Of a DNA stretch of 64,000 nucleotides, positions 1-64,000 are shown one piece after another. Within the stretch, counting starts at the first letter, position 1. Each line of letters opens with the position of its first letter. Both the position numbers and the translations under genes were made by a program. The DNA is from Bacteroidota bacterium (lineage in GTDB: Bacteria > Bacteroidota > Bacteroidia > NS11-12g > UBA9320), in contig WGNA01000020.1 in NCBI GenBank assembly GCA_016124755.1, positions 1 through 64,000 on the forward strand, given 5' to 3'. The notes beneath the pieces were generated by a model that saw only the letters and a list, made by a program, of their open reading frames with translations, made no database searches and was not told the origin of the DNA.

Positions 1-150
1 TCTTTCCCCAGATTTTCAACAAATGATAAAGGGCGCTTGGGCAGCTTTCTTTCCGACTTGATTTTTTGCTTACTTTTTTATCAAGAAAAAAGTGAGAAGA
101 AAAGAGATCGTATATCGATCCCCAAACCAATTTACAATCTTGGTGTATCC
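1..150 (-). repeat. Dispersed repeat copy 1, cut by window edge
   Basis: Reverse-orientation copy of a repeat also found at 18207-18519, 45358-45535, 47901-48087 and 48775-49070. Its outer end (reading GGATACACCAAGATTG on the minus strand) lies near 150 and the rest runs off the left edge of the window. It holds the shared T-rich/A-rich hairpin and the CAAGTCGGAAAGAAAGCTG segment. From 151 to 319 I see no gene. Confidence 0.85.
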
Positions 151-319
151 AAACGGAGAAGTATTGATTGTTAAAAGCCACTTACAACCAAAACCTATGG
201 AATGCATTAATTGCGCTTTTTCAACTTCCGGCATTTTTTCATTTTATAATTTAGGCATTAGGGTATTACTCCTCTGCCTTTGTCTAATTTGTCTAATTCC
301 AACTCAATCAAATTAATTT

Positions 320-3241
320 ATGTACAGAAATACATTTTACCCACTGAGAAAAATTGTCTCCACACTTGTTCCCATTCAGCAGCTCCAACCCAAACCGCCC
401 CTTGGAGCGAAACTTATATATCGTTCCGAAACCGCGGAAACACTCAACTACTCCGACCTGCCTTCGCACATGACTTCGTTGGCGTCGATTATCAATCGCA
501 ATGTTTATAACGAGTTTTTGCCATCGTATGGAAATACCATTACTCCCGGAACAGGAATGGGAACGCTGCCCCTCCCGAATAATTTTTCACCGTTCACCGA
601 CAACAATTCCTTTCTTTCAATTTATGGAAAAACAGATCCCACAAACGATTTGAGTGTTTCCAGAAAATTATCTGTAAAGTATTTAATTTCTATCGACAAT
701 GATGCGTTCTTCAAACAATACGGCCGCAAACCACTCATTGGAGGAATTTGTTTCAAAGGGTTTCCATACACACATTTTGCATTAAACGAAAACGGTGAAA
801 ACCGCACAAACTTCGGTCTGCCAAGAGAAGTCAGAATTACCTGTATGAACATTCCGGATAATAATTATCCCGAAACTTTTACCGAATTTCTTGATGAAGA
901 AATCACCTCGGTTCAGCAACAAATAACTTCCCACTCCGCCTTTCAATATGTGTGTTGCGACCCAACCCTTGCCACCCACATCCTCCTCGAATTTTCCGAT
1001 TTTCCGTCTTTCTCGACTAATTTCAAAACCGGCAAAAACAAAAAAATACAGGCAGATCACTTTTTCGGAATGATGATTCCCTACCTCTTTGTTTTTGAAT
1101 ACGAAGAAAAGACCCGGTACAGGAATACCGTTCCCTCCGGATTTCTCGGCGGTAGCAGAAATAATTATTCCCCCGATTCCGAAAATATAGAATGGAGTTT
1201 TCTAAATGCAGGTGACGATGGCGCTCTGCAATATTTCGATTTTACCGCTGCCAGTATTTTCGGACAACAACGAACTTACGATCTGGTTGACAACGGCAGT
1301 ATGCGGGAATTCAATTTTTCTGACCTGCACAACATTCTTCAGAATCCGCCGACGCCAAAACGTAAAAAAGGAAAACCCAGAAGATATCAGGAGTGCTTTA
1401 TCAGTAAAACATTAAAGGAAGGTGAAAGCATTCTTTTACATTTTGAACAGGGAGAAGAATTTGAACGCTGCCTTTCGGGAATCCGGCTTTTAATGCCGTT
1501 TATTCCGGAAAAAGATCTTCAAAAAGATGTAAAACGATTACAACAACTCACCGAATTATTTTTTCCGCAACAGCTCGAAGATCTATTGTCAGCGATTCCA
1601 AATGTTTCCCCCGACTTTCTGGAAGAAATGACCGAATTGCTCTTCCATTTGCCTGAATTGGTAAAATTCTGCACGAAAACCCGCATCCGGATTTTTGAAC
1701 TGGATCCGGTCGACGGCATTTCTCCGGTTAACGTTAAACCCGACGATAAATACGCTACACTTTTAGCCGATGTTACTATTGACACTCTCTCTGAACTGAT
1801 TCTTTCTTCAACCCTCGACGGCATTAAATTCCGGAAAGTTTCGGCTTCTAAATATTTCGCAATTGAATTCACGAACGCGAGCAAAGAAGCGGCACAGATT
1901 GTTGTTAAATCATTGAAGTTTATTCAATCGGCGCACGTTTCTGTGACTTCTTCATCAGCGAGAATCCGCCAGGTTAAAAATATGCAGTTCCGTATAATCG
2001 GACCGGGCATCGCGGATGATTACTCCCGTTTAGGACAAGAAGGTTTTAGTTTTAGTGTGGAACGTCAATCGGCAGGAAAACGGGGAGACGTTCTTTTCAG
2101 AGCCAATAGTTTAATGGATTTACTGCACAGCGGCGTGGGAAAGGTGTTTAGCAATTCGAGACGAAGAGCCGTTGAATTCGAAAAAGTAGAATCCGGCAAT
2201 TCTATCGACAACCGGATGGGAGAATTTAAGTCTAATTATGAAATCCGCAGGAATATTCAGAAATCCGTTGGATGGAGAAGTTCCGAAACCGGCAAAAATG
2301 TGAACACCGGTAACAATTTCGACACGGATCCGGATCTCCGTATTTCCCCGGAAAAATCATTTGAAAATTACGGGAATTCAGAAGTTCGAACACACAGCGA
2401 AAATCTTTTCCCCGAAAGCAAACGATTGGGTCCCTGGAAATTTCTCGAAGAGTATTTTGGATTAATTGCTGATCTTAAAAACGATAAATTCATTAAAGTG
2501 AAAGACGTGCTTCTTTCCATTAACAATTTATTAGACAAAACCTCACCCGCCGACAAATTATGGCTTAATAAACAATTCAAAGGATTTAATGAAAAAGAAC
2601 TGAAAATTAAAGGTGTAAATACGGTTTCCACCTCACCCTTTTCTCAGGTAAAGAACATTAACGATTTAATAGAATTCGGAAAAAAAATAAAACCGAATGA
2701 ATATCTTGATTTCGGGACAACTCTTGCCGAAGTTTTATTGTTCAATCCATACATCTTTCTCACCGGAGGAGTGAATACATCGGTTTCTTTATCTCCCGGT
2801 GGAATCGGTGTAAGTTTGGGATCACAACCGTTTCCAATGTTTAATAACGCAGCCAGTTATGGTAGCTCCGGAAACATTGCCAAAAGTGCATCGGACACAC
2901 GGTATTCATTTGGCCAGTTTCTTTCGAAATCAGGCGATAACGCTAAATCCAAATCGGTAATTGAGGAAAGTGAGTTTAAACGAATGATCAGCCGAAGTTC
3001 TGTGCCCGATACCGATCGCCAGCGAATTACAGGTGCCGAGGTAATGTGGCAGGACGAATTGGTGGATATTATTACCGGCACCATTCCGCTCAACTTCGAG
3101 CTTCCGGCTACCGCAAGCAAAATGTATTTCCGCACTTCCGATGATACCCTGCGTGTTCGGTTTGGCAACGGAATCGGGAATTCGGTAACAGTTGATTTTT
3201 GGTTTGAAATAAACGAAGAAATTATTAAAGATGATTATTGA
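320..3241 (+). CDS. Large cytoplasmic protein of unknown function, first gene of a three-gene operon
   Basis: 973 residues with an ATG start; I do not recognise the family. There is no signal peptide, lipobox or membrane segment, so a cytoplasmic or non-classically exported protein is expected. The N-terminal third (about 1-350) looks beta-rich. A basic patch near 355 (TPKRKKGKPRR) precedes a helical, leucine-rich stretch (about 395-475) and then a mixed alpha/beta region. Residues 620-720 are polar and low in hydrophobics. A Gly/Ser-rich segment near 815-850 precedes a final compact domain rich in beta strands. It overlaps the next gene by 11 bases, so the two are almost certainly co-transcribed. 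Its size and lack of a signal could suit a structural or scaffold protein, but that is inference only. Confidence 0.9.
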   Translation: MYRNTFYPLRKIVSTLVPIQQLQPKPPLGAKLIYRSETAETLNYSDLPSHMTSLASIINRNVYNEFLPSYGNTITPGTGMGTLPLPNNFSPFTDNNSFLSIYGKTDPTNDLSVSRKLSVKYLISIDNDAFFKQYGRKPLIGGICFKGFPYTHFALNENGENRTNFGLPREVRITCMNIPDNNYPETFTEFLDEEITSVQQQITSHSAFQYVCCDPTLATHILLEFSDFPSFSTNFKTGKNKKIQADHFFGMMIPYLFVFEYEEKTRYRNTVPSGFLGGSRNNYSPDSENIEWSFLNAGDDGALQYFDFTAASIFGQQRTYDLVDNGSMREFNFSDLHNILQNPPTPKRKKGKPRRYQECFISKTLKEGESILLHFEQGEEFERCLSGIRLLMPFIPEKDLQKDVKRLQQLTELFFPQQLEDLLSAIPNVSPDFLEEMTELLFHLPELVKFCTKTRIRIFELDPVDGISPVNVKPDDKYATLLADVTIDTLSELILSSTLDGIKFRKVSASKYFAIEFTNASKEAAQIVVKSLKFIQSAHVSVTSSSARIRQVKNMQFRIIGPGIADDYSRLGQEGFSFSVERQSAGKRGDVLFRANSLMDLLHSGVGKVFSNSRRRAVEFEKVESGNSIDNRMGEFKSNYEIRRNIQKSVGWRSSETGKNVNTGNNFDTDPDLRISPEKSFENYGNSEVRTHSENLFPESKRLGPWKFLEEYFGLIADLKNDKFIKVKDVLLSINNLLDKTSPADKLWLNKQFKGFNEKELKIKGVNTVSTSPFSQVKNINDLIEFGKKIKPNEYLDFGTTLAEVLLFNPYIFLTGGVNTSVSLSPGGIGVSLGSQPFPMFNNAASYGSSGNIAKSASDTRYSFGQFLSKSGDNAKSKSVIEESEFKRMISRSSVPDTDRQRITGAEVMWQDELVDIITGTIPLNFELPATASKMYFRTSDDTLRVRFGNGIGNSVTVDFWFEINEEIIKDDY

Positions 3242-4253
3242 TATTATAAACAAAGCAGGCGAAAAAGCTTACTTTAAAGATACGGCAGGAAACATAAATC
3301 TTGCTCAGAGCACTCCCTCGGTTGCCACTACTCCACAAATCGGGAAAGGACAACAACACAATGTTTCCGGCATCGAATTTTATTTTGAAGGAAATGATTT
3401 GTCCCCTTTGTTAAATTCTCTTGAAGACGATGGTAACGGGAATTTGATCAGAAGAAACCGGCCGCTATTTTCTGTTACCGTTTGTAAAGAAATTCTACCG
3501 GGTCTTTTTGCCGATCCGTATAAAAGCAGAATACACTCGCTCTCCGGATTTCAGGATTTTAAAAGGGGAACTTTCGAAAATTGTGATGTATTTAATCTGA
3601 ATAATAAACCCACATTGGTTTCTCTCGGAACCGACAAGTGTTCATGGAAATCCGCGATATACGCACTACCGGAAGATGTGTCACTCGATAAAGCATACTG
3701 GGAAATTCCTTCCGCTAAAAACACTCCGCCTACTGCATTCCGGTATTCTTTAAAACTCTATGCCTTCGACAGTAATAATAACCTCTTGAATGGGGGCGCA
3801 CCGGTGGTCTTAGCCAACAATCTGAATCCGGCACAACCGAGAATCAAAACGAATATTAATCTTCAAAAGGTTCGTTCCTATCAATTTGAATTAACTGCCG
3901 ATGTAAAACACGATTCAACTTTAACCGAAAGAATTATCACCGATAAAGCGGATACTATTGGCCGGCCACTTCTCGAAGGCATTTATTTAGTGGAACCGGT
4001 TCAAACCAAATATGATTTTTATTCATTACAGGAATTTATAAGTGAATGCTCCGATTATGAATTGTTTGCGCATCAAGGATTGCCCATGAAAAAAATAACA
4101 GCAACTCTCGGGCTTTCTGCGGTTCTGGTTCACAGTACGAATGCCAATCCTAACAATAATGACAATGAATTTATTCAATTGCAGATACACACCGACCAAC
4201 TAAAAATAGCAACCGCAAGAATTATTTCCATGGAGCAACTAAAAATAGATTAA
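3231..4253 (+). CDS. Unknown cytoplasmic protein, second gene of the operon
   Basis: 340 residues, ATG start inside the 3' end of the upstream gene. No export signal and no membrane segment. The sequence is beta-rich with many NPxxP-like turns, and has a distinctive aromatic middle (VSLDKAYWEIPSAKNTPP, about 165-180) and a C-terminal domain (about 255-340) with alternating hydrophobic residues. I cannot assign a family. The tight coupling on both sides (11-base overlap upstream, 5-base gap downstream) implies that its product works with its two neighbours. Confidence 0.88.
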   Translation: MIIDIINKAGEKAYFKDTAGNINLAQSTPSVATTPQIGKGQQHNVSGIEFYFEGNDLSPLLNSLEDDGNGNLIRRNRPLFSVTVCKEILPGLFADPYKSRIHSLSGFQDFKRGTFENCDVFNLNNKPTLVSLGTDKCSWKSAIYALPEDVSLDKAYWEIPSAKNTPPTAFRYSLKLYAFDSNNNLLNGGAPVVLANNLNPAQPRIKTNINLQKVRSYQFELTADVKHDSTLTERIITDKADTIGRPLLEGIYLVEPVQTKYDFYSLQEFISECSDYELFAHQGLPMKKITATLGLSAVLVHSTNANPNNNDNEFIQLQIHTDQLKIATARIISMEQLKID

Positions 4254-4258
4254 ACCAC

Positions 4259-5440
4259 ATGGAGTCAACCGAGCCCGCAATAGAAAATGCAATCGTTCCG
4301 CAAGCCGGTGACACAACTCCTGGCGTGAGTTCTGTTGAGTTCCCGGCAGCCTACGTTACGGTTATCAAACCCATGAATCCGGAATTGCAAACGCATGGAA
4401 CGCTTGATGGAAATACCGGAATTCAGATGCCGGCTGCTTATATTGATGTCAATCAGGATTCTGCTGATAAGACTTCTTCCCTCACCCAGACTCAGAGAAG
4501 TGAATCAACATCATCCGGAACAAATAATTCAATTATTAATGCCGATTTAAATATTTCACAAGATCGGAGAGGAAATAATATCGCACCTTACGTTGAACCC
4601 GATCTGCCCGGTATTCGTTTTACACCTTTCGATAAAGCGTTGGAAGGTGCTCCGAAAAAATATTTTTATCAAGGTGAGACTCCCTCGGAATCGAAACCGG
4701 TACATCAGGAAAACCGCGTGGTATACTATCCGGCTTATGGCGAACCCCGAATATTTCCCGACGATGATTCCACCAAGCCGAATGCATTTGGTGTGAGAAC
4801 CATGAGTTCTACCTTGACTCCTAAATATAAACCAAAAAAGAAAAAAAGAGTTAAAAAGAAACCAAATGATAGTGTGGTTATCTTTGAGGAATTTCACATC
4901 TGGGTTGATAATTCCAAAAAGGAAGAGGAGCCGGTTGACCAAAAAACTGTTGAAGAATATATTTCCACGGAGGCAGGAAAGGTTATGCATAAATTAAATC
5001 TGTATAACGGCAAGAATTTAGGGAAACCCATTCCGCTTACCCCGAGAGAATTAACTTTAATAATGCTCGACGAACTTATTGAACTCCGGAAAAGAAACCC
5101 GGTAATGATTTTCAGGGGAAACTCCGACGGATATTTCTTCAGAGACACGTCCCGCGAATATTATCTAACAAAACAAATGGGTGATGTCCCACCGGGAATT
5201 TATAATAGTTCAGATATTAATTATTATTTCTTAGGACTCGTTTCTTCCTTAGACTACCGCAGCGAAATTGGAGATAAAATCATTACCAAAGCTTATAATT
5301 ACGCTGAGATGTCACCGGGCCTTTTCAGCGGAAATATTGACAGTATGGTCCACAATTATCATCAAACTCAAATTGGTCCAGCCTTTTCAGATTTAGGATT
5401 TAAACTGGGTATGGAATACAAAAAACATTATCCGCAATAA
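4259..5440 (+). CDS. Unknown protein with disordered N-terminus and conserved-looking C-terminal domain, third gene of the operon
   Basis: 393 residues. Residues 1-190 are Pro/Thr/Ser/Asn-rich and probably unfolded. They contain two copies of a short motif, FPAAYVTV (28-35) and MPAAYIDV (57-64). A strongly basic patch follows (about 189-202, KYKPKKKKRVKKKP), then a globular helical domain (about 205-393) with an MIFRGNSDGYFFRD segment. A long flexible N-terminus, a basic hinge and a compact C-terminal domain resemble the layout of delivered effectors or adaptor proteins. I do not recognise the C-terminal domain, and no toxin motif is evident. It follows the second gene after 5 bases. Confidence 0.85.
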   Translation: MESTEPAIENAIVPQAGDTTPGVSSVEFPAAYVTVIKPMNPELQTHGTLDGNTGIQMPAAYIDVNQDSADKTSSLTQTQRSESTSSGTNNSIINADLNISQDRRGNNIAPYVEPDLPGIRFTPFDKALEGAPKKYFYQGETPSESKPVHQENRVVYYPAYGEPRIFPDDDSTKPNAFGVRTMSSTLTPKYKPKKKKRVKKKPNDSVVIFEEFHIWVDNSKKEEEPVDQKTVEEYISTEAGKVMHKLNLYNGKNLGKPIPLTPRELTLIMLDELIELRKRNPVMIFRGNSDGYFFRDTSREYYLTKQMGDVPPGIYNSSDINYYFLGLVSSLDYRSEIGDKIITKAYNYAEMSPGLFSGNIDSMVHNYHQTQIGPAFSDLGFKLGMEYKKHYPQ

Positions 5441-5508
5441 TCACCAGATATCCGATAATACTTTAGCACACCGTCTTGTTCAGGTTGCCACTTCAAGCCT
5501 GCAAACTG

Positions 5509-5516
5509 TATTTTTG
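5509..5516 (+). promoter_or_regulatory. Probable -7 box (TATTTTTG) before the ADP-ribosyltransferase gene
   Basis: Matches the Bacteroidota -7 consensus TAnnTTTG exactly and lies 25 bases before the ATG at 5542. A GTTG sits about 21 bases upstream as a weak -33 candidate. This suggests the gene has its own promoter separate from the three-gene operon. Confidence 0.45.
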
Positions 5517-5541
5517 AACACAAATTCTCAAATCTTACAAA

Positions 5542-6285
5542 ATGGAATTCTCACCTGCTAACCCCATCGTTCAATTGTGTCTCAAAGGAATGGCGATGGA
5601 AGACTCTGATCGATCCAACGAGGCAAAAAAAATATTCCAACAAGCATGGGAAGATGCCACAAATGATCTTGAAAAATATCTTGCAGCATACTATCTCGCT
5701 CGTCATCAGACCGAAGTTTCTGATCAGATTCATTGGATGAAAACGGCAATTCAATTTGCATTAAAGGTAAACACGCAAACCACTCAGTCTGCCCTGCCAA
5801 CCCTGTACAACAATCTGGCAAACAAATACAAAGATTCCGGGGACACTGAGCATTTTAACCAATACAGTATTCTCGCCACAGAATCAAAAGAAAATTTTTC
5901 CGATCCGGGGCCATTTTATCACGGAACCCGTGCAGATCTCCAAATCGGGGATCATTTAACGCCCGGAAGAAATTCAAATTTTAAGTCGGAAATCGTGATG
6001 AATCACATCTATTTCACGGCATTGGTAAACGGAGCCGGACTTGCGGCGGCGATAGCAAAAGGCGATTCGCCGGAACGTGTTTATATTGTAGAACCCACGG
6101 GCAGCTATGAAAATGATCCGAATGTAACGAACCAAAAATTTCCGGGGAATCCCACACGGTCTTACCGCTCCGAATCTACATTATTGATTGTTGGTGAAGC
6201 CAATGATTGGGTTCGACAAAGTGCGGAAGAAATAGCCCGATGGAAAGAACGACTTGAAAAAATTAATGGAGAGATAATTAATTGA
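5542..6285 (+). CDS. arr: NAD-dependent rifamycin ADP-ribosyltransferase (Arr-like) with helical N-terminal domain
   Basis: 247 residues. The C-terminal part (about 124-247) matches the Arr family, which transfers ADP-ribose from NAD to a rifamycin hydroxyl and inactivates the drug. The family's His-Tyr-Asp signature is present: YHGT (H127), MNHIYFT (Y157) and NDPNVT (D192), with the NPTRSYRSE and VGEANDWVR blocks after it. Typical Arr proteins are about 140 residues. Here an extra 105-120 residue helical, TPR-like domain precedes it (KIFQQAWEDA, LYNNLANKYKDSGD), with no signal peptide. Arr homologues are common in environmental bacteria, so actual rifampicin resistance or another native substrate are both possible. 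Confidence 0.9.
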   Translation: MEFSPANPIVQLCLKGMAMEDSDRSNEAKKIFQQAWEDATNDLEKYLAAYYLARHQTEVSDQIHWMKTAIQFALKVNTQTTQSALPTLYNNLANKYKDSGDTEHFNQYSILATESKENFSDPGPFYHGTRADLQIGDHLTPGRNSNFKSEIVMNHIYFTALVNGAGLAAAIAKGDSPERVYIVEPTGSYENDPNVTNQKFPGNPTRSYRSESTLLIVGEANDWVRQSAEEIARWKERLEKINGEIIN

Positions 6286-6350
6286 TGAATTTCTATCTTA
6301 CCATTCCATAATATTTCTACTTGAATAACGGTAAATAATTCTTCAAAAAA

Positions 6351-7094
6351 ATGGACCGATGGATAACGGTAAAAACATTTACACTTTCATCACAGGTTGC
6401 GGTACCCCGCAGTATACTTGAATCTGAAGGCATAACATGTTTTGTTAAGAACGAACTCACAATACAAATTAACCCATTCTACTCTAATGCAATGGGTGGT
6501 GTGGAGTTGCAAGTACAAAACAAAGATTTAGATCGCGCAATATCTGTTCTTAAAGAGGCTGGTTTCGAGACCGATCTTCCTGGTTCCCGGATTTTATCAT
6601 TCCCCAAATTTGATAAAAAGACCCGCAATATTCCATTATTAAAACATATTCATCCGGCTTTTAGACTTATAACAATTATTCTCATTCTGTTGGGAACCGT
6701 AATAGGCGTTGGTATTTATATTAGCTTGCCTACCCTCTCCGAAGAGCTTTCAGATACACCATGGTGTGTTGATCAGGTTATCTACCAAAGGAAAGAATTC
6801 ATTCCACAAACTATAGGTCCCGCCAAGATATATTTATCTGAGACCTGCTTGGAATACATTCAAATAAATTACAATGGTGACATCATATTTCCGGGTTTTC
6901 AATCACCATACATACATGGCATTTGGAAATTAACCAACAACCAATTAATTGTGTCAAAATGTGATACGTTTGGATTTGTTTACGATGCAACTTATCACAT
7001 ATCATTAAAAGATAACACACTAATTCTGGAATCAAAGAACTCCAAAATAATCTGTCATAAACAACCTGAGATTGATGTCCCGTTATTTTTTTAA
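6351..7094 (+). CDS. DUF2007-like N-terminus with membrane segment and lipocalin-like C-terminus
   Basis: 247 residues. Residues 1-75 resemble the DUF2007 putative signal-transducing domain (WITVKTFTLSSQVAVPRSIL, then LDRAISVLKEAGF). A single hydrophobic helix spans about 105-125. The C-terminal 120 residues are beta-rich with a GIWKLTNNQLIVS strand pair typical of lipocalin-like or DUF4488-type folds, and carry four cysteines. With one membrane span this would place the two soluble domains on opposite sides of the inner membrane. Function unknown; the domain reading is moderate. Confidence 0.8.
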   Translation: MDRWITVKTFTLSSQVAVPRSILESEGITCFVKNELTIQINPFYSNAMGGVELQVQNKDLDRAISVLKEAGFETDLPGSRILSFPKFDKKTRNIPLLKHIHPAFRLITIILILLGTVIGVGIYISLPTLSEELSDTPWCVDQVIYQRKEFIPQTIGPAKIYLSETCLEYIQINYNGDIIFPGFQSPYIHGIWKLTNNQLIVSKCDTFGFVYDATYHISLKDNTLILESKNSKIICHKQPEIDVPLFF

Positions 7095-7263
7095 TATTCA
7101 CAAATATTTCGGCTCTGCACCGTTCAAAGAGCGTTAGAATAATGATCGTTTCAATCAAATTAAAAACACTTTAATGCATAAATTTAGTGGCACTGAAACC
7201 GAAGAGCACACAAATTGAAACACCCTAATAATCAAATCCTGCCTGAAAACAAGTAACCGAAAA

Positions 7264-7908
7264 ATGCAAACAATATACATCCTGAGTGGTTTGGGAGTTA
7301 ATCATCGTGTATTTGATCAAATAGATTTCGGGGAATTTGTACCGGTTCATATTCAATGGATCACTCCACTCAAAAACGAGCCAATTGATCATTACGCACT
7401 TCGAATTTCAGCACAAATTACAACCGAAAAACCTATTCTGATTGCACTCTCGTTTGGTGGAATTATAGCACAGGAAATTGCCCGCGTTCTACCAGTAGAT
7501 AAAATAATCCTGATTGCGTCTGTTAAAACATATCACGAAATTCCTAACTACTTCCGGATTGCAGGTAAAATCGGATTGCATAAAATTATTCCTATGTATT
7601 TCTTGAGACATGCCAATTTAATCACTCATTGGTTTTTTGGAACCCGGAATACCACTGATAAACAACTCCTCAAACAAATCCTTTTGGAAACCGATCCTGT
7701 TTTTATTCGTTGGGCTCTTCATCAAACTGTAAACTGGAATAATAAAATTCCGGTTCAAAATGTAATTCACATCCATGGCACATCAGATCGAATTCTTCCC
7801 ATTCGCCATGTAAAATGCAATATTCCGATATCTGATGGTGGGCACTTTATGACAGTAAATCGTTCGGATGAAATTGCTGATGCTATTCAAAAAATAATTA
7901 CTACCTGA
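7264..7908 (+). CDS. Alpha/beta hydrolase
   Basis: 214 residues, cytoplasmic. A nucleophile elbow ALSFGG gives Ser63, with Ala in place of the usual first Gly. A HGTSDRILPI segment supplies the likely acid, and GGHFMTVNRS near the C-terminus supplies the likely catalytic His. The length is short for the superfamily (typically 250-300), indicating a small lid. The substrate cannot be told from sequence. It stands alone between intergenic gaps of about 170 bases on each side. Confidence 0.85.
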   Translation: MQTIYILSGLGVNHRVFDQIDFGEFVPVHIQWITPLKNEPIDHYALRISAQITTEKPILIALSFGGIIAQEIARVLPVDKIILIASVKTYHEIPNYFRIAGKIGLHKIIPMYFLRHANLITHWFFGTRNTTDKQLLKQILLETDPVFIRWALHQTVNWNNKIPVQNVIHIHGTSDRILPIRHVKCNIPISDGGHFMTVNRSDEIADAIQKIITT

Positions 7909-8073
7909 ACAAAAAATATCCGGGATACAAATTATTGAAATTTGATTATACCATTAGTCAACTTCGGTTACCCAAAACCTGATCGGCTTCGGTATAGTTT
8001 CTAAGCTGTATTGTTTATCCCAATCGGGTCTGTTTTAATCGTAAACTTGCGCTATTAATCTTAACACACAATC

Positions 8074-8886
8074 ATGCAGGTTGAAAACAAAACGGTAATT
8101 GTCACTGGTGGAGGCAATGGGATGGGGCGGGAAATTGTTCTAAATCTTCTCTACCGTGGTGCCCGGGTGGCGGCCGTAGACATGAATCTAAACGCTTTAA
8201 TGGAAACGCAGGAATTGGCAGGCAAACACGCCCTCAATCTTTCGCTGCACAAGTTAGACATCACGAATAAAGATTCCGTTGCCTTATTACCTGATGAGAT
8301 TCTGCAAAAACATAACACTATTGATATATTAATTAACAATGCAGGAATTATTCAACCGTTCATTCGGGTAAATGACCTGCCTTACGAAAAAATAAATCAG
8401 GTCTTTGATGTAAACTTTTTTGGGTTGTTGAATATGACCAAGACCTTTCTGCCTTATTTATTGAAAAGACCAGAAGCTCATCTTATTAATACATCCAGCA
8501 TGGGCGGTTACCTTCCGGTTCCCGGACAAAGTATTTACGGAGCCAGTAAGGCCGCAGTTAAACTTCTTACCGAAGCATTGTATGCAGAATTGAGACAAAC
8601 CCATATTCATGTAAGTCTGGTTTTCCCGGGGGCAATCGGCACCAACATCATGAAAAATTCGGGTGTGGTTATGCCCGGAGAGATGAGTGAAGAAGAAATT
8701 AAAAAACAATCAGCAAAAACCACTTCTCCTGCAAAGGCCGCAGAGATTATTGTAAATGGTATTGTAAAAAACAAATACCGGATTTTCGTTGGAAATGATG
8801 CACGATTAACGGATTTCCTGTATCGATTAACTCCGACTTTTGCAACCAATTTCATCGCGAAAAAGATGAAGGCATTGCTAAATTAA
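8074..8886 (+). CDS. Short-chain dehydrogenase/reductase
   Basis: 270 residues, classical SDR. The cofactor motif TGGGNGMG lies at 11-18, NNAG at 88-91, the catalytic Ser in NTSSMGG (about 141-142) and YGASK gives Tyr155 and Lys159. An acidic residue after the second strand (AVDMN) suggests NAD(H) preference. The length and the C-terminal YRIFVGNDARLTDFLYRL segment resemble SDRs of the acyl/steroid-like group often annotated simply as SDR family oxidoreductase. The substrate is unknown. Confidence 0.9.
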   Translation: MQVENKTVIVTGGGNGMGREIVLNLLYRGARVAAVDMNLNALMETQELAGKHALNLSLHKLDITNKDSVALLPDEILQKHNTIDILINNAGIIQPFIRVNDLPYEKINQVFDVNFFGLLNMTKTFLPYLLKRPEAHLINTSSMGGYLPVPGQSIYGASKAAVKLLTEALYAELRQTHIHVSLVFPGAIGTNIMKNSGVVMPGEMSEEEIKKQSAKTTSPAKAAEIIVNGIVKNKYRIFVGNDARLTDFLYRLTPTFATNFIAKKMKALLN

Positions 8887-8994
8887 CTGAAGTTTTTTTA
8901 AAGATGCTGCTATTTGTTGAAAGATAATCCATCTTGCTATTTCCAAACTTTCGAAGTCAAAAAATTGGCATGAACATCCTATATTGCAAAGGGT

Positions 8995-10203
8995 ATGAAG
9001 TTGGATCTCACACCAATCGGCGAATACAAAATCTCTGCTTCATGGAAGGTTTTCCATGTTGTTTTATTCATTTCCTTAGGAATCGCTTCCTACTTATTCC
9101 TGATAAAAGGTAATGCGGCCTCTGAAGCGCATCTAATCCTTCAATTTCTGCTGGGAATCGGTTTGTGTTTCTTTTGCATGTTCACCTTGATTTGGGCATT
9201 TAAAACCAGATTGATTATAACCGATTCCACTATCAAGGTGATTGGATTATGGAAAATTGACGAAATTTATTTTGATGATATTCTTGGCTTCCGATTAACA
9301 TTTGAAAGTGTTTCTATTGAACCAAAAAACAGTGATCAAAAAACTATTACTTTTCCAACCATTTACGAAAACAAAAGACTATGGCGCAGCTTTTTAATTG
9401 ATAATTTTAACAACCTCACCGTACAGGATGAAATTGACAAACAATCTGAATTAAAAGCAGAAAGAAAAGAAATTCTCCATAATCCGGATTTCGGCAACGA
9501 CAGGAAGGAGCGAAAGCAAAATCTGTCGAAAGCGAGATCCTTTTCCAGAAAGTTCAGAATTTCTACATGGATCGCTGTAGTAATTTATTTTTTCCAACAA
9601 AACCCACCAAAACTGTTTTCTGTTCTGATAATTCTCCTGCCCTTGTTTGCCTTTGCGATCGCCATTTTTGGCAAAGGAAAATACACAGTTCTGCTTTCTG
9701 AAAAATACATTCATCCTTCTTTATCCTTGGTTGTTTTTATTCCAACCCTGTGTATCTTCATTAAAGCAACCCAATACAACATTCTTGAATCCTCGACACT
9801 ATGGTTGATTACCTCAGGTATTGCAGTAATAGCATTAGCTTTGGTTTTGTATATTGAAAAAGATCTCCGAAAGGAATTAAACTACCTGGTTGCTTTAATT
9901 TTATTCCCAGCAATAATTGGGATTGCCATGTGTTACGGCTATTCATCCGCTAAGATCATTAATTGCATATATGACACCTCATTACCCGTTTTTCATGATC
10001 TGATTATAAAGGATAAGAAGACAAAAAGGAGCAAACGAACTGATCGCTATTACCTGGTTACCACTCCAATTATTCCTCCAAAAGATTATCTTGAAACGGA
10101 AGTAAATGAAGATTGGTTTAACACGGTTTCCAATGGAGATACAATTAGCGCGTTGGAATTCAAGGGATTTTTGGGAATTCCGTGGTATGTATTGATTGAA
10201 TAA
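8995..10203 (+). CDS. Polytopic membrane protein with PH-like segment, function unknown
   Basis: 402 residues. Two hydrophobic helices near the N-terminus (about 18-38 and 46-68) are followed by a beta-rich stretch (TRLIITDSTIKVIGLWKIDEIYFDDI) that looks like the bacterial PH-domain module of two-helix membrane proteins. A charged linker leads to five further hydrophobic segments (about 185-320) and a soluble C-terminal tail with PPKDYLE and GDTISAL. The next gene begins within 8 bases of its stop, so the two are probably co-expressed. Confidence 0.8.
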   Translation: MKLDLTPIGEYKISASWKVFHVVLFISLGIASYLFLIKGNAASEAHLILQFLLGIGLCFFCMFTLIWAFKTRLIITDSTIKVIGLWKIDEIYFDDILGFRLTFESVSIEPKNSDQKTITFPTIYENKRLWRSFLIDNFNNLTVQDEIDKQSELKAERKEILHNPDFGNDRKERKQNLSKARSFSRKFRISTWIAVVIYFFQQNPPKLFSVLIILLPLFAFAIAIFGKGKYTVLLSEKYIHPSLSLVVFIPTLCIFIKATQYNILESSTLWLITSGIAVIALALVLYIEKDLRKELNYLVALILFPAIIGIAMCYGYSSAKIINCIYDTSLPVFHDLIIKDKKTKRSKRTDRYYLVTTPIIPPKDYLETEVNEDWFNTVSNGDTISALEFKGFLGIPWYVLIE

Positions 10204-10210
10204 TTTATAC

Positions 10211-10822
10211 ATGAAAAGTTTAGTATCAAAAAGAGCAAATATCTATTTCCCTGTAACGAATATTATCCTTTTTGTTTTCATTCTATCCATATCCTGCAAT
10301 CCTGAAAAGCAGCGTCATACATTACATTCTAAAGAATCTCATTCACTTCAACCCAATACAGAATTACCGGAGCAATATATTACAAATCTTAAAAAACAAT
10401 CTGCTCTCCCTGAATATTCAGATCAACATTTAGCAGAGGAATTTTTGAAAGATTCCATTCAGTTTATAGATTCAGTTACCGAACGATTTAGTGATTGTTG
10501 TGAAGAGGAATGTCGTTCGTGGAATTATCAGGATATCCAACAAATAAAGAGTATGGTTAAAAAGATGGTTTGGGAACATCCCATGGACATTGCAGAAGTG
10601 TTTGAACAACAACCCTGCGATATTACCGGACTCTTAACCACATCATCGGGAATCACATATCGGTTCTTTTTGAATGCAGGGGGATTTATTACACTCATTT
10701 CCGGTGAAAAAGAATTCAATCTGGGTTGTCGGGATCCATCGCTTTTACCCTTCTTTCTGAGCATTAAACCCACACCGGAAGAATTTACAAAAATGATGAA
10801 CGAAGAGGATTCAATTCATTAA
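10211..10822 (+). CDS. Lipoprotein of unknown function
   Basis: 203 residues from the ATG at 10211; an upstream TTG inside the previous gene is a less likely start. A hydrophobic stretch ends in a lipobox (FILSISC, Cys29). The mature part is acidic with a CCEEECRSW cluster of three cysteines and a C-terminal region of mixed alpha/beta type. Family not recognised. It follows the membrane protein gene by 7 bases and may share its transcript. Confidence 0.8.
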   Translation: MKSLVSKRANIYFPVTNIILFVFILSISCNPEKQRHTLHSKESHSLQPNTELPEQYITNLKKQSALPEYSDQHLAEEFLKDSIQFIDSVTERFSDCCEEECRSWNYQDIQQIKSMVKKMVWEHPMDIAEVFEQQPCDITGLLTTSSGITYRFFLNAGGFITLISGEKEFNLGCRDPSLLPFFLSIKPTPEEFTKMMNEEDSIH

Positions 10823-10861
10823 TAATTCGCATAAACTATTTTATTCAATAAAGTTACAATT

Positions 10862-11490
10862 GCAAATTCGATTTTCGCCTCTTCGATTTTCGCTTTTAAT
10901 TTTACCGCAAAGTCGCGCCAAGTTCTCCGCAATGGAACGCAACTTTTAAATTCCTTTTGGCATCAATTGGCAGAGGCAAATTCGTTTTTCGCCTCTTCGA
11001 TTTTCGCTTTTCATTTTGCCGCAAAGTCGCGCTAAGTTTCCGCAATGGAATGCAGCTTTTAATTTCCTTTTGGTATCAATTGGCCCAGGCAAATTCGTTT
11101 TTCGCTTCTTCGATTTTCGCTTTTAATTTTACCGCAAAGTCGCGCTAAGTTTCCGCAATGGAATGCAGCTTTTAATTTCCTTTTGGTATCAATTGGCAGA
11201 GGCAAATTCGTTTTTCGCTTCTTCGATTTTCGCTTTTAATTTTACCGCAAAGTCGCGCCAAGTTTTCCGCAGAGTAACGCAGTTTATTCCTACTCGAAAT
11301 CAAATTGCGTTACTCTGCGCATTAATCCGCGTTAATCTGCGGTTTGTTTTTTACCGCAAAGTCACGCCATATTTCCCGCAATGGAACGCAGTATATTCTT
11401 ACTCGAAATCAAATTGCGTTACTCTGCGCATTAATCTGCGGTTTGTTTTTTACCGCAAAGTCACGCTAAGTTTTCTGCAATGGAACGCAG
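10862..11490 (+). repeat. Left block of tandem repeat array (six units)
   Basis: Six copies of a unit whose core reads CCGCAAAGTCGCGCTAAG followed by CGCAATGGAACGCAG. Cores start near 10905, 11019, 11132, 11245, 11354 and 11453, giving periods of about 114, 113, 113, 109 and 99. Units 1-4 share spacer type A (GGTATCAATTGGCAGAGGC and TTCGATTTTCGCTTTTAA). Units 5-6 are preceded by spacer type B (ACTCGAAATCAAATTGCG, ACTCTGCGCATTAATCTGCG). CGCAG in the core and CTGCG in type B are inverted, so a transcript could form hairpins. No convincing gene lies in 10823-11630; open frames there are repeat artefacts. Confidence 0.95.
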
Positions 11491-11630
11491 GATATTCCAA
11501 CTCAAAATCCAATTACGCTAATAAGCGGCCTAATTGTCTGCATTAAAATCGACGTTCAGCAATCTTTTTAGCACGGTTAATTTTTTTTAATGGATAACCC
11601 TTAAATACATTTCCAATTTTGTAGCTTATT

Positions 11631-12008
11631 ATGAATGAAAACCAAATCAGCCGAATTGTGATAGGATGTGCATTCAAAGTTCATTCTGAATTAGGGCCCG
11701 GACTTTTAGAACATGCTTACGAAGAATGTCTTTATTATGAATTGTGTCAGCAAGGATTGAATGTAAACAAACAACAGGCTCTTCCATTGATGTACAACGA
11801 AGTTAAACTTGAAGCAGGTTACAGAGTTGATTTACTGGTTGAAAATAAATTAGTTATTGAAATAAAATCTGTCGAAGCTCTAAATGATCTCCATTTGGCA
11901 CAGATAATTACCTACCTCAGGCTTTCCAAATGCAAGCTTGGTCTGCTTATAAATTTCAATGTTAGAAATTTAAAAAATGGAATCAAAAGAGTTGCTAACG
12001 GTATGTGA
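11631..12008 (+). CDS. GxxExxY family protein
   Basis: 125 residues, ATG start. The family signature is present as GPGLLEHAYEECLYYEL (GxxExxY). It is followed by the nuclease-superfamily-like acidic core YRVDLLVENKLVIEIKS, in which D and ExK sit as in PD-(D/E)XK folds, and by HLAQIITYLRLSKCKLGLLINFN near the C-terminus. The length is typical of the family. Its biological role is not established. It lies alone, with six repeat units on its left and four on its right, and no partner gene, which suggests that gene and repeats form one genetic unit. Confidence 0.93.
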   Translation: MNENQISRIVIGCAFKVHSELGPGLLEHAYEECLYYELCQQGLNVNKQQALPLMYNEVKLEAGYRVDLLVENKLVIEIKSVEALNDLHLAQIITYLRLSKCKLGLLINFNVRNLKNGIKRVANGM

Positions 12009-12032
12009 ATTTTGTTTTGCTCGTTTTATTAA

Positions 12033-12451
12033 CCACAAAGTCGCCAAGTTCTCCGCAATGGAACGCAGTTTATTCCTACTCGAAATCAAATTGCGTTACT
12101 CTGCGCATTAATCTGCGTTAATCTGCGGTTTGTTTTTCACCGCAAAGTCACGCCATGTTTTTCGCAATGGAACGCAGTTTTTTTTGCATCCGCCGTAGCC
12201 ATAGCGTAGGAGGATTCGCTTTTCATTTTACCGCAAAGTCACGCTAAGTTTCCTGCTATGGAACGCAGCTTTTAATTTCCTTTTTGTATCAATTGGCCTA
12301 GGCAAATTCGTTTTTCGCTTCTTCGATTTTCGCTTTTAATTTTACCGCAAAGTCGCGCTAAGTTTCCGCAATGGAACGAAGTTCTTTTTACTTCGAAATA
12401 CCATTGCGTTACTCTGCGATGTACTTTGCGCTAATCTGCGGTTCAAAGTGG
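12033..12451 (+). repeat. Right block of tandem repeat array (four units)
   Basis: Four more copies of the same core start near 12033, 12140, 12231 and 12345, on the same strand as the left block. Both spacer types occur: type B follows the first core, and type A lies between the third and fourth. The last unit decays into an ACTCTGCGATGTACTTTGCG tail near 12450. A short unrelated insert (GCATCCGCCGTAGCCATAGC) lies at about 12186-12205. No gene is supported in 12009-12592. Confidence 0.93.
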
Positions 12452-12592
12452 ATTCTTTCACTTTATAAGTTACCCTACTGCCACCAACTTTATCCCTTCA
12501 CATTCAACACGTTAAAATATTTTACACCAATGGAATATCCATCGCTTTCCGGTTGTCTGTTTTAGTATAAACTTTACCGCCTTTAACACCGA

Positions 12593-13372
12593 ATGAGGAC
12601 TTTTTGGGCTTTTACACTTCTCAGCATCGCCGCTTGTGGATCACACAAAGTTGTGCAGAACGCCAATTGGCAATCAAACGCCGTTTCGATTGATGCAAAC
12701 GACAAGGAATATGGAAACATTTCTTTTTACAACACCGAAACGAAAACCCATTATTCCATTTCAAACGACTCTGCAAATCTCTATTTATGTCTTGCTTTTA
12801 GTGATGAAAATCTGCAACGTCAAATCATGTTGGCAGGGCTTACCCTATGGATAGATACGCTCCCAAAACCTTTAAAACAAATTGGTGTTACTTATCCTTT
12901 GAAAACGGAAAGAAAACAAGGCAAGCACGGAACGGGAGACGAACCCACACCGGACAAAATTCACCGCGACTTTATTCTTACCCATCAGGTAGCCGAACTC
13001 ACCGGCTTTCGCAACTTGCCCAACGGATTTTCGCCACTCACTACTAAAGAAGGATTGAATCTGAAAATGGATTGGGATAGTTCCCAAACACTCATTTACG
13101 AACTTCAAATACCGCTTAAAAACTGGTATCACGAACTCACTTCCTCAGACAGTTCGCATATTTTCACCGCGACTGTGGTGGTTAATACCGTGAAACCACC
13201 CGGCTCCGGAAACGGAGATCACACCGGTGGTGGCAGCGGTGGAGGCAATTTCCCAGGAAGTCAGCCAACCTCCAATAATCAAATGGATATGCGACCCAAT
13301 GTTTCCTTTGTGAACGAAGAACATTCGTTTCGTGTTAATTTCAAATTGAATCACCATGCAACAACTCAATAA
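12593..13372 (+). CDS. Lipoprotein with DOMON/CBM9-like domain
   Basis: 259 residues. A short signal ends in the lipobox SIAAC (Cys15), so the protein is probably lipid-anchored. The body resembles carbohydrate-binding family 9/DOMON-like folds: a WQSNAVSIDANDKEYGN start, SISNDSANLYLCLAFSD and a GLTLWID strand. A Gly/Ser/His-rich linker (about 199-225, with GGGSGGG) precedes the tail. The gene overlaps the start of the outer-membrane barrel gene by 17 bases, arguing for a functional pair at the outer membrane. The ligand is unknown; haem, metal or sugar are all possible for this fold. Confidence 0.82.
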   Translation: MRTFWAFTLLSIAACGSHKVVQNANWQSNAVSIDANDKEYGNISFYNTETKTHYSISNDSANLYLCLAFSDENLQRQIMLAGLTLWIDTLPKPLKQIGVTYPLKTERKQGKHGTGDEPTPDKIHRDFILTHQVAELTGFRNLPNGFSPLTTKEGLNLKMDWDSSQTLIYELQIPLKNWYHELTSSDSSHIFTATVVVNTVKPPGSGNGDHTGGGSGGGNFPGSQPTSNNQMDMRPNVSFVNEEHSFRVNFKLNHHATTQ

Positions 13373-16187
13373 AAAAATAATTCTCACCGCAGTTACGGTC
13401 TTTTTATCATTTTCTGCATTTGCTCAAAAAAGTTATCAGATTTCTGGTTCTGTAAAAGACGGTCAGGACAGTATGCCCGTAACCGGAGCAGGTGTTGTTT
13501 TGGTAAATCTTACTGACACCCTTCAAAAAACAGGAACTACTTCCGGTGCCGACGGATTCTTTGTTCTCAATGTGAATCAAAGCGGGAAATACCGGTTGGA
13601 AATTTCCTTTATCGGTTACGCCGATTACAAAAAAGAAATATTCGTAAACAATCAGAATGTTGCGTTGCGGCCTGTTTATCTGAATTCCGGATCCGAACAA
13701 TTAAATGTGGTGAATATTAAGGTTGATGTAAATCCGGTTCAGATAAAAGGAGATACAGTTCAATTTAATGCCGAAGCATACAAGGTAAATCCGGATGCTT
13801 CCGCAGAAGACCTCATTAAAAAAATGCCGGGAGTAACATCAGAAGGAAATACCGTTAAAGTGAATGGCGAAGAAGTCAAAAAAGTATTAGTTGATGGCAA
13901 ACCCTTTTTTAGTGACGATCCGACCACAACGCTAAAAAATGTTCCGGCAGACATGATCGGCAGCGTTCAGGTTTTTGACCAGCAAAGCGATCAGTCATTA
14001 TTTACCGGCATCTTCGATGGTAACGAAGAGAAGACAATTAATCTAACAACTAAAAAAGGTATGAACGTCGGGAAATTCGGTAAAATCTACACCGGATATG
14101 GTACCGACAATAAGAACAGTTCCGGTTTTACACTTAATAGTTTTAACGGCCCGCAACGCATTTCTTTAATCGGAATGTCGAATAATATTAATCAACAGAA
14201 TTTTAATATTTCCGATATTCTGAGTGTAATGTCGAATTCCGGACAATCATCCGGACGAGGTGCCATGCGCGGCAGCAATAACTTTATGACCGGTCAGCAA
14301 AACGGCATCACGAATACCAATGCAATCGGCCTTAATTACAACGACAACTGGGGTAAACGAATCCGTGTTTCGGGAAATTATTTCTTTAATAATACAGACA
14401 ATAACAGCATCTCTTCTGTGCTGCGACATTATTATACTGAAGATCAGTTGCAATACAAACAAGATGATGTTTCTGAAACAAAAAACTTAAATCATAAGGC
14501 AAATTTTAAATTTGAATATTTCATTGATTCCGCCAACAAAATCACCATTAATCCGAGTCTTACTCTTCAATCAAACAGCACCAATAGCAAACTAACCGGC
14601 GAAACGCGTTCGGGTGAAAATTACATCAGCGACCTGCTAAACCAGACAAAAACAAGTGCACGCGGTTTTAATTTTAATAATGATATTCTTTTGCAGCATC
14701 GCTTTTCTAAAATTGGAAGAACGATTTCATTAAATCTGAACACTCAAATCAGCAACAATAAAGGAGACGGGAGCTATACATCGGTAACCCAATATGCAGA
14801 CACATCCGTTACCGGTATCACCACGGATCAACAATACACTTCCGACGGAAAGAATTCTACCATTGGTGCAAATCTATCTTACACCGAAAGAGTGGGTAAA
14901 CGAGCGGTGTTACTATTTAGTTACAAACCCACTATTACAAAAAGTGAATCCGAAAGATTGGTGAATAACGCGGGATCTGCGGGTCAGTACACAGAATTGG
15001 ATACCGTTTTATCCAATACTTTTAAAAATACATACATCACCAATCGCGGGGGTTTTACCTATAATTTAAAATTAACAAACAGCATTTTAACCATTGGAAC
15101 CGATGTTCAGCATGCGGAACTTTCAAGTGCTCAGGAATACCCGAAAAGTCTGAGTCTTGATAAAAGTTTCTTCAGTGTTTTGCCTTCTTTCCGCTATAAT
15201 TATAAATCCAAAAAGAACTTTAATTTTAATGCGTCCTATCAGGCGAATACCCGTTCTCCTTCCATATCACAGTTACAGAATAATATTGACCAATCGAATT
15301 CTCTTTTCATTAAATCCGGAAACCCGGATCTGAAACAGGCAACAGAAAATTCCTTTACCATTCGCACTATGAAAAGATTACCGGCAAAATCGCAGCACTT
15401 TATGGTTTTTGTTCGGGCTACACAAACGGCAAATTATGTCGGAAACTCAACTTCCATTTTACAATCGGATACCATAATTAATAATGTAACATTAAAAAGA
15501 GGAAGTCAGTTTATTGTGCCGGTGAATGTGAAAGGATATTACAGTTTGAGCTCCTTTGGTGGTTTCGGATTTCCGGTAAAAATTATTAAAAGCAATCTTA
15601 ATTTTAATGCAGGTTACACAATCACAAATACTCCGGCATTAATCAATAATCAGCTCAATAATGCCTTAAGTCAATCGTATCGTTTTGGTTTTTATCTCGG
15701 CAGTAATATCAGTCAGAATCTGGATTTTTCGCTATCGTATAACGGAAGTTATAACAATGTTGCCAACTCGCTTCAGGTGCAGTCGAACAGTTCTTATCTG
15801 AGCCATACGCTTAATGCAAGAACGAATTATATCTTCCTGAAAAAATTTGTTCTTAATTCGGATATAACAGAATACCTCTACACCGGACTTTCATCGGGAT
15901 ACAATAAATCGTATGCTTTGTGGAATGCTTCCGCCGGATACAAATTCCTGAAAAATAACGCTCTCGAAACCAAGTTGGTTGTTTACGATTTGCTGAATCA
16001 AAATAAAAGTATCAGTAGAAATATCACAGAAACATACACCGAAGACAATCAAACCAAAGTACTGAACCGGTACTTTATGCTTTCGGTAACCTACACGTTC
16101 AAGAAATTTAAAAATAATGCAGTTGGACCTCAGGAAATTGAATTCCCAAAAGGAATGCCTCCTCCGGGTATGCACCGACCGCATTGA
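13356..16187 (+). CDS. Outer-membrane beta-barrel protein, TonB-receptor-like
   Basis: 943 residues. A signal peptide ends in SAFAQ (about 24). Residues 25-110 form a carboxypeptidase-regulatory-like domain (YQISGSVKDGQDSMPVTGAGVVLVN). Next comes a plug-like region (about 125-235, DTVQFNAEAYKVNPDASAED, VNGEEVKKVLVDGKPFF), then a long barrel of alternating strands ending in RYFMLSVTYTFKKF. This order matches the outer-membrane beta-barrel family PF14905, related to TonB-dependent transporters. The extreme C-terminus is Pro/Met/His-rich (MPPPGMHRPH), which is not a usual barrel end and might bind metal. Substrate unknown; the lipoprotein encoded just upstream is the likely partner. Confidence 0.9.
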   Translation: MQQLNKKIILTAVTVFLSFSAFAQKSYQISGSVKDGQDSMPVTGAGVVLVNLTDTLQKTGTTSGADGFFVLNVNQSGKYRLEISFIGYADYKKEIFVNNQNVALRPVYLNSGSEQLNVVNIKVDVNPVQIKGDTVQFNAEAYKVNPDASAEDLIKKMPGVTSEGNTVKVNGEEVKKVLVDGKPFFSDDPTTTLKNVPADMIGSVQVFDQQSDQSLFTGIFDGNEEKTINLTTKKGMNVGKFGKIYTGYGTDNKNSSGFTLNSFNGPQRISLIGMSNNINQQNFNISDILSVMSNSGQSSGRGAMRGSNNFMTGQQNGITNTNAIGLNYNDNWGKRIRVSGNYFFNNTDNNSISSVLRHYYTEDQLQYKQDDVSETKNLNHKANFKFEYFIDSANKITINPSLTLQSNSTNSKLTGETRSGENYISDLLNQTKTSARGFNFNNDILLQHRFSKIGRTISLNLNTQISNNKGDGSYTSVTQYADTSVTGITTDQQYTSDGKNSTIGANLSYTERVGKRAVLLFSYKPTITKSESERLVNNAGSAGQYTELDTVLSNTFKNTYITNRGGFTYNLKLTNSILTIGTDVQHAELSSAQEYPKSLSLDKSFFSVLPSFRYNYKSKKNFNFNASYQANTRSPSISQLQNNIDQSNSLFIKSGNPDLKQATENSFTIRTMKRLPAKSQHFMVFVRATQTANYVGNSTSILQSDTIINNVTLKRGSQFIVPVNVKGYYSLSSFGGFGFPVKIIKSNLNFNAGYTITNTPALINNQLNNALSQSYRFGFYLGSNISQNLDFSLSYNGSYNNVANSLQVQSNSSYLSHTLNARTNYIFLKKFVLNSDITEYLYTGLSSGYNKSYALWNASAGYKFLKNNALETKLVVYDLLNQNKSISRNITETYTEDNQTKVLNRYFMLSVTYTFKKFKNNAVGPQEIEFPKGMPPPGMHRPH

Positions 16188-16233
16188 GAAATTAGCGGTT
16201 ATTCGTTAGTATTGGCTTCAAATTTAAAACAGC

Positions 16234-16440
16234 ATGAAAGCAGATTACTGGGATGTAACCGACGAACAGGTTATGGAGAAAACAGGTAAGAAGTTGGCCG
16301 ATTGGGACAGCATCCTGAAGGAATTCGGAGCGGCAAATAAAAAATCAAATGATGTAGTAAACTACCTTCAAACCGAATATAATGTCCCGAGATATTGGGC
16401 GAGAACGCTTACAACCAGATTTTCGAAAATGAATAATTAA
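16234..16440 (+). CDS. Small DUF4287-like protein
   Basis: 68 residues. The start (YWDVTDEQVMEKTGKKLADW) and the VPRYWARTLTTRF end match the small DUF4287-type proteins, in which a helical domain of this length stands alone or as the N-terminal half of a larger protein. No catalytic residues are evident. It sits 46 bases after the outer-membrane barrel gene, with a different reading context, and may be independently transcribed. Confidence 0.8.
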   Translation: MKADYWDVTDEQVMEKTGKKLADWDSILKEFGAANKKSNDVVNYLQTEYNVPRYWARTLTTRFSKMNN

Positions 16441-16488
16441 AGATCGATTGTGTCTGGGCTTTCTCTTTTTTCATTATATTAAGCACCT

Positions 16489-18018
16489 ATGATATCCAAC
16501 AAAATAGATAAGATCGAACTCGGATTTCTTCAATTTGAAGATTACATGGTTCTCAAAGATGTGATGGTGGCTGCATACTCTACCATGCCGGAAGCCTATT
16601 GGAAAGAACATCACATTAAAACCTTATTGGACAAGTTTCCGGAAGGTCAGGTTGTGGTGAAGGTGAACGGACAAATTGCAGGATGTGCACTTTCTATAAT
16701 TGTGCAATACGATAAATTCGATGACAACCATACCTACCGGCAAATTACGGGTGACTACACTTTTAATACGCATACCAATGAAGGAGATGTATTGTATGGC
16801 ATTGATGTTTTCATTAAACCTGAATTTCGCGGACTCCGGTTGGGTCGTCGGCTATATGATTACCGAAAAGAATTATGCGAAAAACTCAATTTAAGGGGGA
16901 TTGCCTTTGGCGGGAGAATACCGAATTATCATGAATATGCAAAAGAGTTAAGTCCCAAAGAATACATTGATAAAGTTCGTACAAAAGAAATTAATGACCC
17001 GGTTTTAAACTTTCAGATTTCCAATGATTTTCACCCGACACGAATAATAAAAGGGTATCTCGAAGGTGATGAGGCATCCAATGAATTTGCGGTTCTTCTG
17101 GAATGGGATAATATTTATTACGAAAAAGCCGCAGAAAAAGTTGTTGCAAAAAAAACCGTAGTTCGGCTGGGTTTAATTCAATGGCAAATGCGCCGTTATA
17201 ACGATGTGGATTCGTTAATGCAACAAGCCGAATTTTTTATTGATGCCGTTTCCGGTTATCGATCCGACTTTGCCTTATTCCCCGAATTTTTTAATGCCCC
17301 CTTAATGGCTAAAAACAACCATTTGAGTGAGGCAGATGCTATCCGGGAATTAGCGAAACATACAGAAGAAATTACGCAACGCTTTTCCGATTTTTCGATT
17401 TCCTACAACATTAATATTATCGCCGGGAGCATGCCCGAATTACGCGATGGTAAATTGTACAATGTGGGATATCTCTGCAAACGCGACGGCAGTGTTGAAC
17501 GATACGAAAAAATTCATGTCACGCCCGATGAAGCGAAGGTTTGGGGGATGCAGGGAGGAAAAGACCTTAAAGTTTTTGATACCGATTGCGGTAAAATCGG
17601 AATTCTGATTTGTTACGATTCCGAATTTCCGGAACTCAGTCGTTTATTAGCCGAAGACGGAATGGATATTTTATTTGTTCCTTTTCTCACCGATACACAA
17701 AACGGTTATTCCAGAGTACGCAATTGCGCTCAGGCGCGTGCGATCGAAAACGAATGCTATGTGGCCATCGCCGGAAGTGTTGGCAATCTACCGAACGTGC
17801 ACAATATGGACATTCAGTTCGCACAATCCATGGTTTTTACTCCGTGTGATTTTGCCTTTCCGACCAACGGCATAAAAGCCGAAGCTACTCCCAACACCGA
17901 AATGATTCTCATCGCCGACGTTGATATCGATCTGCTTCGGGAATTGCATCAATTTGGAAGTGTTCGAAATTTAAAAGACCGGCGAACCGATTTGTTTGAG
18001 TTAAAGAAGAAGGGGTGA
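16489..18018 (+). CDS. GNAT acetyltransferase fused to carbon-nitrogen hydrolase
   Basis: 509 residues. Residues 1-215 are a GNAT acyltransferase domain (DVFIKPEFRGLRLGRRLYDY, 106-125, is the acetyl-CoA loop). Residues 222-509 are a nitrilase-superfamily amidohydrolase with the Glu-Lys-Cys triad visible: Glu266 in FPEFF, Lys341 in YEKIHVTP and Cys375 in ICYDSEFPE. This fusion is found in many bacteria, but its physiological substrate is not firmly known. The final codons (GAAGGGGTGA) merge into the first CCGAAGGGGTGA-type repeat downstream. Confidence 0.93.
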   Translation: MISNKIDKIELGFLQFEDYMVLKDVMVAAYSTMPEAYWKEHHIKTLLDKFPEGQVVVKVNGQIAGCALSIIVQYDKFDDNHTYRQITGDYTFNTHTNEGDVLYGIDVFIKPEFRGLRLGRRLYDYRKELCEKLNLRGIAFGGRIPNYHEYAKELSPKEYIDKVRTKEINDPVLNFQISNDFHPTRIIKGYLEGDEASNEFAVLLEWDNIYYEKAAEKVVAKKTVVRLGLIQWQMRRYNDVDSLMQQAEFFIDAVSGYRSDFALFPEFFNAPLMAKNNHLSEADAIRELAKHTEEITQRFSDFSISYNINIIAGSMPELRDGKLYNVGYLCKRDGSVERYEKIHVTPDEAKVWGMQGGKDLKVFDTDCGKIGILICYDSEFPELSRLLAEDGMDILFVPFLTDTQNGYSRVRNCAQARAIENECYVAIAGSVGNLPNVHNMDIQFAQSMVFTPCDFAFPTNGIKAEATPNTEMILIADVDIDLLRELHQFGSVRNLKDRRTDLFELKKKG

Positions 18019-18039
18019 TTTTTGACTAACTGTGTTAAT

Positions 18040-18160
18040 CAATTCCGAAGGGGTGAAATTATTCTAAACACAACAAATCATCATTCCCAACCCCGAAGGG
18101 GTGACATTTTATTTTCAAAGCAGATCCGGTTTTGGTATTCAATAATTTCTAATGACTTCG
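18040..18160 (+). repeat. REP-like repeat, copy A
   Basis: Two CCGAAGGGGTGA boxes about 48 bases apart, with AACAAATCATCATTCCCAA between them and CGGTTTTGGTATTCAATAAT after them. It is nearly the same as the segment at 18560-18680. CCCGAAGGGG is itself a short palindrome (CCCGAAGGG arms). With copy B it flanks dispersed-repeat copy 2. Region 18019-18784 holds these repeats and no supported gene. Confidence 0.85.
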
Positions 18161-18206
18161 ATTGCATTTTGTTCAATGTTAATTTACCAAAAATGCTTTT
18201 CCGTTA

Positions 18207-18519
18207 TAATACATCAAGATTATAAACCGGTTGTGGGTCGATGAAAAACCTCTTTTCTTCTTACTTTTTTCTTGATAAAAAAGTAAGCAAAAAATCAAGT
18301 CGGAAAGAAAGCTGCCCAAGCGCCCTTTATCATTTGTTGAAAATCTGGGAAAGAAGTGTCAAGCACTTTCCCGATTTTCTACCAAATGACAAATTCCCGC
18401 CGGGGCTATCCCGCCTTTCCGACGGCCCACCCACGCGTTCCTAAGTTTGTTTTAGGATCCGCTTCGCACGATTCATTTTGTTCTTTTAATACTAACCACA
18501 AGTCGGTGTAATTATGCGG
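18207..18519 (+). repeat. Dispersed repeat copy 2, full length (about 310 bp)
   Basis: Starts with ATACATCAAGATTATAAACC and ends with GTGTAATTATGCG. Near the left end is a perfect hairpin: CTTACTTTTTT (18260-18270), loop CTTGAT, AAAAAAGTAAG (18277-18287). CTTGAT can also pair with ATCAAG at 18293-18298. About 200 bases from CAAGTCGG onward are almost identical to the copy at 48775-49070. A frame of 67 codons stays open through it, but I treat that as part of the repeat. Confidence 0.92.
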
Positions 18520-18559
18520 AGAAACATTTACAAAAGATCCTATTGGCGAGCATGATTTC

Positions 18560-18680
18560 TCAATCCCGAAGGGATGTAATTAGTATAAACTCAACAAATC
18601 ATCATTCCCAACCCCGAAGGGGTGACATGTTTCTTATCAAAGCAGATTCGGTTTTGAGATTCAATAATTTCTAATTACTA
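18560..18680 (+). repeat. REP-like repeat, copy B
   Basis: Second copy of the CCCGAAGGGG-type segment: CAATCCCGAAGGGATG, then AACCCCGAAGGGGTGACATG, then CAAAGCAGATTCGG. Same orientation as copy A and about 520 bases from it, with the full-length dispersed repeat between the two. Confidence 0.85.
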
Positions 18681-18769
18681 AGTTTACGTTTTACTCTAAA
18701 TCGATTCGTTGTAAGTATATCTAAAATCTGAGTGGCATCCGGATTCTATTAAAGAACGAACATTTGTTC

Positions 18770-18777
18770 TATTTTTG
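18770..18777 (+). promoter_or_regulatory. Candidate -7 box (TATTTTTG) just before ATG 18785
   Basis: Exact match to TAnnTTTG, only 7 bases before the ATG. If used, transcription would start at or next to the start codon, giving a leaderless message. No good -33 TTTG is seen at the expected distance, so confidence is low. Confidence 0.3.
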
Positions 18778-18784
18778 AGATGGA

Positions 18785-19918
18785 ATGAACTCCCTTAAAA
18801 CCAAACATTCTTTTAATTCTAAGAAAAGTTGCTTTTGGAAATTTACTGTTGGGATTATTCTCCTCGTTCTGTGCTCGATGACGGTTGCTGAACTTTCCAG
18901 ATCTATCACCGCATCAACATTGGGATATAAATCAAACTACCATAGGTTTCTGGTTAGAAGCTCTTACGATAGTGAGCAAATGCAACTTGAAAAAGAGAAA
19001 ATAGTAAAACGATATGATTTTGACGATTCTTTCTTTTCACATGACAAAGCCTGGCTTCTATGGCAAAAAAAATACGTAAGAAATCAGGCAATAATCGAAT
19101 GGTCAGGACGATTGACATTAATCATTATCAGCATACTCGGCTTTGTCTTATTCCGTCGAGGAAGAAAACAGAATAAACCCGTAAACATCGCAGACCTGAT
19201 TTATCTGTTTACCGGATTTGCCTTCATGCGTGATGTAATTATGGATATACTTGATTTTGTCGTAATCGGGCGCCCTCCGCACACAATCAGTCTTTTCAAT
19301 CTTTCCAGCGCCACGTCCCATATTTGTTTAATTATAATTGGGTTGAGTGCCTTCGTTTACCTGTTATTCAATTTGCCTCGAACTATTCTTCCAACGCTTA
19401 CTCTGAGCAGTATAACAGGTGTCAGTATCGGTGCCATAATTTGGTTTGGGGCGATGCATTTTTCACATCCTCCGGATGAAACACTGGCAAAATTAAGCGT
19501 TGGTCAACCGGCTAAAAACTTAAAAGGTGTATTTTATCAGAGCAACGACAGCTTTAATCTTGAACGATATAAAGACTCTATAGTGGTGTTGGATTTCTTC
19601 TTCTCAACGTGCGGCCCTTGCCGCTATGCGCTGCCTCATCTGAATCAACTTTACGACTTGTACCACCCGAAAGGTGTGGCATTCTTTGGTGTCGATCCCA
19701 TCGAGAAAGACTGGAAATATCTGGATCGATTCACCGAAAAAGTACAGATGAACTACCCTATTGTGAAAGTGAAAGAAGACTCGGTCAGAATGCGATACGG
19801 AGTTTATTCATTTCCAACTGTTGTTGTTGCTTACAAAGGAAAAGTGCTTTTCAAAAAAAGTGGCGGGAAATGTTATTCGGGGCTTGATCAAATTTTAGAC
19901 AAAGCCATTTTGCAATAA
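18785..19918 (+). CDS. Membrane protein with C-terminal TlpA-like thioredoxin domain
   Basis: 377 residues. Hydrophobic helices lie at about 19-36, 108-123, 136-162, 178-196 and 205-225. The C-terminal domain (about 235-377) is a thioredoxin fold of the TlpA/ResA type with FFFSTCGPCR (Cys276, Cys279) and the cis-proline loop YSFPTVVV. It is expected to face the periplasm and act in thiol-disulfide exchange, perhaps reducing cysteines of envelope proteins. It is monocistronic, and the gene after it is convergent. The N-terminal membrane region is not recognised. Confidence 0.88.
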   Translation: MNSLKTKHSFNSKKSCFWKFTVGIILLVLCSMTVAELSRSITASTLGYKSNYHRFLVRSSYDSEQMQLEKEKIVKRYDFDDSFFSHDKAWLLWQKKYVRNQAIIEWSGRLTLIIISILGFVLFRRGRKQNKPVNIADLIYLFTGFAFMRDVIMDILDFVVIGRPPHTISLFNLSSATSHICLIIIGLSAFVYLLFNLPRTILPTLTLSSITGVSIGAIIWFGAMHFSHPPDETLAKLSVGQPAKNLKGVFYQSNDSFNLERYKDSIVVLDFFFSTCGPCRYALPHLNQLYDLYHPKGVAFFGVDPIEKDWKYLDRFTEKVQMNYPIVKVKEDSVRMRYGVYSFPTVVVAYKGKVLFKKSGGKCYSGLDQILDKAILQ

Positions 19919-19943
19919 TATAATGTAACCCATTTCGATGCTA

Positions 19944-20026
19944 CAATAATGATTCGTACAAATTCAAATGAACGAATCAAGCATTATTGAATTTTAAAAA
20001 AGACCAATTACCCAGTAATGCTTGAT
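19944..20026. terminator. Two overlapping hairpins between convergent genes
   Basis: CAATAATGATTCGT (19944-19957) can pair with ACGAAT (19972-19977) plus CATTATTG (19982-19989) across a 4-base bulge. Alternatively ATCAAGCATTA (19976-19986) pairs perfectly with TAATGCTTGAT (20016-20026). The two structures exclude each other. Lying between two convergent stops, they probably serve as a bidirectional terminator; no long T-run follows. Confidence 0.5.
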
Positions 20027-20077
20027 TACGTAATTAGACTGACAATTTTTATCGCAGAGTTTTTTTGCACTTTCAGA

Positions 20078-20848
20078 TTAATGTTTATCGGCATATCTAA
20101 ACCGTCTCAAATCCTTCCAGGCCTCTTCTTCCTTCAACATCGCATCATATTCCTCATCATAATCATTGATCTTTAAATAATAATTGTGCGGAGTTAAATG
20201 CTGTATTTCATGGAAACCTATGATGTATAAAAATACCTTTTCACTATTCATAAAATCGGCAGCGGTAGAACCATGAATAAAAGTAAAAGAGTCTCCGCAA
20301 AGAGTGTCGTAAATAACGTTTTTCCTTAGATCCACGATTTTCACACCAATCGAATCTAGCGGAATTGTCGTGTCTGAAATAAACCTGAAGCTTCCGGTAA
20401 AAATATCCAACGTTGCTTCGCGGTACACCATTACCGTTTGTTTCCGGTGAAATAAATGATAAAATCCGTGCGTCATACAGTCATTTTCAATTGAATCTTT
20501 CTCCTGTAACATTGCAGGACCACAGCAACCACCCAATAAATGAAAAGTACTGTCTGATTTCGAAATCCCGATTTCCGGATGCACAGCAATCGTGATTCGG
20601 GTTGATGATGTAAGTATAAATTTCAAAGACTTCCTTCCCTGATATCCGTGACACATGATATTCAGAAAATCAACAACCGACGAATCTATTACCTCATTAA
20701 ATTTTAGCTTTTTAAAAGACTTCATTTTAACAGTCATTGAATCACCGTTTGATGTATAAATGTTGCCTTTTACAGGATTAATCGGTGTAATTAGCAGTAG
20801 TTTACAGGATGACATTAAAATCAAAAAAATGAACATACGGAATCTCAT
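20078..20848 (-). CDS. Lipoprotein of unknown function
   Basis: 256 residues from the ATG at 20848, chosen because a hydrophobic stretch then ends in the lipobox ILMSSC (Cys15). A longer frame to 20902 adds 18 residues that would spoil the signal. The mature protein has a beta-rich middle (TVMVYREATLDIFTGSFRF, GVKIVDLRKNVIYDTLCG) and a HLTPHNYYLKINDYDEEYDAML tail, with CCGP cysteines near the centre. No family recognised. It stands alone, convergent with the thioredoxin-type gene. Confidence 0.8.
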   Translation of the reverse strand: MRFRMFIFLILMSSCKLLLITPINPVKGNIYTSNGDSMTVKMKSFKKLKFNEVIDSSVVDFLNIMCHGYQGRKSLKFILTSSTRITIAVHPEIGISKSDSTFHLLGGCCGPAMLQEKDSIENDCMTHGFYHLFHRKQTVMVYREATLDIFTGSFRFISDTTIPLDSIGVKIVDLRKNVIYDTLCGDSFTFIHGSTAADFMNSEKVFLYIIGFHEIQHLTPHNYYLKINDYDEEYDAMLKEEEAWKDLRRFRYADKH

Positions 20849-21000
20849 GCTTTCACAACGAAAGGATTGCCTACCTGTTTTACAAACATGAAGCAATCTC
20901 AAATATGCCGTTGATCAAGTCGCGGTTGTTACTTCAGAAACTTTCAAGAACCTGATATGCTGTTTTCAAAATCAGGAATTTAAACCAGATCACATACGAA

Positions 21001-22389
21001 TCAGTGTTGAATACAGATCCGGAATGCTTTACCGGTTTCTGCAATTCTTATGGTATAAATTCCGGATTTTAAATCACTAACCGAAAAAGATTTTTCCTGC
21101 ATCGGACCGATATTCAAATCTAATGACTTACACAATCTGCCTGCTGCATCATAAATTTCCCATGTAGCCTGATGAGCACCATTGTCATCCGTTGTAACCG
21201 TGATTTGATTATCGGCAGGATTTGGATACACATGAACATTATTAAATGCTTCCGAATAGTTTCTATCGTCATCTAGCAAGTCACTTTCGTTTTCATTCCA
21301 GGAATCAATTTCAGAACGTCCAACCATAATTCTTTCAACAGATGATGGATTCATTGAAAAATGTATCGGCAAGGTTTTGTCTGTAAATGATCGGGGAACA
21401 ATCCAGAAAACACGAAGTCCGGTTGTCTCAAAGTAGCTGGCTTCCCAGGTATTAAACATGGCCATCGCTTCATCTCTGTATAAACCGGCTTTCACCAATT
21501 CATCAATAAATTTCGGTTTGTAAACTGTCACCCACTCAGCTTGTGGAATAGAATCCGAAACCGGACTAACATGCCGTATCCGGCCTCCATCTAATTTGCC
21601 ATAACCCCAGATATATCGGGATCCATCTTCCTTCATTTCATAAATTAAACAATAGGGTATTTCCTCATTCAGCGTATTGTTAATTACCAAATTACCTTTA
21701 TCTGTGTATTTAAGAGATACCGGATTTTCGAAACCTCCAAGTCCTCTGTAGAAAATATATTTCTCTACCTCCTCTCCCACTTTAATCAGATTAGCATCAG
21801 TCTTTCTCGGTGCCGACCAAACATTGGGAACTTCTTCATCCGGATGAGTAAGTACTGTGTTTTGTTCGGGAGATAAGACATTAATTTTCCACGACACATA
21901 ACCACCATAGTTAGAAAATGAGATATAGGATTTGTGAGGTAAGTCCGACCAATCGTTTTCTATCCTTATTTTTGACTTAAGCAAATTATAAGTCTCACTT
22001 GAATTCGGCCGAGGATAAAATTCTGAAATAGATCCCTGAGGGAAATCCACGCTTACCTCAAGATCCTTTATGGTAGCAGGCGAATAAAAATACAAAACGG
22101 GAGTTTCCATTTTTATCGATATATTTCGAAGTTCAACAGTGTCATTCCGGGTATAATAATCCCCTTTAAAAGAGACATACCTTACCTCAAATGTTGAATC
22201 CAGATCAATGTGATGTACAAAAGAAGGTACCGGTTCATGAGCGTAATCCTGCATGTTCTGATAAGGTGTTCCGTTCGCGGTATAACGGGCTGAAAAGGTT
22301 CCCCATTCATGAACGACAAGGTGATTGGAAGTCTGGGAATACAGACTTAATGCCCCTAATATAAGGGTAGCGGTTAAAATGGTTTTCAT
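21001..22389 (-). CDS. Secreted VHEWGTF-family protein with T9SS sorting domain
   Basis: 462 residues. The signal peptide ends near SLYSQ (19). The mature protein begins LVVHEWGTFSARY and contains KMETPVLYFYSP, two hallmarks of an uncharacterised family that I recall from Planctomycetes, Verrucomicrobia and Bacteroidota. A C-terminal T9SS type A sorting domain (about 390-462; VYPNPADNQ, WEIYDAAGRL, LKSGIYTIRI) predicts export across the outer membrane and surface attachment or release. No catalytic residues are known for the family. Confidence 0.88.
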   Translation of the reverse strand: MKTILTATLILGALSLYSQTSNHLVVHEWGTFSARYTANGTPYQNMQDYAHEPVPSFVHHIDLDSTFEVRYVSFKGDYYTRNDTVELRNISIKMETPVLYFYSPATIKDLEVSVDFPQGSISEFYPRPNSSETYNLLKSKIRIENDWSDLPHKSYISFSNYGGYVSWKINVLSPEQNTVLTHPDEEVPNVWSAPRKTDANLIKVGEEVEKYIFYRGLGGFENPVSLKYTDKGNLVINNTLNEEIPYCLIYEMKEDGSRYIWGYGKLDGGRIRHVSPVSDSIPQAEWVTVYKPKFIDELVKAGLYRDEAMAMFNTWEASYFETTGLRVFWIVPRSFTDKTLPIHFSMNPSSVERIMVGRSEIDSWNENESDLLDDDRNYSEAFNNVHVYPNPADNQITVTTDDNGAHQATWEIYDAAGRLCKSLDLNIGPMQEKSFSVSDLKSGIYTIRIAETGKAFRICIQH

Positions 22390-22598
22390 AACGACAACTA
22401 ATTAAAAGTACCGGAAGATAAACATCTGTGTTAAAGATTTTATCGCATGACAGAATGGTTACGACTAATTGACTTAGACTCGGATAAATATTAATGCAGA
22501 AGAATCTGGATCCAGAGATTAAGTCTCTGAAGGAAAAAAAAGGTGAACTCTACTTTTGAATGAGAAGGTAAAGTACATTTAAATTAACAGACCCGGAT

Positions 22599-24056
22599 TT
22601 AATCATTAATCTCTTCCATTTCGATTTCACCTTCATCAAGCATTTCCCACAACAGACCCCGGAAATAACTCATAAGTAAATCGCGGTCTTCATTTTTTAA
22701 ATATGCCATAAATTCCTTCGATTGAAAGAAGTAATTCGGGTACATTAACGCATCCCTTAATTCAGAAGATGACAATTTAAGTTCTTTCCTCAAATAACGA
22801 ATCTGGTCAACGGCACCTTTATAATCTGCCATTGCAATGCAGTTCTGCAGATGTTGTTCGTTTAAATCCAGATTGTCAGGAAACTTTTTACATGTCTGAT
22901 AAAATGCAGATGCATATTTTTCGAATTCCAATGATTTCAGGAGCATTTCAGCTCTCAAATACGATAATATCCTGTCGTTTCCGCAGTACTCCCGAAAGTC
23001 GTTTATAGCTTTTGCACAATTTACCGTATCTCCGATCGCCGCGTATCGAACCATTTTATGATAGGTAATATAATTCGTTAATTCCGGATGACTCTTTTCA
23101 ATTTCTTTGGCAGTCTCTAAAAATTCCAGTTCGCCCATCTTACTTGCAATCCGGATGCGATATGCCTGAAAACCTGAATATTTATGGAACTGAGGCGGGA
23201 TTTCATTTAAATATTTCAGGGCGGCTTTTACATTACCAAAATTCAGCACCTGCTCTGCTTTATTAAACCGGTCGATCATTTTGCGATACGGAAACGACCA
23301 CGATTTACCTTCCTTGTCGGCTTTTACCCCTCCGACTTCATTAATTAAAATGGAAATATCCTCATCCCAACTCATTCCATTCGAAAACATAAACATATCC
23401 TGAATGCTGAGTCCGTTTTCATTTACACCAACTCCGATGTCGAGATAATTAATTTGCTTCTGACAAAATGTACGAATCACCAGATGCGGCACTTCTCCTT
23501 TATGGTAAAAATGAACGCAATCAACTTCCGGTGATTCACAAATTTTCAAACGAAGATTGATGAGATACCCCGGCCGGTAAATGTCTCTTGAAAAAATTTC
23601 TTTGGAGGCGGCATCCGCATACACATTATTGAGAATGCGCTGTCGCAAATATTCCTGATCCACGTAGTTGTCGAACTCGCGCCACTGATTCTGTTTTAAA
23701 AGATTCGCGAGTTTTCTACCGAAGTTTCGATACTGATCTTCTGTGTATTGGCTGTAAATCTCCGTTAATTGTTTGTTGTACCGATATCGCTTTACCGGCC
23801 CCCACGACAACACAATAGCCAAAATTACAAACACCAGAATAGCAACCGTTCTCACTATGGTTTTTACCGGAAACTGAGCCGTTCCGGATTTGCCGATTGC
23901 TTTTGAAATTTCGGCGTTTTCTTCTTTTTCAAAATACGGACAGGTAGTTTCAAAGGTTGCTTCTTCACCGGTAAGGGAACACAATATTCCCCGGCTGGGA
24001 TTAAAAGTTCGTTTGGTGCAAACCCGACAATAACGCAGTTGTTCTTCGCGGTTCAT
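22599..24056 (-). CDS. Zinc-ribbon-like membrane protein with helical C-terminal region
   Basis: 485 residues. The N-terminus has four cysteines spaced like a zinc ribbon (Cys10, Cys13, Cys26, Cys39; YCRVCTKR, GILCSLTG, TTCPYF), a start shared by many Bacteroidota membrane proteins. One membrane helix follows at about 64-85. The rest (about 90-485) is soluble, with a mixed domain and then helical repeats that look TPR-like (AKAINDFREYCGNDRILSYL, CIAMADYKGAVDQIRYLRKEL). The zinc ribbon would be cytoplasmic and the large domain periplasmic. Function unknown. Confidence 0.82.
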   Translation of the reverse strand: MNREEQLRYCRVCTKRTFNPSRGILCSLTGEEATFETTCPYFEKEENAEISKAIGKSGTAQFPVKTIVRTVAILVFVILAIVLSWGPVKRYRYNKQLTEIYSQYTEDQYRNFGRKLANLLKQNQWREFDNYVDQEYLRQRILNNVYADAASKEIFSRDIYRPGYLINLRLKICESPEVDCVHFYHKGEVPHLVIRTFCQKQINYLDIGVGVNENGLSIQDMFMFSNGMSWDEDISILINEVGGVKADKEGKSWSFPYRKMIDRFNKAEQVLNFGNVKAALKYLNEIPPQFHKYSGFQAYRIRIASKMGELEFLETAKEIEKSHPELTNYITYHKMVRYAAIGDTVNCAKAINDFREYCGNDRILSYLRAEMLLKSLEFEKYASAFYQTCKKFPDNLDLNEQHLQNCIAMADYKGAVDQIRYLRKELKLSSSELRDALMYPNYFFQSKEFMAYLKNEDRDLLMSYFRGLLWEMLDEGEIEMEEIND

Positions 24057-24104
24057 TGTTTTTTCTTGGAGCCGGAATATAGGAAATGAATTGAAACCTT
24101 TTGC

Positions 24105-24503
24105 CTATTGGTTTACAGTTGATGTAAAAATCGTAATGGTTCTGGTTAAAGTTTCCTGCTGGCCTGAATCCCGCATTTTATACTCCATTACATAAAAATA
24201 GGTTCCGCTGGACATTTTGGTCACTTTGTCGTCTTTACACAGTCGTTGCTCGTTGGCACTGCCGGAAACAAATAATAGCTCTCCCCAACGATTATATAAT
24301 TTGAGAGAATAAAACTCGGGATTTTCCTTCCAGTTTTTAAAGTCGGGGAAACATTGGTTTTTAAAAAGTGTATCTGCTGAAATAGCTTCGATTTTCATTT
24401 CCGGAGATCCTTTATCTGATGCCAAAGAAGCACTTGTTTTACATGAAACCGTGAGGATTGCCCCGAAAACAATCGTACTTAAATAATTGCCTTTTTTAAT
24501 CAT
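24105..24503 (-). CDS. Lipoprotein made of a gliding-associated-type C-terminal domain
   Basis: 132 residues. A signal ends in the lipobox LTVSC (Cys21). Nearly the whole mature part matches the fold of the gliding-motility-associated C-terminal (type B T9SS) domain: FYSLKLYNRWGELLFVSG and SGTYFYVMEYKMRDSG, with TITI at the end. Such domains normally sit at the end of very large secreted proteins. Here one occurs alone on a lipoprotein. Its ATG overlaps the end of the decayed barrel gene by 4 bases. Confidence 0.75.
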   Translation of the reverse strand: MIKKGNYLSTIVFGAILTVSCKTSASLASDKGSPEMKIEAISADTLFKNQCFPDFKNWKENPEFYSLKLYNRWGELLFVSGSANEQRLCKDDKVTKMSSGTYFYVMEYKMRDSGQQETLTRTITIFTSTVNQ

Positions 24504-25110
24504 TGCCTGAACTTAATGGCCACACCAAAATTAATCTGAAGTAAGTGCATTTCCTGATATAAATCGCGGAACTCTTTTGTGAGTCCATTTGTTGTAGTCA
24601 ATTTGGGTTCAAACGAATATTTTTCGCATTCCAATAAGTAGCCGAGTCTGGCTACAATTGAAAATCTAGACCGATAAATCAGATTCGGATTCTGGGTTGA
24701 CAGAGAAACCAAATCCAGAAACTTTCCTCAATAGTATTCTCTCTTTTGCCACATGCTTGTATGATGATTTAATAAAATCTGATATTATGTGCCGAGACTC
24801 AGATGCCGTGCGTCGTATTTCGAGAATCACAATTTGATGTACCGGGGATTAATGGTAGCGGAAAACATGTAGGTGGAAACCTTTGCAGTCTTCTGAACAA
24901 TTACATTGTCGAATTGCCCGTATGAATTTGCCAATTCGTGCTGATATAAGAACTATTTCCCGTAACTGTTCCCTGTTTATTTTCAAAGTAGCGGGTATTG
25001 GTTAAACCGGCACCGAGCCAGATGTTTTGAGCATGGAGTTCACATGTAGCAAAAAAATATGGTATAAAGGCAGTAATTGAATAATTCAGAAGTCTGCGAT
25101 ATAGTTTCAT
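24500..25110 (-). pseudogene. Decayed outer-membrane barrel protein gene
   Basis: An N-terminal piece (25110 to about 24901) has a signal peptide (MKLYRRLLNYSIT to ELHAQ) and a barrel start NIWLGAGLTNTRYFEN, then ends early. After a one-base frame change the sense continues as QFDNVIVQKTAKVSTYMFSA, then meets a stop near 24835 and a further frame break. The C-terminal piece (about 24715-24500) reads RFSIVARLGYLLECEKYSFE and ends LLQINFGVAIKFRQ, a typical last barrel strand. The pieces together look like one porin-family barrel of about 200 residues, now inactive. Confidence 0.7.
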
Positions 25111-25125
25111 GTAATAATCCACCTT

Positions 25126-25740
25126 TCATTTCTCCAGCAACACCCTCCTGAATAAGCCCCAAAAATTTTCAGGGATATCCTGCACAATTTTCAAATTTGT
25201 ATGAGATGCGATTTCGTAAATATCCCGGTTGATATCAGAAAAGAAAAAATCAGAAGGGTAATTTAATATTTTTCGAATCCATGTGACCCTCTTTCCTTTT
25301 GGAAGTAGTTTGTCGAAAACCGAAATTACGGCTCCCGGCTTCGCTACACGTTCTGCTTCTTTTAAACACGCATACGGATCCGGGATTACGGCTAATACCA
25401 AATGGATAATTACCTTGTCGAAAGTGTTGTCCGGAAAGGTGAGATTTTGTCCGTCCATTACAAAAGCACTGAGGTTCTTCTTCAATCTTCGGTTTCTTCG
25501 TTTCGTGGTCGCCACCATAGCCGGTGTGAGATCAATGGCGGTTATTTCGCAATCATCCGGCATATTCGGGAGGTCAAGTCCGGTGCCGCTTCCGAGAATC
25601 AATACCTTTTCTCCGGCTTTAATATGAAGTGATCCGGCGGCAGCTTTTCGTGTGTTCTTAAACACATACGCGAGCACATCGTAAATGGGAATATACACTG
25701 TATACCGAAATCGATTCCAGCCATTGGTGTTGATTTTCAT
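25126..25740 (-). CDS. Class I SAM-dependent methyltransferase
   Basis: 204 residues. The SAM-binding motif I is VLILGSGTGLDLP, motif II is ITAIDLTPAM and the post-II block is FPDNTFDKVIIHLVLAVIPD, as in the Methyltransf_11 group (ubiquinone/phospholipid-like methyltransferases). No membrane segment or extra domain. It lies 15 bases upstream of the decayed barrel gene on the same strand. The substrate is not evident. Confidence 0.88.
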   Translation of the reverse strand: MKINTNGWNRFRYTVYIPIYDVLAYVFKNTRKAAAGSLHIKAGEKVLILGSGTGLDLPNMPDDCEITAIDLTPAMVATTKRRNRRLKKNLSAFVMDGQNLTFPDNTFDKVIIHLVLAVIPDPYACLKEAERVAKPGAVISVFDKLLPKGKRVTWIRKILNYPSDFFFSDINRDIYEIASHTNLKIVQDIPENFWGLFRRVLLEK

Positions 25741-25873
25741 GACTGCAATTTAGAGGAATGATTTTTATTCAGTAGTGATGATGTCTGATCTGAATTTGGG
25801 GAAGGTTGTTTTTTGAAAATGAATTCTCAAACCAATGGTTTTTTAAGTTTAAGATCAATGGTTAGATCTTATT

Positions 25874-27592
25874 TCAATAACTCTTCTTAATAAAACTCAA
25901 AAATTTGATCGGGATGTTTTTTTGTGTGGATACGAGTTTAACATAAATTTTATACTCGCCTTCTATTGGAGGTGTGAAGGTTTTTGAAACGTTTCCGATG
26001 AAATTTCTTGAAACTGACACTCCGGATTTTCGGCCATCCGGATACTCGATATACGTGTACACATCGCATTGAATTGTGATGAGCACATCGGTAATGTATG
26101 TGCGGTTTTTATAAAAACGAGTTGAGAATGAAACCCACTCATCGTTTTCCTTAACTATAGTAATTCGCTCTGAATGAAATTCATATCCATACGCGGGTCG
26201 TCCGGATTTTAATTTATCGGTAGCCTTTTGGAGTGCATTATATTCACTCACCCGATTGTATTCCTCAAATTCCAGCGGAACGGGTTCTGTGAATTTCTTT
26301 TCCCGCATTTCTGTAACAATTTCATCCCACGACGGAATAATGTTCTTCTGAGTTGAATCGTAAAATTCCGGTGGATAACCACATACTTGATCTACGCAGA
26401 GTGTATCAACCAGAGGCCTCTTGTATTCTCCGTTGAAATAATGATTAAAATAATAATTCCCCGCTTCTATTTTACAACCATCACCATGAAAAACTCCGTT
26501 TTTAAAATTGCCTTCGTATTCCCAAACACCCTTATTATTTCCATTGTATCTCGCTCGTCCGAATCCGTTTTCACAATCGCCGCTAATGCAACCGTACTGA
26601 GGCATTACCACCGGTGTGTCGTGCGCACAAACGGGAAGATTTAACATCCTTCTATGCACCTCAATCTTTGTAATTGAATTTCTCCCGTATTCAAACCAAA
26701 TCGTTAATTCCAGATCGGCATAGTAATACCAAAACCACGTTATGTTTTCCGGATTCGATTTATATACGCCCAGATGTTTCAGAACCGCTGATTTTGTCAT
26801 GTCTGTTTTTAAACCAAATGGAAGTTCACCTCTGTAATCGTAAATCCCACCCATTACCAAGTGATCAATCAGTCTCTTATTGTCGGTGTGCAATTCCAGA
26901 TTACCACCGTTCCAATTAACATGGTAATATTTCGTTTTGTGATCTGAGTTTTCGGTGTATTCCAAAACCTCATATTTTTTTTTGAGATCTTCCAGAACAT
27001 CGGCTACCGGTCGGTTTACATCGCACAGCAAACAATCTCCCTCAAAGCAAACCGGTTTCGGTTTCACAAAACACGTCTTGCATTCTTCATAGATTTTTTT
27101 ATTGGGATCGGTTAAATGAATTTCTACCCGGCTGAGATCAAAATCTTTTTTTCTTTTTCGCTTTTTTCCGTTCCAGACATAGGTGCAACGGCTCATCATC
27201 CCGAACGCATTTTCTTCTAATACTATTTGATTATCCTTAATGAGATGAGGTGCTTTCAAATCTGCGCGACCGCTTGCTCTGGATTTATATGAATGTTGTA
27301 AACTCAGGTTTAAATACCAATAAGACGGGACATCGTACGGATCGTAAAAATATAAAGCGGTGATAATCCCGTTTTCAGCTTTGTAACCAATCTGATGCTC
27401 TTCGGTTACTTCTGATTTTTCCATTTTTACTAATTTGTTTTTTGCAATGAATTCCTGAACTAATTCATTGTTTTCCTGCATTCCTGGCAGACATTGAAGT
27501 CCAAGTCGTTTGCTAACAATTTGTGCTGAAACATTATAAAAGAAAAAGCACAAAAGAAAAGTGACAATAGTTTTAATGGTATTGTAAAGCAT
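25874..27592 (-). CDS. Secreted protein with MORN-like repeats, function unknown
   Basis: 572 residues with a signal peptide ending NVSAQ (24). The middle (about 335-385) holds MORN-type motifs (GFGRARYNGNN, GVWEYEGNFKNGVFHGDG). It is followed by a domain with RPAYGYEFHSERITIVKEND and a C-terminal beta-sandwich-like stretch ending PIKFLSFIKKSY. Several Cys pairs (KTCFVKPKPVCFEGDCLLC, about 175-190) suggest disulfides. No T9SS domain is seen at the end, so a periplasmic or outer-membrane location is likely. Divergent from the mnmH gene. Confidence 0.8.
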   Translation of the reverse strand: MLYNTIKTIVTFLLCFFFYNVSAQIVSKRLGLQCLPGMQENNELVQEFIAKNKLVKMEKSEVTEEHQIGYKAENGIITALYFYDPYDVPSYWYLNLSLQHSYKSRASGRADLKAPHLIKDNQIVLEENAFGMMSRCTYVWNGKKRKRKKDFDLSRVEIHLTDPNKKIYEECKTCFVKPKPVCFEGDCLLCDVNRPVADVLEDLKKKYEVLEYTENSDHKTKYYHVNWNGGNLELHTDNKRLIDHLVMGGIYDYRGELPFGLKTDMTKSAVLKHLGVYKSNPENITWFWYYYADLELTIWFEYGRNSITKIEVHRRMLNLPVCAHDTPVVMPQYGCISGDCENGFGRARYNGNNKGVWEYEGNFKNGVFHGDGCKIEAGNYYFNHYFNGEYKRPLVDTLCVDQVCGYPPEFYDSTQKNIIPSWDEIVTEMREKKFTEPVPLEFEEYNRVSEYNALQKATDKLKSGRPAYGYEFHSERITIVKENDEWVSFSTRFYKNRTYITDVLITIQCDVYTYIEYPDGRKSGVSVSRNFIGNVSKTFTPPIEGEYKIYVKLVSTQKNIPIKFLSFIKKSY

Positions 27593-27910
27593 AGATATGA
27601 AGTGGCAATCAAAAATAAGAGATGACGTGAATTATGGAAAACATTTTCTGAAGCATATCTGCAGGCTGGCGGATAACTTCCGGATCCTAAAAGCTTTCCG
27701 GTGAGGTGCGTTCGGGGTGGAAGTGGAAAAGGCAGTTGCAGGCCGGATTGCGCGTGACGAGAAAACAGCGAGCAGCGTAAGCTCGTTTGCGACGACAACA
27801 CGCACCGGAAGGGAACTGAATTTGAAACGGACGACCCGATAAAACGCCATAAAACAATTGCATTTTTGGCCGGTAAAAAATATGGCCGGTTTATGCGAAC
27901 TTCGCCGTTG
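27593..27910. other. GC-richer intergenic block between divergent genes
   Basis: About 320 bases without a supported gene. The part 27700-27840 is richer in G and C than its surroundings and includes AGCAGCGTAAGCTCGTTTGC with an AGC/GCT-arm hairpin. A minus-strand open frame crosses it and continues into mnmH, but has no start or composition to support it. It must contain the promoters of both divergent genes, though I see no clear TAnnTTTG box. Confidence 0.5.
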
Positions 27911-28948
27911 ATGTCGGTGCAAAAATACCTCGAGGTTGAAGCGTTTCTGGAATTATCTGCCAAACGGGTAATCTTAGATGTGCGTTCGCCTTTGGAGTAT
28001 GATGCCGGACATATTCCGGGTGCGGTTTCATTTCCGCTTTTTACGAATTCGGAGCGGGCAAAAGTCGGGACGACCTATAAACAAAAAGGTCGTGATGAAG
28101 CGATAAAAACCGGGTTGGAGTTTGTGGGTCCGAAACTCCGGCATTTTGTTGAAAAAGCACAGGAAATTTCGAATGGAAATAAATGTTTGATCCACTGCTG
28201 GCGGGGCGGTATGCGCAGTTCATCAATGGCTTGGCTTCTGTCGACCAGCGGCATGCAAATCGGTGTTTTAAATGGTGGGTATAAAGCCTACCGGAATTTT
28301 GCTTTGACCCATCTTGCGCTTCGAAAAAAACTTTTTGTGCTGAGTGGATTTACCGGTTCCGGAAAAACGGAAATATTAGAAGAACTCCGAAGAACCGGCG
28401 AGAATGTAGTGGATCTTGAAGGACTTGCTCACCACAAAGGGTCTGCATTTGGAAGTATAAATCAACCAAGTCAACCATCCACGGAAATGTTTCAGAATAT
28501 TCTTTTCACAGAAATCTGGAAAATAAATAAAGAGGAATTTATTTGGGTGGAAGACGAGGCGCAGATGGTTGGAACCGTTGCTATTCCCCGCGAATTTTAT
28601 GTGAATATCACAAATGGAAATTTAATCTGGATTAAACAGGATTTACAGCAGCGAATTCAGCGATTAGTAAAAGATTACGGCGATACAGATGTTGAAGAAT
28701 TAAAAAAACGGTTTGTTCAGATCACTAAGCGAATCGGATCTCTCGCAGTTTCGGAAGCCCTTGCATATCTCGATGAAAAGAATCTTGCGGCGGCGGCGGA
28801 GATTGCACTACATTATTATGATAAAGCTTATTTGCATTCTCATAAAAAAAGAAAAATAAAACCGGTTATTGAAATAAACGGTGTCGGAAAAACCAACCAC
28901 GAAATTGCGGAAGAACTCAAAAGATGGAAGCAGAAAAAATACGACTGA
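27911..28948 (+). CDS. mnmH: tRNA 2-selenouridine synthase
   Basis: 345 residues. It replaces the 2-thio group of the wobble uridine in certain tRNAs with selenium, using selenophosphate and a geranylated intermediate. The N-terminal rhodanese domain (VILDVRSPLEYDAGHIPGA) carries the catalytic Cys in CLIHCWRGGMRSSSMAW. The C-terminal domain has a P-loop, FTGSGKTEILEEL. The start at 27911 (MSVQKYLEVEAFLEL) puts about 17 residues before the rhodanese core, as in known MnmH; ATG 27893 and a TTG at 27866 are alternatives. Its end overlaps selD by 25 bases, matching the supply of selenophosphate by the next gene. Confidence 0.95.
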   Translation: MSVQKYLEVEAFLELSAKRVILDVRSPLEYDAGHIPGAVSFPLFTNSERAKVGTTYKQKGRDEAIKTGLEFVGPKLRHFVEKAQEISNGNKCLIHCWRGGMRSSSMAWLLSTSGMQIGVLNGGYKAYRNFALTHLALRKKLFVLSGFTGSGKTEILEELRRTGENVVDLEGLAHHKGSAFGSINQPSQPSTEMFQNILFTEIWKINKEEFIWVEDEAQMVGTVAIPREFYVNITNGNLIWIKQDLQQRIQRLVKDYGDTDVEELKKRFVQITKRIGSLAVSEALAYLDEKNLAAAAEIALHYYDKAYLHSHKKRKIKPVIEINGVGKTNHEIAEELKRWKQKKYD

Positions 28949-29967
28949 CCCAATTCAGTAAAGGCAGTGGATGTGGTTGTAAAATCGCCCCGGAATCGCT
29001 GGAAACACTGTTGAATCAGCTACCCAAATCCAAAATAAATCCGTATTTGATTATTGGTAATGAAAACCGTGATGATGCTGCTGTTTATGATTTGGGAAAT
29101 GACCGCTATTTAATTTCTACTGTTGATTTTTTTACTCCGATTGTTGACGACGCTTTTGATTTCGGAAGAATTGCCGCAGCAAATGCTATCAGTGATGTTT
29201 ATGCCATGGGTGGAAAACCGCTTTTTGCAACTGCTGTATTTGGCTGGCCGGTAGATAAACTTCCGATTCAATTGGGTAGCGAAGTTTTACGAGGCGGGCG
29301 AACCATTTGCGATCAGGCCGGAATTGTTATCGCCGGCGGACATAGTGTGGATTTGCCAGAACCGGTTTTTGGATTATCGGTAATCGGCGAGGTGAATAAA
29401 TCGCATTTAAAAACCAATGGAAATGCTCAACCCGGAGATCGTTTGTTTGTTACTAAACCCATAGGAACCGGAATGTTGAGCACGGCCATGAAAAGAGGAA
29501 TTTATAACTCAGAAGAATTGAAACCGGCAATTGATCAGATGACGACATTAAATTCTATCGGTGAATTTTTGGGTCGTTTTTCGGATGTTCATGCCCTGAC
29601 AGATATCACCGGATTTGGACTGCTGGGACATCTGTTAGAAATGTGCAACGCTTCCAATACTTCCGCAGAAGTCGTTTTTGATTTAATTCCGTTACTGCTT
29701 CCGGAAAAAATGGATCATTTGATTAATTCCTTTGTTTTTTCTGATAATACGATGCGGAATTACAAAGCACATCATCCGTTCTGTTCACCCATGGACGGGC
29801 GCAAACTCGGCATTATGTGCGACCCGCAAACGAACGGCGGTTTGTTGATTTCGGTTCAACCCGATTTCGCAGATACATTAATTAAAGAAGTAAAAAATAC
29901 CGGTTCAGAAATTTGGGAAGTTGGAAGGATGAAGGAGAGGGGAGAGTTGGTGGTGGAGTTGGTTTAG
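28924..29967 (+). CDS. selD: Selenide, water dikinase (selenophosphate synthase)
   Basis: 347 residues. Makes selenophosphate from selenide and ATP. The catalytic loop TQFSKGSGCGCK has Cys17 and Lys20 at the same positions as the well-studied enterobacterial enzyme; the residue is Cys, not selenocysteine. The AIRS-type core is evident (DDAAVYDLGNDRYLISTVDFFTP, AANAISDVYAMGG, IAGGHSVD). The gene overlaps mnmH by 25 bases. Its stop overlaps the stop of the convergent membrane protein gene by 3 bases. Confidence 0.97.
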   Translation: MEAEKIRLTQFSKGSGCGCKIAPESLETLLNQLPKSKINPYLIIGNENRDDAAVYDLGNDRYLISTVDFFTPIVDDAFDFGRIAAANAISDVYAMGGKPLFATAVFGWPVDKLPIQLGSEVLRGGRTICDQAGIVIAGGHSVDLPEPVFGLSVIGEVNKSHLKTNGNAQPGDRLFVTKPIGTGMLSTAMKRGIYNSEELKPAIDQMTTLNSIGEFLGRFSDVHALTDITGFGLLGHLLEMCNASNTSAEVVFDLIPLLLPEKMDHLINSFVFSDNTMRNYKAHHPFCSPMDGRKLGIMCDPQTNGGLLISVQPDFADTLIKEVKNTGSEIWEVGRMKERGELVVELV

Positions 29968-31451
29968 TTCATTTTTTGATATAAACTTACAGTGTCAGAC
30001 CCCATTATTTCCTGGTTTATTAATAAATAGTTTGCCGGAAACCACTCTTTAAGTTTTTCGTGTTTTTGTAGCATTCCTTCCGTTTGATTCTGTACGATGA
30101 ACTGAGGTGGATTTTTCCGGAAGCTGTTTACATAATTTTCAATCCTGTCAACTGCGAATTTGTCCTGTACCATGAAAAAAGTAAAGAAACTAACAGGTAT
30201 CGTCTGGTTGCTGATCATATCAGATTGAACATACATCTCGCACAGTTTCAACTCCTGAACGAAAAGTCCACTATCGCTTTTTTTCTTAGATTTAATCATT
30301 TCAACAGTTTGCTTATAAAATGGTTGGATTTCTTCAGATGTCTTCTTAGGCAGATTAATGAATAACACATAACCCGGAAGTAAGAATAATACAATCAATC
30401 CTGCCCATTCTAAATGTGTGGAATTAAACATTGCAGTTATCTTTTCAATTAGTATTTGTGATAACATAAAAATCAGAAAAATCATTGCAACTGATATTTG
30501 CATATAATAATGTTGAAACTGATAGCCAGATAATTGGATTGAATACCAGCCAATCAAGAATTCTGTTGCGAACAAAATGAAATAGAGTCGGTATTTCTTC
30601 ACCAATAATAAAACCGGTGTTAATATGAGAACAACGAACGCAATTGGAAAACTCCTTTCGAGCATTTCTTTAAAAAATATCCAGGCTTTGCTCAGTTTGT
30701 CAGAAAAGCTCATTTCCTGAAAACGGCTGTATTCAATATTATAAACCAGATGTTTATAGTAGTCCTGAAATGAACTTGTTAACCAAAGGTAAAGCACAAA
30801 TAGAATCCAAGGCATTAACCCTCCAAGTAGGAGAAAAGAGATATTTTTAGTTTTTTCTTTTCCTTGGAGTATTTGATAAATCAGAAAAACAATCCAACCA
30901 ATTGCCGAAAAAAAGTACGGCTCCTTGAAAAAGGTTGCTAATGAAAAAAAGAACAGCGAGAAAAAAATACCATGCAATCTCTGATTTTTATAAAAAGTAA
31001 AACAATAATATATTCCAGCCAACATACAGGTTGTAGCATACTCTTCAGTAAAGTTACCTCCCTGATATATTTCTGAAAAATAAAACCAAAAGCAAAAAAA
31101 CAATGAGGAAGTATGAGAAAGAAAATGATTATTAAAAATATTAACCGCTATTTTAAAAAATAACAAAATATTCATTAGACCAAAAAGCCATTGCAGGATC
31201 CAAATCGAATTCTGACTCACACCAAACGCTTTAAATGCAAGTGCATCAATGGCGTAAACCCCGATTGGCTTGGCATCCCAAACCTCCTTGTACAGCACTT
31301 TACCCTTGCTCAAATGCAAGCCAATCGCTTGAAATGCCTGACTGTCGTAATCTACAAATCCTCCAAATACTTTAAAGTAAAAGAGAATGGAAAAAATTAC
31401 AAATAGTAAAACTACTCCCCATTTTGATGAATTCGGTGAAATATCTTTCAT
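29964..31451 (-). CDS. GT39-like glycosyltransferase membrane protein
   Basis: 495 residues with roughly ten to twelve hydrophobic helices. The first extracytoplasmic loop reads DYDSQAFQAIGLHLSKGKVLY and VWDAKPIGVYAID, with paired acidic residues. This matches the dolichyl-phosphate-mannose-type (GT39/PMT-like) glycosyltransferases that use lipid-linked sugars. The soluble C-terminal part (about 385-495) would lie in the periplasm. It begins 1 base after the stop of the large T9SS protein gene on the same strand, so the two are co-transcribed and the enzyme may glycosylate or help process that protein or a surface polymer. Confidence 0.82.
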   Translation of the reverse strand: MKDISPNSSKWGVVLLFVIFSILFYFKVFGGFVDYDSQAFQAIGLHLSKGKVLYKEVWDAKPIGVYAIDALAFKAFGVSQNSIWILQWLFGLMNILLFFKIAVNIFNNHFLSHTSSLFFCFWFYFSEIYQGGNFTEEYATTCMLAGIYYCFTFYKNQRLHGIFFSLFFFSLATFFKEPYFFSAIGWIVFLIYQILQGKEKTKNISFLLLGGLMPWILFVLYLWLTSSFQDYYKHLVYNIEYSRFQEMSFSDKLSKAWIFFKEMLERSFPIAFVVLILTPVLLLVKKYRLYFILFATEFLIGWYSIQLSGYQFQHYYMQISVAMIFLIFMLSQILIEKITAMFNSTHLEWAGLIVLFLLPGYVLFINLPKKTSEEIQPFYKQTVEMIKSKKKSDSGLFVQELKLCEMYVQSDMISNQTIPVSFFTFFMVQDKFAVDRIENYVNSFRKNPPQFIVQNQTEGMLQKHEKLKEWFPANYLLINQEIMGSDTVSLYQKMN

Positions 31452-31452
31452 C

Positions 31453-34400
31453 TTATTCTTTTACAATTAATCGATTGACAACAATATCGTTTACCGTAAT
31501 TTTAATCAGATATGTTCCCGGTATTAAGCCAGATACATTCAAGAAAAATTTGTTCTCGTTGATCATACTGCTGCTAAGTAAGGTTTTTCCTGCCAAATCA
31601 CATAATTCCACTTCCTTGATCGCAGTGTTTTCCGCTGTTTCTATTTTCAAAATCTGGTTCACAGGGTTGGGAAAACATTTGACCACAAAGGTTTCTGGAA
31701 CAGATTGATTCTGCACTGAGCTAATTCCACCATTTGAACGTGAGTTGTTTTTATATAATGAAATTAATGGGTTTTCACTCCAACTATAGCATCCAAATAT
31801 TCTGGAACACAGCAAATAATCGGGTTTGTATTTGTTGACCTTAAGTAAAGCGTAATTGGTTTTGTGCGCATTTTTCTGATTCAAATTCCAGGAACTTATT
31901 GAATGAATATTACCATCTGGTCTGGCGTTCCAAATCCAATCCCATATAAGATCGCCACTAACACTTTTCAACTGCATTGCTGTTGCCCAGGCTGCATCGC
32001 CACCTGACTGGATGAAAAATAAATCATCCGTTTTATCTCCATTTAAATCCCCATATAAAAGTTGATCTGTGCTTCTTAGAGGAAGTTGCCAACCGCCAAT
32101 TTCGCGATGAACAGCAGACCAGATTTTAATCCAATTCCCCGTTTCAAAAGAAAATATTGCAGCCGTTGTATCACTAATGAATAATAAATCATCTCGCCCA
32201 TCTTCATTAAAATCTGCGGATATTATCTTTCCGGATTTCAGTTTCTGAAATACACCGGAACCATAGTCTGACCACAAATCCCATTGAAAATCAGCATTCT
32301 TTAATGCAAACTCAGTTATCCATCCGGATTTATTAAAGGCAATGAGCTGATCAGATTGACTTCCAATAAAATCGCCAGGAATAAAGTTCTCCCGGTACAG
32401 ATTGAAATGATCATCCGGAGCGGATTCCCATATTTTTATCCAATCCGAAATTCCTTCATTATATTCAAAGTCGGTTTTAAATCCGGTAACCGGATCATAA
32501 CCAAAGATTTCATCTTTCCCGTTTCCATTGAAATCCCCAATCACAATGTTTTTGTTGAACTTCCTCAGCGGGTGATTTTTATCACCATTATTACTCCAGA
32601 TCCAATCCCAATCAGATCGTGATTCGTTGAAGCTATGCATTGAAATCCAGGCATCGTCCTTTCTTCCTTGTACCAAAAGAATTTGCTCGGTGCCACGACC
32701 CAAAAAATCACCGGTTAATATTGTATCCGTTGAGTGAAGTGTGGCTCCACCTAATTCGCCAGTTGCGTTATTGGTCCAAATTTCCTCCCATATATCATCA
32801 ATGGAAGTAACGGTTTTCGTGATAAAACGAATTACCTGTACATCCAGCGGAGAAAAGGCCAATTTAATTTTGTGATTTTCGAATGCAACCTTTCTGTTTT
32901 TTGAAGGGTTCCCGGTTGAATATTCTGTTTTGCTTCTGCCAACCTTGTAATAAGCACCGTGAATATCTGTTTCATCCGTAAATAAAAATTCTATTGAGTC
33001 AGCATTTGCAATTGCAGGATTTCCAAGGTTCGAAAGATCAAGTTCAACTTCCTCTACATAATCTGGTAAAGGATTCGAAATAATCATTACCACTTCACCT
33101 TTGGGATTTTGATTTATGGTATATCGAAGACCATAAAATTCATCAATACGTTCATCGGTTATTCCGGGAATATTTCTCATGTATACTTCCGGTTTAGGCA
33201 CAATACAGTTATCGTCGGAATGTCCTTTTTTTACATAAATAGTTGTGGAAATTCTGCCGATAAAACCCTGGTTTGAAAGCCAGTTAAGTTCGCGGCAAAG
33301 TGGCGCCACAAATGCGTTATAGCTCTCCGGAAAATATTCTCTTTTATAAGGATGTTCCATTTGACCCTGAATATAAATCCCCAAAGAGTCGTTGTGCACT
33401 GAATCGGTAACGGTTGGATTCCAATTTGGAAATTTCCAGAATATTATTCCGTTTGTACCGTGAATAATTGAAGTATATGCCTGAAACCAAAGAGCGTTTC
33501 CATTCCTTTTATCTTCTTTGTCATTATGAGTTAAATCGGAATGAAGAAACCATGCCCCGGCTACATGATTTTTATCCCCCAGATATCCCACAATATTGTT
33601 ATATACAGCCGGATTTGAAGTATCCGAAATTCCGGGATTTCTAAAGAAAACACTCCCATAGCCCCATTCATCAATGTTGAGACCTTCGATTTCTAATTTA
33701 TAATATTGTTTTGCAAAATCAATCGTCATGTATCGGCTGAGATAATGCTTTCTCTGAAAAGTTCGGGAGGTATCAAAAAGCAAAAATCGACTGTGTCTTT
33801 TTGAATCATGAATTTGATCCAGACTTATTGTATAAGACGAATTGATAAAAGCACTTGGACGAGTAGGCATGCTGTCGGGAATGATGTAGTGGAATGGCCT
33901 GTAAGGACCATGATTGGGATTCCAGAAAGTATCCAGAAACGTTTGATATGGATCAATCGGCCCACCGTGGTCGGCTTCGCTAACTGCTGCAATAACTTCA
34001 ACACCCGAGTGAAGATTCCACTTATTAAGTGTATCGCTGAAATCGGAAATTGCCTTTGGAGGACAGCTACAAAATACGCATCCTGATTCAATATTATTTG
34101 GATTCTGATCACAGTATCTGCCATTTATTAATGTGCTGAATGCGTGATTTGCAGAAGGTTCTTCTCCAATCTGTAACCCCCAAAGCCCTCTGTTATATTT
34201 TGGATTTGACAAAACTTTTGAGTAGGTATTCCAAAGGTTTGGCCGATAACTTCCTTTTGGAGGATTGGTTATAAATCCACCCTCAACAGCTCCGGACCAA
34301 ATTTTACTGGTGCCCGTATTTGTCGGAAGAAATTCCCCTTTGTAATCAAAAATGATCCGGATGTTATTATTCATCGCGATTGTTAGTTGCTGTCGCGCAG

Positions 34401-34713
34401 ATAAGGTGTCAGGCCCATCATAGATCAACACCATATTAATTCCATCTTCTCTAAAAATATTAAAAACCGATGAGGCAATTTTATGAGTTCCCACATCAAT
34501 GCTATCCAATAACTGATCTGCCGGAAGAGGCTTTGAATATTTATGAAGAATATACCATCTGTCTGCTGTGTGAGGATCGTTATGGGCTGAAGTAAATTTA
34601 TCAACGGATCGCTGGTAAGTATACATCCCAATCGTAAAATTGTCCGGAGTATAATTTTGGGCTGACAGGTTGCTGCCAACAATCAGGAACAGAACAATAT
34701 TTATGATCTTCAT
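31453..34713 (-). CDS. Large T9SS cargo: glycoside-hydrolase-like domain plus FG-GAP repeats
   Basis: 1086 residues. The signal peptide ends NLSAQ (19). Residues 25-460 look like a (beta/alpha)8 hydrolase: IRIIFDYKGEF, GLWGLQIGEEPS, GLNIDEWGYG and GIIFWKFPNW supply conserved-looking acids and Trp. After a beta domain come at least four FG-GAP/VCBS-like calcium-binding motifs (GDFNGNGKDEIFGYD, ADFNEDGRDDLLFIS, GDLNGDKTDDLFF; about 650-960), then a T9SS type A sorting domain (CFPNPVNQ, LCDLAGKTLL, GTYLIKI). It is expected at the cell surface, perhaps acting on polysaccharide; no family named with certainty. Confidence 0.85.
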   Translation of the reverse strand: MKIINIVLFLIVGSNLSAQNYTPDNFTIGMYTYQRSVDKFTSAHNDPHTADRWYILHKYSKPLPADQLLDSIDVGTHKIASSVFNIFREDGINMVLIYDGPDTLSARQQLTIAMNNNIRIIFDYKGEFLPTNTGTSKIWSGAVEGGFITNPPKGSYRPNLWNTYSKVLSNPKYNRGLWGLQIGEEPSANHAFSTLINGRYCDQNPNNIESGCVFCSCPPKAISDFSDTLNKWNLHSGVEVIAAVSEADHGGPIDPYQTFLDTFWNPNHGPYRPFHYIIPDSMPTRPSAFINSSYTISLDQIHDSKRHSRFLLFDTSRTFQRKHYLSRYMTIDFAKQYYKLEIEGLNIDEWGYGSVFFRNPGISDTSNPAVYNNIVGYLGDKNHVAGAWFLHSDLTHNDKEDKRNGNALWFQAYTSIIHGTNGIIFWKFPNWNPTVTDSVHNDSLGIYIQGQMEHPYKREYFPESYNAFVAPLCRELNWLSNQGFIGRISTTIYVKKGHSDDNCIVPKPEVYMRNIPGITDERIDEFYGLRYTINQNPKGEVVMIISNPLPDYVEEVELDLSNLGNPAIANADSIEFLFTDETDIHGAYYKVGRSKTEYSTGNPSKNRKVAFENHKIKLAFSPLDVQVIRFITKTVTSIDDIWEEIWTNNATGELGGATLHSTDTILTGDFLGRGTEQILLVQGRKDDAWISMHSFNESRSDWDWIWSNNGDKNHPLRKFNKNIVIGDFNGNGKDEIFGYDPVTGFKTDFEYNEGISDWIKIWESAPDDHFNLYRENFIPGDFIGSQSDQLIAFNKSGWITEFALKNADFQWDLWSDYGSGVFQKLKSGKIISADFNEDGRDDLLFISDTTAAIFSFETGNWIKIWSAVHREIGGWQLPLRSTDQLLYGDLNGDKTDDLFFIQSGGDAAWATAMQLKSVSGDLIWDWIWNARPDGNIHSISSWNLNQKNAHKTNYALLKVNKYKPDYLLCSRIFGCYSWSENPLISLYKNNSRSNGGISSVQNQSVPETFVVKCFPNPVNQILKIETAENTAIKEVELCDLAGKTLLSSSMINENKFFLNVSGLIPGTYLIKITVNDIVVNRLIVKE

Positions 34714-34730
34714 GGTTCGATGTTGATTAA

Positions 34731-34738
34731 CAAATTTA
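34731..34738 (-). promoter_or_regulatory. -7 box (TAAATTTG on minus strand) for the 31453-34713 gene
   Basis: Exact TAnnTTTG match 17 bases before the ATG at 34713. An ATTG lies 17 bases further upstream (34756-34759) as a possible -33 element. Position and spacing suit a Bacteroidota housekeeping promoter driving the cargo and glycosyltransferase pair. Confidence 0.5.
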
Positions 34739-34955
34739 TAGAAGACATCTCAATTCAATCTCACATTTCTCACATTCTCAGCTAGTGCATTGTCATTACA
34801 GAGCATCCGAAGAATTCACACATTTGCTAAAAAAATAAATGACACAAAGAAATTTGTGAAACAATCCATGTTTTTGCTATCCGCAGCATTCCACATTTTT
34901 TCTTTTCCTCCATTTCAATTTCAAAACTATATTGCTGCAAAATCAACTACCTGCA

Positions 34956-37900
34956 ATGCGCAATCTAAAAATCACCCTTTCGGGACTTGCCTTAATCGTA
35001 TCACAGTTTGCCAATGCCCAGTGTCCTCAGGGAAAACTAAAGATTTCAGGTCCGTTATCATCAGATCACGAACTTACGTGTACGCAACGGTCACTGGACT
35101 TTTACAATGTGAGCAACATATCGGCAGACAGCCTGCAATCTTTTCGTTGGGATTATGGCGATGGAACCGTGATCACCGGAACGTCCGGAAGTAATATTGT
35201 TTACTGGACTTCCATTCCCTCTCATCAATACACATCCGAAGGTGAATATTTTGCTGAGTTCACCGTGGTTTTTAAAAACGGATTAAAAGACACTTCCAAA
35301 ATGTCGGTGATGGTAATGGATGAATTTCCATTGTATGTTATGGAAAGTGTTGATTGCTCAACCGAATATTTTCATGTGCGATGCAGCCTTCAGGACAAAC
35401 CCGAATATGCATTTTTCGCTAATTCGTTAAAATGGTCGGGTACCGGATTTCTGAAATACGAAAACATCAATCAATCTCCTACTCCACTGCTCACAAACAG
35501 TCCCGGAAATAAGAGCATGACGGCAACCCATCAAACGTTAAACAAATTAGGTTGCCCCAATCTAAAGGGTTCCTGGACCGGTAGCGGAACACAAATGATT
35601 GCGAGAATTAATTCCTCAACGACTAAGATCGATCCGTTTGAACAGTATCAATGTGACGCCGACAAAACGATACATTTCACGAACAGTTCATTCTATAATA
35701 CAACACAGAGCATCGAACGACTTTGGGATTTTGGAGATGTATATGCCGAGCAATGTACAACCGACACCCGCAATAATATCAATGTTGGCAGCAATTGCAA
35801 TTTCTCTAAAGATTCACTTCCAGCACACACCTATCAAAAAACCGATTCGGTTTATTACAAATATTATTATCTGCCCAATAAAGCGATTCATGAATATTAC
35901 GACAGCAACGGTGTACTGGCGATGAAAACGATTGATACATCAAATAAAACCGAGCACCGTAGTTTGTTCGAAAAATACGAATTGCGATCGTATCGCGCAA
36001 CAATCAGCCTGTATAATCCGACACAACAATGCTCGGTTGCTGATACTGCATTTATTGTATTGTCTCCTCCGGTTGCAGAAAATCTAAAATTCTTCGAAAT
36101 GTTCCGATCCGGAAACGGCAAACAAAAAGACGGAGCAAGATGGGTGGAAATGAATCTTGAAATTAATAAAAATCAGGTTCCGGCCTATTTGTACAATTTC
36201 GATCTGGGTGGATATGCCAGTGGCGATCCGAGCAGCGATGACATGGTTGCGGCTCCGTTTAGTTCGACTTTTGCCCGATTTCAAAAGGATTTTACCAACA
36301 CAAATCCGGACGCTATTTATTTAGAATTTCAACGTGAAAAAATTAGCTCCGATCACATTTTTCATTCCGGTCGCGGTTCTAATTTGTTGGATATAGCCGT
36401 TACCGCTTCACACGGAGATGATGGTTCCGGAAATTTGAGATGCCCGGTTTCAACACAATATAAAAATGTGAGTACTGCGTATATCTCGGAACCCGATTTT
36501 ACGCTGGTATCCGATCCGTATCTGCTCACAACCGGACAAGACAGTGTATTAATTCGCTTTAAAAATATTCAGCAAAGGCCTCATATTTTGCTAATTTCAA
36601 GAGGAGATGGTGGTGATTTATCAAGTGTTCAATCCAACGTGTATGTCGAATATATGAGTGATTTTGAACCCGACCCAACCGGAAGCCGATCATACGCTTC
36701 CGTTCTAACGGGATTAACGTTTGAGTACAATCCGCTTTCAACAGATTACACGGAAAAGCAAGATACCGTTTTTCAAAAAGTGACCTCTCGTTATAATGCG
36801 TTACCGGCTTTAAGATGGAATATATTACCGGATGAAATTACCCGAAGAATTGTTCGCCTGAATCTGGATTTATCCATGCCCGACCACCTTATCCTGAGTG
36901 CAATGGGAGGAACCGGATCCTTAATTGACACGACCGGTTTTTCTGTAAAAATTCAAAAAGCCATTTATTTAATTCCAACTGATTATGTCACGGTGGATGC
37001 AGATGATTCTATGCTCACCGGTATCGATGGAAAGGGGTTATATAAAATCAAATTCACATTACCGGGAAAATCTCTTTGCGGTGTTTCATTCGACAATGCA
37101 TCGGGGAATATCGGAGGCGATCAGATTATTTCGCAAATGGCATCCGGCAACCGATTCAGGGCACAATTTGGCTCGTTAGACGAATATTACCAAAACACTT
37201 TATATGGAATTCAGTTCGCCCAACTTCAAAATCCCTATTTCGCCTACCCGGATTATTTCAAGTTTGTAGCAAACAATACTTCATTCGGACAACACGATAC
37301 AATTAAAATTCTCACCAACGCATTTTATCCTGATTATACAGCTTTTGCAAAATTCGATTCCGACCGGAATGATGCCGCCAAATCGCATTCTAATCCACTT
37401 TCAAAAAATTCGGTTTATGTTAATGTCGATGGAAAGTCTGTTTCAATGTCAGGAAATAATATGGAACCTTTACTCTCTAAAAATAATAATTGGTACAGTC
37501 AAATTAAAAAAGGTGGAACTGAAAAAATATATATAGACTGGGACATTGATAACGGAGTTGACGAAAGTGCAAATCCCGATTACTGGCGGGATGCCGACAG
37601 CATGGCGGTGTTTATGAAGATTCCCACCAAACCGGGTAGTTTTAAAGGCTTTATTAAAACTAAAAACGCCTGGGGCGTGATGGGTTATACTCCATTTTAT
37701 TATAAAGTTTTTGCTGCAGATACTGCGGAATTAATTCGAAATGCAAAATCAGGCTGGAGTATCTTACCGCAATGCAGCCATCAGATTGTAATTAAAGACA
37801 GTTCGAAAATCGGCAAAACGGATCGATGTGGAAATTCGCTTACAATCAATGATCAATTACAAGAAATAAAATATTTGTGGGGCGATGGAGATTCAACTGT

Positions 37901-38810
37901 TGGCGTTCCCGGTGACAGCTTTTCACATATTTATTCTAATGGAAATTATACACTAAAAGCTCTGTATTATTCGAAATACGGTCAGTTCTTTGAATATACG
38001 GAGCCGTTTACAATTGATTCGGTTATCCGGGATTTTGCCTTTAGTTATTATCTGAATAACGATACAATTCACACTCAGGGACCGGCCATTGGCGATTCAC
38101 TCAGTAGAATGTGGAAGTTCGGTGACGGTGGCACAGACACCTCTCAATCGGCATCTCACATCTATTCGGGAAATGGTTCCAAACAATTGTGTCTTGAAAT
38201 AACCGACAATAATTCCGGTTGTAAATTATCGCGATGCGAAACGGTAAATGTTGGCGGATGTAATGCCTATTTTGAAGCTGTTAAAGACACCTTTACTTCC
38301 TTCACAATCTGGATTGTTGAAAAAAGTACCGGAAGTAATCTGAAGTACAAATGGGACTTTGGCGATGGCTCCACTTCCAATACGCAATTCCCGCAACATC
38401 ATTACAACCAATTCGGTCTTCATGAAATTTGTCTCGAAGTAACCAACCAAAATTGCCGCTCGGTGTATTGCGATGCAGTGGGAATGGATTCAACCGGCAA
38501 ATTATTAAAACAGGAAGGTTACGATATTGAAGTTGTAACACCCGATAAATTGGGCATTGAAGATTTGGGTAATTCAGCAGCATTCAAATTATATCCGAAT
38601 CCTGCACATTCCGGATTTGTGTTTGAACAACCAACTGGTTTAACGGTTTCCGAATTAATTCTGTTGGATGTACAGGGCAAGATAATCAGGGAATTCAAGT
38701 TAAATAATTCGCATGAGTTTCTCAATCTGGGTGATGTTGCTCCGGGAATGTATGTGGTTCGATTTAACACCGGATCTGAGAATCGTTATGTCAGATTAAT
38801 GGTTGAATAA
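34956..38810 (+). CDS. Giant PKD-repeat T9SS surface protein
   Basis: 1284 residues from ATG 34956; a TTG at 34932 would spoil the signal peptide, which ends QFANAQ. At least four PKD-type domains are marked by their W/F-D-F/Y-G-D-G cores: FRWDYGDGTVITG near the N-terminus, then LWGDGDSTVG, MWKFGDGGTDTS and KWDFGDGSTSN in the last third. Cysteine-rich beta domains lie between. A T9SS type A sorting domain closes it (LYPNPAHSG, LLDVQGKIIREF, APGMYVVRF, RLMVE). Likely a surface adhesin or structural protein. Its 3' end is part of a direct repeat also seen at 42234. Confidence 0.88.
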   Translation: MRNLKITLSGLALIVSQFANAQCPQGKLKISGPLSSDHELTCTQRSLDFYNVSNISADSLQSFRWDYGDGTVITGTSGSNIVYWTSIPSHQYTSEGEYFAEFTVVFKNGLKDTSKMSVMVMDEFPLYVMESVDCSTEYFHVRCSLQDKPEYAFFANSLKWSGTGFLKYENINQSPTPLLTNSPGNKSMTATHQTLNKLGCPNLKGSWTGSGTQMIARINSSTTKIDPFEQYQCDADKTIHFTNSSFYNTTQSIERLWDFGDVYAEQCTTDTRNNINVGSNCNFSKDSLPAHTYQKTDSVYYKYYYLPNKAIHEYYDSNGVLAMKTIDTSNKTEHRSLFEKYELRSYRATISLYNPTQQCSVADTAFIVLSPPVAENLKFFEMFRSGNGKQKDGARWVEMNLEINKNQVPAYLYNFDLGGYASGDPSSDDMVAAPFSSTFARFQKDFTNTNPDAIYLEFQREKISSDHIFHSGRGSNLLDIAVTASHGDDGSGNLRCPVSTQYKNVSTAYISEPDFTLVSDPYLLTTGQDSVLIRFKNIQQRPHILLISRGDGGDLSSVQSNVYVEYMSDFEPDPTGSRSYASVLTGLTFEYNPLSTDYTEKQDTVFQKVTSRYNALPALRWNILPDEITRRIVRLNLDLSMPDHLILSAMGGTGSLIDTTGFSVKIQKAIYLIPTDYVTVDADDSMLTGIDGKGLYKIKFTLPGKSLCGVSFDNASGNIGGDQIISQMASGNRFRAQFGSLDEYYQNTLYGIQFAQLQNPYFAYPDYFKFVANNTSFGQHDTIKILTNAFYPDYTAFAKFDSDRNDAAKSHSNPLSKNSVYVNVDGKSVSMSGNNMEPLLSKNNNWYSQIKKGGTEKIYIDWDIDNGVDESANPDYWRDADSMAVFMKIPTKPGSFKGFIKTKNAWGVMGYTPFYYKVFAADTAELIRNAKSGWSILPQCSHQIVIKDSSKIGKTDRCGNSLTINDQLQEIKYLWGDGDSTVGVPGDSFSHIYSNGNYTLKALYYSKYGQFFEYTEPFTIDSVIRDFAFSYYLNNDTIHTQGPAIGDSLSRMWKFGDGGTDTSQSASHIYSGNGSKQLCLEITDNNSGCKLSRCETVNVGGCNAYFEAVKDTFTSFTIWIVEKSTGSNLKYKWDFGDGSTSNTQFPQHHYNQFGLHEICLEVTNQNCRSVYCDAVGMDSTGKLLKQEGYDIEVVTPDKLGIEDLGNSAAFKLYPNPAHSGFVFEQPTGLTVSELILLDVQGKIIREFKLNNSHEFLNLGDVAPGMYVVRFNTGSENRYVRLMVE

Positions 38811-38820
38811 AATTATTGAA
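38794..38820 (+). repeat. 27-bp direct repeat, left copy
   Basis: Runs through the last codons and stop of the PKD protein gene (GATTAATGGTTGAATAAAA, then TTATTGAA). 26 of 27 positions match 42234-42260, on the same strand, 3440 bases away. Confidence 0.85.
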
Positions 38821-39246
38821 ATAGGCGTTGGTAAAAGACGGCACAATCATTTAAATTAGTGGGTAAATTAGTTTCAAGTCGCAGTGCAGAAAAAAGGTTG
38901 GGGCGTTTGCCGAATGTATACAAGAGTGATTGCGACTGTCAGCCGGTCGAACTTAAGTAGTTTTATGATAGATCACATTCAAACGGAGCTTTCCGTTTGA
39001 ACCTATAAATGGTACGGTTACAAGGAACTACATAACACCATTCCCAATCCGCTACCCTATTTATATATTCATACCGAAATAAACTGAAGGAAGGAGTTTT
39101 TGAGAATTTAATGCATCGCATGGTGGCTGTTTCTCCTCTGCTTTATAAACAAATTATTCTTTGTTAAATGCAGATTTCAATTGTTTTAAACATGTTGCTA
39201 GAGTGATTATTAAGTGATAACTTAGTCAACAAAATGTGCGGTTATA
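38811..39246. other. Gene-free stretch with a strong hairpin
   Basis: 436 bases without a gene. The main feature is a perfect hairpin at 38978-39001: TTCAAACGGA, loop GCTT, TCCGTTTGAA. It is followed by ACCTATAAATGG and not by a T-run. It could be a terminator for the PKD gene (about 170 bases past its stop) or an RNA element. A weaker 7-bp pair (AGTCGCA/TGCGACT) lies just upstream. Confidence 0.55.
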
Positions 39247-39705
39247 ATGGTTGAAATAACTACCAAGCCAAATCTTATTAAAAGAATTAAGGCTTTTTTG
39301 ATTGATTACTCACTAGTGTCTTTGTATTATTTATTTGTCGAATATTTTTTTGGCACACAAGGTGAACATGGTGTAGTCAGGTTGGAAGGGTTTCCTGCTG
39401 TTTCATTATATATAGTTTGGTTTGTGTTGTTGGTAGTTGTTGAACAATTTAATAGAGGAACCATTGGGAACTCTGCAATGAAATTAAAGGTAATCTCATT
39501 GCAGAGAAGCCATACCCGAATCAGTTGGGGGCAATCTATCAAACGGCATACTCTAGATACCATTGATTTTATGGGGTTTGGGGTAGTAGCTTATATATTG
39601 ATTAAGAATACAATTTATAATCAAAGATTAGGAGATCTTTGGGCTAAAACGGTTGTAATAGATACTGAGGACACGAACCAAGGAATTTCAGAAATACCAG
39701 AATGA
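39247..39705 (+). CDS. RDD family membrane protein
   Basis: 152 residues. Motifs of the RDD family are present: KRIKAFLIDY near the start, GTIGNSAMKLKVIS in the middle and YNQRLGDLWAKTVVID at the end, with three or four hydrophobic helices between them. RDD proteins are small inner-membrane proteins; some affect ion or osmotic tolerance, but the role is usually unknown. It stands alone in a low-GC region with long gene-free flanks. Confidence 0.88.
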   Translation: MVEITTKPNLIKRIKAFLIDYSLVSLYYLFVEYFFGTQGEHGVVRLEGFPAVSLYIVWFVLLVVVEQFNRGTIGNSAMKLKVISLQRSHTRISWGQSIKRHTLDTIDFMGFGVVAYILIKNTIYNQRLGDLWAKTVVIDTEDTNQGISEIPE

Positions 39706-40560
39706 ACGATGATCTGTGGCATACATCATTCTAGCGTCAATCGATCAAAGGAGATTTATTTGAATTTTGACACGATAAATCTGTTAATGTTATTTTCGCC
39801 GACTTACTAATACATTAAATATGAATGTAAGTAGTCGTCATGTAACAACTACTCTACCTGCTTACATCTCCCTATGTCTGACTTTCTAAAGCATGCATGC
39901 ACGTATATGAATCAAATGATATAGACGCTTGGATTTAACTTTGCTGTGTTCCGCAGCCATCGTTACATTCATACCTTATTCGACTAACTCGAGTAAGAGA
40001 TGCTCAAATAAAAAGGCAAAAGACAATGCTGAAAGTGCTCAGGGTTCAGTGACCAATTTTGCTTTTCCATCAATTGTTTTAGCTATAGGAACATTTTCAT
40101 TTAGAAAGCACTTTTCTGAAATATATTAACACAATGCCACATGCGTTCTTGATGATCATACACCAAATACATAATGCCTTCGCACTCAAATTCTAACCGG
40201 CTTTAATGCGATATTTTATGTGCAATTCCAAACTTGATGGATCCAGTGTAACAGACTCTAAATACCCTGGTTTATGTGCACCCAATACCTCTGAAAATAA
40301 TTTGTATTCCTTCATACAGTCAATTTATCAATACCCACTACATTTGGTATGAACCACATTGTTTGTAACAAATTCGACTTGTAATTAGAAGATTATATTT
40401 TTATCTGGATGGTTTGTAGTCGTTCGTTATTCCAAACAGGATTTATGCCTATGCACACCTATCTGCCATAATGCAGGCTTTTGTAAGAGCTGTGTTTATA
40501 AAGCAGTCCGATTAAAACAATCAAACTTACTTTTCCGTATTTTTGGGCTACAATAGTGTT
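39706..40560. other. Low-GC stretch without a supported gene
   Basis: About 850 bases. A 66-codon plus-strand frame (39929-40129) has no supporting features. The sequence is A/T-rich, broken by stops in all frames, and resembles decayed or non-coding accessory DNA. The only signal is the promoter-like box at its right end before the antitoxin gene. Confidence 0.5.
40538..40545 (+). promoter_or_regulatory. -7 box (TATTTTTG) before the toxin-antitoxin pair
   Basis: Exact TAnnTTTG match ending 15 bases before the antitoxin ATG at 40561. No TTTG is seen at the -33 position. A short leader and likely autoregulation by the antitoxin-toxin complex are expected for such modules. Confidence 0.4.
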
Positions 40561-40767
40561 ATGAAAGTAATAGTAAATGTGAATGAGGAGCAAATAAGTC
40601 ATTTGCTAGATTTCCTTGAAGAGAATAAGTTTGAATGGATGAACGAGGAAGAGCTGTCGGATGCCCATAAAGCTATTATTGATAAACGACTTGACGCAAT
40701 TGAAGGTGATCCATCGCGGTTACGGCCTGTGGATGACTTCTTTCGTGAGTTGAGCAAATCTCTATGA
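40561..40767 (+). CDS. Antitoxin, addiction-module protein
   Basis: 68 residues from ATG 40561; a TTG at 40543 is less likely. Acidic and helical, with an LDAIEGDPSRLRPVDDFFREL end similar to small antitoxins paired with RelE/ParE toxins (addiction-module family, PF09720-like). The stop overlaps the toxin ATG as ATGA, so the two are translated together and the antitoxin should neutralise the toxin by direct binding. Confidence 0.85.
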   Translation: MKVIVNVNEEQISHLLDFLEENKFEWMNEEELSDAHKAIIDKRLDAIEGDPSRLRPVDDFFRELSKSL

Positions 40768-41144
40768 AGTATTCCCTATTAATTGATAAGGCGGCTGAAC
40801 AGGATATTGCTGACACCATAAGTTGGTACAATGAACAACAACATGGTCTTGGTAACGAATATTTGGAAGAGCTTAAATCAGCATTGGAGAGACTTCGGGA
40901 AAACCCATTATTGTTTAGAATCCGGTATCGAAATACCAGAATGGTCTTACTGAAACGATTTCCATTCTTTGCACACTTTTACGTTGATCAGGAAAAGAAA
41001 GTAGTTACCATCCTGAGTGTTTTATATGCCGGTAGAGAACCACAACTGTGGTTAGATCGAACAATGAAAAGAGAACAGGAAAATGAAAAAATATCCGGAA
41101 AAAGAAAAATAGAACCTGAACAGGATCAAAATCTTGAAATTTAG
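40764..41144 (+). CDS. RelE/ParE family toxin with extended tail
   Basis: 126 residues. The RelE/ParE core is clear: LLIDKAAEQDIADTISWYNEQ, then GNEYLEELKSALERLRENP, RMVLLKRFPFFAHFYVDQ and ILSVLYAGREPQLW. Such toxins either cleave mRNA on the ribosome or inhibit DNA gyrase, and sequence alone does not decide which. About 27 extra residues after the core (KREQENEKISGKRKIEPEQ) are highly charged and beyond the usual 95-100 residue length. Confidence 0.87.
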   Translation: MKYSLLIDKAAEQDIADTISWYNEQQHGLGNEYLEELKSALERLRENPLLFRIRYRNTRMVLLKRFPFFAHFYVDQEKKVVTILSVLYAGREPQLWLDRTMKREQENEKISGKRKIEPEQDQNLEI

Positions 41145-41161
41145 TTTAAGGATTATTAGTT

Positions 41162-41428
41162 CTATTGAAAATTATAATTCTGTTTGTTAATCCAGGGGTA
41201 TTTTATCTTTTTGCCTGTTACTGAAAGCCTGTATTTAAAATCCATTTCACAATTTTCGTGATTTAAGTTGGTTATGTAGGTTCCTTCGTATTGCTGCGAT
41301 GAAAACATACTATTCGGGCAGAAAGGGTGATCAGATCAACGCCCAACGCCTGCGGACGCTATTAATTTTAAATCTGGATGAAAAACTCCTGTTTCGCCTT
41401 CAAATATTTTTTCCAGATCGTAATTCAT
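41162..41428 (-). pseudogene. Possible gene remnant in two frames
   Basis: On the minus strand a 30-codon piece from ATG 41428 (MNYDLEKIFEGETGVFHPDL, stop at 41336) is followed in another frame by a 48-codon piece from 41308 to 41162 (SSQQYEGTYITNLNHENCEM, ending NKQNYNFQ). Both have coding-like composition and stand close together, which suggests one frameshifted gene. Family not recognised. The rest of 41145-41563 shows nothing else. Confidence 0.35.
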
Positions 41429-41563
41429 ATAAATGCTATGAGTAAATATTAACCGATAAAGGATTTGGTCTTTATTACAATTTTTTTGTGAGTTGTTAAG
41501 GGGCGGCCAAATAGATAATGTTCAACAATTCTTTATTTATTGAACACACCAGTTGCAAAACGA

Positions 41564-42046
41564 CTAATTGCCAAGAAAATAATTTACTTTATCCCATTCA
41601 AAATCCTCACAAATATCATAACCAATCCCCCTAATAAATATCTCATTATTAATTCCTTTTTGCAACCAATCATGTACCAATTTAGGTTCTAAGAGGTAGC
41701 AAAATATATCTAAGAATGAATCATTAAATAAATGTCCTATGTAATGAACCGTTGTTATCTTTTTTAGATTCATGATTAGCTCATCTTCTAATTCTCGCGC
41801 GGTTCTTAGTTCATCTTCAATTGGCAAGCCCCTTTCATCTATACTTTCCAAGTCTAAGGCAATCGCAATTTTCAAAAACCAAGGATAGTTATGTTTTAAA
41901 CTAAAATGGGCGTAACCATAATTGAACATACCGATTGCAGGTTTACCATCCACCATAGTGGATTCCCACATATAAAAAGATTCTACAGGATAAATATTAA
42001 CCGAATTATCCGAGCTCAACTTCTTTTTGCCTTTTTTATTAAACAT
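41564..42046 (-). CDS. DUF695-like protein
   Basis: 160 residues from ATG 42046 (the frame extends to a TTG at 42055). The pattern of a small aromatic start (FYMWESTMVDGKPAIGMFN), a WFLKIAIALDLE strand, ERGLPIEDELRTARELEDEL and then a second strand-helix unit matches the DUF695 family. That family is found mostly in isolated genes or immunity-protein-like positions of polymorphic toxin loci. No catalytic residues seen. It lies in the accessory patch beside gene remnants. Confidence 0.7.
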   Translation of the reverse strand: MFNKKGKKKLSSDNSVNIYPVESFYMWESTMVDGKPAIGMFNYGYAHFSLKHNYPWFLKIAIALDLESIDERGLPIEDELRTARELEDELIMNLKKITTVHYIGHLFNDSFLDIFCYLLEPKLVHDWLQKGINNEIFIRGIGYDICEDFEWDKVNYFLGN

Positions 42047-42191
42047 GGTTTCCAAGTGACATTAAAACAAATATATACAAGAATATCTCAAAGGATCCCC
42101 AAAAGCACTGCGGAGCAATCAGCGTAATCCGGAAGATTCTTATTATCGTTAGGTGAAGGAAATTGAGTGGAAGTTAATTGATAATCTATTA

Positions 42192-42249
42192 ATTGCTTGC
42201 ACTCAAAAACCGGAACACCGGGTAAACCGATACGATTAATGGTTGAATA
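42192..42249 (+). pseudogene. Remnant of a T9SS sorting-domain gene end
   Basis: Reads LHSKTGTPGKPIRLMVE then stop, closely like the end of the giant PKD protein (FNTGSENRYVRLMVE). No open frame continues upstream, so only the last 20 codons or so survive. Confidence 0.5.
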
Positions 42250-42260
42250 AAACTATTGAA
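42234..42260 (+). repeat. 27-bp direct repeat, right copy
   Basis: Matches 38794-38820 at 26 of 27 positions, including bases beyond the stop codon. Together they bound the accessory patch holding the RDD, toxin-antitoxin and DUF695-like genes. Confidence 0.85.
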
Positions 42261-42269
42261 TTGCGATTT

Positions 42270-42833
42270 TCAATTTCGTGGAAACCGCACCCTTTCAATT
42301 CCTGAATAATCATAAACTGTAGGATCCACGGCAATAACCTCATTGGTTTTCAAATTGCGAATTAATACGAAGTCGTGATCCGCAAAGAAAGGAGAATGAA
42401 AAAGGGGATGAATATTAACACCCAAAAAATGGAGTTCACCAATATAAGGTTGAGCTTTCCAGATATTTGATAATTGCTCTTTCTGTAAAAGATAATTACA
42501 TGAACTGGAAAAAAATGCCGCGTAACCGATGCAGTTGGCTTTTTTCGTGTGAATTAATTCATTCGGATCGGATTTACACGGCTTGGTGGTGAACTGTAAA
42601 TATCTTGCAGTAAGAATCAGACTTTGTTCGATTACTCGGCTGATATTGGCTTCCGATTCATTCAAATTGTTCTTTTCAACATAGTTGATCAAAGCCGTGT
42701 CTTTAATCTTATAATTCTTCCGCTGATCAATGGAATGATACGAAACCGTGTTGCGGTAAATCAAACCCCTAAACAGAATGAAAAAAACGAATAATGTAAC
42801 CGTTGATAAAAGAACTTTCTTAATTCTTTTCAT
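42270..42833 (-). CDS. Membrane-anchored transglutaminase-like protein
   Basis: 187 residues. One N-terminal hydrophobic helix (about 7-22) acts as signal or anchor. A Cys-His-Asp set in the right order suggests a transglutaminase/cysteine-protease-like fold: KKANCIGYAAF (Cys101), FADHDFVLI (His153) and IAVDPTVYDY (Asp170). It would act in the periplasm, perhaps as a peptidase or amidase. It starts 3 bases after the amidohydrolase gene stop, so the two are co-transcribed. Confidence 0.78.
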   Translation of the reverse strand: MKRIKKVLLSTVTLFVFFILFRGLIYRNTVSYHSIDQRKNYKIKDTALINYVEKNNLNESEANISRVIEQSLILTARYLQFTTKPCKSDPNELIHTKKANCIGYAAFFSSSCNYLLQKEQLSNIWKAQPYIGELHFLGVNIHPLFHSPFFADHDFVLIRNLKTNEVIAVDPTVYDYSGIERVRFPRN

Positions 42834-42836
42834 TTT

Positions 42837-44279
42837 TTAATTATCCAACATTTTCCTTTTCTTCCACTCAAACTTTCCTATGTTTTGCGCATTTCTTGTT
42901 TCCAGATCTGAAAGCATTTCATCCATTACTTCGCGAGATATCCATCTGCCATTAAAAAATGCTCCCCGAATTTTCTGCGTATTTTTAATGTCCTCCAAAG
43001 GATTTGCATCCAACAGGATAAGATCTGCAAATTTCCCGACTTCAATGGTTCCGATTTTGTCCTCAATTCCCAGCCATTGCGATGGTAGTCTTGTCGCAGA
43101 AATCAGTGCTTCTTCTGGTGACAGACCTGCTTTTACCAGAAGTTCCAATTCATCGTGAAGTGCAAATCCCCAGATTACGCCCGAACATCCGGCATCGGTT
43201 CCTGCGACCAATGGTATTCCGGCATCCTGAAATGCCTTTACTAATTGGTTATTAAAATTTATCAAATCCTTAAGATGCGCTATTCTTTTGTTATCGGCGC
43301 CTTTGTTATAATTATTAGAATGGAGCCACTTGTCTTGCATTAGCGGATGGATATATGAAAATCCCTTCAGTTTTTTTATGCTATCCAGAGATTCCGCCTG
43401 ATCGGTGATGCGCTCAATAGTAATCAGTGTTGGCGTTAACCACGTTCCGCTTCGTTTGGCTAACTGAACAAATAACTGAATATCTTTATTGCTGAAATTA
43501 TTTGATTGCTTTGCAAATTCTTCTGCGTGTGCCACCATACCAAAATTCGGAACTAATGCTTTTTCAATACTGTCACTAAAATCGTTTGGGATATGTCCCA
43601 CCACCTTCATTCCCTGTTTTACCGCTTCTTCTGCAATCGCCAAAAAAGTTTCCTTATTTAGTTGAGAATACACCTTAATAAAATCGTACCCCTCGGCTTT
43701 TGCCATTCGCACAGATTGTCGCCCATCTTCCGGGGTATTGGCAATCCGTCCATCTCCTTCGCCCCCGTTGATCAGTGCTGCGAGAGCCATTCGCGGTCCA
43801 ATTACATTCCCTTCTGCAATTTCATTTCGCTGAGCAAAATTTTCAACCCTAGCATTCAGATCAAAAATGGTGGTTATGCCATTTACAACGTAAAGGAGCA
43901 TTGCATCCTGATCATTTACAAAAAATGTTGCGCCCTGAGTCGGATACGACTCTCCGAAATTTATATCGGCAAAGCCGTGTACATGCATGTCAATTAATCC
44001 GGGGATTAACCATTTTCCCTTTCCATCGATTATTTGTGCAGAATCCGGAACCGGTTGATTTATCGATTCTATTTTATGATTTCGAATCACTACAGTTGCA
44101 CCGGTAATTATTTCATTTCCGGATGTCATTGGAATTATGTTAACTCCTGTTAAAGCATACAGATCCAATTTTGCAGATGCGTTGGTCGACTGGACATCTT
44201 TTTTCGTTTTAACACATCCACTAATTAATATCAGCAAATAAAAAATGGAAATTATGATTCTGATTTTCTGTTGGAACAT
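42837..44279 (-). CDS. Amidohydrolase-family lipoprotein
   Basis: 480 residues from ATG 44279, chosen because the hydrophobic start then ends in the lipobox LILISGC (Cys22); ATG 44315 is an alternative. Metal-binding motifs of the amidohydrolase superfamily are visible: LIDMHVHGF, VVGHIPNDF, MVAHAEEF and AGTDAGCSG. The closest general group is imidazolonepropionase/prolidase-like cyclic or peptide amidohydrolases exported to the periplasm. The substrate cannot be inferred. Confidence 0.85.
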   Translation of the reverse strand: MFQQKIRIIISIFYLLILISGCVKTKKDVQSTNASAKLDLYALTGVNIIPMTSGNEIITGATVVIRNHKIESINQPVPDSAQIIDGKGKWLIPGLIDMHVHGFADINFGESYPTQGATFFVNDQDAMLLYVVNGITTIFDLNARVENFAQRNEIAEGNVIGPRMALAALINGGEGDGRIANTPEDGRQSVRMAKAEGYDFIKVYSQLNKETFLAIAEEAVKQGMKVVGHIPNDFSDSIEKALVPNFGMVAHAEEFAKQSNNFSNKDIQLFVQLAKRSGTWLTPTLITIERITDQAESLDSIKKLKGFSYIHPLMQDKWLHSNNYNKGADNKRIAHLKDLINFNNQLVKAFQDAGIPLVAGTDAGCSGVIWGFALHDELELLVKAGLSPEEALISATRLPSQWLGIEDKIGTIEVGKFADLILLDANPLEDIKNTQKIRGAFFNGRWISREVMDEMLSDLETRNAQNIGKFEWKKRKMLDN

Positions 44280-44315
44280 CCCGACCAAATTACATAAAAT
44301 AACACGTACAGACAT

Positions 44316-44614
44316 GTAGGAAAAGTTCTTATCCTAATTAGACCGAATCCTGGTACAGAAATTTATTAAAAGGAAATGGTCAAATGCAGATCAGGGCTTT
44401 TAACACGCTTTCCGCTCAAATGTTTATCGTGTTCGCGGGTCGTACAATCATTGCAAATCCAGCGTTCAGGCACTTGGGAAACAAAGGTCAGTAGCGAGGA
44501 TGCTACGGACAGATGGTATGATCGCTGTTGGAAATTGAAGTACGATTTCAGATCGACGAAGAATGAACCGCTTAAAAACGGCACATGTTTCTTTTGCGAT
44601 TTTTGTATTCAAAT
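44316..44614. other. Intergenic stretch with a doubtful small open frame
   Basis: About 300 bases. A minus-strand frame (44584-44366, GTG start) contains VPERWICNDCTTREHDKHL, a possible CxxC metal site. It has no ATG and no neighbour support, and may be the remnant of the 3' end of a lost gene. Confidence 0.3.
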
Positions 44615-45289
44615 CTACTGAGTATGTTTCCACTTTTCAATCAGCTTTGCGTTTGCCAAAAGGTTCCCGAGCATAAACGTCTTACTTTGTTTTAAGGCAA
44701 CGGACTGTGATATTTCTTCCTTTATAACACCAGACTGGTTAATGTAATTGGAATGCATAAACCAAGTTCCGGATTCATCCTTCAGTATATATCCTGTGTG
44801 AAAATCTAAACCCACAATGAAGGCGGAATTAACCGGTTGTGTTTTTAAATAATTCTGCAAATTTTCTATTTTAGAATAGTGTTTTATATCAACACAAAGT
44901 TCCTTAATCAACACCGATGAAGCCGATTGGGCAAGTTTGATGCGTTCAAGGGTAAAACCCAGATCAACAAGCGTATTGGTAATAAAATATCCGCAGGCAA
45001 TTTTTCCTTTTCCCGGTGTTCGTGTCATCCCGTTAAAATCCCATTTTGTTCCCGACCAATATCCAGGGATATCTAAATTCAATCGATGAAAAAGAAATTC
45101 TGACACCACACTATCCGATGAATCCGCGCTATTTTTCTGAAAGTGGAGAATAGAATCTTTAAATGTAGGATAATCCAATTCTGTGTATAATCCACTTAGT
45201 TTCCCTTCTTCATTTAGGTTCGTTGTATTCGGACTGCAATCCCATGCAAGGATTAACAAAGCGATGGGTAGGAGGAGAGTTTTATTCAT
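44615..45289 (-). CDS. Lipoprotein with Cys/His amidase-like features
   Basis: 224 residues. The signal ends LILAWDC (Cys18), a rather weak lipobox. The mature part has GKIACGYFITNTLVDLGF (Cys99), GLDFHTGYILKDESG (His164) and WFMHSNY (His179). This order resembles NlpC/P60-type or CHAP amidases, where a Cys at a helix start is followed by a His. The fit is suggestive, not certain. It lies near two other possible envelope hydrolases on the same strand. Confidence 0.7.
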   Translation of the reverse strand: MNKTLLLPIALLILAWDCSPNTTNLNEEGKLSGLYTELDYPTFKDSILHFQKNSADSSDSVVSEFLFHRLNLDIPGYWSGTKWDFNGMTRTPGKGKIACGYFITNTLVDLGFTLERIKLAQSASSVLIKELCVDIKHYSKIENLQNYLKTQPVNSAFIVGLDFHTGYILKDESGTWFMHSNYINQSGVIKEEISQSVALKQSKTFMLGNLLANAKLIEKWKHTQ

Positions 45290-45357
45290 ATTAATAGAGA
45301 TCTAATATCTAACTCAGAAAGTCATAAAACTATTTCACATTAAATGGTTATCCGCAA

Positions 45358-45535
45358 GGATACACAAGGATTGTAAAACGGTTGGATATCGATGTACAAT
45401 CTCTTTACTCACTTTTTTCTTGATAAAAAAGTAAGCAAAAAATCAAGTAGGAAAGAAAGCTGGCAAGCGCACATTTCATTTTGTTCTTTTCACTACTAAA
45501 ATGGAAGTGATCCAAAGGTTAGTGTAATTATGCGT
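45358..45535 (+). repeat. Dispersed repeat copy 3, internally deleted
   Basis: About 178 bases. Shares the left end (GGATACACAAGGATTG), hairpin and GGAAAGAAAGCTG with the full copies, and the right end (ATTTCATTTTGTTC to GTGTAATTATGCG), but lacks about 120 bases in between. It occupies most of the gene-free 45290-45641 stretch. Confidence 0.88.
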
Positions 45536-45641
45536 GGGATCATTTCGCAATTATCATATAGAAGTTCATATTCCCGGCTACCGGCGCTTCCCAACACAAC
45601 CACTTTTTTCCTCTAAATTCGAAGCGAACATTGCCCTTGTT

Positions 45642-46049
45642 ATGAAATTCTTTCACGATCTCATCTTTACGCAGTATTACGAACTTAAACAAAAAGGTCG
45701 CCCGGTGGAAGCTTCGAAACGAACAGCCCTGATCATGGTTTCCGTGATTTTCTTTCTGATCGCCCTCGATGCCTTGCTGATCGTTTATAAAATCGGAATC
45801 ATCAGTAGTCTCAATACCCCAATGTCTGGACGAGCTGCCGGTAAAATATTCGGATTGTTGATCTTCGGAGCTTTGTACGGATTGGTGTATTTCCTGTTCG
45901 GACAAAAAGAAAAATATCAGTCCATTATTGATTCGTATGAAAAGCTTTCCGATGAAGATCAAAAGCAAACTTTTAAAAAAGGCATGAAGAATTTCGGCTA
46001 TGTATTCGGAGGGCTGCTCTTTTTATTAGTTGTTTTAATGGTGTTCTGA
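45642..46049 (+). CDS. Small membrane protein, function unknown
   Basis: 135 residues from ATG 45642; a longer frame opens at a GTG inside the adjacent repeat and is rejected. Three hydrophobic helices (about 30-55, 70-86 and 116-134) with a charged cytoplasmic loop (KEKYQSIIDSYEKLSDEDQKQ). The stop is 4 bases from the stop of the convergent ABC permease gene. Family not recognised. Confidence 0.75.
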   Translation: MKFFHDLIFTQYYELKQKGRPVEASKRTALIMVSVIFFLIALDALLIVYKIGIISSLNTPMSGRAAGKIFGLLIFGALYGLVYFLFGQKEKYQSIIDSYEKLSDEDQKQTFKKGMKNFGYVFGGLLFLLVVLMVF

Positions 46050-46053
46050 AAAA

Positions 46054-46836
46054 TTATTTATGATCAGAATACATCCACGATTTCAATGTGGCTAAGAGTC
46101 CAATGATGCCTGTGGCGAACAGAATCACATAACTCGCAGAATTTATTTCGTAACCTTCCCCACCCGGACCGGCACCAAACAAACCGGGAATTGCCCAAGG
46201 AAAATACTGACCAATTCCAATAAACGCCACCAGATTCGCCAGAATTAACGTAAGCACAACAAAGCCGAATGCGAGCAGATAACCACGACCTTTTGTTGCA
46301 AAATACGCCGCTACCGGTGTGAGAATTAATGTCATCAACATCATTTTACAGAAGATGATTAATTCTTTAATCACGTAATCGGATTGCCATCCCGGAATGT
46401 GCATGAGCAGTCCGATTGTTATCGCACTGATCAGAAACAGCAAGGAAAGAAGAATACCGAATGTTAGTCCGACCAATAATTTTGAAAACACAATTTCCCG
46501 TCGGCTTACCGGCAAAGCAAGTAAATCTTTGGCTGTGTTGTCTGCGAATTCGCGACCGAAAATCCATGCCATTGAAACGCCGGTTCCAATGAGTCCGAGT
46601 CCGGCAAAAACTTGTTTCAGGAATGAAAAATAGGCGCTCCAGTTTTTGCCTTCCAGCATATTGGCTTTCCCGCTCATCATACCAAGCCTTGATGCTTCTT
46701 CGGGATGCAATTGCACGTACATCAGCAAACCAAGCATGCAGGGGAGAAATAAAAACAACAGGATAATCACTTTTGAAAAACCGGATTTTCGGAGTTTCAA
46801 TGTTTCGGTTTTTATAGATTGAATAAAGAGATTCAT
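46054..46836 (-). CDS. ABC transporter permease
   Basis: 260 residues with six hydrophobic helices, of the ABC-2 type permease group (FGREFADNTAKDLLALPVSRREIVFSKLL is the characteristic cytoplasmic loop). Its ATG overlaps the ATPase stop by 4 bases. Together they form an exporter of unknown substrate, possibly a drug, peptide or lipid. Confidence 0.9.
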   Translation of the reverse strand: MNLFIQSIKTETLKLRKSGFSKVIILLFLFLPCMLGLLMYVQLHPEEASRLGMMSGKANMLEGKNWSAYFSFLKQVFAGLGLIGTGVSMAWIFGREFADNTAKDLLALPVSRREIVFSKLLVGLTFGILLSLLFLISAITIGLLMHIPGWQSDYVIKELIIFCKMMLMTLILTPVAAYFATKGRGYLLAFGFVVLTLILANLVAFIGIGQYFPWAIPGLFGAGPGGEGYEINSASYVILFATGIIGLLATLKSWMYSDHK

Positions 46837-47753
46837 GATACTTTTTGGGATTCGATAATTCGTAAAAAATAAGATTCGAGATCTTCCCTTTCCACTTTTA
46901 AAAGTTTGGGGGCCACGTTGTCGTAAACCATTAACCGGGCAATTTCTTCCGGGTGTTGAATGGCTTCTTCATCTGTAATTTCGAGTTGCTTTTCCGGATT
47001 AATGTTCACTTCGTAGCCATGTTCTTTCAATCTGGAAAAAGCTGTCTCCCGATCATTTGATTCAATTACCAGACGCTCACGGCAAAGTGCTTTCAGTTCA
47101 TCGGAAGTAACCTCCTGAATAAGTTTACCATTCGAAATAATTCCGATTCTCGACGCAACTCTTGAGATTTCCCCGAGGATATGACTTGATATAAAAACCG
47201 TTACGCCGTGATTGCGGGCCAGATGGGAGAGCAAGTTCCGTATTTCAACAATACCGGCCGGATCCAATGCATTTGCCGGCTCATCGAGAATCAGTAAATC
47301 GGGTTTGTGCATCATGGCTTTAGCAAGTCCGAGCCGCTGTGCATTTCCCTGTGAAAGATCCTTTGCTTTCCGGTTTCGAAACTGTGCAATATTGAGTTCT
47401 TCCATGATTGTTTCAACAGCCTTCTTCTCCTTTATTCCTCGGAGATCGCGCATGATGTTCAGATTTTCTTCCACCGTTAAACCGGGATAATGATGCGGTG
47501 CTTCCACCATATATCCCACGCGTTTCCAGACATAGGTGTTGCCGGGTTTTACGGGTTCGTCAAAAAGATTTACCTCGCCGGAATCGGGTTTTATCATGCC
47601 GAGTAGCATTCGGATTGTCGTTGTTTTCCCGGCACCGTTTAAACCGATAAAACCATAAATCTCTCCTTTTCCAACCGTAAGCGATAAGTCGGAAACGGCT
47701 TTGAACGATCCGAACGAACGGCTCAGTTGATGTGTATTAATTACGTCTTTCAT
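46833..47753 (-). CDS. ABC transporter ATP-binding protein
   Basis: 306 residues. Walker A GLNGAGKTT (37-45), signature LSQGNAQR (133-140), Walker B LLILDEPANALDP (153-165) and switch His191 are all intact. The C-terminal 80 residues form the accessory domain typical of the CcmA/antibiotic-exporter ATPases. It is first in the operon with the permease and is preceded 10 bases upstream by a TetR-type operator-like site. Confidence 0.95.
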   Translation of the reverse strand: MKDVINTHQLSRSFGSFKAVSDLSLTVGKGEIYGFIGLNGAGKTTTIRMLLGMIKPDSGEVNLFDEPVKPGNTYVWKRVGYMVEAPHHYPGLTVEENLNIMRDLRGIKEKKAVETIMEELNIAQFRNRKAKDLSQGNAQRLGLAKAMMHKPDLLILDEPANALDPAGIVEIRNLLSHLARNHGVTVFISSHILGEISRVASRIGIISNGKLIQEVTSDELKALCRERLVIESNDRETAFSRLKEHGYEVNINPEKQLEITDEEAIQHPEEIARLMVYDNVAPKLLKVEREDLESYFLRIIESQKVS

Positions 47754-47762
47754 TTATTTTAT

Positions 47763-47776
47763 ACCGACCATTCGGT
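47763..47776. promoter_or_regulatory. TetR-type operator-like palindrome before the ABC operon
   Basis: ACCGACCATTCGGT: ACCGA and TCGGT are inverted, with CCAT between. The same ACCGACCATTYGGT core is found just upstream of tetR (48703-48716). It lies 10 bases before the ATPase ATG, so a bound repressor would block transcription or its start. Confidence 0.6.
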
Positions 47777-47900
47777 TTGTGACTTTGTTCATTCTGACGA
47801 CGATTTAATTCAATTTGAGGAAGGCAAATCGTGTCAGTTTTAACAGAATGTTCTTTCCCTTTTGGAGGAAAGTTTGTTCTGTATAAATTTTAATACTTCT

Positions 47901-48087
47901 CCTATTGGATACACCAGGATTGCGAATCGGTTTATGCATCGATGAACAATCTCTTTTCCTCACTTTTTTCTTGATAAAAAAATAAGCAAAAAATCAAGTC
48001 GGAAAGAAAGCTGGCAAACGCACAATTTATTTTGTTCTTTTTTATTCTACAATTAAAGTGATCCACAAATTGGTGTAATTAGGCGTA
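47901..48087 (+). repeat. Dispersed repeat copy 4, internally deleted
   Basis: Same deleted form as copy 3, from CCTATTGGATACACCAGG to GTGTAATTAGGCG. It fills most of the gap between the ABC operon and tetR (47754-48104), in which no gene is supported. Confidence 0.88.
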
Positions 48088-48104
48088 GAAACTTTTAAAA
48101 TTAT

Positions 48105-48695
48105 TTATACAGCAAACATTGCATACATATCATCCATTATCTTTTTCAATTCCTTGTGTGATTGAAGAAAGCTCTGTTTCACCAAAAGCCGGATTCCCAA
48201 TCCATCGATATTATTCACAAATACATGGGCCAGGGTTAATGATTTAATATCGTTTTTGATCTCACCCTTTTTTTGGGCAGTTTTGATCACCTTATCCCAT
48301 GCCTTCACTTCCTTGTCGTGGAGAGCGACGAATTTGTCGCGGTACCCCGGAAAAACCCGCAAAACCTCAAATATTAACGCCATGAAATTGAAATCCAGTT
48401 CCCCTCCTTCTGCTTTTTGCAGTTCCTTCGTTGAATCCTTCAATTGCTGAATGTAGTCGTTGAGAAATCCTCTCAGACTCGTCTGATCAAACTTTGAATA
48501 ATCCACTTCAGCAAACGGAAGCACAAATTGATTTACAATTTCTTCAAACACTTCCTCTTTGCTTTTGAAATAATGGTAGAATGCACCTTTTGATAATCCG
48601 GACGCATCCAGAATCTGATTCATTGTTACCGCTTTAAATCCGCTCTGCAAGAAGAGTTTGAAAGAGCATTGCAAGATGTGTGTTCGGGTATCCAT
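48105..48695 (-). CDS. TetR family transcriptional regulator
   Basis: 196 residues. The DNA-binding helix-turn-helix is clear (TMNQILDASGLSKGAFYHYFKSKEEVFEEIV, read in two parts: TMNQILDASGLSK and GAFYHYFKSKEEVF). The helical C-terminal ligand domain is of usual length. Upstream (48703-48716) is a palindrome shared with the ABC operon, so it likely represses both itself and the exporter until a ligand binds. Confidence 0.93.
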   Translation of the reverse strand: MDTRTHILQCSFKLFLQSGFKAVTMNQILDASGLSKGAFYHYFKSKEEVFEEIVNQFVLPFAEVDYSKFDQTSLRGFLNDYIQQLKDSTKELQKAEGGELDFNFMALIFEVLRVFPGYRDKFVALHDKEVKAWDKVIKTAQKKGEIKNDIKSLTLAHVFVNNIDGLGIRLLVKQSFLQSHKELKKIMDDMYAMFAV

Positions 48696-48702
48696 TTAAC
48701 AA

Positions 48703-48716
48703 ACCGACCATTTGGT
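48703..48716. promoter_or_regulatory. TetR-type operator-like palindrome before tetR
   Basis: ACCGACCATTTGGT, with GACCA/TGGTC perfect inverted arms around TT. It differs by one base from 47763-47776 over this core. It is 8 bases upstream of the tetR ATG at 48695. Confidence 0.6.
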
Positions 48717-48774
48717 CTGCGCAAAGAAAAGGAAATTTTGAATAACTGGAATCATTTTTTATCTATTGGTTCAC

Positions 48775-49070
48775 CTTATGGATACACCAAGATTGCGAAT
48801 CGGTTTATGGATCGATGGACAATCTCTTTTACTCACTTTTTTCTTGATAAAAAAGTAAGCAAAAAATCAAGTCGGAAAGAAAGCTGCCCAGGCGCCCTTT
48901 ATCATTTGTTGAAAATCTGGGAAAGAAGTGTCAAGCACTTTCCCGATTTTCTGCCAAATGACAAATTCCCGCCGGGGCTATCCCGCCTTTCCGACTGCCC
49001 ACCCACGTGTTCTTATTCAAGTATTAGGATCCGCTTCGCACAATTCATTTTGTTATTATTAATACTAACG
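48775..49070 (+). repeat. Dispersed repeat copy 5, full length
   Basis: About 300 bases, nearly identical to copy 2 from the hairpin through CCGCTTCGCACAATTCATTT. Its right end diverges before the GTGTAATTA terminus. It lies directly upstream of tetR. A long plus-strand frame (to 49103) runs through it, but is explained by the repeat. Confidence 0.9.
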
Positions 49071-49099
49071 GTTGTCGCTTGGCGATGTGGCGGTAGTGT

Positions 49100-49954
49100 T
49101 TAAATTTTAGTAATAATGATTTCGATTTTTTTTCTGATCGCATATAGTCCAACACCCTGAATATAAATGGTGCATAGAACTTCCTGAGTTTGTCTATGTG
49201 AAAGAGAATATTTAAAATTGGCTTCATAGGTAAATTCCAACCATGTGGTATCTGAGTATTTAGGCTCCTTTGACATTTGTCCAAATATGTCAAAATCATA
49301 TCTCCCACAAAAGGTTACGATGCTATCTTGATTAGATTCAATCATTGAACAAAGACTTAAGCAGCTTTCCGATATTTCCACACCTGACGGATCTATATCG
49401 GAAAAAATAAATTTATTAAGCAATCCGTCAAAACCTAAAGGAGGATATGAGAAATCATGGTAGGTGAAATTCACACATTGCGAAGTTGGTTGATATTGAA
49501 AAGCCGGTTCAATCAAGATATCATAGAAAATAGCGTGTCCACCACTGATTCTAAAATGTTCGGAATTTAACAACTGGTTGTCACAGAAGTTATCATATGA
49601 TACTAATCCCATGGTTTCAAAGAAACTAGAGGTGCATCGATCACTAATCACCTTCATCGAATTGGTATCACCCTTCAATGTATCTATCACAATTCTCCAT
49701 TTGTTTTGGCCAAATAGATTCTTGTCGAATGGAAGATTAGGACCATGACCATACGAGGAGGGTAAATTCCTTATGAAACTTGGAAATGTGTCCAGATTCT
49801 GTTCATAAACGGTTGCGATATATTCAACTTTTTGATCAACATTAAATCCCATTTGTAAAATCGACTTCATGCCTAGATTGTCGTTCTGAGCTGTTAATTT
49901 AATACCCCAACTACATAAGAAAATGCTAAATGTTATAATTATTAATTTGCTCAT
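49100..49954 (-). CDS. Secreted protein of unknown function
   Basis: 284 residues with a signal peptide ending IKLTAQ (23). The mature part is aromatic, with several cysteines (DRCTSSFFETMG, SESCLSLCSM, VTFCGRYDFD) that may form disulfides, and beta strands near the end. No sorting domain or lipobox, so a periplasmic location is expected. Family not recognised. Its 3' end lies close to repeat copy 5. Confidence 0.75.
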   Translation of the reverse strand: MSKLIIITFSIFLCSWGIKLTAQNDNLGMKSILQMGFNVDQKVEYIATVYEQNLDTFPSFIRNLPSSYGHGPNLPFDKNLFGQNKWRIVIDTLKGDTNSMKVISDRCTSSFFETMGLVSYDNFCDNQLLNSEHFRISGGHAIFYDILIEPAFQYQPTSQCVNFTYHDFSYPPLGFDGLLNKFIFSDIDPSGVEISESCLSLCSMIESNQDSIVTFCGRYDFDIFGQMSKEPKYSDTTWLEFTYEANFKYSLSHRQTQEVLCTIYIQGVGLYAIRKKIEIIITKI

Positions 49955-50058
49955 ATTCTTGTTTTAGTTTCTAGCTAATTAACTAAATTAGCTTGATGTA
50001 TTTGCATATACCGCCAACTACAGGTATATCTTAATTATACGGAGAATCATTTTTTTAT

Positions 50059-50769
50059 TCAGCGCTGATAGAAAGAAGAATCGATTACATCCTCATTTAA
50101 TAATGTTTGCACGCTAACACCCGATTTTTCTTCTGAATATATGAACCGGACATTCCGTTCATCAAACTCATGATTTGAAAGAAAACTCAGTTTCAACCAA
50201 TCGTCTGTTACCTCTATTGAAACTGAAATATCGTAGTTTCCGTCATTCACAAATCTGAAATCCTTATAACCATAAACAACGGTTGCGTCGCTTCCCAATG
50301 GAGAATAGCGGTCTGCTTCGGTGTAAATATCTATAGAATGAGCGTGTCGTTCGGTGACCGTCATTCCCGTCCTTAATGCCAGAAAGTACAGCGCGCCGGA
50401 AAGCTGACAAAGTCCGCCCCCTGCTTCGCGTTTCAATTTGCCGTTAACCAGATTTCTCCCTTCCCGATAACCGCGTTTAGTCGTTGGATTTCCAACCCGA
50501 TTCCAAAACGAAAATGTTTCACCGGGTTTAACAATCAATCCCGAAATAGTAAGAGCAGCTAATTTCAGATTGTGCACTTTATTGGCTGTCCAATCGCCCG
50601 GCATAATGCGCTGTTCCAAATCTGTTTTATACTTGAATGAAGCCGGGTTTTCAGATTTTTGAAATGCAAAATGCAAATCCGGATTGCGCCAATCCGACAA
50701 AAACCTTTTTAATAAGGGGAGTTGCAGCCGCAAAACTTTCGGGACAAGAAATCGAAGGACAATTCTCAC
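50059..50769 (-). CDS. VanW family protein
   Basis: 236 residues. The VanW core is clear: IVKPGETFSFWNRVGNPTTK, GYREGRNLVNGKL, GGGLCQLSGALYFLALRTG and HAHSIDIYTEADRYSPLGSDA. The family is named from vancomycin-resistance loci, but its role is unknown. A GTG start is used, overlapping the upstream methyltransferase stop as GTGA, so the two are translationally coupled. No signal peptide, so a cytoplasmic location is likely. Confidence 0.9.
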   Translation of the reverse strand: MRIVLRFLVPKVLRLQLPLLKRFLSDWRNPDLHFAFQKSENPASFKYKTDLEQRIMPGDWTANKVHNLKLAALTISGLIVKPGETFSFWNRVGNPTTKRGYREGRNLVNGKLKREAGGGLCQLSGALYFLALRTGMTVTERHAHSIDIYTEADRYSPLGSDATVVYGYKDFRFVNDGNYDISVSIEVTDDWLKLSFLSNHEFDERNVRFIYSEEKSGVSVQTLLNEDVIDSSFYQR

Positions 50770-51461
50770 AGCTTTCGAAGTAAATACATTTTATAAGAAG
50801 CGAAATTCCGGAGCGGTGTTTTGCAAAACAGGATATCCAGATGCACCACATACTTCCTGAGAAACTCAGGTATTCGGTGAACCGGAAAAAGAGCGACCCC
50901 ACCGGTTTTCATAATTTCCCATCCCGAATTTTTCCAATATTCTTCCTCCTGATTTCCGAAGGATGTAGATGCATGCCAGTTTTCCGTAGTGCGTTTAAAT
51001 ATATTTCGTCTTCGTGTAGTCGGAACATCAAACAAAAAGATCCCGCCGGGCCTGAGCGTGCGATTTACCTCGAGAAAAATGGAATTCACCGCTTGTTTTT
51101 TAAGATGCATTAAAAGGTGAAAAGAGAAAATCATATCAACCGAGTTATCCTGATATGGAAGTTTATTACCGGTTGTAACATGAATCTTTTTATCGGTAAA
51201 CTTTTGTTGCGCAATAGATGCCATCGCGTTGGAAATGTCAACTCCTTCATCCGCAAATTCCAGAAACCTTCCGCTCCCACATGCCAGATCCACTATCAGA
51301 TTTTGATTCGGATGTTTGCTAAAAACTTTCTTTAGAAAGGCTCTTTCCTGTTTGTCGATGTACTTTCCGTATGAGTTGCCAAACCGGATTTCATCATAAT
51401 CCGGCGCCAGAATCTCGTAATAATCTTCTACCTCCGGATTAAAAATTGGATTCTCCGTCAT
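50766..51461 (-). CDS. Class I SAM-dependent methyltransferase
   Basis: 231 residues from ATG 51461 (a TTG at 51488 is an alternative). Motif I is LIVDLACGSGRFLEFA, the acidic second-strand residue is in ADEGVDISNAM, and DNSVDMIFSFHLLMHL and LRPGGIFLFDVP follow. The C-terminal part has VHRIPEFLRKYVVHLDILFCK. Coupled to the VanW gene, which suggests a shared but unknown pathway. Confidence 0.88.
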   Translation of the reverse strand: MTENPIFNPEVEDYYEILAPDYDEIRFGNSYGKYIDKQERAFLKKVFSKHPNQNLIVDLACGSGRFLEFADEGVDISNAMASIAQQKFTDKKIHVTTGNKLPYQDNSVDMIFSFHLLMHLKKQAVNSIFLEVNRTLRPGGIFLFDVPTTRRRNIFKRTTENWHASTSFGNQEEEYWKNSGWEIMKTGGVALFPVHRIPEFLRKYVVHLDILFCKTPLRNFASYKMYLLRKL

Positions 51462-51603
51462 TACGCCAAAGTTAAGAGAAGGATGCAAACTTGCAGAACG
51501 TCAGGTAATTCACCGATTGCATAAGGAGATCAATCACAGATTCAGAATTAATCCGTGAGTGCGGAAAACCGACATCTGAATTTGGAAAGTTAACACATTA
51601 AAA

Positions 51604-51629
51604 AGGCCCTCATCTCGCGATGAGGACCT
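51604..51629 (-). terminator. Intrinsic terminator of the DUF3857 operon
   Basis: AGGCCCTCATC and GATGAGGACCT form 11-base arms with one mismatch around TCGC. On the minus strand the hairpin is followed by TTTTT, about 85 bases past the operon's last stop at 51716. It is the strongest terminator in the window. Confidence 0.8.
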
Positions 51630-51715
51630 CTTAAAAAAAAGACAAAGGGACTTTTAGATCGTTCAATTCCTGAGAAACATTTCACAGGAATCAGGTTCCT
51701 ATTCAAAAATTAAAG

Positions 51716-53698
51716 TTAAGACTTTTTCTTGAGTAAAATAGCAATTTTGTTAAAATCTGCGGCGGCGTTGATTACATTTTCAAAATGCGGGTATTCGGCA
51801 ACCGGATATTCAATGGATTCGTAGTATTCGTCAACATTTATTATCAGCTCATCTCCTTTTATTTCATAAGAAGAAATAAAGCCGAGATCTCTTTTATTCT
51901 GACGATCGTAAACCACTTTCATATTTAAACTGTCGAGATTCACCAACTCATATCCTTCCGGAATTTTAACGACAATGCGCCGGATGTATTCGTGATTATA
52001 GGCATTCGAAACTTTTGTCTCCCGTTTCCCCTCCTGATACAACTCGGCTTGCGGCCCGATGAGTTTCCCCACATTTATAAGATAGTTGCTTCCCGCCTTT
52101 TGTATAAATTCTTTGGATCTGAATTCCGCTTCCACTTCGAGAGGTTTTTCCCCAAAGTCTTCGGGCTCCAGATTTTTCACTTCCATCGAAGTAATTTCCA
52201 TGTTCTCATCAAAATATTTAACCAAAGCTTCTTTGAGTTCCTGCTGACGATCTTCCTCCAAAGTATTCATCATCGTTTGTTCGAAGCCGGCTGCATATCC
52301 GGTTATTTCTCTTTTAACTTCCACCTTGGCGTTGGTGAGATCATCGAGATGCAGGGTTACTTCGAGACGGTCAAGATTTTCTTCGGCCGGAATGGCATCC
52401 ATAAATTTCACTTTTCCGATTCCGGAACTCACTCCGCCGAGGGTTACCATTTTAATGAAATACCCGTTGTTGTTTACATATTTAAAAGGCGGGTAACCAT
52501 ATCTGCTGGTTTTTTCTCCCGGACACAAATACTTGCCGGTTTTCGGAAAGTAAAACATCAGGTAGTCGAGGAAAAGATAACATTCAAAATCCTTTTCAAA
52601 CCGAAGATCTGTTCTGTCGGATGTATAAACAATTTCGTAGTCAATACCCATTTCATTAAATATAGAAGCGTACAACTGCATAATATAAATATCGCTGAAC
52701 AGGCCGCTTTTGATACTACTTTTCAGATCCTTGGAAAAATTCACGGAAATCCCGAGAAAATTGAAGTTGAGAACAGCAAACTCCTTTTTAATATAGTCTT
52801 CCACATAGCGAATCTTCTTGTCGGTGGAACCGGATTGAGGAATATCCATCTTCTTCATTAATTTGAGAACACCGTCTTTTTTCGGATTTACATCACTCAC
52901 CAATTTGCCGACACCTTTAGAAAAATTAGTGTATAAATCGAAAGAAGATCCCTGATAAGTGTTGCGGTATAAATAATGACCAACAGCTCCTCTGTTCGCG
53001 AAATAATCTGAGTATTTTTCTTTTGGAAGTCCGGGAAGATCCTTTGCTGTGGCAAAAAAGAAATTCCGGTCGTCGTAATTCGAATCCTGAATCATTTCCG
53101 GGAATCCGTTAAACGAATGAAATTTATTAATCAGATTTAGCGGTGTAATTACAATGCGGGTCGCTTCTCTTTTTAAAGAATGACTTTGCATTGCCGCGTA
53201 ACTTCCACTGGTTCTGGGTTGTTTCGGATAAATATAATAGTACTCAATTTCATCGCCTACTTCAATACCCTCTAATGCGAAAAAGCGCTTTTTAATAAAT
53301 GATTCCTCTTCCTTTTCTTCCAGAATACTGCCGTTATCCAGATTAATGATTTCACCATTGGGTTTTATCACCCTGGCTTCTTCAACGATTACGTAATTCT
53401 CTGTGCTGTACCGACTACCCGGCATATACACTTTATTGTGTTCATTTATGGCCTCCTGATCGTTGAGATGAATAATTACATGTTCCATATAATATTCGAT
53501 CGCCTCACGGTCATCCTGATAAAATATTTCTGATGCAGATACATGTTTGATATAAACGGCTGATTCTTTTTTCTCAACCTCAGACAATTCGTGAACGGTC
53601 GGGTTTTCATCCCATTCGTAGCTCAGCAGCCATGATGTCTGGGCTTTAGAAAGAACTGATGAGAATAGAATTAATAATAGTAAGGTTAATTGTTTCAT
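51716..53698 (-). CDS. DUF3857 protein with apparently inactive transglutaminase domain
   Basis: 660 residues with a signal peptide ending VLSKAQ (20). The DUF3857 N-terminal half (about 40-270) is present, with YMPGSRYSTENYVIVEEARVI. The transglutaminase region (about 300-420) keeps its framework (IRYVEDYIKKEFA, LYASIFNEMGIDYEIVYTSD). But the Cys expected before the LYASIFNEMGI helix is absent (SGLFSDIYIM), the His strand reads ECYLFLDYLMFYF, and the Asp position is in LCPGEKTS. A paralogue with all three residues lies immediately upstream. It is the last gene of the operon. Confidence 0.82.
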   Translation of the reverse strand: MKQLTLLLLILFSSVLSKAQTSWLLSYEWDENPTVHELSEVEKKESAVYIKHVSASEIFYQDDREAIEYYMEHVIIHLNDQEAINEHNKVYMPGSRYSTENYVIVEEARVIKPNGEIINLDNGSILEEKEEESFIKKRFFALEGIEVGDEIEYYYIYPKQPRTSGSYAAMQSHSLKREATRIVITPLNLINKFHSFNGFPEMIQDSNYDDRNFFFATAKDLPGLPKEKYSDYFANRGAVGHYLYRNTYQGSSFDLYTNFSKGVGKLVSDVNPKKDGVLKLMKKMDIPQSGSTDKKIRYVEDYIKKEFAVLNFNFLGISVNFSKDLKSSIKSGLFSDIYIMQLYASIFNEMGIDYEIVYTSDRTDLRFEKDFECYLFLDYLMFYFPKTGKYLCPGEKTSRYGYPPFKYVNNNGYFIKMVTLGGVSSGIGKVKFMDAIPAEENLDRLEVTLHLDDLTNAKVEVKREITGYAAGFEQTMMNTLEEDRQQELKEALVKYFDENMEITSMEVKNLEPEDFGEKPLEVEAEFRSKEFIQKAGSNYLINVGKLIGPQAELYQEGKRETKVSNAYNHEYIRRIVVKIPEGYELVNLDSLNMKVVYDRQNKRDLGFISSYEIKGDELIINVDEYYESIEYPVAEYPHFENVINAAADFNKIAILLKKKS

Positions 53699-53705
53699 GT
53701 GTTAT

Positions 53706-55709
53706 TCAAATCTTTTTTAATACAATAGTTTCATTAAAAGCATCTGAAATGCCATCGAGTAATTTATTCCAATCGGTAAAATACGATTTGTCCATAACGA
53801 GGACCGAACGTTCCAGTTTTAAAGTGTAAATCACCTGGCGACCTTTCACCACATAATCAATGGTAAAATGAAAGTCTCTGGTAACCCCGTCGAAGTTTTC
53901 CGGAACCGATTCCAGTTTATAACCTTCCGGAATATCTAATATGAGAACCACCGTGTGCAAGTCGCGGAAATTGTAAACAAAAGGGACATTGCGCCGGTCG
54001 TCGATTCGTTTTCCAATTCGCTTATGCAGATTCATATCTACATACATCTCATCTTCATACGAACTCACAAAGCCGGGAATCGTGAATTTATAATCCACTT
54101 CGATCGGTAATTCCTTGTCTTTTAAATTCCGGATATCAATGCTGTCGAGATGAAATTTATTCGTGCCTTTTTCGAGAATTGCCCGAAAATATTTTTCTCT
54201 TTCTTCCCGCTTTTCTCCCGACAATCTGTAACCGATATCGTCTTTATAATAACCGGTTACCAACAGATTTGCATCGCCTTTAATATTGCTGCCGGAAATG
54301 CTCAATCTGCAGGTATCTATAAATTGCGTAAACGAAGGCGGAGCAATCGGGACATCATAAACTTTAAATTCTGTATCTGAAAAACTTACCAATGCCTGTT
54401 TCCCCTGTATATGATCCGACACTTCGCCAAACGGAATATGCTTGTCGGTTGCATCCAGAAAATGAGGTTTGTTGTTTTCGTCGATCCACGTTGCGATCAT
54501 GTGGTTGTCGCTTGAGGGAGTGGGTACTTTATCATAATTATACGGAATATCCCGCGTGCCAATCCAGGTTAAATACGCTTTGATTCCTGCAATTCCGAGC
54601 ATGTCTTTCAGAATACTCGCCATGTCTTTACAATCACCGAAACGCTTGGTACAAACCTTTCCGGCAGGTCTCGGAACAAAACCCGCGAGCTCGTATTCAA
54701 AAGCGATGTACTGAATATTACTCTGCACCCATTTAAAAATTGCATCCACTTTTTCGCGCTCCGATTTCAGATCATGTGTAAGAGAATCAACGATTTCCTT
54801 CATCGCATCTACGCCATCCGTTTCGTCGTCGTATCCTTCAATTAATGAGCGATACCACTTGTGTAAATTCTCAACCGAACCCACAACCGGCTCACGACCC
54901 TGTGGCGTTTTATACGATTTAATAAATGTGTGAATCTGGGGAATATAAAATCGCGGTGACGGACCGTCAAATTCGAATTCAAATCCGTCGACGTTTTTCA
55001 TCGTCCACGTTATTACATTTAAATTTCCCTCTTTGGTTTTTTGGGTTGTAACATCTTCTTCTTTTAAATTGGTAAATACATATCCGATTTCCACATCGTC
55101 CGGATACGAAACAGAACAAAGAATTTTTTCGGAAGGATAATAACTCTGCATACTCACAGCCGTCATCAATTGTGGGAGTTTAACATCCAACGTGTAATTA
55201 ACCTCCGTTTTCACGCCCTTATTTACACCATAAAAATAAAATACCTTTTGTTTGGAATCGTCGTAGAAAACCCATGAACTTTCATTCACCCCATCACGAA
55301 AAGATTTAACTGGAACTCTTTTGTATTTACCATTTTTCTTCGGAATATAGGTGTTCGCTGCAAGTGATTTCAAACCAAAAAAAGAACTGTAATGAACCGT
55401 TTCTTTTTGCGCTGAGGAAACATCGTCTTTTAAATAAAGAGTTTCTTCTTTTATACTGTGTGTAACTGCAGGCTTCCCATCCACCATGCGGATATCATAC
55501 CGGTGTTCGATGGCGAGATGATAGGCATCCTTATCCGGAAATTTTGCGGCAATAGAGTCCACATTCTGCGCTCCGGCATAAAAGGAAATTAAAAAAAATA
55601 AGGAGATGCCGAAGCTGATCCGTTTCCAAGGATAAAAAATTCCACTCAAATTCGGGTACCCGCCGTTGTGTTTTACATTTATTCGTTGCGGGTATAAAAT
55701 GTTTTTCAT
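53706..55709 (-). CDS. DUF3857 protein with intact transglutaminase-like domain
   Basis: 667 residues; a hydrophobic signal is placed somewhat late (about 30-47, ending YAGAQ), so the true start may be downstream of 55709. DUF3857 occupies about 55-270. The transglutaminase core has Cys360 (FGDCKDMA), His403 (SDNHMIATW) and Asp419 (HFLDATDKH), the complete triad. A beta-rich C-terminal domain follows. Family members are secreted and likely act on peptides or peptidoglycan, but the substrate is unproven. Its ATG shares one base with the upstream gene's stop. Confidence 0.87.
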   Translation of the reverse strand: MKNILYPQRINVKHNGGYPNLSGIFYPWKRISFGISLFFLISFYAGAQNVDSIAAKFPDKDAYHLAIEHRYDIRMVDGKPAVTHSIKEETLYLKDDVSSAQKETVHYSSFFGLKSLAANTYIPKKNGKYKRVPVKSFRDGVNESSWVFYDDSKQKVFYFYGVNKGVKTEVNYTLDVKLPQLMTAVSMQSYYPSEKILCSVSYPDDVEIGYVFTNLKEEDVTTQKTKEGNLNVITWTMKNVDGFEFEFDGPSPRFYIPQIHTFIKSYKTPQGREPVVGSVENLHKWYRSLIEGYDDETDGVDAMKEIVDSLTHDLKSEREKVDAIFKWVQSNIQYIAFEYELAGFVPRPAGKVCTKRFGDCKDMASILKDMLGIAGIKAYLTWIGTRDIPYNYDKVPTPSSDNHMIATWIDENNKPHFLDATDKHIPFGEVSDHIQGKQALVSFSDTEFKVYDVPIAPPSFTQFIDTCRLSISGSNIKGDANLLVTGYYKDDIGYRLSGEKREEREKYFRAILEKGTNKFHLDSIDIRNLKDKELPIEVDYKFTIPGFVSSYEDEMYVDMNLHKRIGKRIDDRRNVPFVYNFRDLHTVVLILDIPEGYKLESVPENFDGVTRDFHFTIDYVVKGRQVIYTLKLERSVLVMDKSYFTDWNKLLDGISDAFNETIVLKKI

Positions 55710-58700
55710 CAGAATTCTCCTCCGTAAAATGTGTTGTCGAAATAATAGCGTGTTTTAGTTAACGCGCCTTTGTTGTTGTAGTATTTGCACAGGCCGTTCA
55801 GCTCACCGTGAACATAAGTGAATTCAATATCGGTTTTGCCGTTTGTATAATAGCGTACAAAGGTTCCGTTATATTCATCCTTTACATAGGTTCCCTTGTA
55901 CCACATGGTTCCGTCGGAGTAATACGCAACAATATCTCCGCTTCTCCAGCCTTTGTCGTAATGCAATGTTTTAAAAATTTTGCCTGTGGGATAATAATAG
56001 GTATACTCACCATCGTATTCGTCTTTTTCGATGGTAAATTCAATAGACTTTTTACCGTTTTGAAAATACGCTGTTACCGTTTGTCGCTCGCCATCGACCG
56101 GAATTTCTTCTACTGCTTTTCCGTCTTTCCCGAGATAGCTGTATCCAACCAGAAAATTATCAATGTACCGACGGATTATTGCCAGATCACCCGTAGGAAC
56201 GTAATATTTACAATTCCCCTGACGCAAACCTTCCTCGAAATATTCTTCATACATCACTTTACCATTATCAAAATATTCGGTGTATTTGCCATCAAGGTCT
56301 CCGTATAAATAACTGTATTCAGCCTGTAGTTTTCCATTTTTAAAATACTCAATTCCCTTTCCATGCCGGTCTCCGTACAAATAGTTAATTCGCTGACTTT
56401 CCTGACCATTTTCGAAATACCAGATCCATTCGCCATGTCTTTTATCGTTCACGAATTGACCCTTGGTTGAAATTTTACCATCTGCATTGTACCAGACAGC
56501 TTCACCGTCGACCACCCCGTTTTTATAGTTCAGTTTAACCCGTGTCTGCCCATTGGGATATTTTAATTCTAGCAATCCGTTTCCGTTATCTAACCAGACT
56601 TTTTGGAAATGGCCCATGGTATCGTAATAAAGACCACCATAATAATCTCCATGTTCGTAATATATTTCGGAGGTAATTCTTCCGTCCTGACCATAATAGA
56701 TCTGCCAACCGTGAAGTTCTCCCAGATCGTAATAAGATTTAGAAGTAATTACTCCTGCCGAATTTCGTCCGATGTATTCGCCTTGTCTTTCGTCGTCAAC
56801 ATAATATCCTTCCGTGGTAATAACCTTTCCGTCTTTTGAAAATTGAACATAATCCCCCTGAACCAAACCGTCAACCGTTTTATATCTGGTTTTCACCTGA
56901 CCCAGATTGTAGAAATACTCAATGGTTCCGTTTGAAACTCCTTCTTTAAAATTCTCTGTTGCTTTTAATATTTTATTCGGATAATATAATTTTCGTTTCC
57001 CGTGTAATTCCCCTTTTTGCATTTCACTTTGCAAGTACATGTAGCCACGGGTATTGTATCCTTTGTATTCAATCGCTTTTCCGGTCTTTTCGCCTTTAGA
57101 CAGAACTTTTCCTTCTTTAGAATAAAAACTGTATTTAATTAAATCTCCTTTTTTATATTCTTCATCGCTCAACTTTTCACCACTCGGATAATACGTTGTT
57201 GAAACACCGGAAATTTTCCCTGTCTCATCCAACACATTTTTTACGAGTAGAGAACCGTCGTTGTAGTACGATGAACTTTCTCCAACGAGTTTATTGTCTT
57301 TATACCTGCTCTCTCTTTTGAGTTTACCATTTTCAAAATAGATTTTCTCGAACCCGTCGTATTTCCCGTCTTTAAATGCGGCTTCATACGACAGGTTTCC
57401 ATTGTCGTACCATCGCCTTTCAATTCCCTGGATCAGATCATTTTCGTAATTCATAGAATCCGACATTTGCCCGCTCGGAAAATATTTCAATAAAAGTCCG
57501 TTGAGTTTGTCGTCTTTATACGTTCCTTCCAAATAAAGTTTGCCGTTCTGGTGATAGGTTCTTACCGGGCCGTTGAGCACTCCGTTTTTATAAACCACCT
57601 CGCGCCGGATTCCACCCGTCTGATAATAATATTTTACATCGCCATCGAATAAATTATCTTTAAAAGTGCCCTTTTGAACTAAAACCCCGTGATCGTTATA
57701 GCTCTCATAATCACCGTTGAGATTACCCTGAGAATAATTAATTACTTGACTGAGCACACCCATGTGATTGTAAGTCTTCCAGGTTCCGTCTTGTTTATCA
57801 TTTTTAAAATTGCCCTCCGTGCTCATCGAACCGCTTTTATTATAAAACTGCCAATAACCCCGATGCGTTGAATTGGTGTATTCCCCGATGCCGATCAGGT
57901 TGCTGTTTTCATAGTGATATTCAATTTTTCCCGAGCCATCTTCCTTTTCGTGCATACCGAATAAATCTGTAAAGTTTCGGCTGTACCACGACAGGAATGC
58001 ATTGGTTTTAGATTGTTTAGCGCGAACTGTTTTTCCGATTTTAGAATTCGGATCCAGATTACGCATCAGGTAATAACTCATTCCTTCAAATACCCCGTCT
58101 TTATACAATTTCTCAAAAAACGGTTTGTAGTATTCGTTCCAGAACCCTTCTTCATCACTGTCGACAGAAGACAAACTGCTCAACAGAAGATAGCTTTGTT
58201 TAACAATGGGTTCTTTGAGTTTCGATTCAACTTTAAATTTTTTATTAAAAGAGAATTTGTTCCGGATCAGCTCATCGATATCCTGATAGCCCTGTTCCAG
58301 ATTTTTGAGTTTGCTGTACGTTGTATCGCCATCCATGGTTCCGCCAACATAGCGATCGACGTAGATTAATACATTCACATTTGCTTCGGAATTACTTTGC
58401 ACCATCAGATACATCAGATACGACATCAGCGCCTGACTTTCCCACTCGCGCGCCATACATATATTGCCGAGCATGAGGTGAGAATTCGCGTGATACGGAT
58501 TCATACGAAGATTGGCGTAGATCGTCTCCATTGCTTCGTCGTAGCGATCGGCCCGCATTTCGGAAACCGCTTTGTTGTAACGCAGACTTGAATTAAAAGG
58601 AAAGAGTTTTATGCCCCGGTTGTACAGGTTGATCGCACTGTCGTACATTTTAAGTTCTGAGTACGAGGTTCCGAAATTCCGGAAGAACTCAGCCTGGTAA

Positions 58701-58990
58701 ACCGAGTTTAACTCCAACCCTTTTTTGCAGGTCTCCATTGCTCCCCGATAATTTTCATCTTTGATCTGACTGAGCGACATTTCGTAAAGAGCGAGGGCAT
58801 AATTCGTATCGTTACGATGCACTTTCTGATATTCCCTGATTGCACTTTTGTACGCCTCCTTTTCGTGGAATTCGTATCCCTTGATCAGGAAGTCAGCAGA
58901 ATTCTGAACAGAATAGTTCTGCGCATACGTAAATAAAGAAGTGGTTGTGATGAGAGCCGTTAAGGCAAATAGTTTGATTGGCTGGTTCAT
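55709..58990 (-). CDS. Secreted TPR and YwqK/MORN-2 repeat protein
   Basis: 1093 residues from ATG 58990; the frame extends further upstream, but this start gives the signal peptide ending FTYAQ (24). The N-terminal 300 residues hold TPR-like helices (ALALYEMSLSQIKDENYRGA, RADRYDEAMETIYANLRMNP). After about 380 comes a long string of 20-25 residue repeats of the form GxxxxYYxxGxxxxxxxYxxGxxxG, such as YDGFEKIYFENGKLKRESRY. These are of the MORN-2/YwqK type and number more than twenty to the end. The first gene of the three-gene operon. Confidence 0.87.
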   Translation of the reverse strand: MNQPIKLFALTALITTTSLFTYAQNYSVQNSADFLIKGYEFHEKEAYKSAIREYQKVHRNDTNYALALYEMSLSQIKDENYRGAMETCKKGLELNSVYQAEFFRNFGTSYSELKMYDSAINLYNRGIKLFPFNSSLRYNKAVSEMRADRYDEAMETIYANLRMNPYHANSHLMLGNICMAREWESQALMSYLMYLMVQSNSEANVNVLIYVDRYVGGTMDGDTTYSKLKNLEQGYQDIDELIRNKFSFNKKFKVESKLKEPIVKQSYLLLSSLSSVDSDEEGFWNEYYKPFFEKLYKDGVFEGMSYYLMRNLDPNSKIGKTVRAKQSKTNAFLSWYSRNFTDLFGMHEKEDGSGKIEYHYENSNLIGIGEYTNSTHRGYWQFYNKSGSMSTEGNFKNDKQDGTWKTYNHMGVLSQVINYSQGNLNGDYESYNDHGVLVQKGTFKDNLFDGDVKYYYQTGGIRREVVYKNGVLNGPVRTYHQNGKLYLEGTYKDDKLNGLLLKYFPSGQMSDSMNYENDLIQGIERRWYDNGNLSYEAAFKDGKYDGFEKIYFENGKLKRESRYKDNKLVGESSSYYNDGSLLVKNVLDETGKISGVSTTYYPSGEKLSDEEYKKGDLIKYSFYSKEGKVLSKGEKTGKAIEYKGYNTRGYMYLQSEMQKGELHGKRKLYYPNKILKATENFKEGVSNGTIEYFYNLGQVKTRYKTVDGLVQGDYVQFSKDGKVITTEGYYVDDERQGEYIGRNSAGVITSKSYYDLGELHGWQIYYGQDGRITSEIYYEHGDYYGGLYYDTMGHFQKVWLDNGNGLLELKYPNGQTRVKLNYKNGVVDGEAVWYNADGKISTKGQFVNDKRHGEWIWYFENGQESQRINYLYGDRHGKGIEYFKNGKLQAEYSYLYGDLDGKYTEYFDNGKVMYEEYFEEGLRQGNCKYYVPTGDLAIIRRYIDNFLVGYSYLGKDGKAVEEIPVDGERQTVTAYFQNGKKSIEFTIEKDEYDGEYTYYYPTGKIFKTLHYDKGWRSGDIVAYYSDGTMWYKGTYVKDEYNGTFVRYYTNGKTDIEFTYVHGELNGLCKYYNNKGALTKTRYYFDNTFYGGEF

Positions 58991-59491
58991 AAATGAATCG
59001 CTGAATACTTTTGGTTTTTTGTTTGTTGAGAGGGCACAATGCTCAATGTCCCGCATTCTGTTCGGGCAATATAGCAATTTCAATTGATAGTAAAATGGTA
59101 AATGGTTTTTGTCGGATTAAATCTTTTGTCGCAAAGTGAATCCGGTTTTGAAAAAGAGAATTTTGCTTTGATCGGAAGGTGCCGACTCTGAACAATTCGG
59201 GCGTGCAATAATTCATCTGTACTTCTTCAGAATCTCGGTTGGCATTCATTTAAGTCAGACGGAATCGGTGCTCCTTAAAGCAGTTCTGCAACGTTCAGTT
59301 ATTAAAAAAATAGCGGATGATCAAAATTGAACATCCGCTGATTTATTGAATTTGGTGTTTGAGCAGATATGTTTATCATGCGCGTTAGAAAGGGCTTAAG
59401 CCCTTCTCATGCCTTCGAGCATCACTTTAACCACCCCGAACAATTCCTCCTCTCCCGCAACTTCAAACGGTTGGCATTCCGACGAACAACA
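58991..59491. other. Gene-free stretch with palindrome and terminator
   Basis: About 500 bases holding no supported gene. Besides the terminator at 59312-59339, there is a perfect 16-base palindrome AAGGGCTTAAGCCCTT (59390-59405). The palindrome is not followed by T-rich sequence on either side and may be a second, weaker stop or a binding site. The promoter of the TPR/YwqK operon must lie near 59000-59110, where a TATATTGC box is a weak candidate. Confidence 0.5.
59312..59339 (-). terminator. Intrinsic terminator after nhaD
   Basis: AGCGGATG (59312-59319) and CATCCGCT (59332-59339) pair perfectly around a 12-base loop. On the minus strand the hairpin is followed by ATTTTTTT, about 150 bases past the nhaD stop. 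Confidence 0.75.
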
Positions 59492-60805
59492 TCAACCCAA
59501 AAACTGATGCATAAGCCAAAACACAGCAATTCCGGAAACATAACCCGATAGTGCCAGAAGCGAAATCCTTTTTAAATACCAAAGAAAGTCGATGTGCAAA
59601 ATACCCATGGTAGCCACTCCGGCCGCCGACCCTATTATAAGGCAACTTCCTCCCGTACCGGCACAGAATGCAAGCAAATCCCAGAACAAATGATCCTGCG
59701 GATAAAGCGAAAGATTATACATCCCCATAGCTCCGGCCACCAAAGGCACGTTATCGACAACCGACGAAAGCAGTCCGATCACCGTGTTGATCCACCAGAT
59801 ACTTCCCAGATGTTCTTCTAATGAATGGGCGAGCTGGGCCAAATGTCCTGCTGTTTGCAGTGCCGCTACCGCCAGCAGAATTCCCAGAAAAAACAAAATA
59901 CTCGGAGTATCGACTCTTTCGAGAACCGATGAAATGGAAAGCGACTTCCGATGCTGACTTTCCTTGTTTCTATGAAGAATTTCAGTAGTAACCCAAAGCG
60001 ATCCGAGTCCGAATAAAATGCCGATGAACGGGGGCAAATGGGTGAGCGTTTTAAAAACCGGCACAAACAAAAGTGCGGCGGTTCCCATAATTAATACTAA
60101 TCTTTTTTCACGCTCCGGAACGTGGATCGCTCCTTTATGTGCGAGATCATGACCGGTTGCAGTTTGCAGGTTTCCTTTCATTTTAAAACTCAGAATAGCC
60201 AGCGGAACTCCGATGCAAACCAGACTCGGTATCAGAACTTTCATCACGATGTGGGCTGCCGAAACGTTGCCGCCGATCCACAACATAATCGTGGTAACAT
60301 CACCAATCGGAGACCATGCTCCTCCGGCATTGGCAGCGATTATCATTAATCCGGCGAACATCCACAGATCTTCTTTATCATGAATTATTTTCCGGAGTAA
60401 AGTCGCCATTACAATGGAAGTGGTGAGATTGTCGAGTACCGAACTCATAAAAAATGTTGTGAGTGAAAGAATCACCAGCAACTTGCTTTTGGAAGTAGTT
60501 GAAATACGTTGGGTGATGATCGAAAAACCCCCGTGTGCGTCAACCAGTTCAACAATGGTCATAGCTCCGAGAAGAAAGAACAGAATGCCGCCGATATCTC
60601 CGATGTGATGCATCAGGGTTTCATCCATTTTCAATATTCCGGACTCTCCCGAAACATGAAGAATATCGTCTCTTCCGATCGCGAGAGCAACCCAGCAGAA
60701 AACAGCAGTTAACAATGCCGAAGCAGCTTTATTGATTTTTAACGGGTGTTCCAGTGCGATGGCCACATAGCCCAGAACGAATATGATTGCAATAAATAAG
60801 TACAC
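59492..60805 (-). CDS. nhaD: NhaD-type sodium/proton antiporter
   Basis: 437 residues, about twelve hydrophobic helices. Exchanges cytoplasmic Na+ (or Li+) for external H+. The NhaD signatures are present: SSVLDNLTTSIVM and NAGGAWSPIGDVTT, with a second DNVP motif (SVVDNVPLVAGAMGM) and GTGGSCLIIGSAAGV in the C-terminal half, as expected for the inverted-repeat ion transporter fold. GTG start at 60805. A TAATTTTC box 10-20 bases upstream is a weak promoter candidate. Confidence 0.93.
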   Translation of the reverse strand: MYLFIAIIFVLGYVAIALEHPLKINKAASALLTAVFCWVALAIGRDDILHVSGESGILKMDETLMHHIGDIGGILFFLLGAMTIVELVDAHGGFSIITQRISTTSKSKLLVILSLTTFFMSSVLDNLTTSIVMATLLRKIIHDKEDLWMFAGLMIIAANAGGAWSPIGDVTTIMLWIGGNVSAAHIVMKVLIPSLVCIGVPLAILSFKMKGNLQTATGHDLAHKGAIHVPEREKRLVLIMGTAALLFVPVFKTLTHLPPFIGILFGLGSLWVTTEILHRNKESQHRKSLSISSVLERVDTPSILFFLGILLAVAALQTAGHLAQLAHSLEEHLGSIWWINTVIGLLSSVVDNVPLVAGAMGMYNLSLYPQDHLFWDLLAFCAGTGGSCLIIGSAAGVATMGILHIDFLWYLKRISLLALSGYVSGIAVFWLMHQFLG

Positions 60806-60890
60806 TAAAGGAAAATTAAGAATTGAGAATTAAAGAATTAAGAATGAGAATTGGCGGGCTTTGCCGGTTTAATTCAGGCGCCCGGAAACC

Positions 60891-61238
60891 TCAAATTCTG
60901 AAAACACAATTCTTTAGAAATAAGTGCGCCGGCGGATTTGCTACATGTGTTCCGGATGTAATTCTGAACGCATTAAAATTACCAGAGGAAAGGGCATTAA
61001 CCTCCGGATTTTTAGATAAGATTTCGTTTTTCCTGTCCAGACTAAAATCCTCGGTGATATCGAGAACCAGTGCATTCGCGGCTAACAAATCATGCGTTAC
61101 CGGGAGATCGTCTGCGTAAACTCCGCTTTCTGGAACTGAAAAATACGGTATGCTGAGAAACATATCTTCAGCCCGCTCTCCGGTATGTATCGGGGAGATT
61201 AAAACAAGAATCCGTAATACCAGTAATGCTAAATTCAT
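60891..61238 (-). CDS. Small hypothetical protein, doubtful
   Basis: 115 residues from ATG 61238. A hydrophobic start (LALLVLRILVLISP) could be a signal, followed by an acidic middle (SVPESGVYADDLPVTHDLLA, VLDITEDFSLDRKNE). A plus-strand frame overlaps much of it, with no better support. No family match recognised. Kept because the composition is coding-like and it sits in an otherwise unexplained gap. Confidence 0.4.
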   Translation of the reverse strand: MNLALLVLRILVLISPIHTGERAEDMFLSIPYFSVPESGVYADDLPVTHDLLAANALVLDITEDFSLDRKNEILSKNPEVNALSSGNFNAFRITSGTHVANPPAHLFLKNCVFRI

Positions 61239-61422
61239 AGGCTGGATTCGGCGGCAAAAGTACAAATGGAATAATATGCGTTTGCACCCGGACTAATTTT
61301 CTTGCTGCGGGTTCAGACAAACAGCATTCTCCTTGCGACTCCAGTCTTTTGTTTCCAATCCTGACCAATATCATCTTTCGGGTGTCGGGCATAAACTAAT
61401 GTTGCGACCTAATTGCAAATCG

Positions 61423-62817
61423 ATGATTAAAACGATAATAGAACCCTTCCGGATTAAAATGGTGGAACCTATTACCATGCATTCCGAAGAAGAACGGGTT
61501 GCCTTTCTCAAAAAAGCCAGATACAACCCTTTTCAACTTTCATCAGATGAAGTAATAATTGATCTGCTAACCGACAGTGGAACTTCTGCCATGAGTGCTC
61601 GTCAATGGGCGGGAATGATGGAAGGCGATGAGTCTTACGCAGGTTCTCAGTCGTGGTTAAAAATGGAAAGAGCCATCCGGGATCTCACCGGAATGGAATT
61701 TATTTTACCCACGCATCAAGGTCGTGCAGCCGAGAGAATTATATACACTTTACTCGGTGGAAAAGGAAAGACTTTTATTTCCAATACTCATTTTGATACC
61801 ACACGGGCAAATATTGAATTCAGTGGTGCCGAAGCCATCGACATCCCGATTGAAGAAGGTAAACAACCGCAGACTCTTCATCCTTTTAAAGGAAATATGG
61901 ATGTCGCATTATTAGAAGAACTCATCATAAATAAAGGGGCCGAAAACATCGGTGCGGTAATTCTCACCGTAACGAATAATAGCGGCGGAGGACAACCGGT
62001 AAGTATGACCAACGCCCGCAATGTTTCCCAAATCTGTCGAAAGCACGGGGTTCGCTTCCTTCTCGATATGTGTCGCATTGCCGAGAACGCCTATTTCATT
62101 CAACTTCGGGAAGAGGAATTCAGAGATGTAAGTTGCTATAACATCGCCCGGGAAATGTTGTCTCTGGCCGACGGTGCGGTAATGAGTTCTAAAAAAGATG
62201 CGCTGGTGAACATGGGCGGTTTTCTTTCCCTCCGGGATCAGGCTCTCGCCGATGAATGTAAAAACCTTTTGATTATCACGGAAGGATTCACAACATACGG
62301 AGGATTATCCGGTCGCGATATGGAAGCAATTGCGATCGGGTTGAAAGAAGTTTTTCAACCCGACTACCTGCATTACAGAATCCGGAGTACGCAATATCTG
62401 GGGGAAAAGCTCACCGAACTCGGAGTACCTATCATGCAACCAACCGGTGGTCATGCTGTATATGTGGATGCCCGAAACTTTTATAATCATATTCCGGTTG
62501 ATGAATATCCGGGACAAGCGTTGGTTTGTGATCTGTACATAACCGGTGGAATTCGTGCCGTGGAAGTAGGTTCCGTAATGTTCGGTAAATATGCCGGAGA
62601 CGGGTCGTTTATTCCTGCGCCGATGGATTTGGTTCGACTGGCAATTCCCCGAAGAGTTTATACGCAAAGTCACATGGAATATGTTGCTGAAGTCTTCTCC
62701 ATTTTAGTGAAGAACAAGCATAAATCAACCGGATTTAAAATCACCAAAGAGCCCGAGTTCCTCCGTCATTTTACGGCGGAGTTTGAGCCGGTGGGTTTGG
62801 TTTCCGGGATGAATTGA
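61423..62817 (+). CDS. tnaA: Tryptophanase
   Basis: 464 residues from ATG 61423, matching the usual length; the longer frame from 61333 adds 30 unlikely residues. PLP-dependent cleavage of L-tryptophan to indole, pyruvate and ammonia. The PLP lysine is in MSSKKDALV (Lys258) and the fold block THQGRAAE is intact. Diagnostic positions favour tryptophanase over tyrosine phenol-lyase: Asp125 in HFDTT (Thr in the lyase), Val in RAVEVG (Arg in the lyase) and His449 in LRHFTA (Phe in the lyase). No tnaB or tnaC is seen nearby. Confidence 0.93.
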   Translation: MIKTIIEPFRIKMVEPITMHSEEERVAFLKKARYNPFQLSSDEVIIDLLTDSGTSAMSARQWAGMMEGDESYAGSQSWLKMERAIRDLTGMEFILPTHQGRAAERIIYTLLGGKGKTFISNTHFDTTRANIEFSGAEAIDIPIEEGKQPQTLHPFKGNMDVALLEELIINKGAENIGAVILTVTNNSGGGQPVSMTNARNVSQICRKHGVRFLLDMCRIAENAYFIQLREEEFRDVSCYNIAREMLSLADGAVMSSKKDALVNMGGFLSLRDQALADECKNLLIITEGFTTYGGLSGRDMEAIAIGLKEVFQPDYLHYRIRSTQYLGEKLTELGVPIMQPTGGHAVYVDARNFYNHIPVDEYPGQALVCDLYITGGIRAVEVGSVMFGKYAGDGSFIPAPMDLVRLAIPRRVYTQSHMEYVAEVFSILVKNKHKSTGFKITKEPEFLRHFTAEFEPVGLVSGMN

Positions 62818-62822
62818 AGAAT

Positions 62823-63914
62823 TTATTTCATTTTACACCACAACAGTTTATCGGAAAGAATATAGCCTTCTTTTTTAGAATAAAAACTGCTGACTACCTG
62901 AAAATTCAATGGAATTCCCTTAAACACATGCGCATCAAATGTTTGCATATTATCGCGGGTCCATAAAATTTTTAGCACCGGAATTAAATTTCCTTCGATA
63001 TCAAAATTGCCATCGGAGCCCACAGCGATTAACAAATATGATGATATTCCGAATGGTTGAATGCTCAATACCGATAGTTCGTTTAAACGGGCAAAAGTGT
63101 GAATGTTCTGTGCATCCGGTGAAATATTGAGTACGGTAGTTCCGGGTTGGCTCGCCAGACACATCTCGTCTGCCCATTTCAATGTCGAACTGAAACCAAT
63201 GTTTTCCCGGTTATTCCAGCTCCTGCCGCCATCGGTGCTGAGATAGATATTATTTGATATATCATCAATGGATGTGATAGCAATGGAATCTCCCTTAAAA
63301 TCACATTTGCTAAAAAAGCCCGGAAAATCAAACAAGGAGTTCCATGTTTTGCCGGTATCTGAACTTTCCCGAATCCATTGCCGATATTCATTCCCCGATT
63401 CATTTGAACAAAGAATTAATCTTCCGTCAGATAATGCGGAGACTCCATAAAAAAAGCGCAATCCTGTTTGGTGATAGATTTCCTTCCAGGTTTTACCCCC
63501 GTCGAAAGTTTCTATTAAAATTCCGCCAAAAGGATCTTTACCCGACATAGCAAATTGAGGAAGACCACCGGCAAGAAATCCATGCTTATCGTCTGTAAAG
63601 CACAGATCAAAAATTTGAAACCGAGAAGTTCTACTGAAATCAAAAGGCTTTGTCCAGTGTTTCCCGCCGTCATCTGTTCTGAATAATTCTCCGTTCAACG
63701 AACCCAAAAAACCCACATCCCGGTTAATAAATTCAATCATCGAAATTGCGGATGAAGAAAGAGGTAAATCTGCATCGACTTCCTCTATACTGAAAACTTC
63801 GTTCTCAAACGGAAGAACCTGAAATACCAACTCCTCTTTCTCAACACGAGTGCAGGAAAGCCACATAAGCGCGACGATTCCAAAGACCGTCTTTGATACC
63901 GTTAAAAATCTCAT
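62823..63914 (-). CDS. Beta-propeller lipoprotein (YCF48/BNR-like)
   Basis: 363 residues from ATG 63914, giving a signal with the lipobox MWLSC (Cys21). At least four Asp-box motifs (SxDxGxxW) are seen: RTDDGGKHWTKP, ETFDGGKTWKEI, ESSDTGKTWNSL and STDGGRSWNNR. They indicate a seven-bladed propeller of the YCF48/sialidase-like group. The propeller probably sits outside the inner membrane on a lipid anchor. Role unknown; similar proteins often act in assembly or carbohydrate binding. Convergent with tnaA, 5 bases apart. Confidence 0.85.
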   Translation of the reverse strand: MRFLTVSKTVFGIVALMWLSCTRVEKEELVFQVLPFENEVFSIEEVDADLPLSSSAISMIEFINRDVGFLGSLNGELFRTDDGGKHWTKPFDFSRTSRFQIFDLCFTDDKHGFLAGGLPQFAMSGKDPFGGILIETFDGGKTWKEIYHQTGLRFFYGVSALSDGRLILCSNESGNEYRQWIRESSDTGKTWNSLFDFPGFFSKCDFKGDSIAITSIDDISNNIYLSTDGGRSWNNRENIGFSSTLKWADEMCLASQPGTTVLNISPDAQNIHTFARLNELSVLSIQPFGISSYLLIAVGSDGNFDIEGNLIPVLKILWTRDNMQTFDAHVFKGIPLNFQVVSSFYSKKEGYILSDKLLWCKMK

Positions 63915-64000
63915 GGCAATAAGCGGCAATTTACCGATTGCCAATAGGTTTCTCTGCAATGCGAGAGTCAGGGTTTTGTGTCATAACTATTTTTATAGTT

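Follow-up and report, generated by a model that had tools for sequence, protein, structure and literature searches.

A GxxExxY gene among short repeats in a Bacteroidota genome: evidence for a probable REPIN-RAYT-like system with a PD-(D/E)XK nuclease

The window analysed here, a stretch of 64,000 nucleotides from a Bacteroidota bacterium, contains a gene of the GxxExxY family standing within an array of short repeats, which raised the question of whether the gene and the repeats belong together. A sequence-only reading of the window had described ten same-strand units, six to the left and four to the right of the gene, and had considered it plausible that gene and repeats form a unit acting on these repeats or spreading with them. 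The array was found as described: ten + strand copies of the ACCGCAAAGTC (ACCGCAAAGTCRCGC) core were located at 10904-12442, with six units preceding the gene and four following it, and the array copies of TTTACCGCAAAGTCRC, ten in total in the window, were likewise all on the + strand. With up to three mismatches, the core had 23 matches in the window versus 4.9 +/- 2.15 in shuffles, and only two of the 23 fell outside the array. The features are as follows.

10904..10945, + strand, repeat unit 1, singlet (from repeat comparison)
11018..11058, + strand, repeat unit 2, singlet (from repeat comparison)
11131..11171, + strand, repeat unit 3, singlet (from repeat comparison)
11244..11343, + strand, repeat unit 4, inverted pair, REPIN-like, with 42-nt arms that are 74% complementary (ssDNA fold z, -5.5)
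11353..11442, + strand, repeat unit 5, inverted pair whose arms have decayed (ssDNA fold z, -0.2)
about 11452..11535, + strand, repeat unit 6, a left unit followed by a decayed right portion, the closest unit upstream of the gene
11631..12008, + strand, GxxExxY gene encoding 125 amino acids, PD-(D/E)XK family (TIGR04256, 9e-45; PF13366 [PDDEXK_3], 2e-43)
12032..12129, + strand, repeat unit 7, inverted pair, closest to the gene on its downstream side, with 92% identity to unit 4 across 142 nt (ssDNA fold z, -1.9)
12139..12185, + strand, repeat unit 8, singlet (from repeat comparison)
12230..12271, + strand, repeat unit 9, singlet (from repeat comparison)
12344..12442, + strand, repeat unit 10, inverted pair (ssDNA fold z, -4.1)

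Two kinds of unit were thus present, singlets and inverted pairs with a loop. The four inverted pairs are approximately 90 to 100 bp long; in each, a short loop separates a left unit (ACCGCAAAGTCGCGCCAAGTTTTCCGCAGAGTAACGCAG) from a right unit with a CTGCGGT end. The two spacer types with inverted arms noted earlier are therefore real and have a simple meaning, being a left half alone or a left half plus an inverted right half. As single-stranded DNA, two of the four pairs folded far better than shuffles (-5.5 and -4.1) and two did not (-1.9 and -0.2). The immediate flanks of the gene lacked a clean inverted pair (inverted-flank score of 8.5), and the copy in the window is of the array type and partly decayed, as if units had multiplied in tandem around a core that has decayed. 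The gene had also been said to lack other neighbours; this held for only a few hundred base pairs, beyond which it has same-strand, uncharacterised genes to the left and to the right. An Rfam search of the window returned no family at the gathering threshold, and a CRISPR-like or group RNA feature was rejected on this ground. No plasmid-borne copy of the array was found.

The gene is full-length and intact, with the catalytic motif residues E22, D62, E72, K74, Q86, and Y90 (alignment numbering) all kept, and its product scored 151.8 bits against TIGR04256 (cut-off of 35) and 147.9 bits against PF13366 (cut-off of 22). The 4.05-Mb genome has only three GxxExxY genes. The window core repeat occupies 56 sites at approximately 25 places (reversed control, 2 matches), and further arrays of it adjoin unrelated genes (loci L035, L038, and L040), which, taken alone, looked like a refutation of the gene-repeat link. 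The second GxxExxY gene (C23) has its own four-copy array of a different repeat (L002, 1980-2600), which is local and is matched at only one further place in the genome, over a short length, so not every GxxExxY array spreads. The third (C22) belongs to another clade of the protein, has type I restriction-modification genes around it (L003), and is flanked by an inverted pair of the GTCTGAATC type (clade B) with a score of 17.5.

GxxExxY loci from this and other genomes were then compared with 596 random positions. Out of 119 loci, drawn from several phyla, 78 had an inverted-flank score above the 99th percentile of these positions (Mann-Whitney p = 1.7e-38), and 40 loci scored above every random control; the other 41, the window gene included, had no clear inverted pair. 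ParE toxin genes, picked as small accessory genes to provide a neutral control, yielded no locus above the threshold (0/30). They were used because the first choice of control, the four helix bundle genes (TIGR02436; 23S rRNA intervening-sequence family), turned out to carry inverted half-site arrays as well. Of 28 such loci in Bacteroidota (L202-L231), 17 were above the same threshold. These small genes resemble GxxExxY in lying between inverted half-site sets, but the protein is unrelated and the half-sites are about 7 bp long, with a period of approximately 7 bp and other sequences (AGTAATC, TTAGCTA, and GTCAAAT). They may be a second gene-plus-repeat family.

Repeats were also concentrated at the genes. 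Measured as 13-mers present at least three times within 3 kb, in the genome itself and its relatives, repeat coverage was 4 to 6% within 500 bp either side of the gene and near nil elsewhere (43 regions from 27 genomes). For 80 named loci it was 7.9% upstream, 3.6% downstream, and for the most part under 0.5% in far regions, giving an overall coverage of 4 to 8% within 500 bp versus about 0.1 to 0.3% elsewhere. Reading of the flanks attributed this enrichment to the enclosure of most GxxExxY genes by inverted units. The half-site of clade A, CRCDRRG, occurred 236 times upstream and 280 times downstream of the gene (80 loci, 150 bp each) versus 18 times in 119 control windows, a density about twenty times that found 3 kb away. 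The strand of the half-sites flips across the gene, from 179 on + and 57 on - upstream to 63 on + and 217 on - downstream, so that they point inward from both sides. By coverage, inverted flanks, and half-sites alike, the clustering of repeats at GxxExxY genes was far above chance.

Each clade A flank unit spans approximately 40 bp and comprises TTAACC followed by three or four half-sites 9 to 10 bp apart; this distance is the main peak of half-site spacing, with a minor peak at 21 bp. Often no more than 30 bp separate the left unit from the start codon, and often no more than 20 bp lie between the stop codon and the right unit, giving a compact element of about 0.5 kb. The end motifs differ with the protein. 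Clade A proteins carry the signature LGPGLLE..GYRIDLLVE..EIKSVE, whereas clade B proteins carry GNGFQEVIYQ..GTRRADF..ELKA and have GTCTGAATCnnGATT..GATT in place of the CRCDRRG half-sites (clade versus end motif, Fisher 2e-6 and 2e-5). The more alike two clade A proteins are, the more alike their flanks tend to be (Mantel r of 0.39, p = 0.0005), a relation to which recognition and shared descent could both contribute, as the Mantel test alone does not separate them. Clade C, in which active-site residues are lost, had repeats at none of 8 loci, with few related sequences to compare. A subclade with the signature LAHxxIGxAIEIHK (L112-L118) has replaced active-site residues and no repeats, and has possibly been repurposed by the host. 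A GxxExxY gene on a Fusobacteria plasmid (L306) has direct rather than inverted flanking repeats, AATCRGTGAAAAT..CAGATTTAATCCGTGTACCTAT.

The distribution of the repeats between genomes was examined with a strict end motif, AACCRCDRRGN{2,3}CRCDRRG, and its reversed pattern as the control. Among 61 Flavobacterium genomes there were 801 matches to the motif versus 6 to the reversed pattern. The 11 genomes without the gene had 0 to 4 matches and those with the gene up to 101 (Spearman 0.65, p = 1e-8). Among 61 Bacteroidota genomes of 25 families, 251 matches fell in the 29 genomes with the gene and 8 in the 32 without, the latter being background given that the reversed control had 24 matches in the 61 genomes. 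The Spearman correlation of gene and motif was 0.79 (p = 2.5e-14), with a rho of 0.82 for the means of the 25 families, a between-genome relation from which no direction of cause follows and in which relatedness is only partly controlled, by family means and genome size. One genome without a GxxExxY gene has 3 to 4 motif matches; as several end motifs exist, gene-less repeats of one type may stem from a gene copy since lost. A genome-wide repeat uncorrelated with GxxExxY genes had been named as the outcome that would count against the sequence-only reading. Most repeats here are not beside a gene, yet the correlation between genomes is strong, and together with the clustering it argues, on sequence grounds, for a unit that may act on or spread with its repeats.

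The copies away from the gene proved to be paired as well. Among the matches listed, gene-less motif matches up to 115 bp apart were inverted (+/-) in 25 of 32 cases. Twenty such pairs were read out as near-palindromes of 83 to 216 bp, 18 of them without overlap with an open reading frame, and one folded as single-stranded DNA with a z of -5.6. The hemW-cyclase junction, compared in 30 Flavobacterium species, exhibited several occupancy states: a complete element (L272-L275 and L277), a gene-less palindrome (e.g., L287, L288, L291, L293, L296, and L300), palindromes of other half-site types (L276, L278-L280; L281-L283, L297), or an empty site (L285 and L292). Movement was not seen, as neither a target-site duplication nor a polymorphism between strains could be resolved; the species at this junction are too diverged to define the joint. 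In two species (L272 and L273), the dS of GxxExxY was 0.106 and that of the neighbouring hemW 0.47, possibly due to recent transfer or gene conversion of the element. Concentric palindromes were also encountered, with one repeat type centred in another or with arms placed around a terminator-like hairpin (L317, L309, L314, L315, L322, L323, L325, and L326), which suggests that the palindrome centre may be a preferred entry point.

The nuclease-like core that had been attributed to the protein was borne out by the PDDEXK_3 match and by structural modelling. Across 121 relatives, E22, D62, E72, and K74 were 100% conserved in clade A, and Q86 and Y90 94 to 96%; in clade C, K74, E22, Q86, and Y90 were mostly replaced. 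We take QxxxY (Q86 and Y90) with E, D, and ExK to be the residue set of RecB-type nucleases. The AlphaFold (AF2) model, with a pLDDT of 95.8, gave a predicted RecB/Cas4-like PD-(D/E)XK fold: its best structural match was SSO0001 of the Cas4 family (Z of 10.1, rmsd of 3.4, 96 residues), followed by a Spirosoma restriction-endonuclease-like protein (3ijm, Z of 8.0) and archaeal Hjc (Z of 7.5, where values below 8 may reflect only a common arrangement). Foldseek gave one match at E < 0.001, and no PDB chain was related by sequence up to E = 1. Orthologues at one site had a dN/dS of 0.04 to 0.06, similar to that of neighbouring hemW, which shows purifying selection on the gene. In three related genomes (G064, G076, and G092) an 883-aa open frame includes the GxxExxY domain, a fusion to something larger. 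The Rpn (PDDEXK_2) recombination-promoting nucleases are also PD-(D/E)XK proteins, often annotated as putative transposases; they form another family, since the GxxExxY protein matches TIGR04256/PF13366 only, and we know of no flanking half-site arrays at their genes.

The closest known parallel is the REPIN-RAYT system, in which an enzyme gene lies between inverted repeats, the repeats are dispersed as inverted pairs, repeat types are matched to enzyme types, and abundance depends on the gene (PMC3116915). RAYTs are REP-associated tyrosine transposases (PMC3116915, PMC2817692). Both systems, which are mainly chromosomal, have a small enzyme gene with short flanking repeats, inverted at the 78 GxxExxY loci above but not at the window copy. 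Both have intergenic inverted pairs able to form hairpins (25/32 for GxxExxY among the matches listed), more than one group of repeats, every group going with its own type of enzyme, and a repeat abundance that depends on gene presence, seen for GxxExxY as the correlation between genomes. The differences are that the GxxExxY enzyme is a PD-(D/E)XK protein (PDDEXK_3/GxxExxY matches only) rather than a Y1/HUH transposase, that its end is composed of three or four half-sites 9 to 10 bp apart rather than a GTAG-tagged imperfect hairpin, and that a genome often has several gene copies with different motifs. The GxxExxY system would work like a RAYT system without being one, since the enzyme class differs. 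From the observed anatomy, the association and between-genome co-occurrence of gene and repeats, the conservation of the active site, the purifying selection, and the co-variation of clade and motif, we conclude that GxxExxY genes and the surrounding repeats probably constitute one REPIN-RAYT-like system in which a PD-(D/E)XK nuclease replaces the Y1 transposase.

We infer that such a system binds, cuts, and moves DNA, and propose the following as the likeliest mechanism. The full element would be the small enzyme gene between two inverted end units, and the same units placed head to head without the gene would be non-autonomous copies dispersed in intergenic DNA. The RecB/Cas4-like protein would bind as a multimer to the half-sites, which lie about one helical turn apart within each end unit, and would cut, with specificity for both structure and sequence, at or near the hairpin or cruciform formed by the inverted pair. 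Host repair might then copy or paste this pair, and on rare occasions the gene with it; the target would be a different intergenic site or the middle of a palindrome already present.

Alternatively, the unit of approximately 0.5 kb could itself transpose as a minimal insertion element, its end units being terminal inverted repeats and the gene-less pairs MITEs formed by internal deletion. A gene between terminal inverted units with gene-less derivatives is indeed reminiscent of insertion sequences with MITEs, and the compact unit, with ends adjoining the start and stop codons, fits this model. So does the distribution: up to 12 gene copies with different neighbours occur per genome, and phyla are scattered on the protein tree, with 12 phylum-label changes versus the minimum of 7 (on 116 columns with few forks resolved, and with metagenome bins that may hold foreign contigs). 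The lower divergence of GxxExxY than of hemW in one pair (dS of 0.106 versus 0.47) points the same way. However, the Flavobacterium GxxExxY copies read within one genome carry different end motifs and do not look like recent duplicates, some sites are orthologous in several species, and insertion sequences differ from this system, which lacks a DDE, HUH, serine, or tyrosine recombinase, has no visible target-site duplication, and has fast-diverging ends of repeated half-sites. To our knowledge, PD-(D/E)XK nucleases alone do not join strands. Relatives were absent from 50,697 phage records, on which ground a phage origin was rejected, and were present in 8 of 72,556 plasmid records; relatives with inverted or one-sided ends were also found on large replicons of Bacteroides, Bernardetia, Sphingomonas, and Gemmatirosa. 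We therefore regard self-transposition as unlikely.

It was also considered whether the inverted units are regulatory or RNA-processing hairpins, for transcription end or RNase III cutting, that control the gene or its operon. The upstream neighbour is on the same strand as the GxxExxY gene in 55 of 60 loci and both neighbours in 47 of 60, so the gene is probably read through from upstream; such co-directional contexts, the units adjoining stop codons, and the terminator-like hairpins enclosed by the arms of two gene-less pairs (L325 and L326) are in keeping with such a role, and the enzyme might have a host function with the repeats being regulatory. Nevertheless, control of the operon does not explain why tens of copies without the gene stand beside unrelated genes, why gene-lacking genomes have almost none, or why the motif matches the protein clade, which makes it quite improbable as a full account. 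An independent palindrome family into whose centres GxxExxY genes merely insert, as other palindromes and terminators do (L309, L314, L315, L317, L325, and L326), would account for the central position of the gene but appears very improbable, since gene-lacking genomes are at background only (8 matches in 32 genomes; control pattern, 24 in 61).

Among 5.4 million open-access papers, only two passing mentions of the GxxExxY family were found, and the string matches to the repeats were primers. The data point to a system of gene and repeats, not described before, whose spread would resemble that of REPIN/RAYT but with a different enzyme. More tentatively, with the odds in our view slightly against it, a stand-alone RecB/Cas4-like nuclease that recognises periodic half-sites and spreads inverted pairs with no known transposase, possibly by opening hairpin tips, would represent an undescribed class of mobile repeat system, present at least in Bacteroidota, Ignavibacteriota, Chlorobiota, Acidobacteriota, Planctomycetota, Verrucomicrobiota, Cyanobacteriota, and Gemmatimonadota. 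If the REPIN-RAYT-like reading is true, a very widespread protein family would gain a function, there would be an explanation for a large class of palindromes that lie between genes in Bacteroidota and elsewhere among the phyla, and REPIN-like repeat populations would have arisen with an unrelated enzyme. Each genome would then offer a short nuclease-substrate pair, the protein and its half-site ends.
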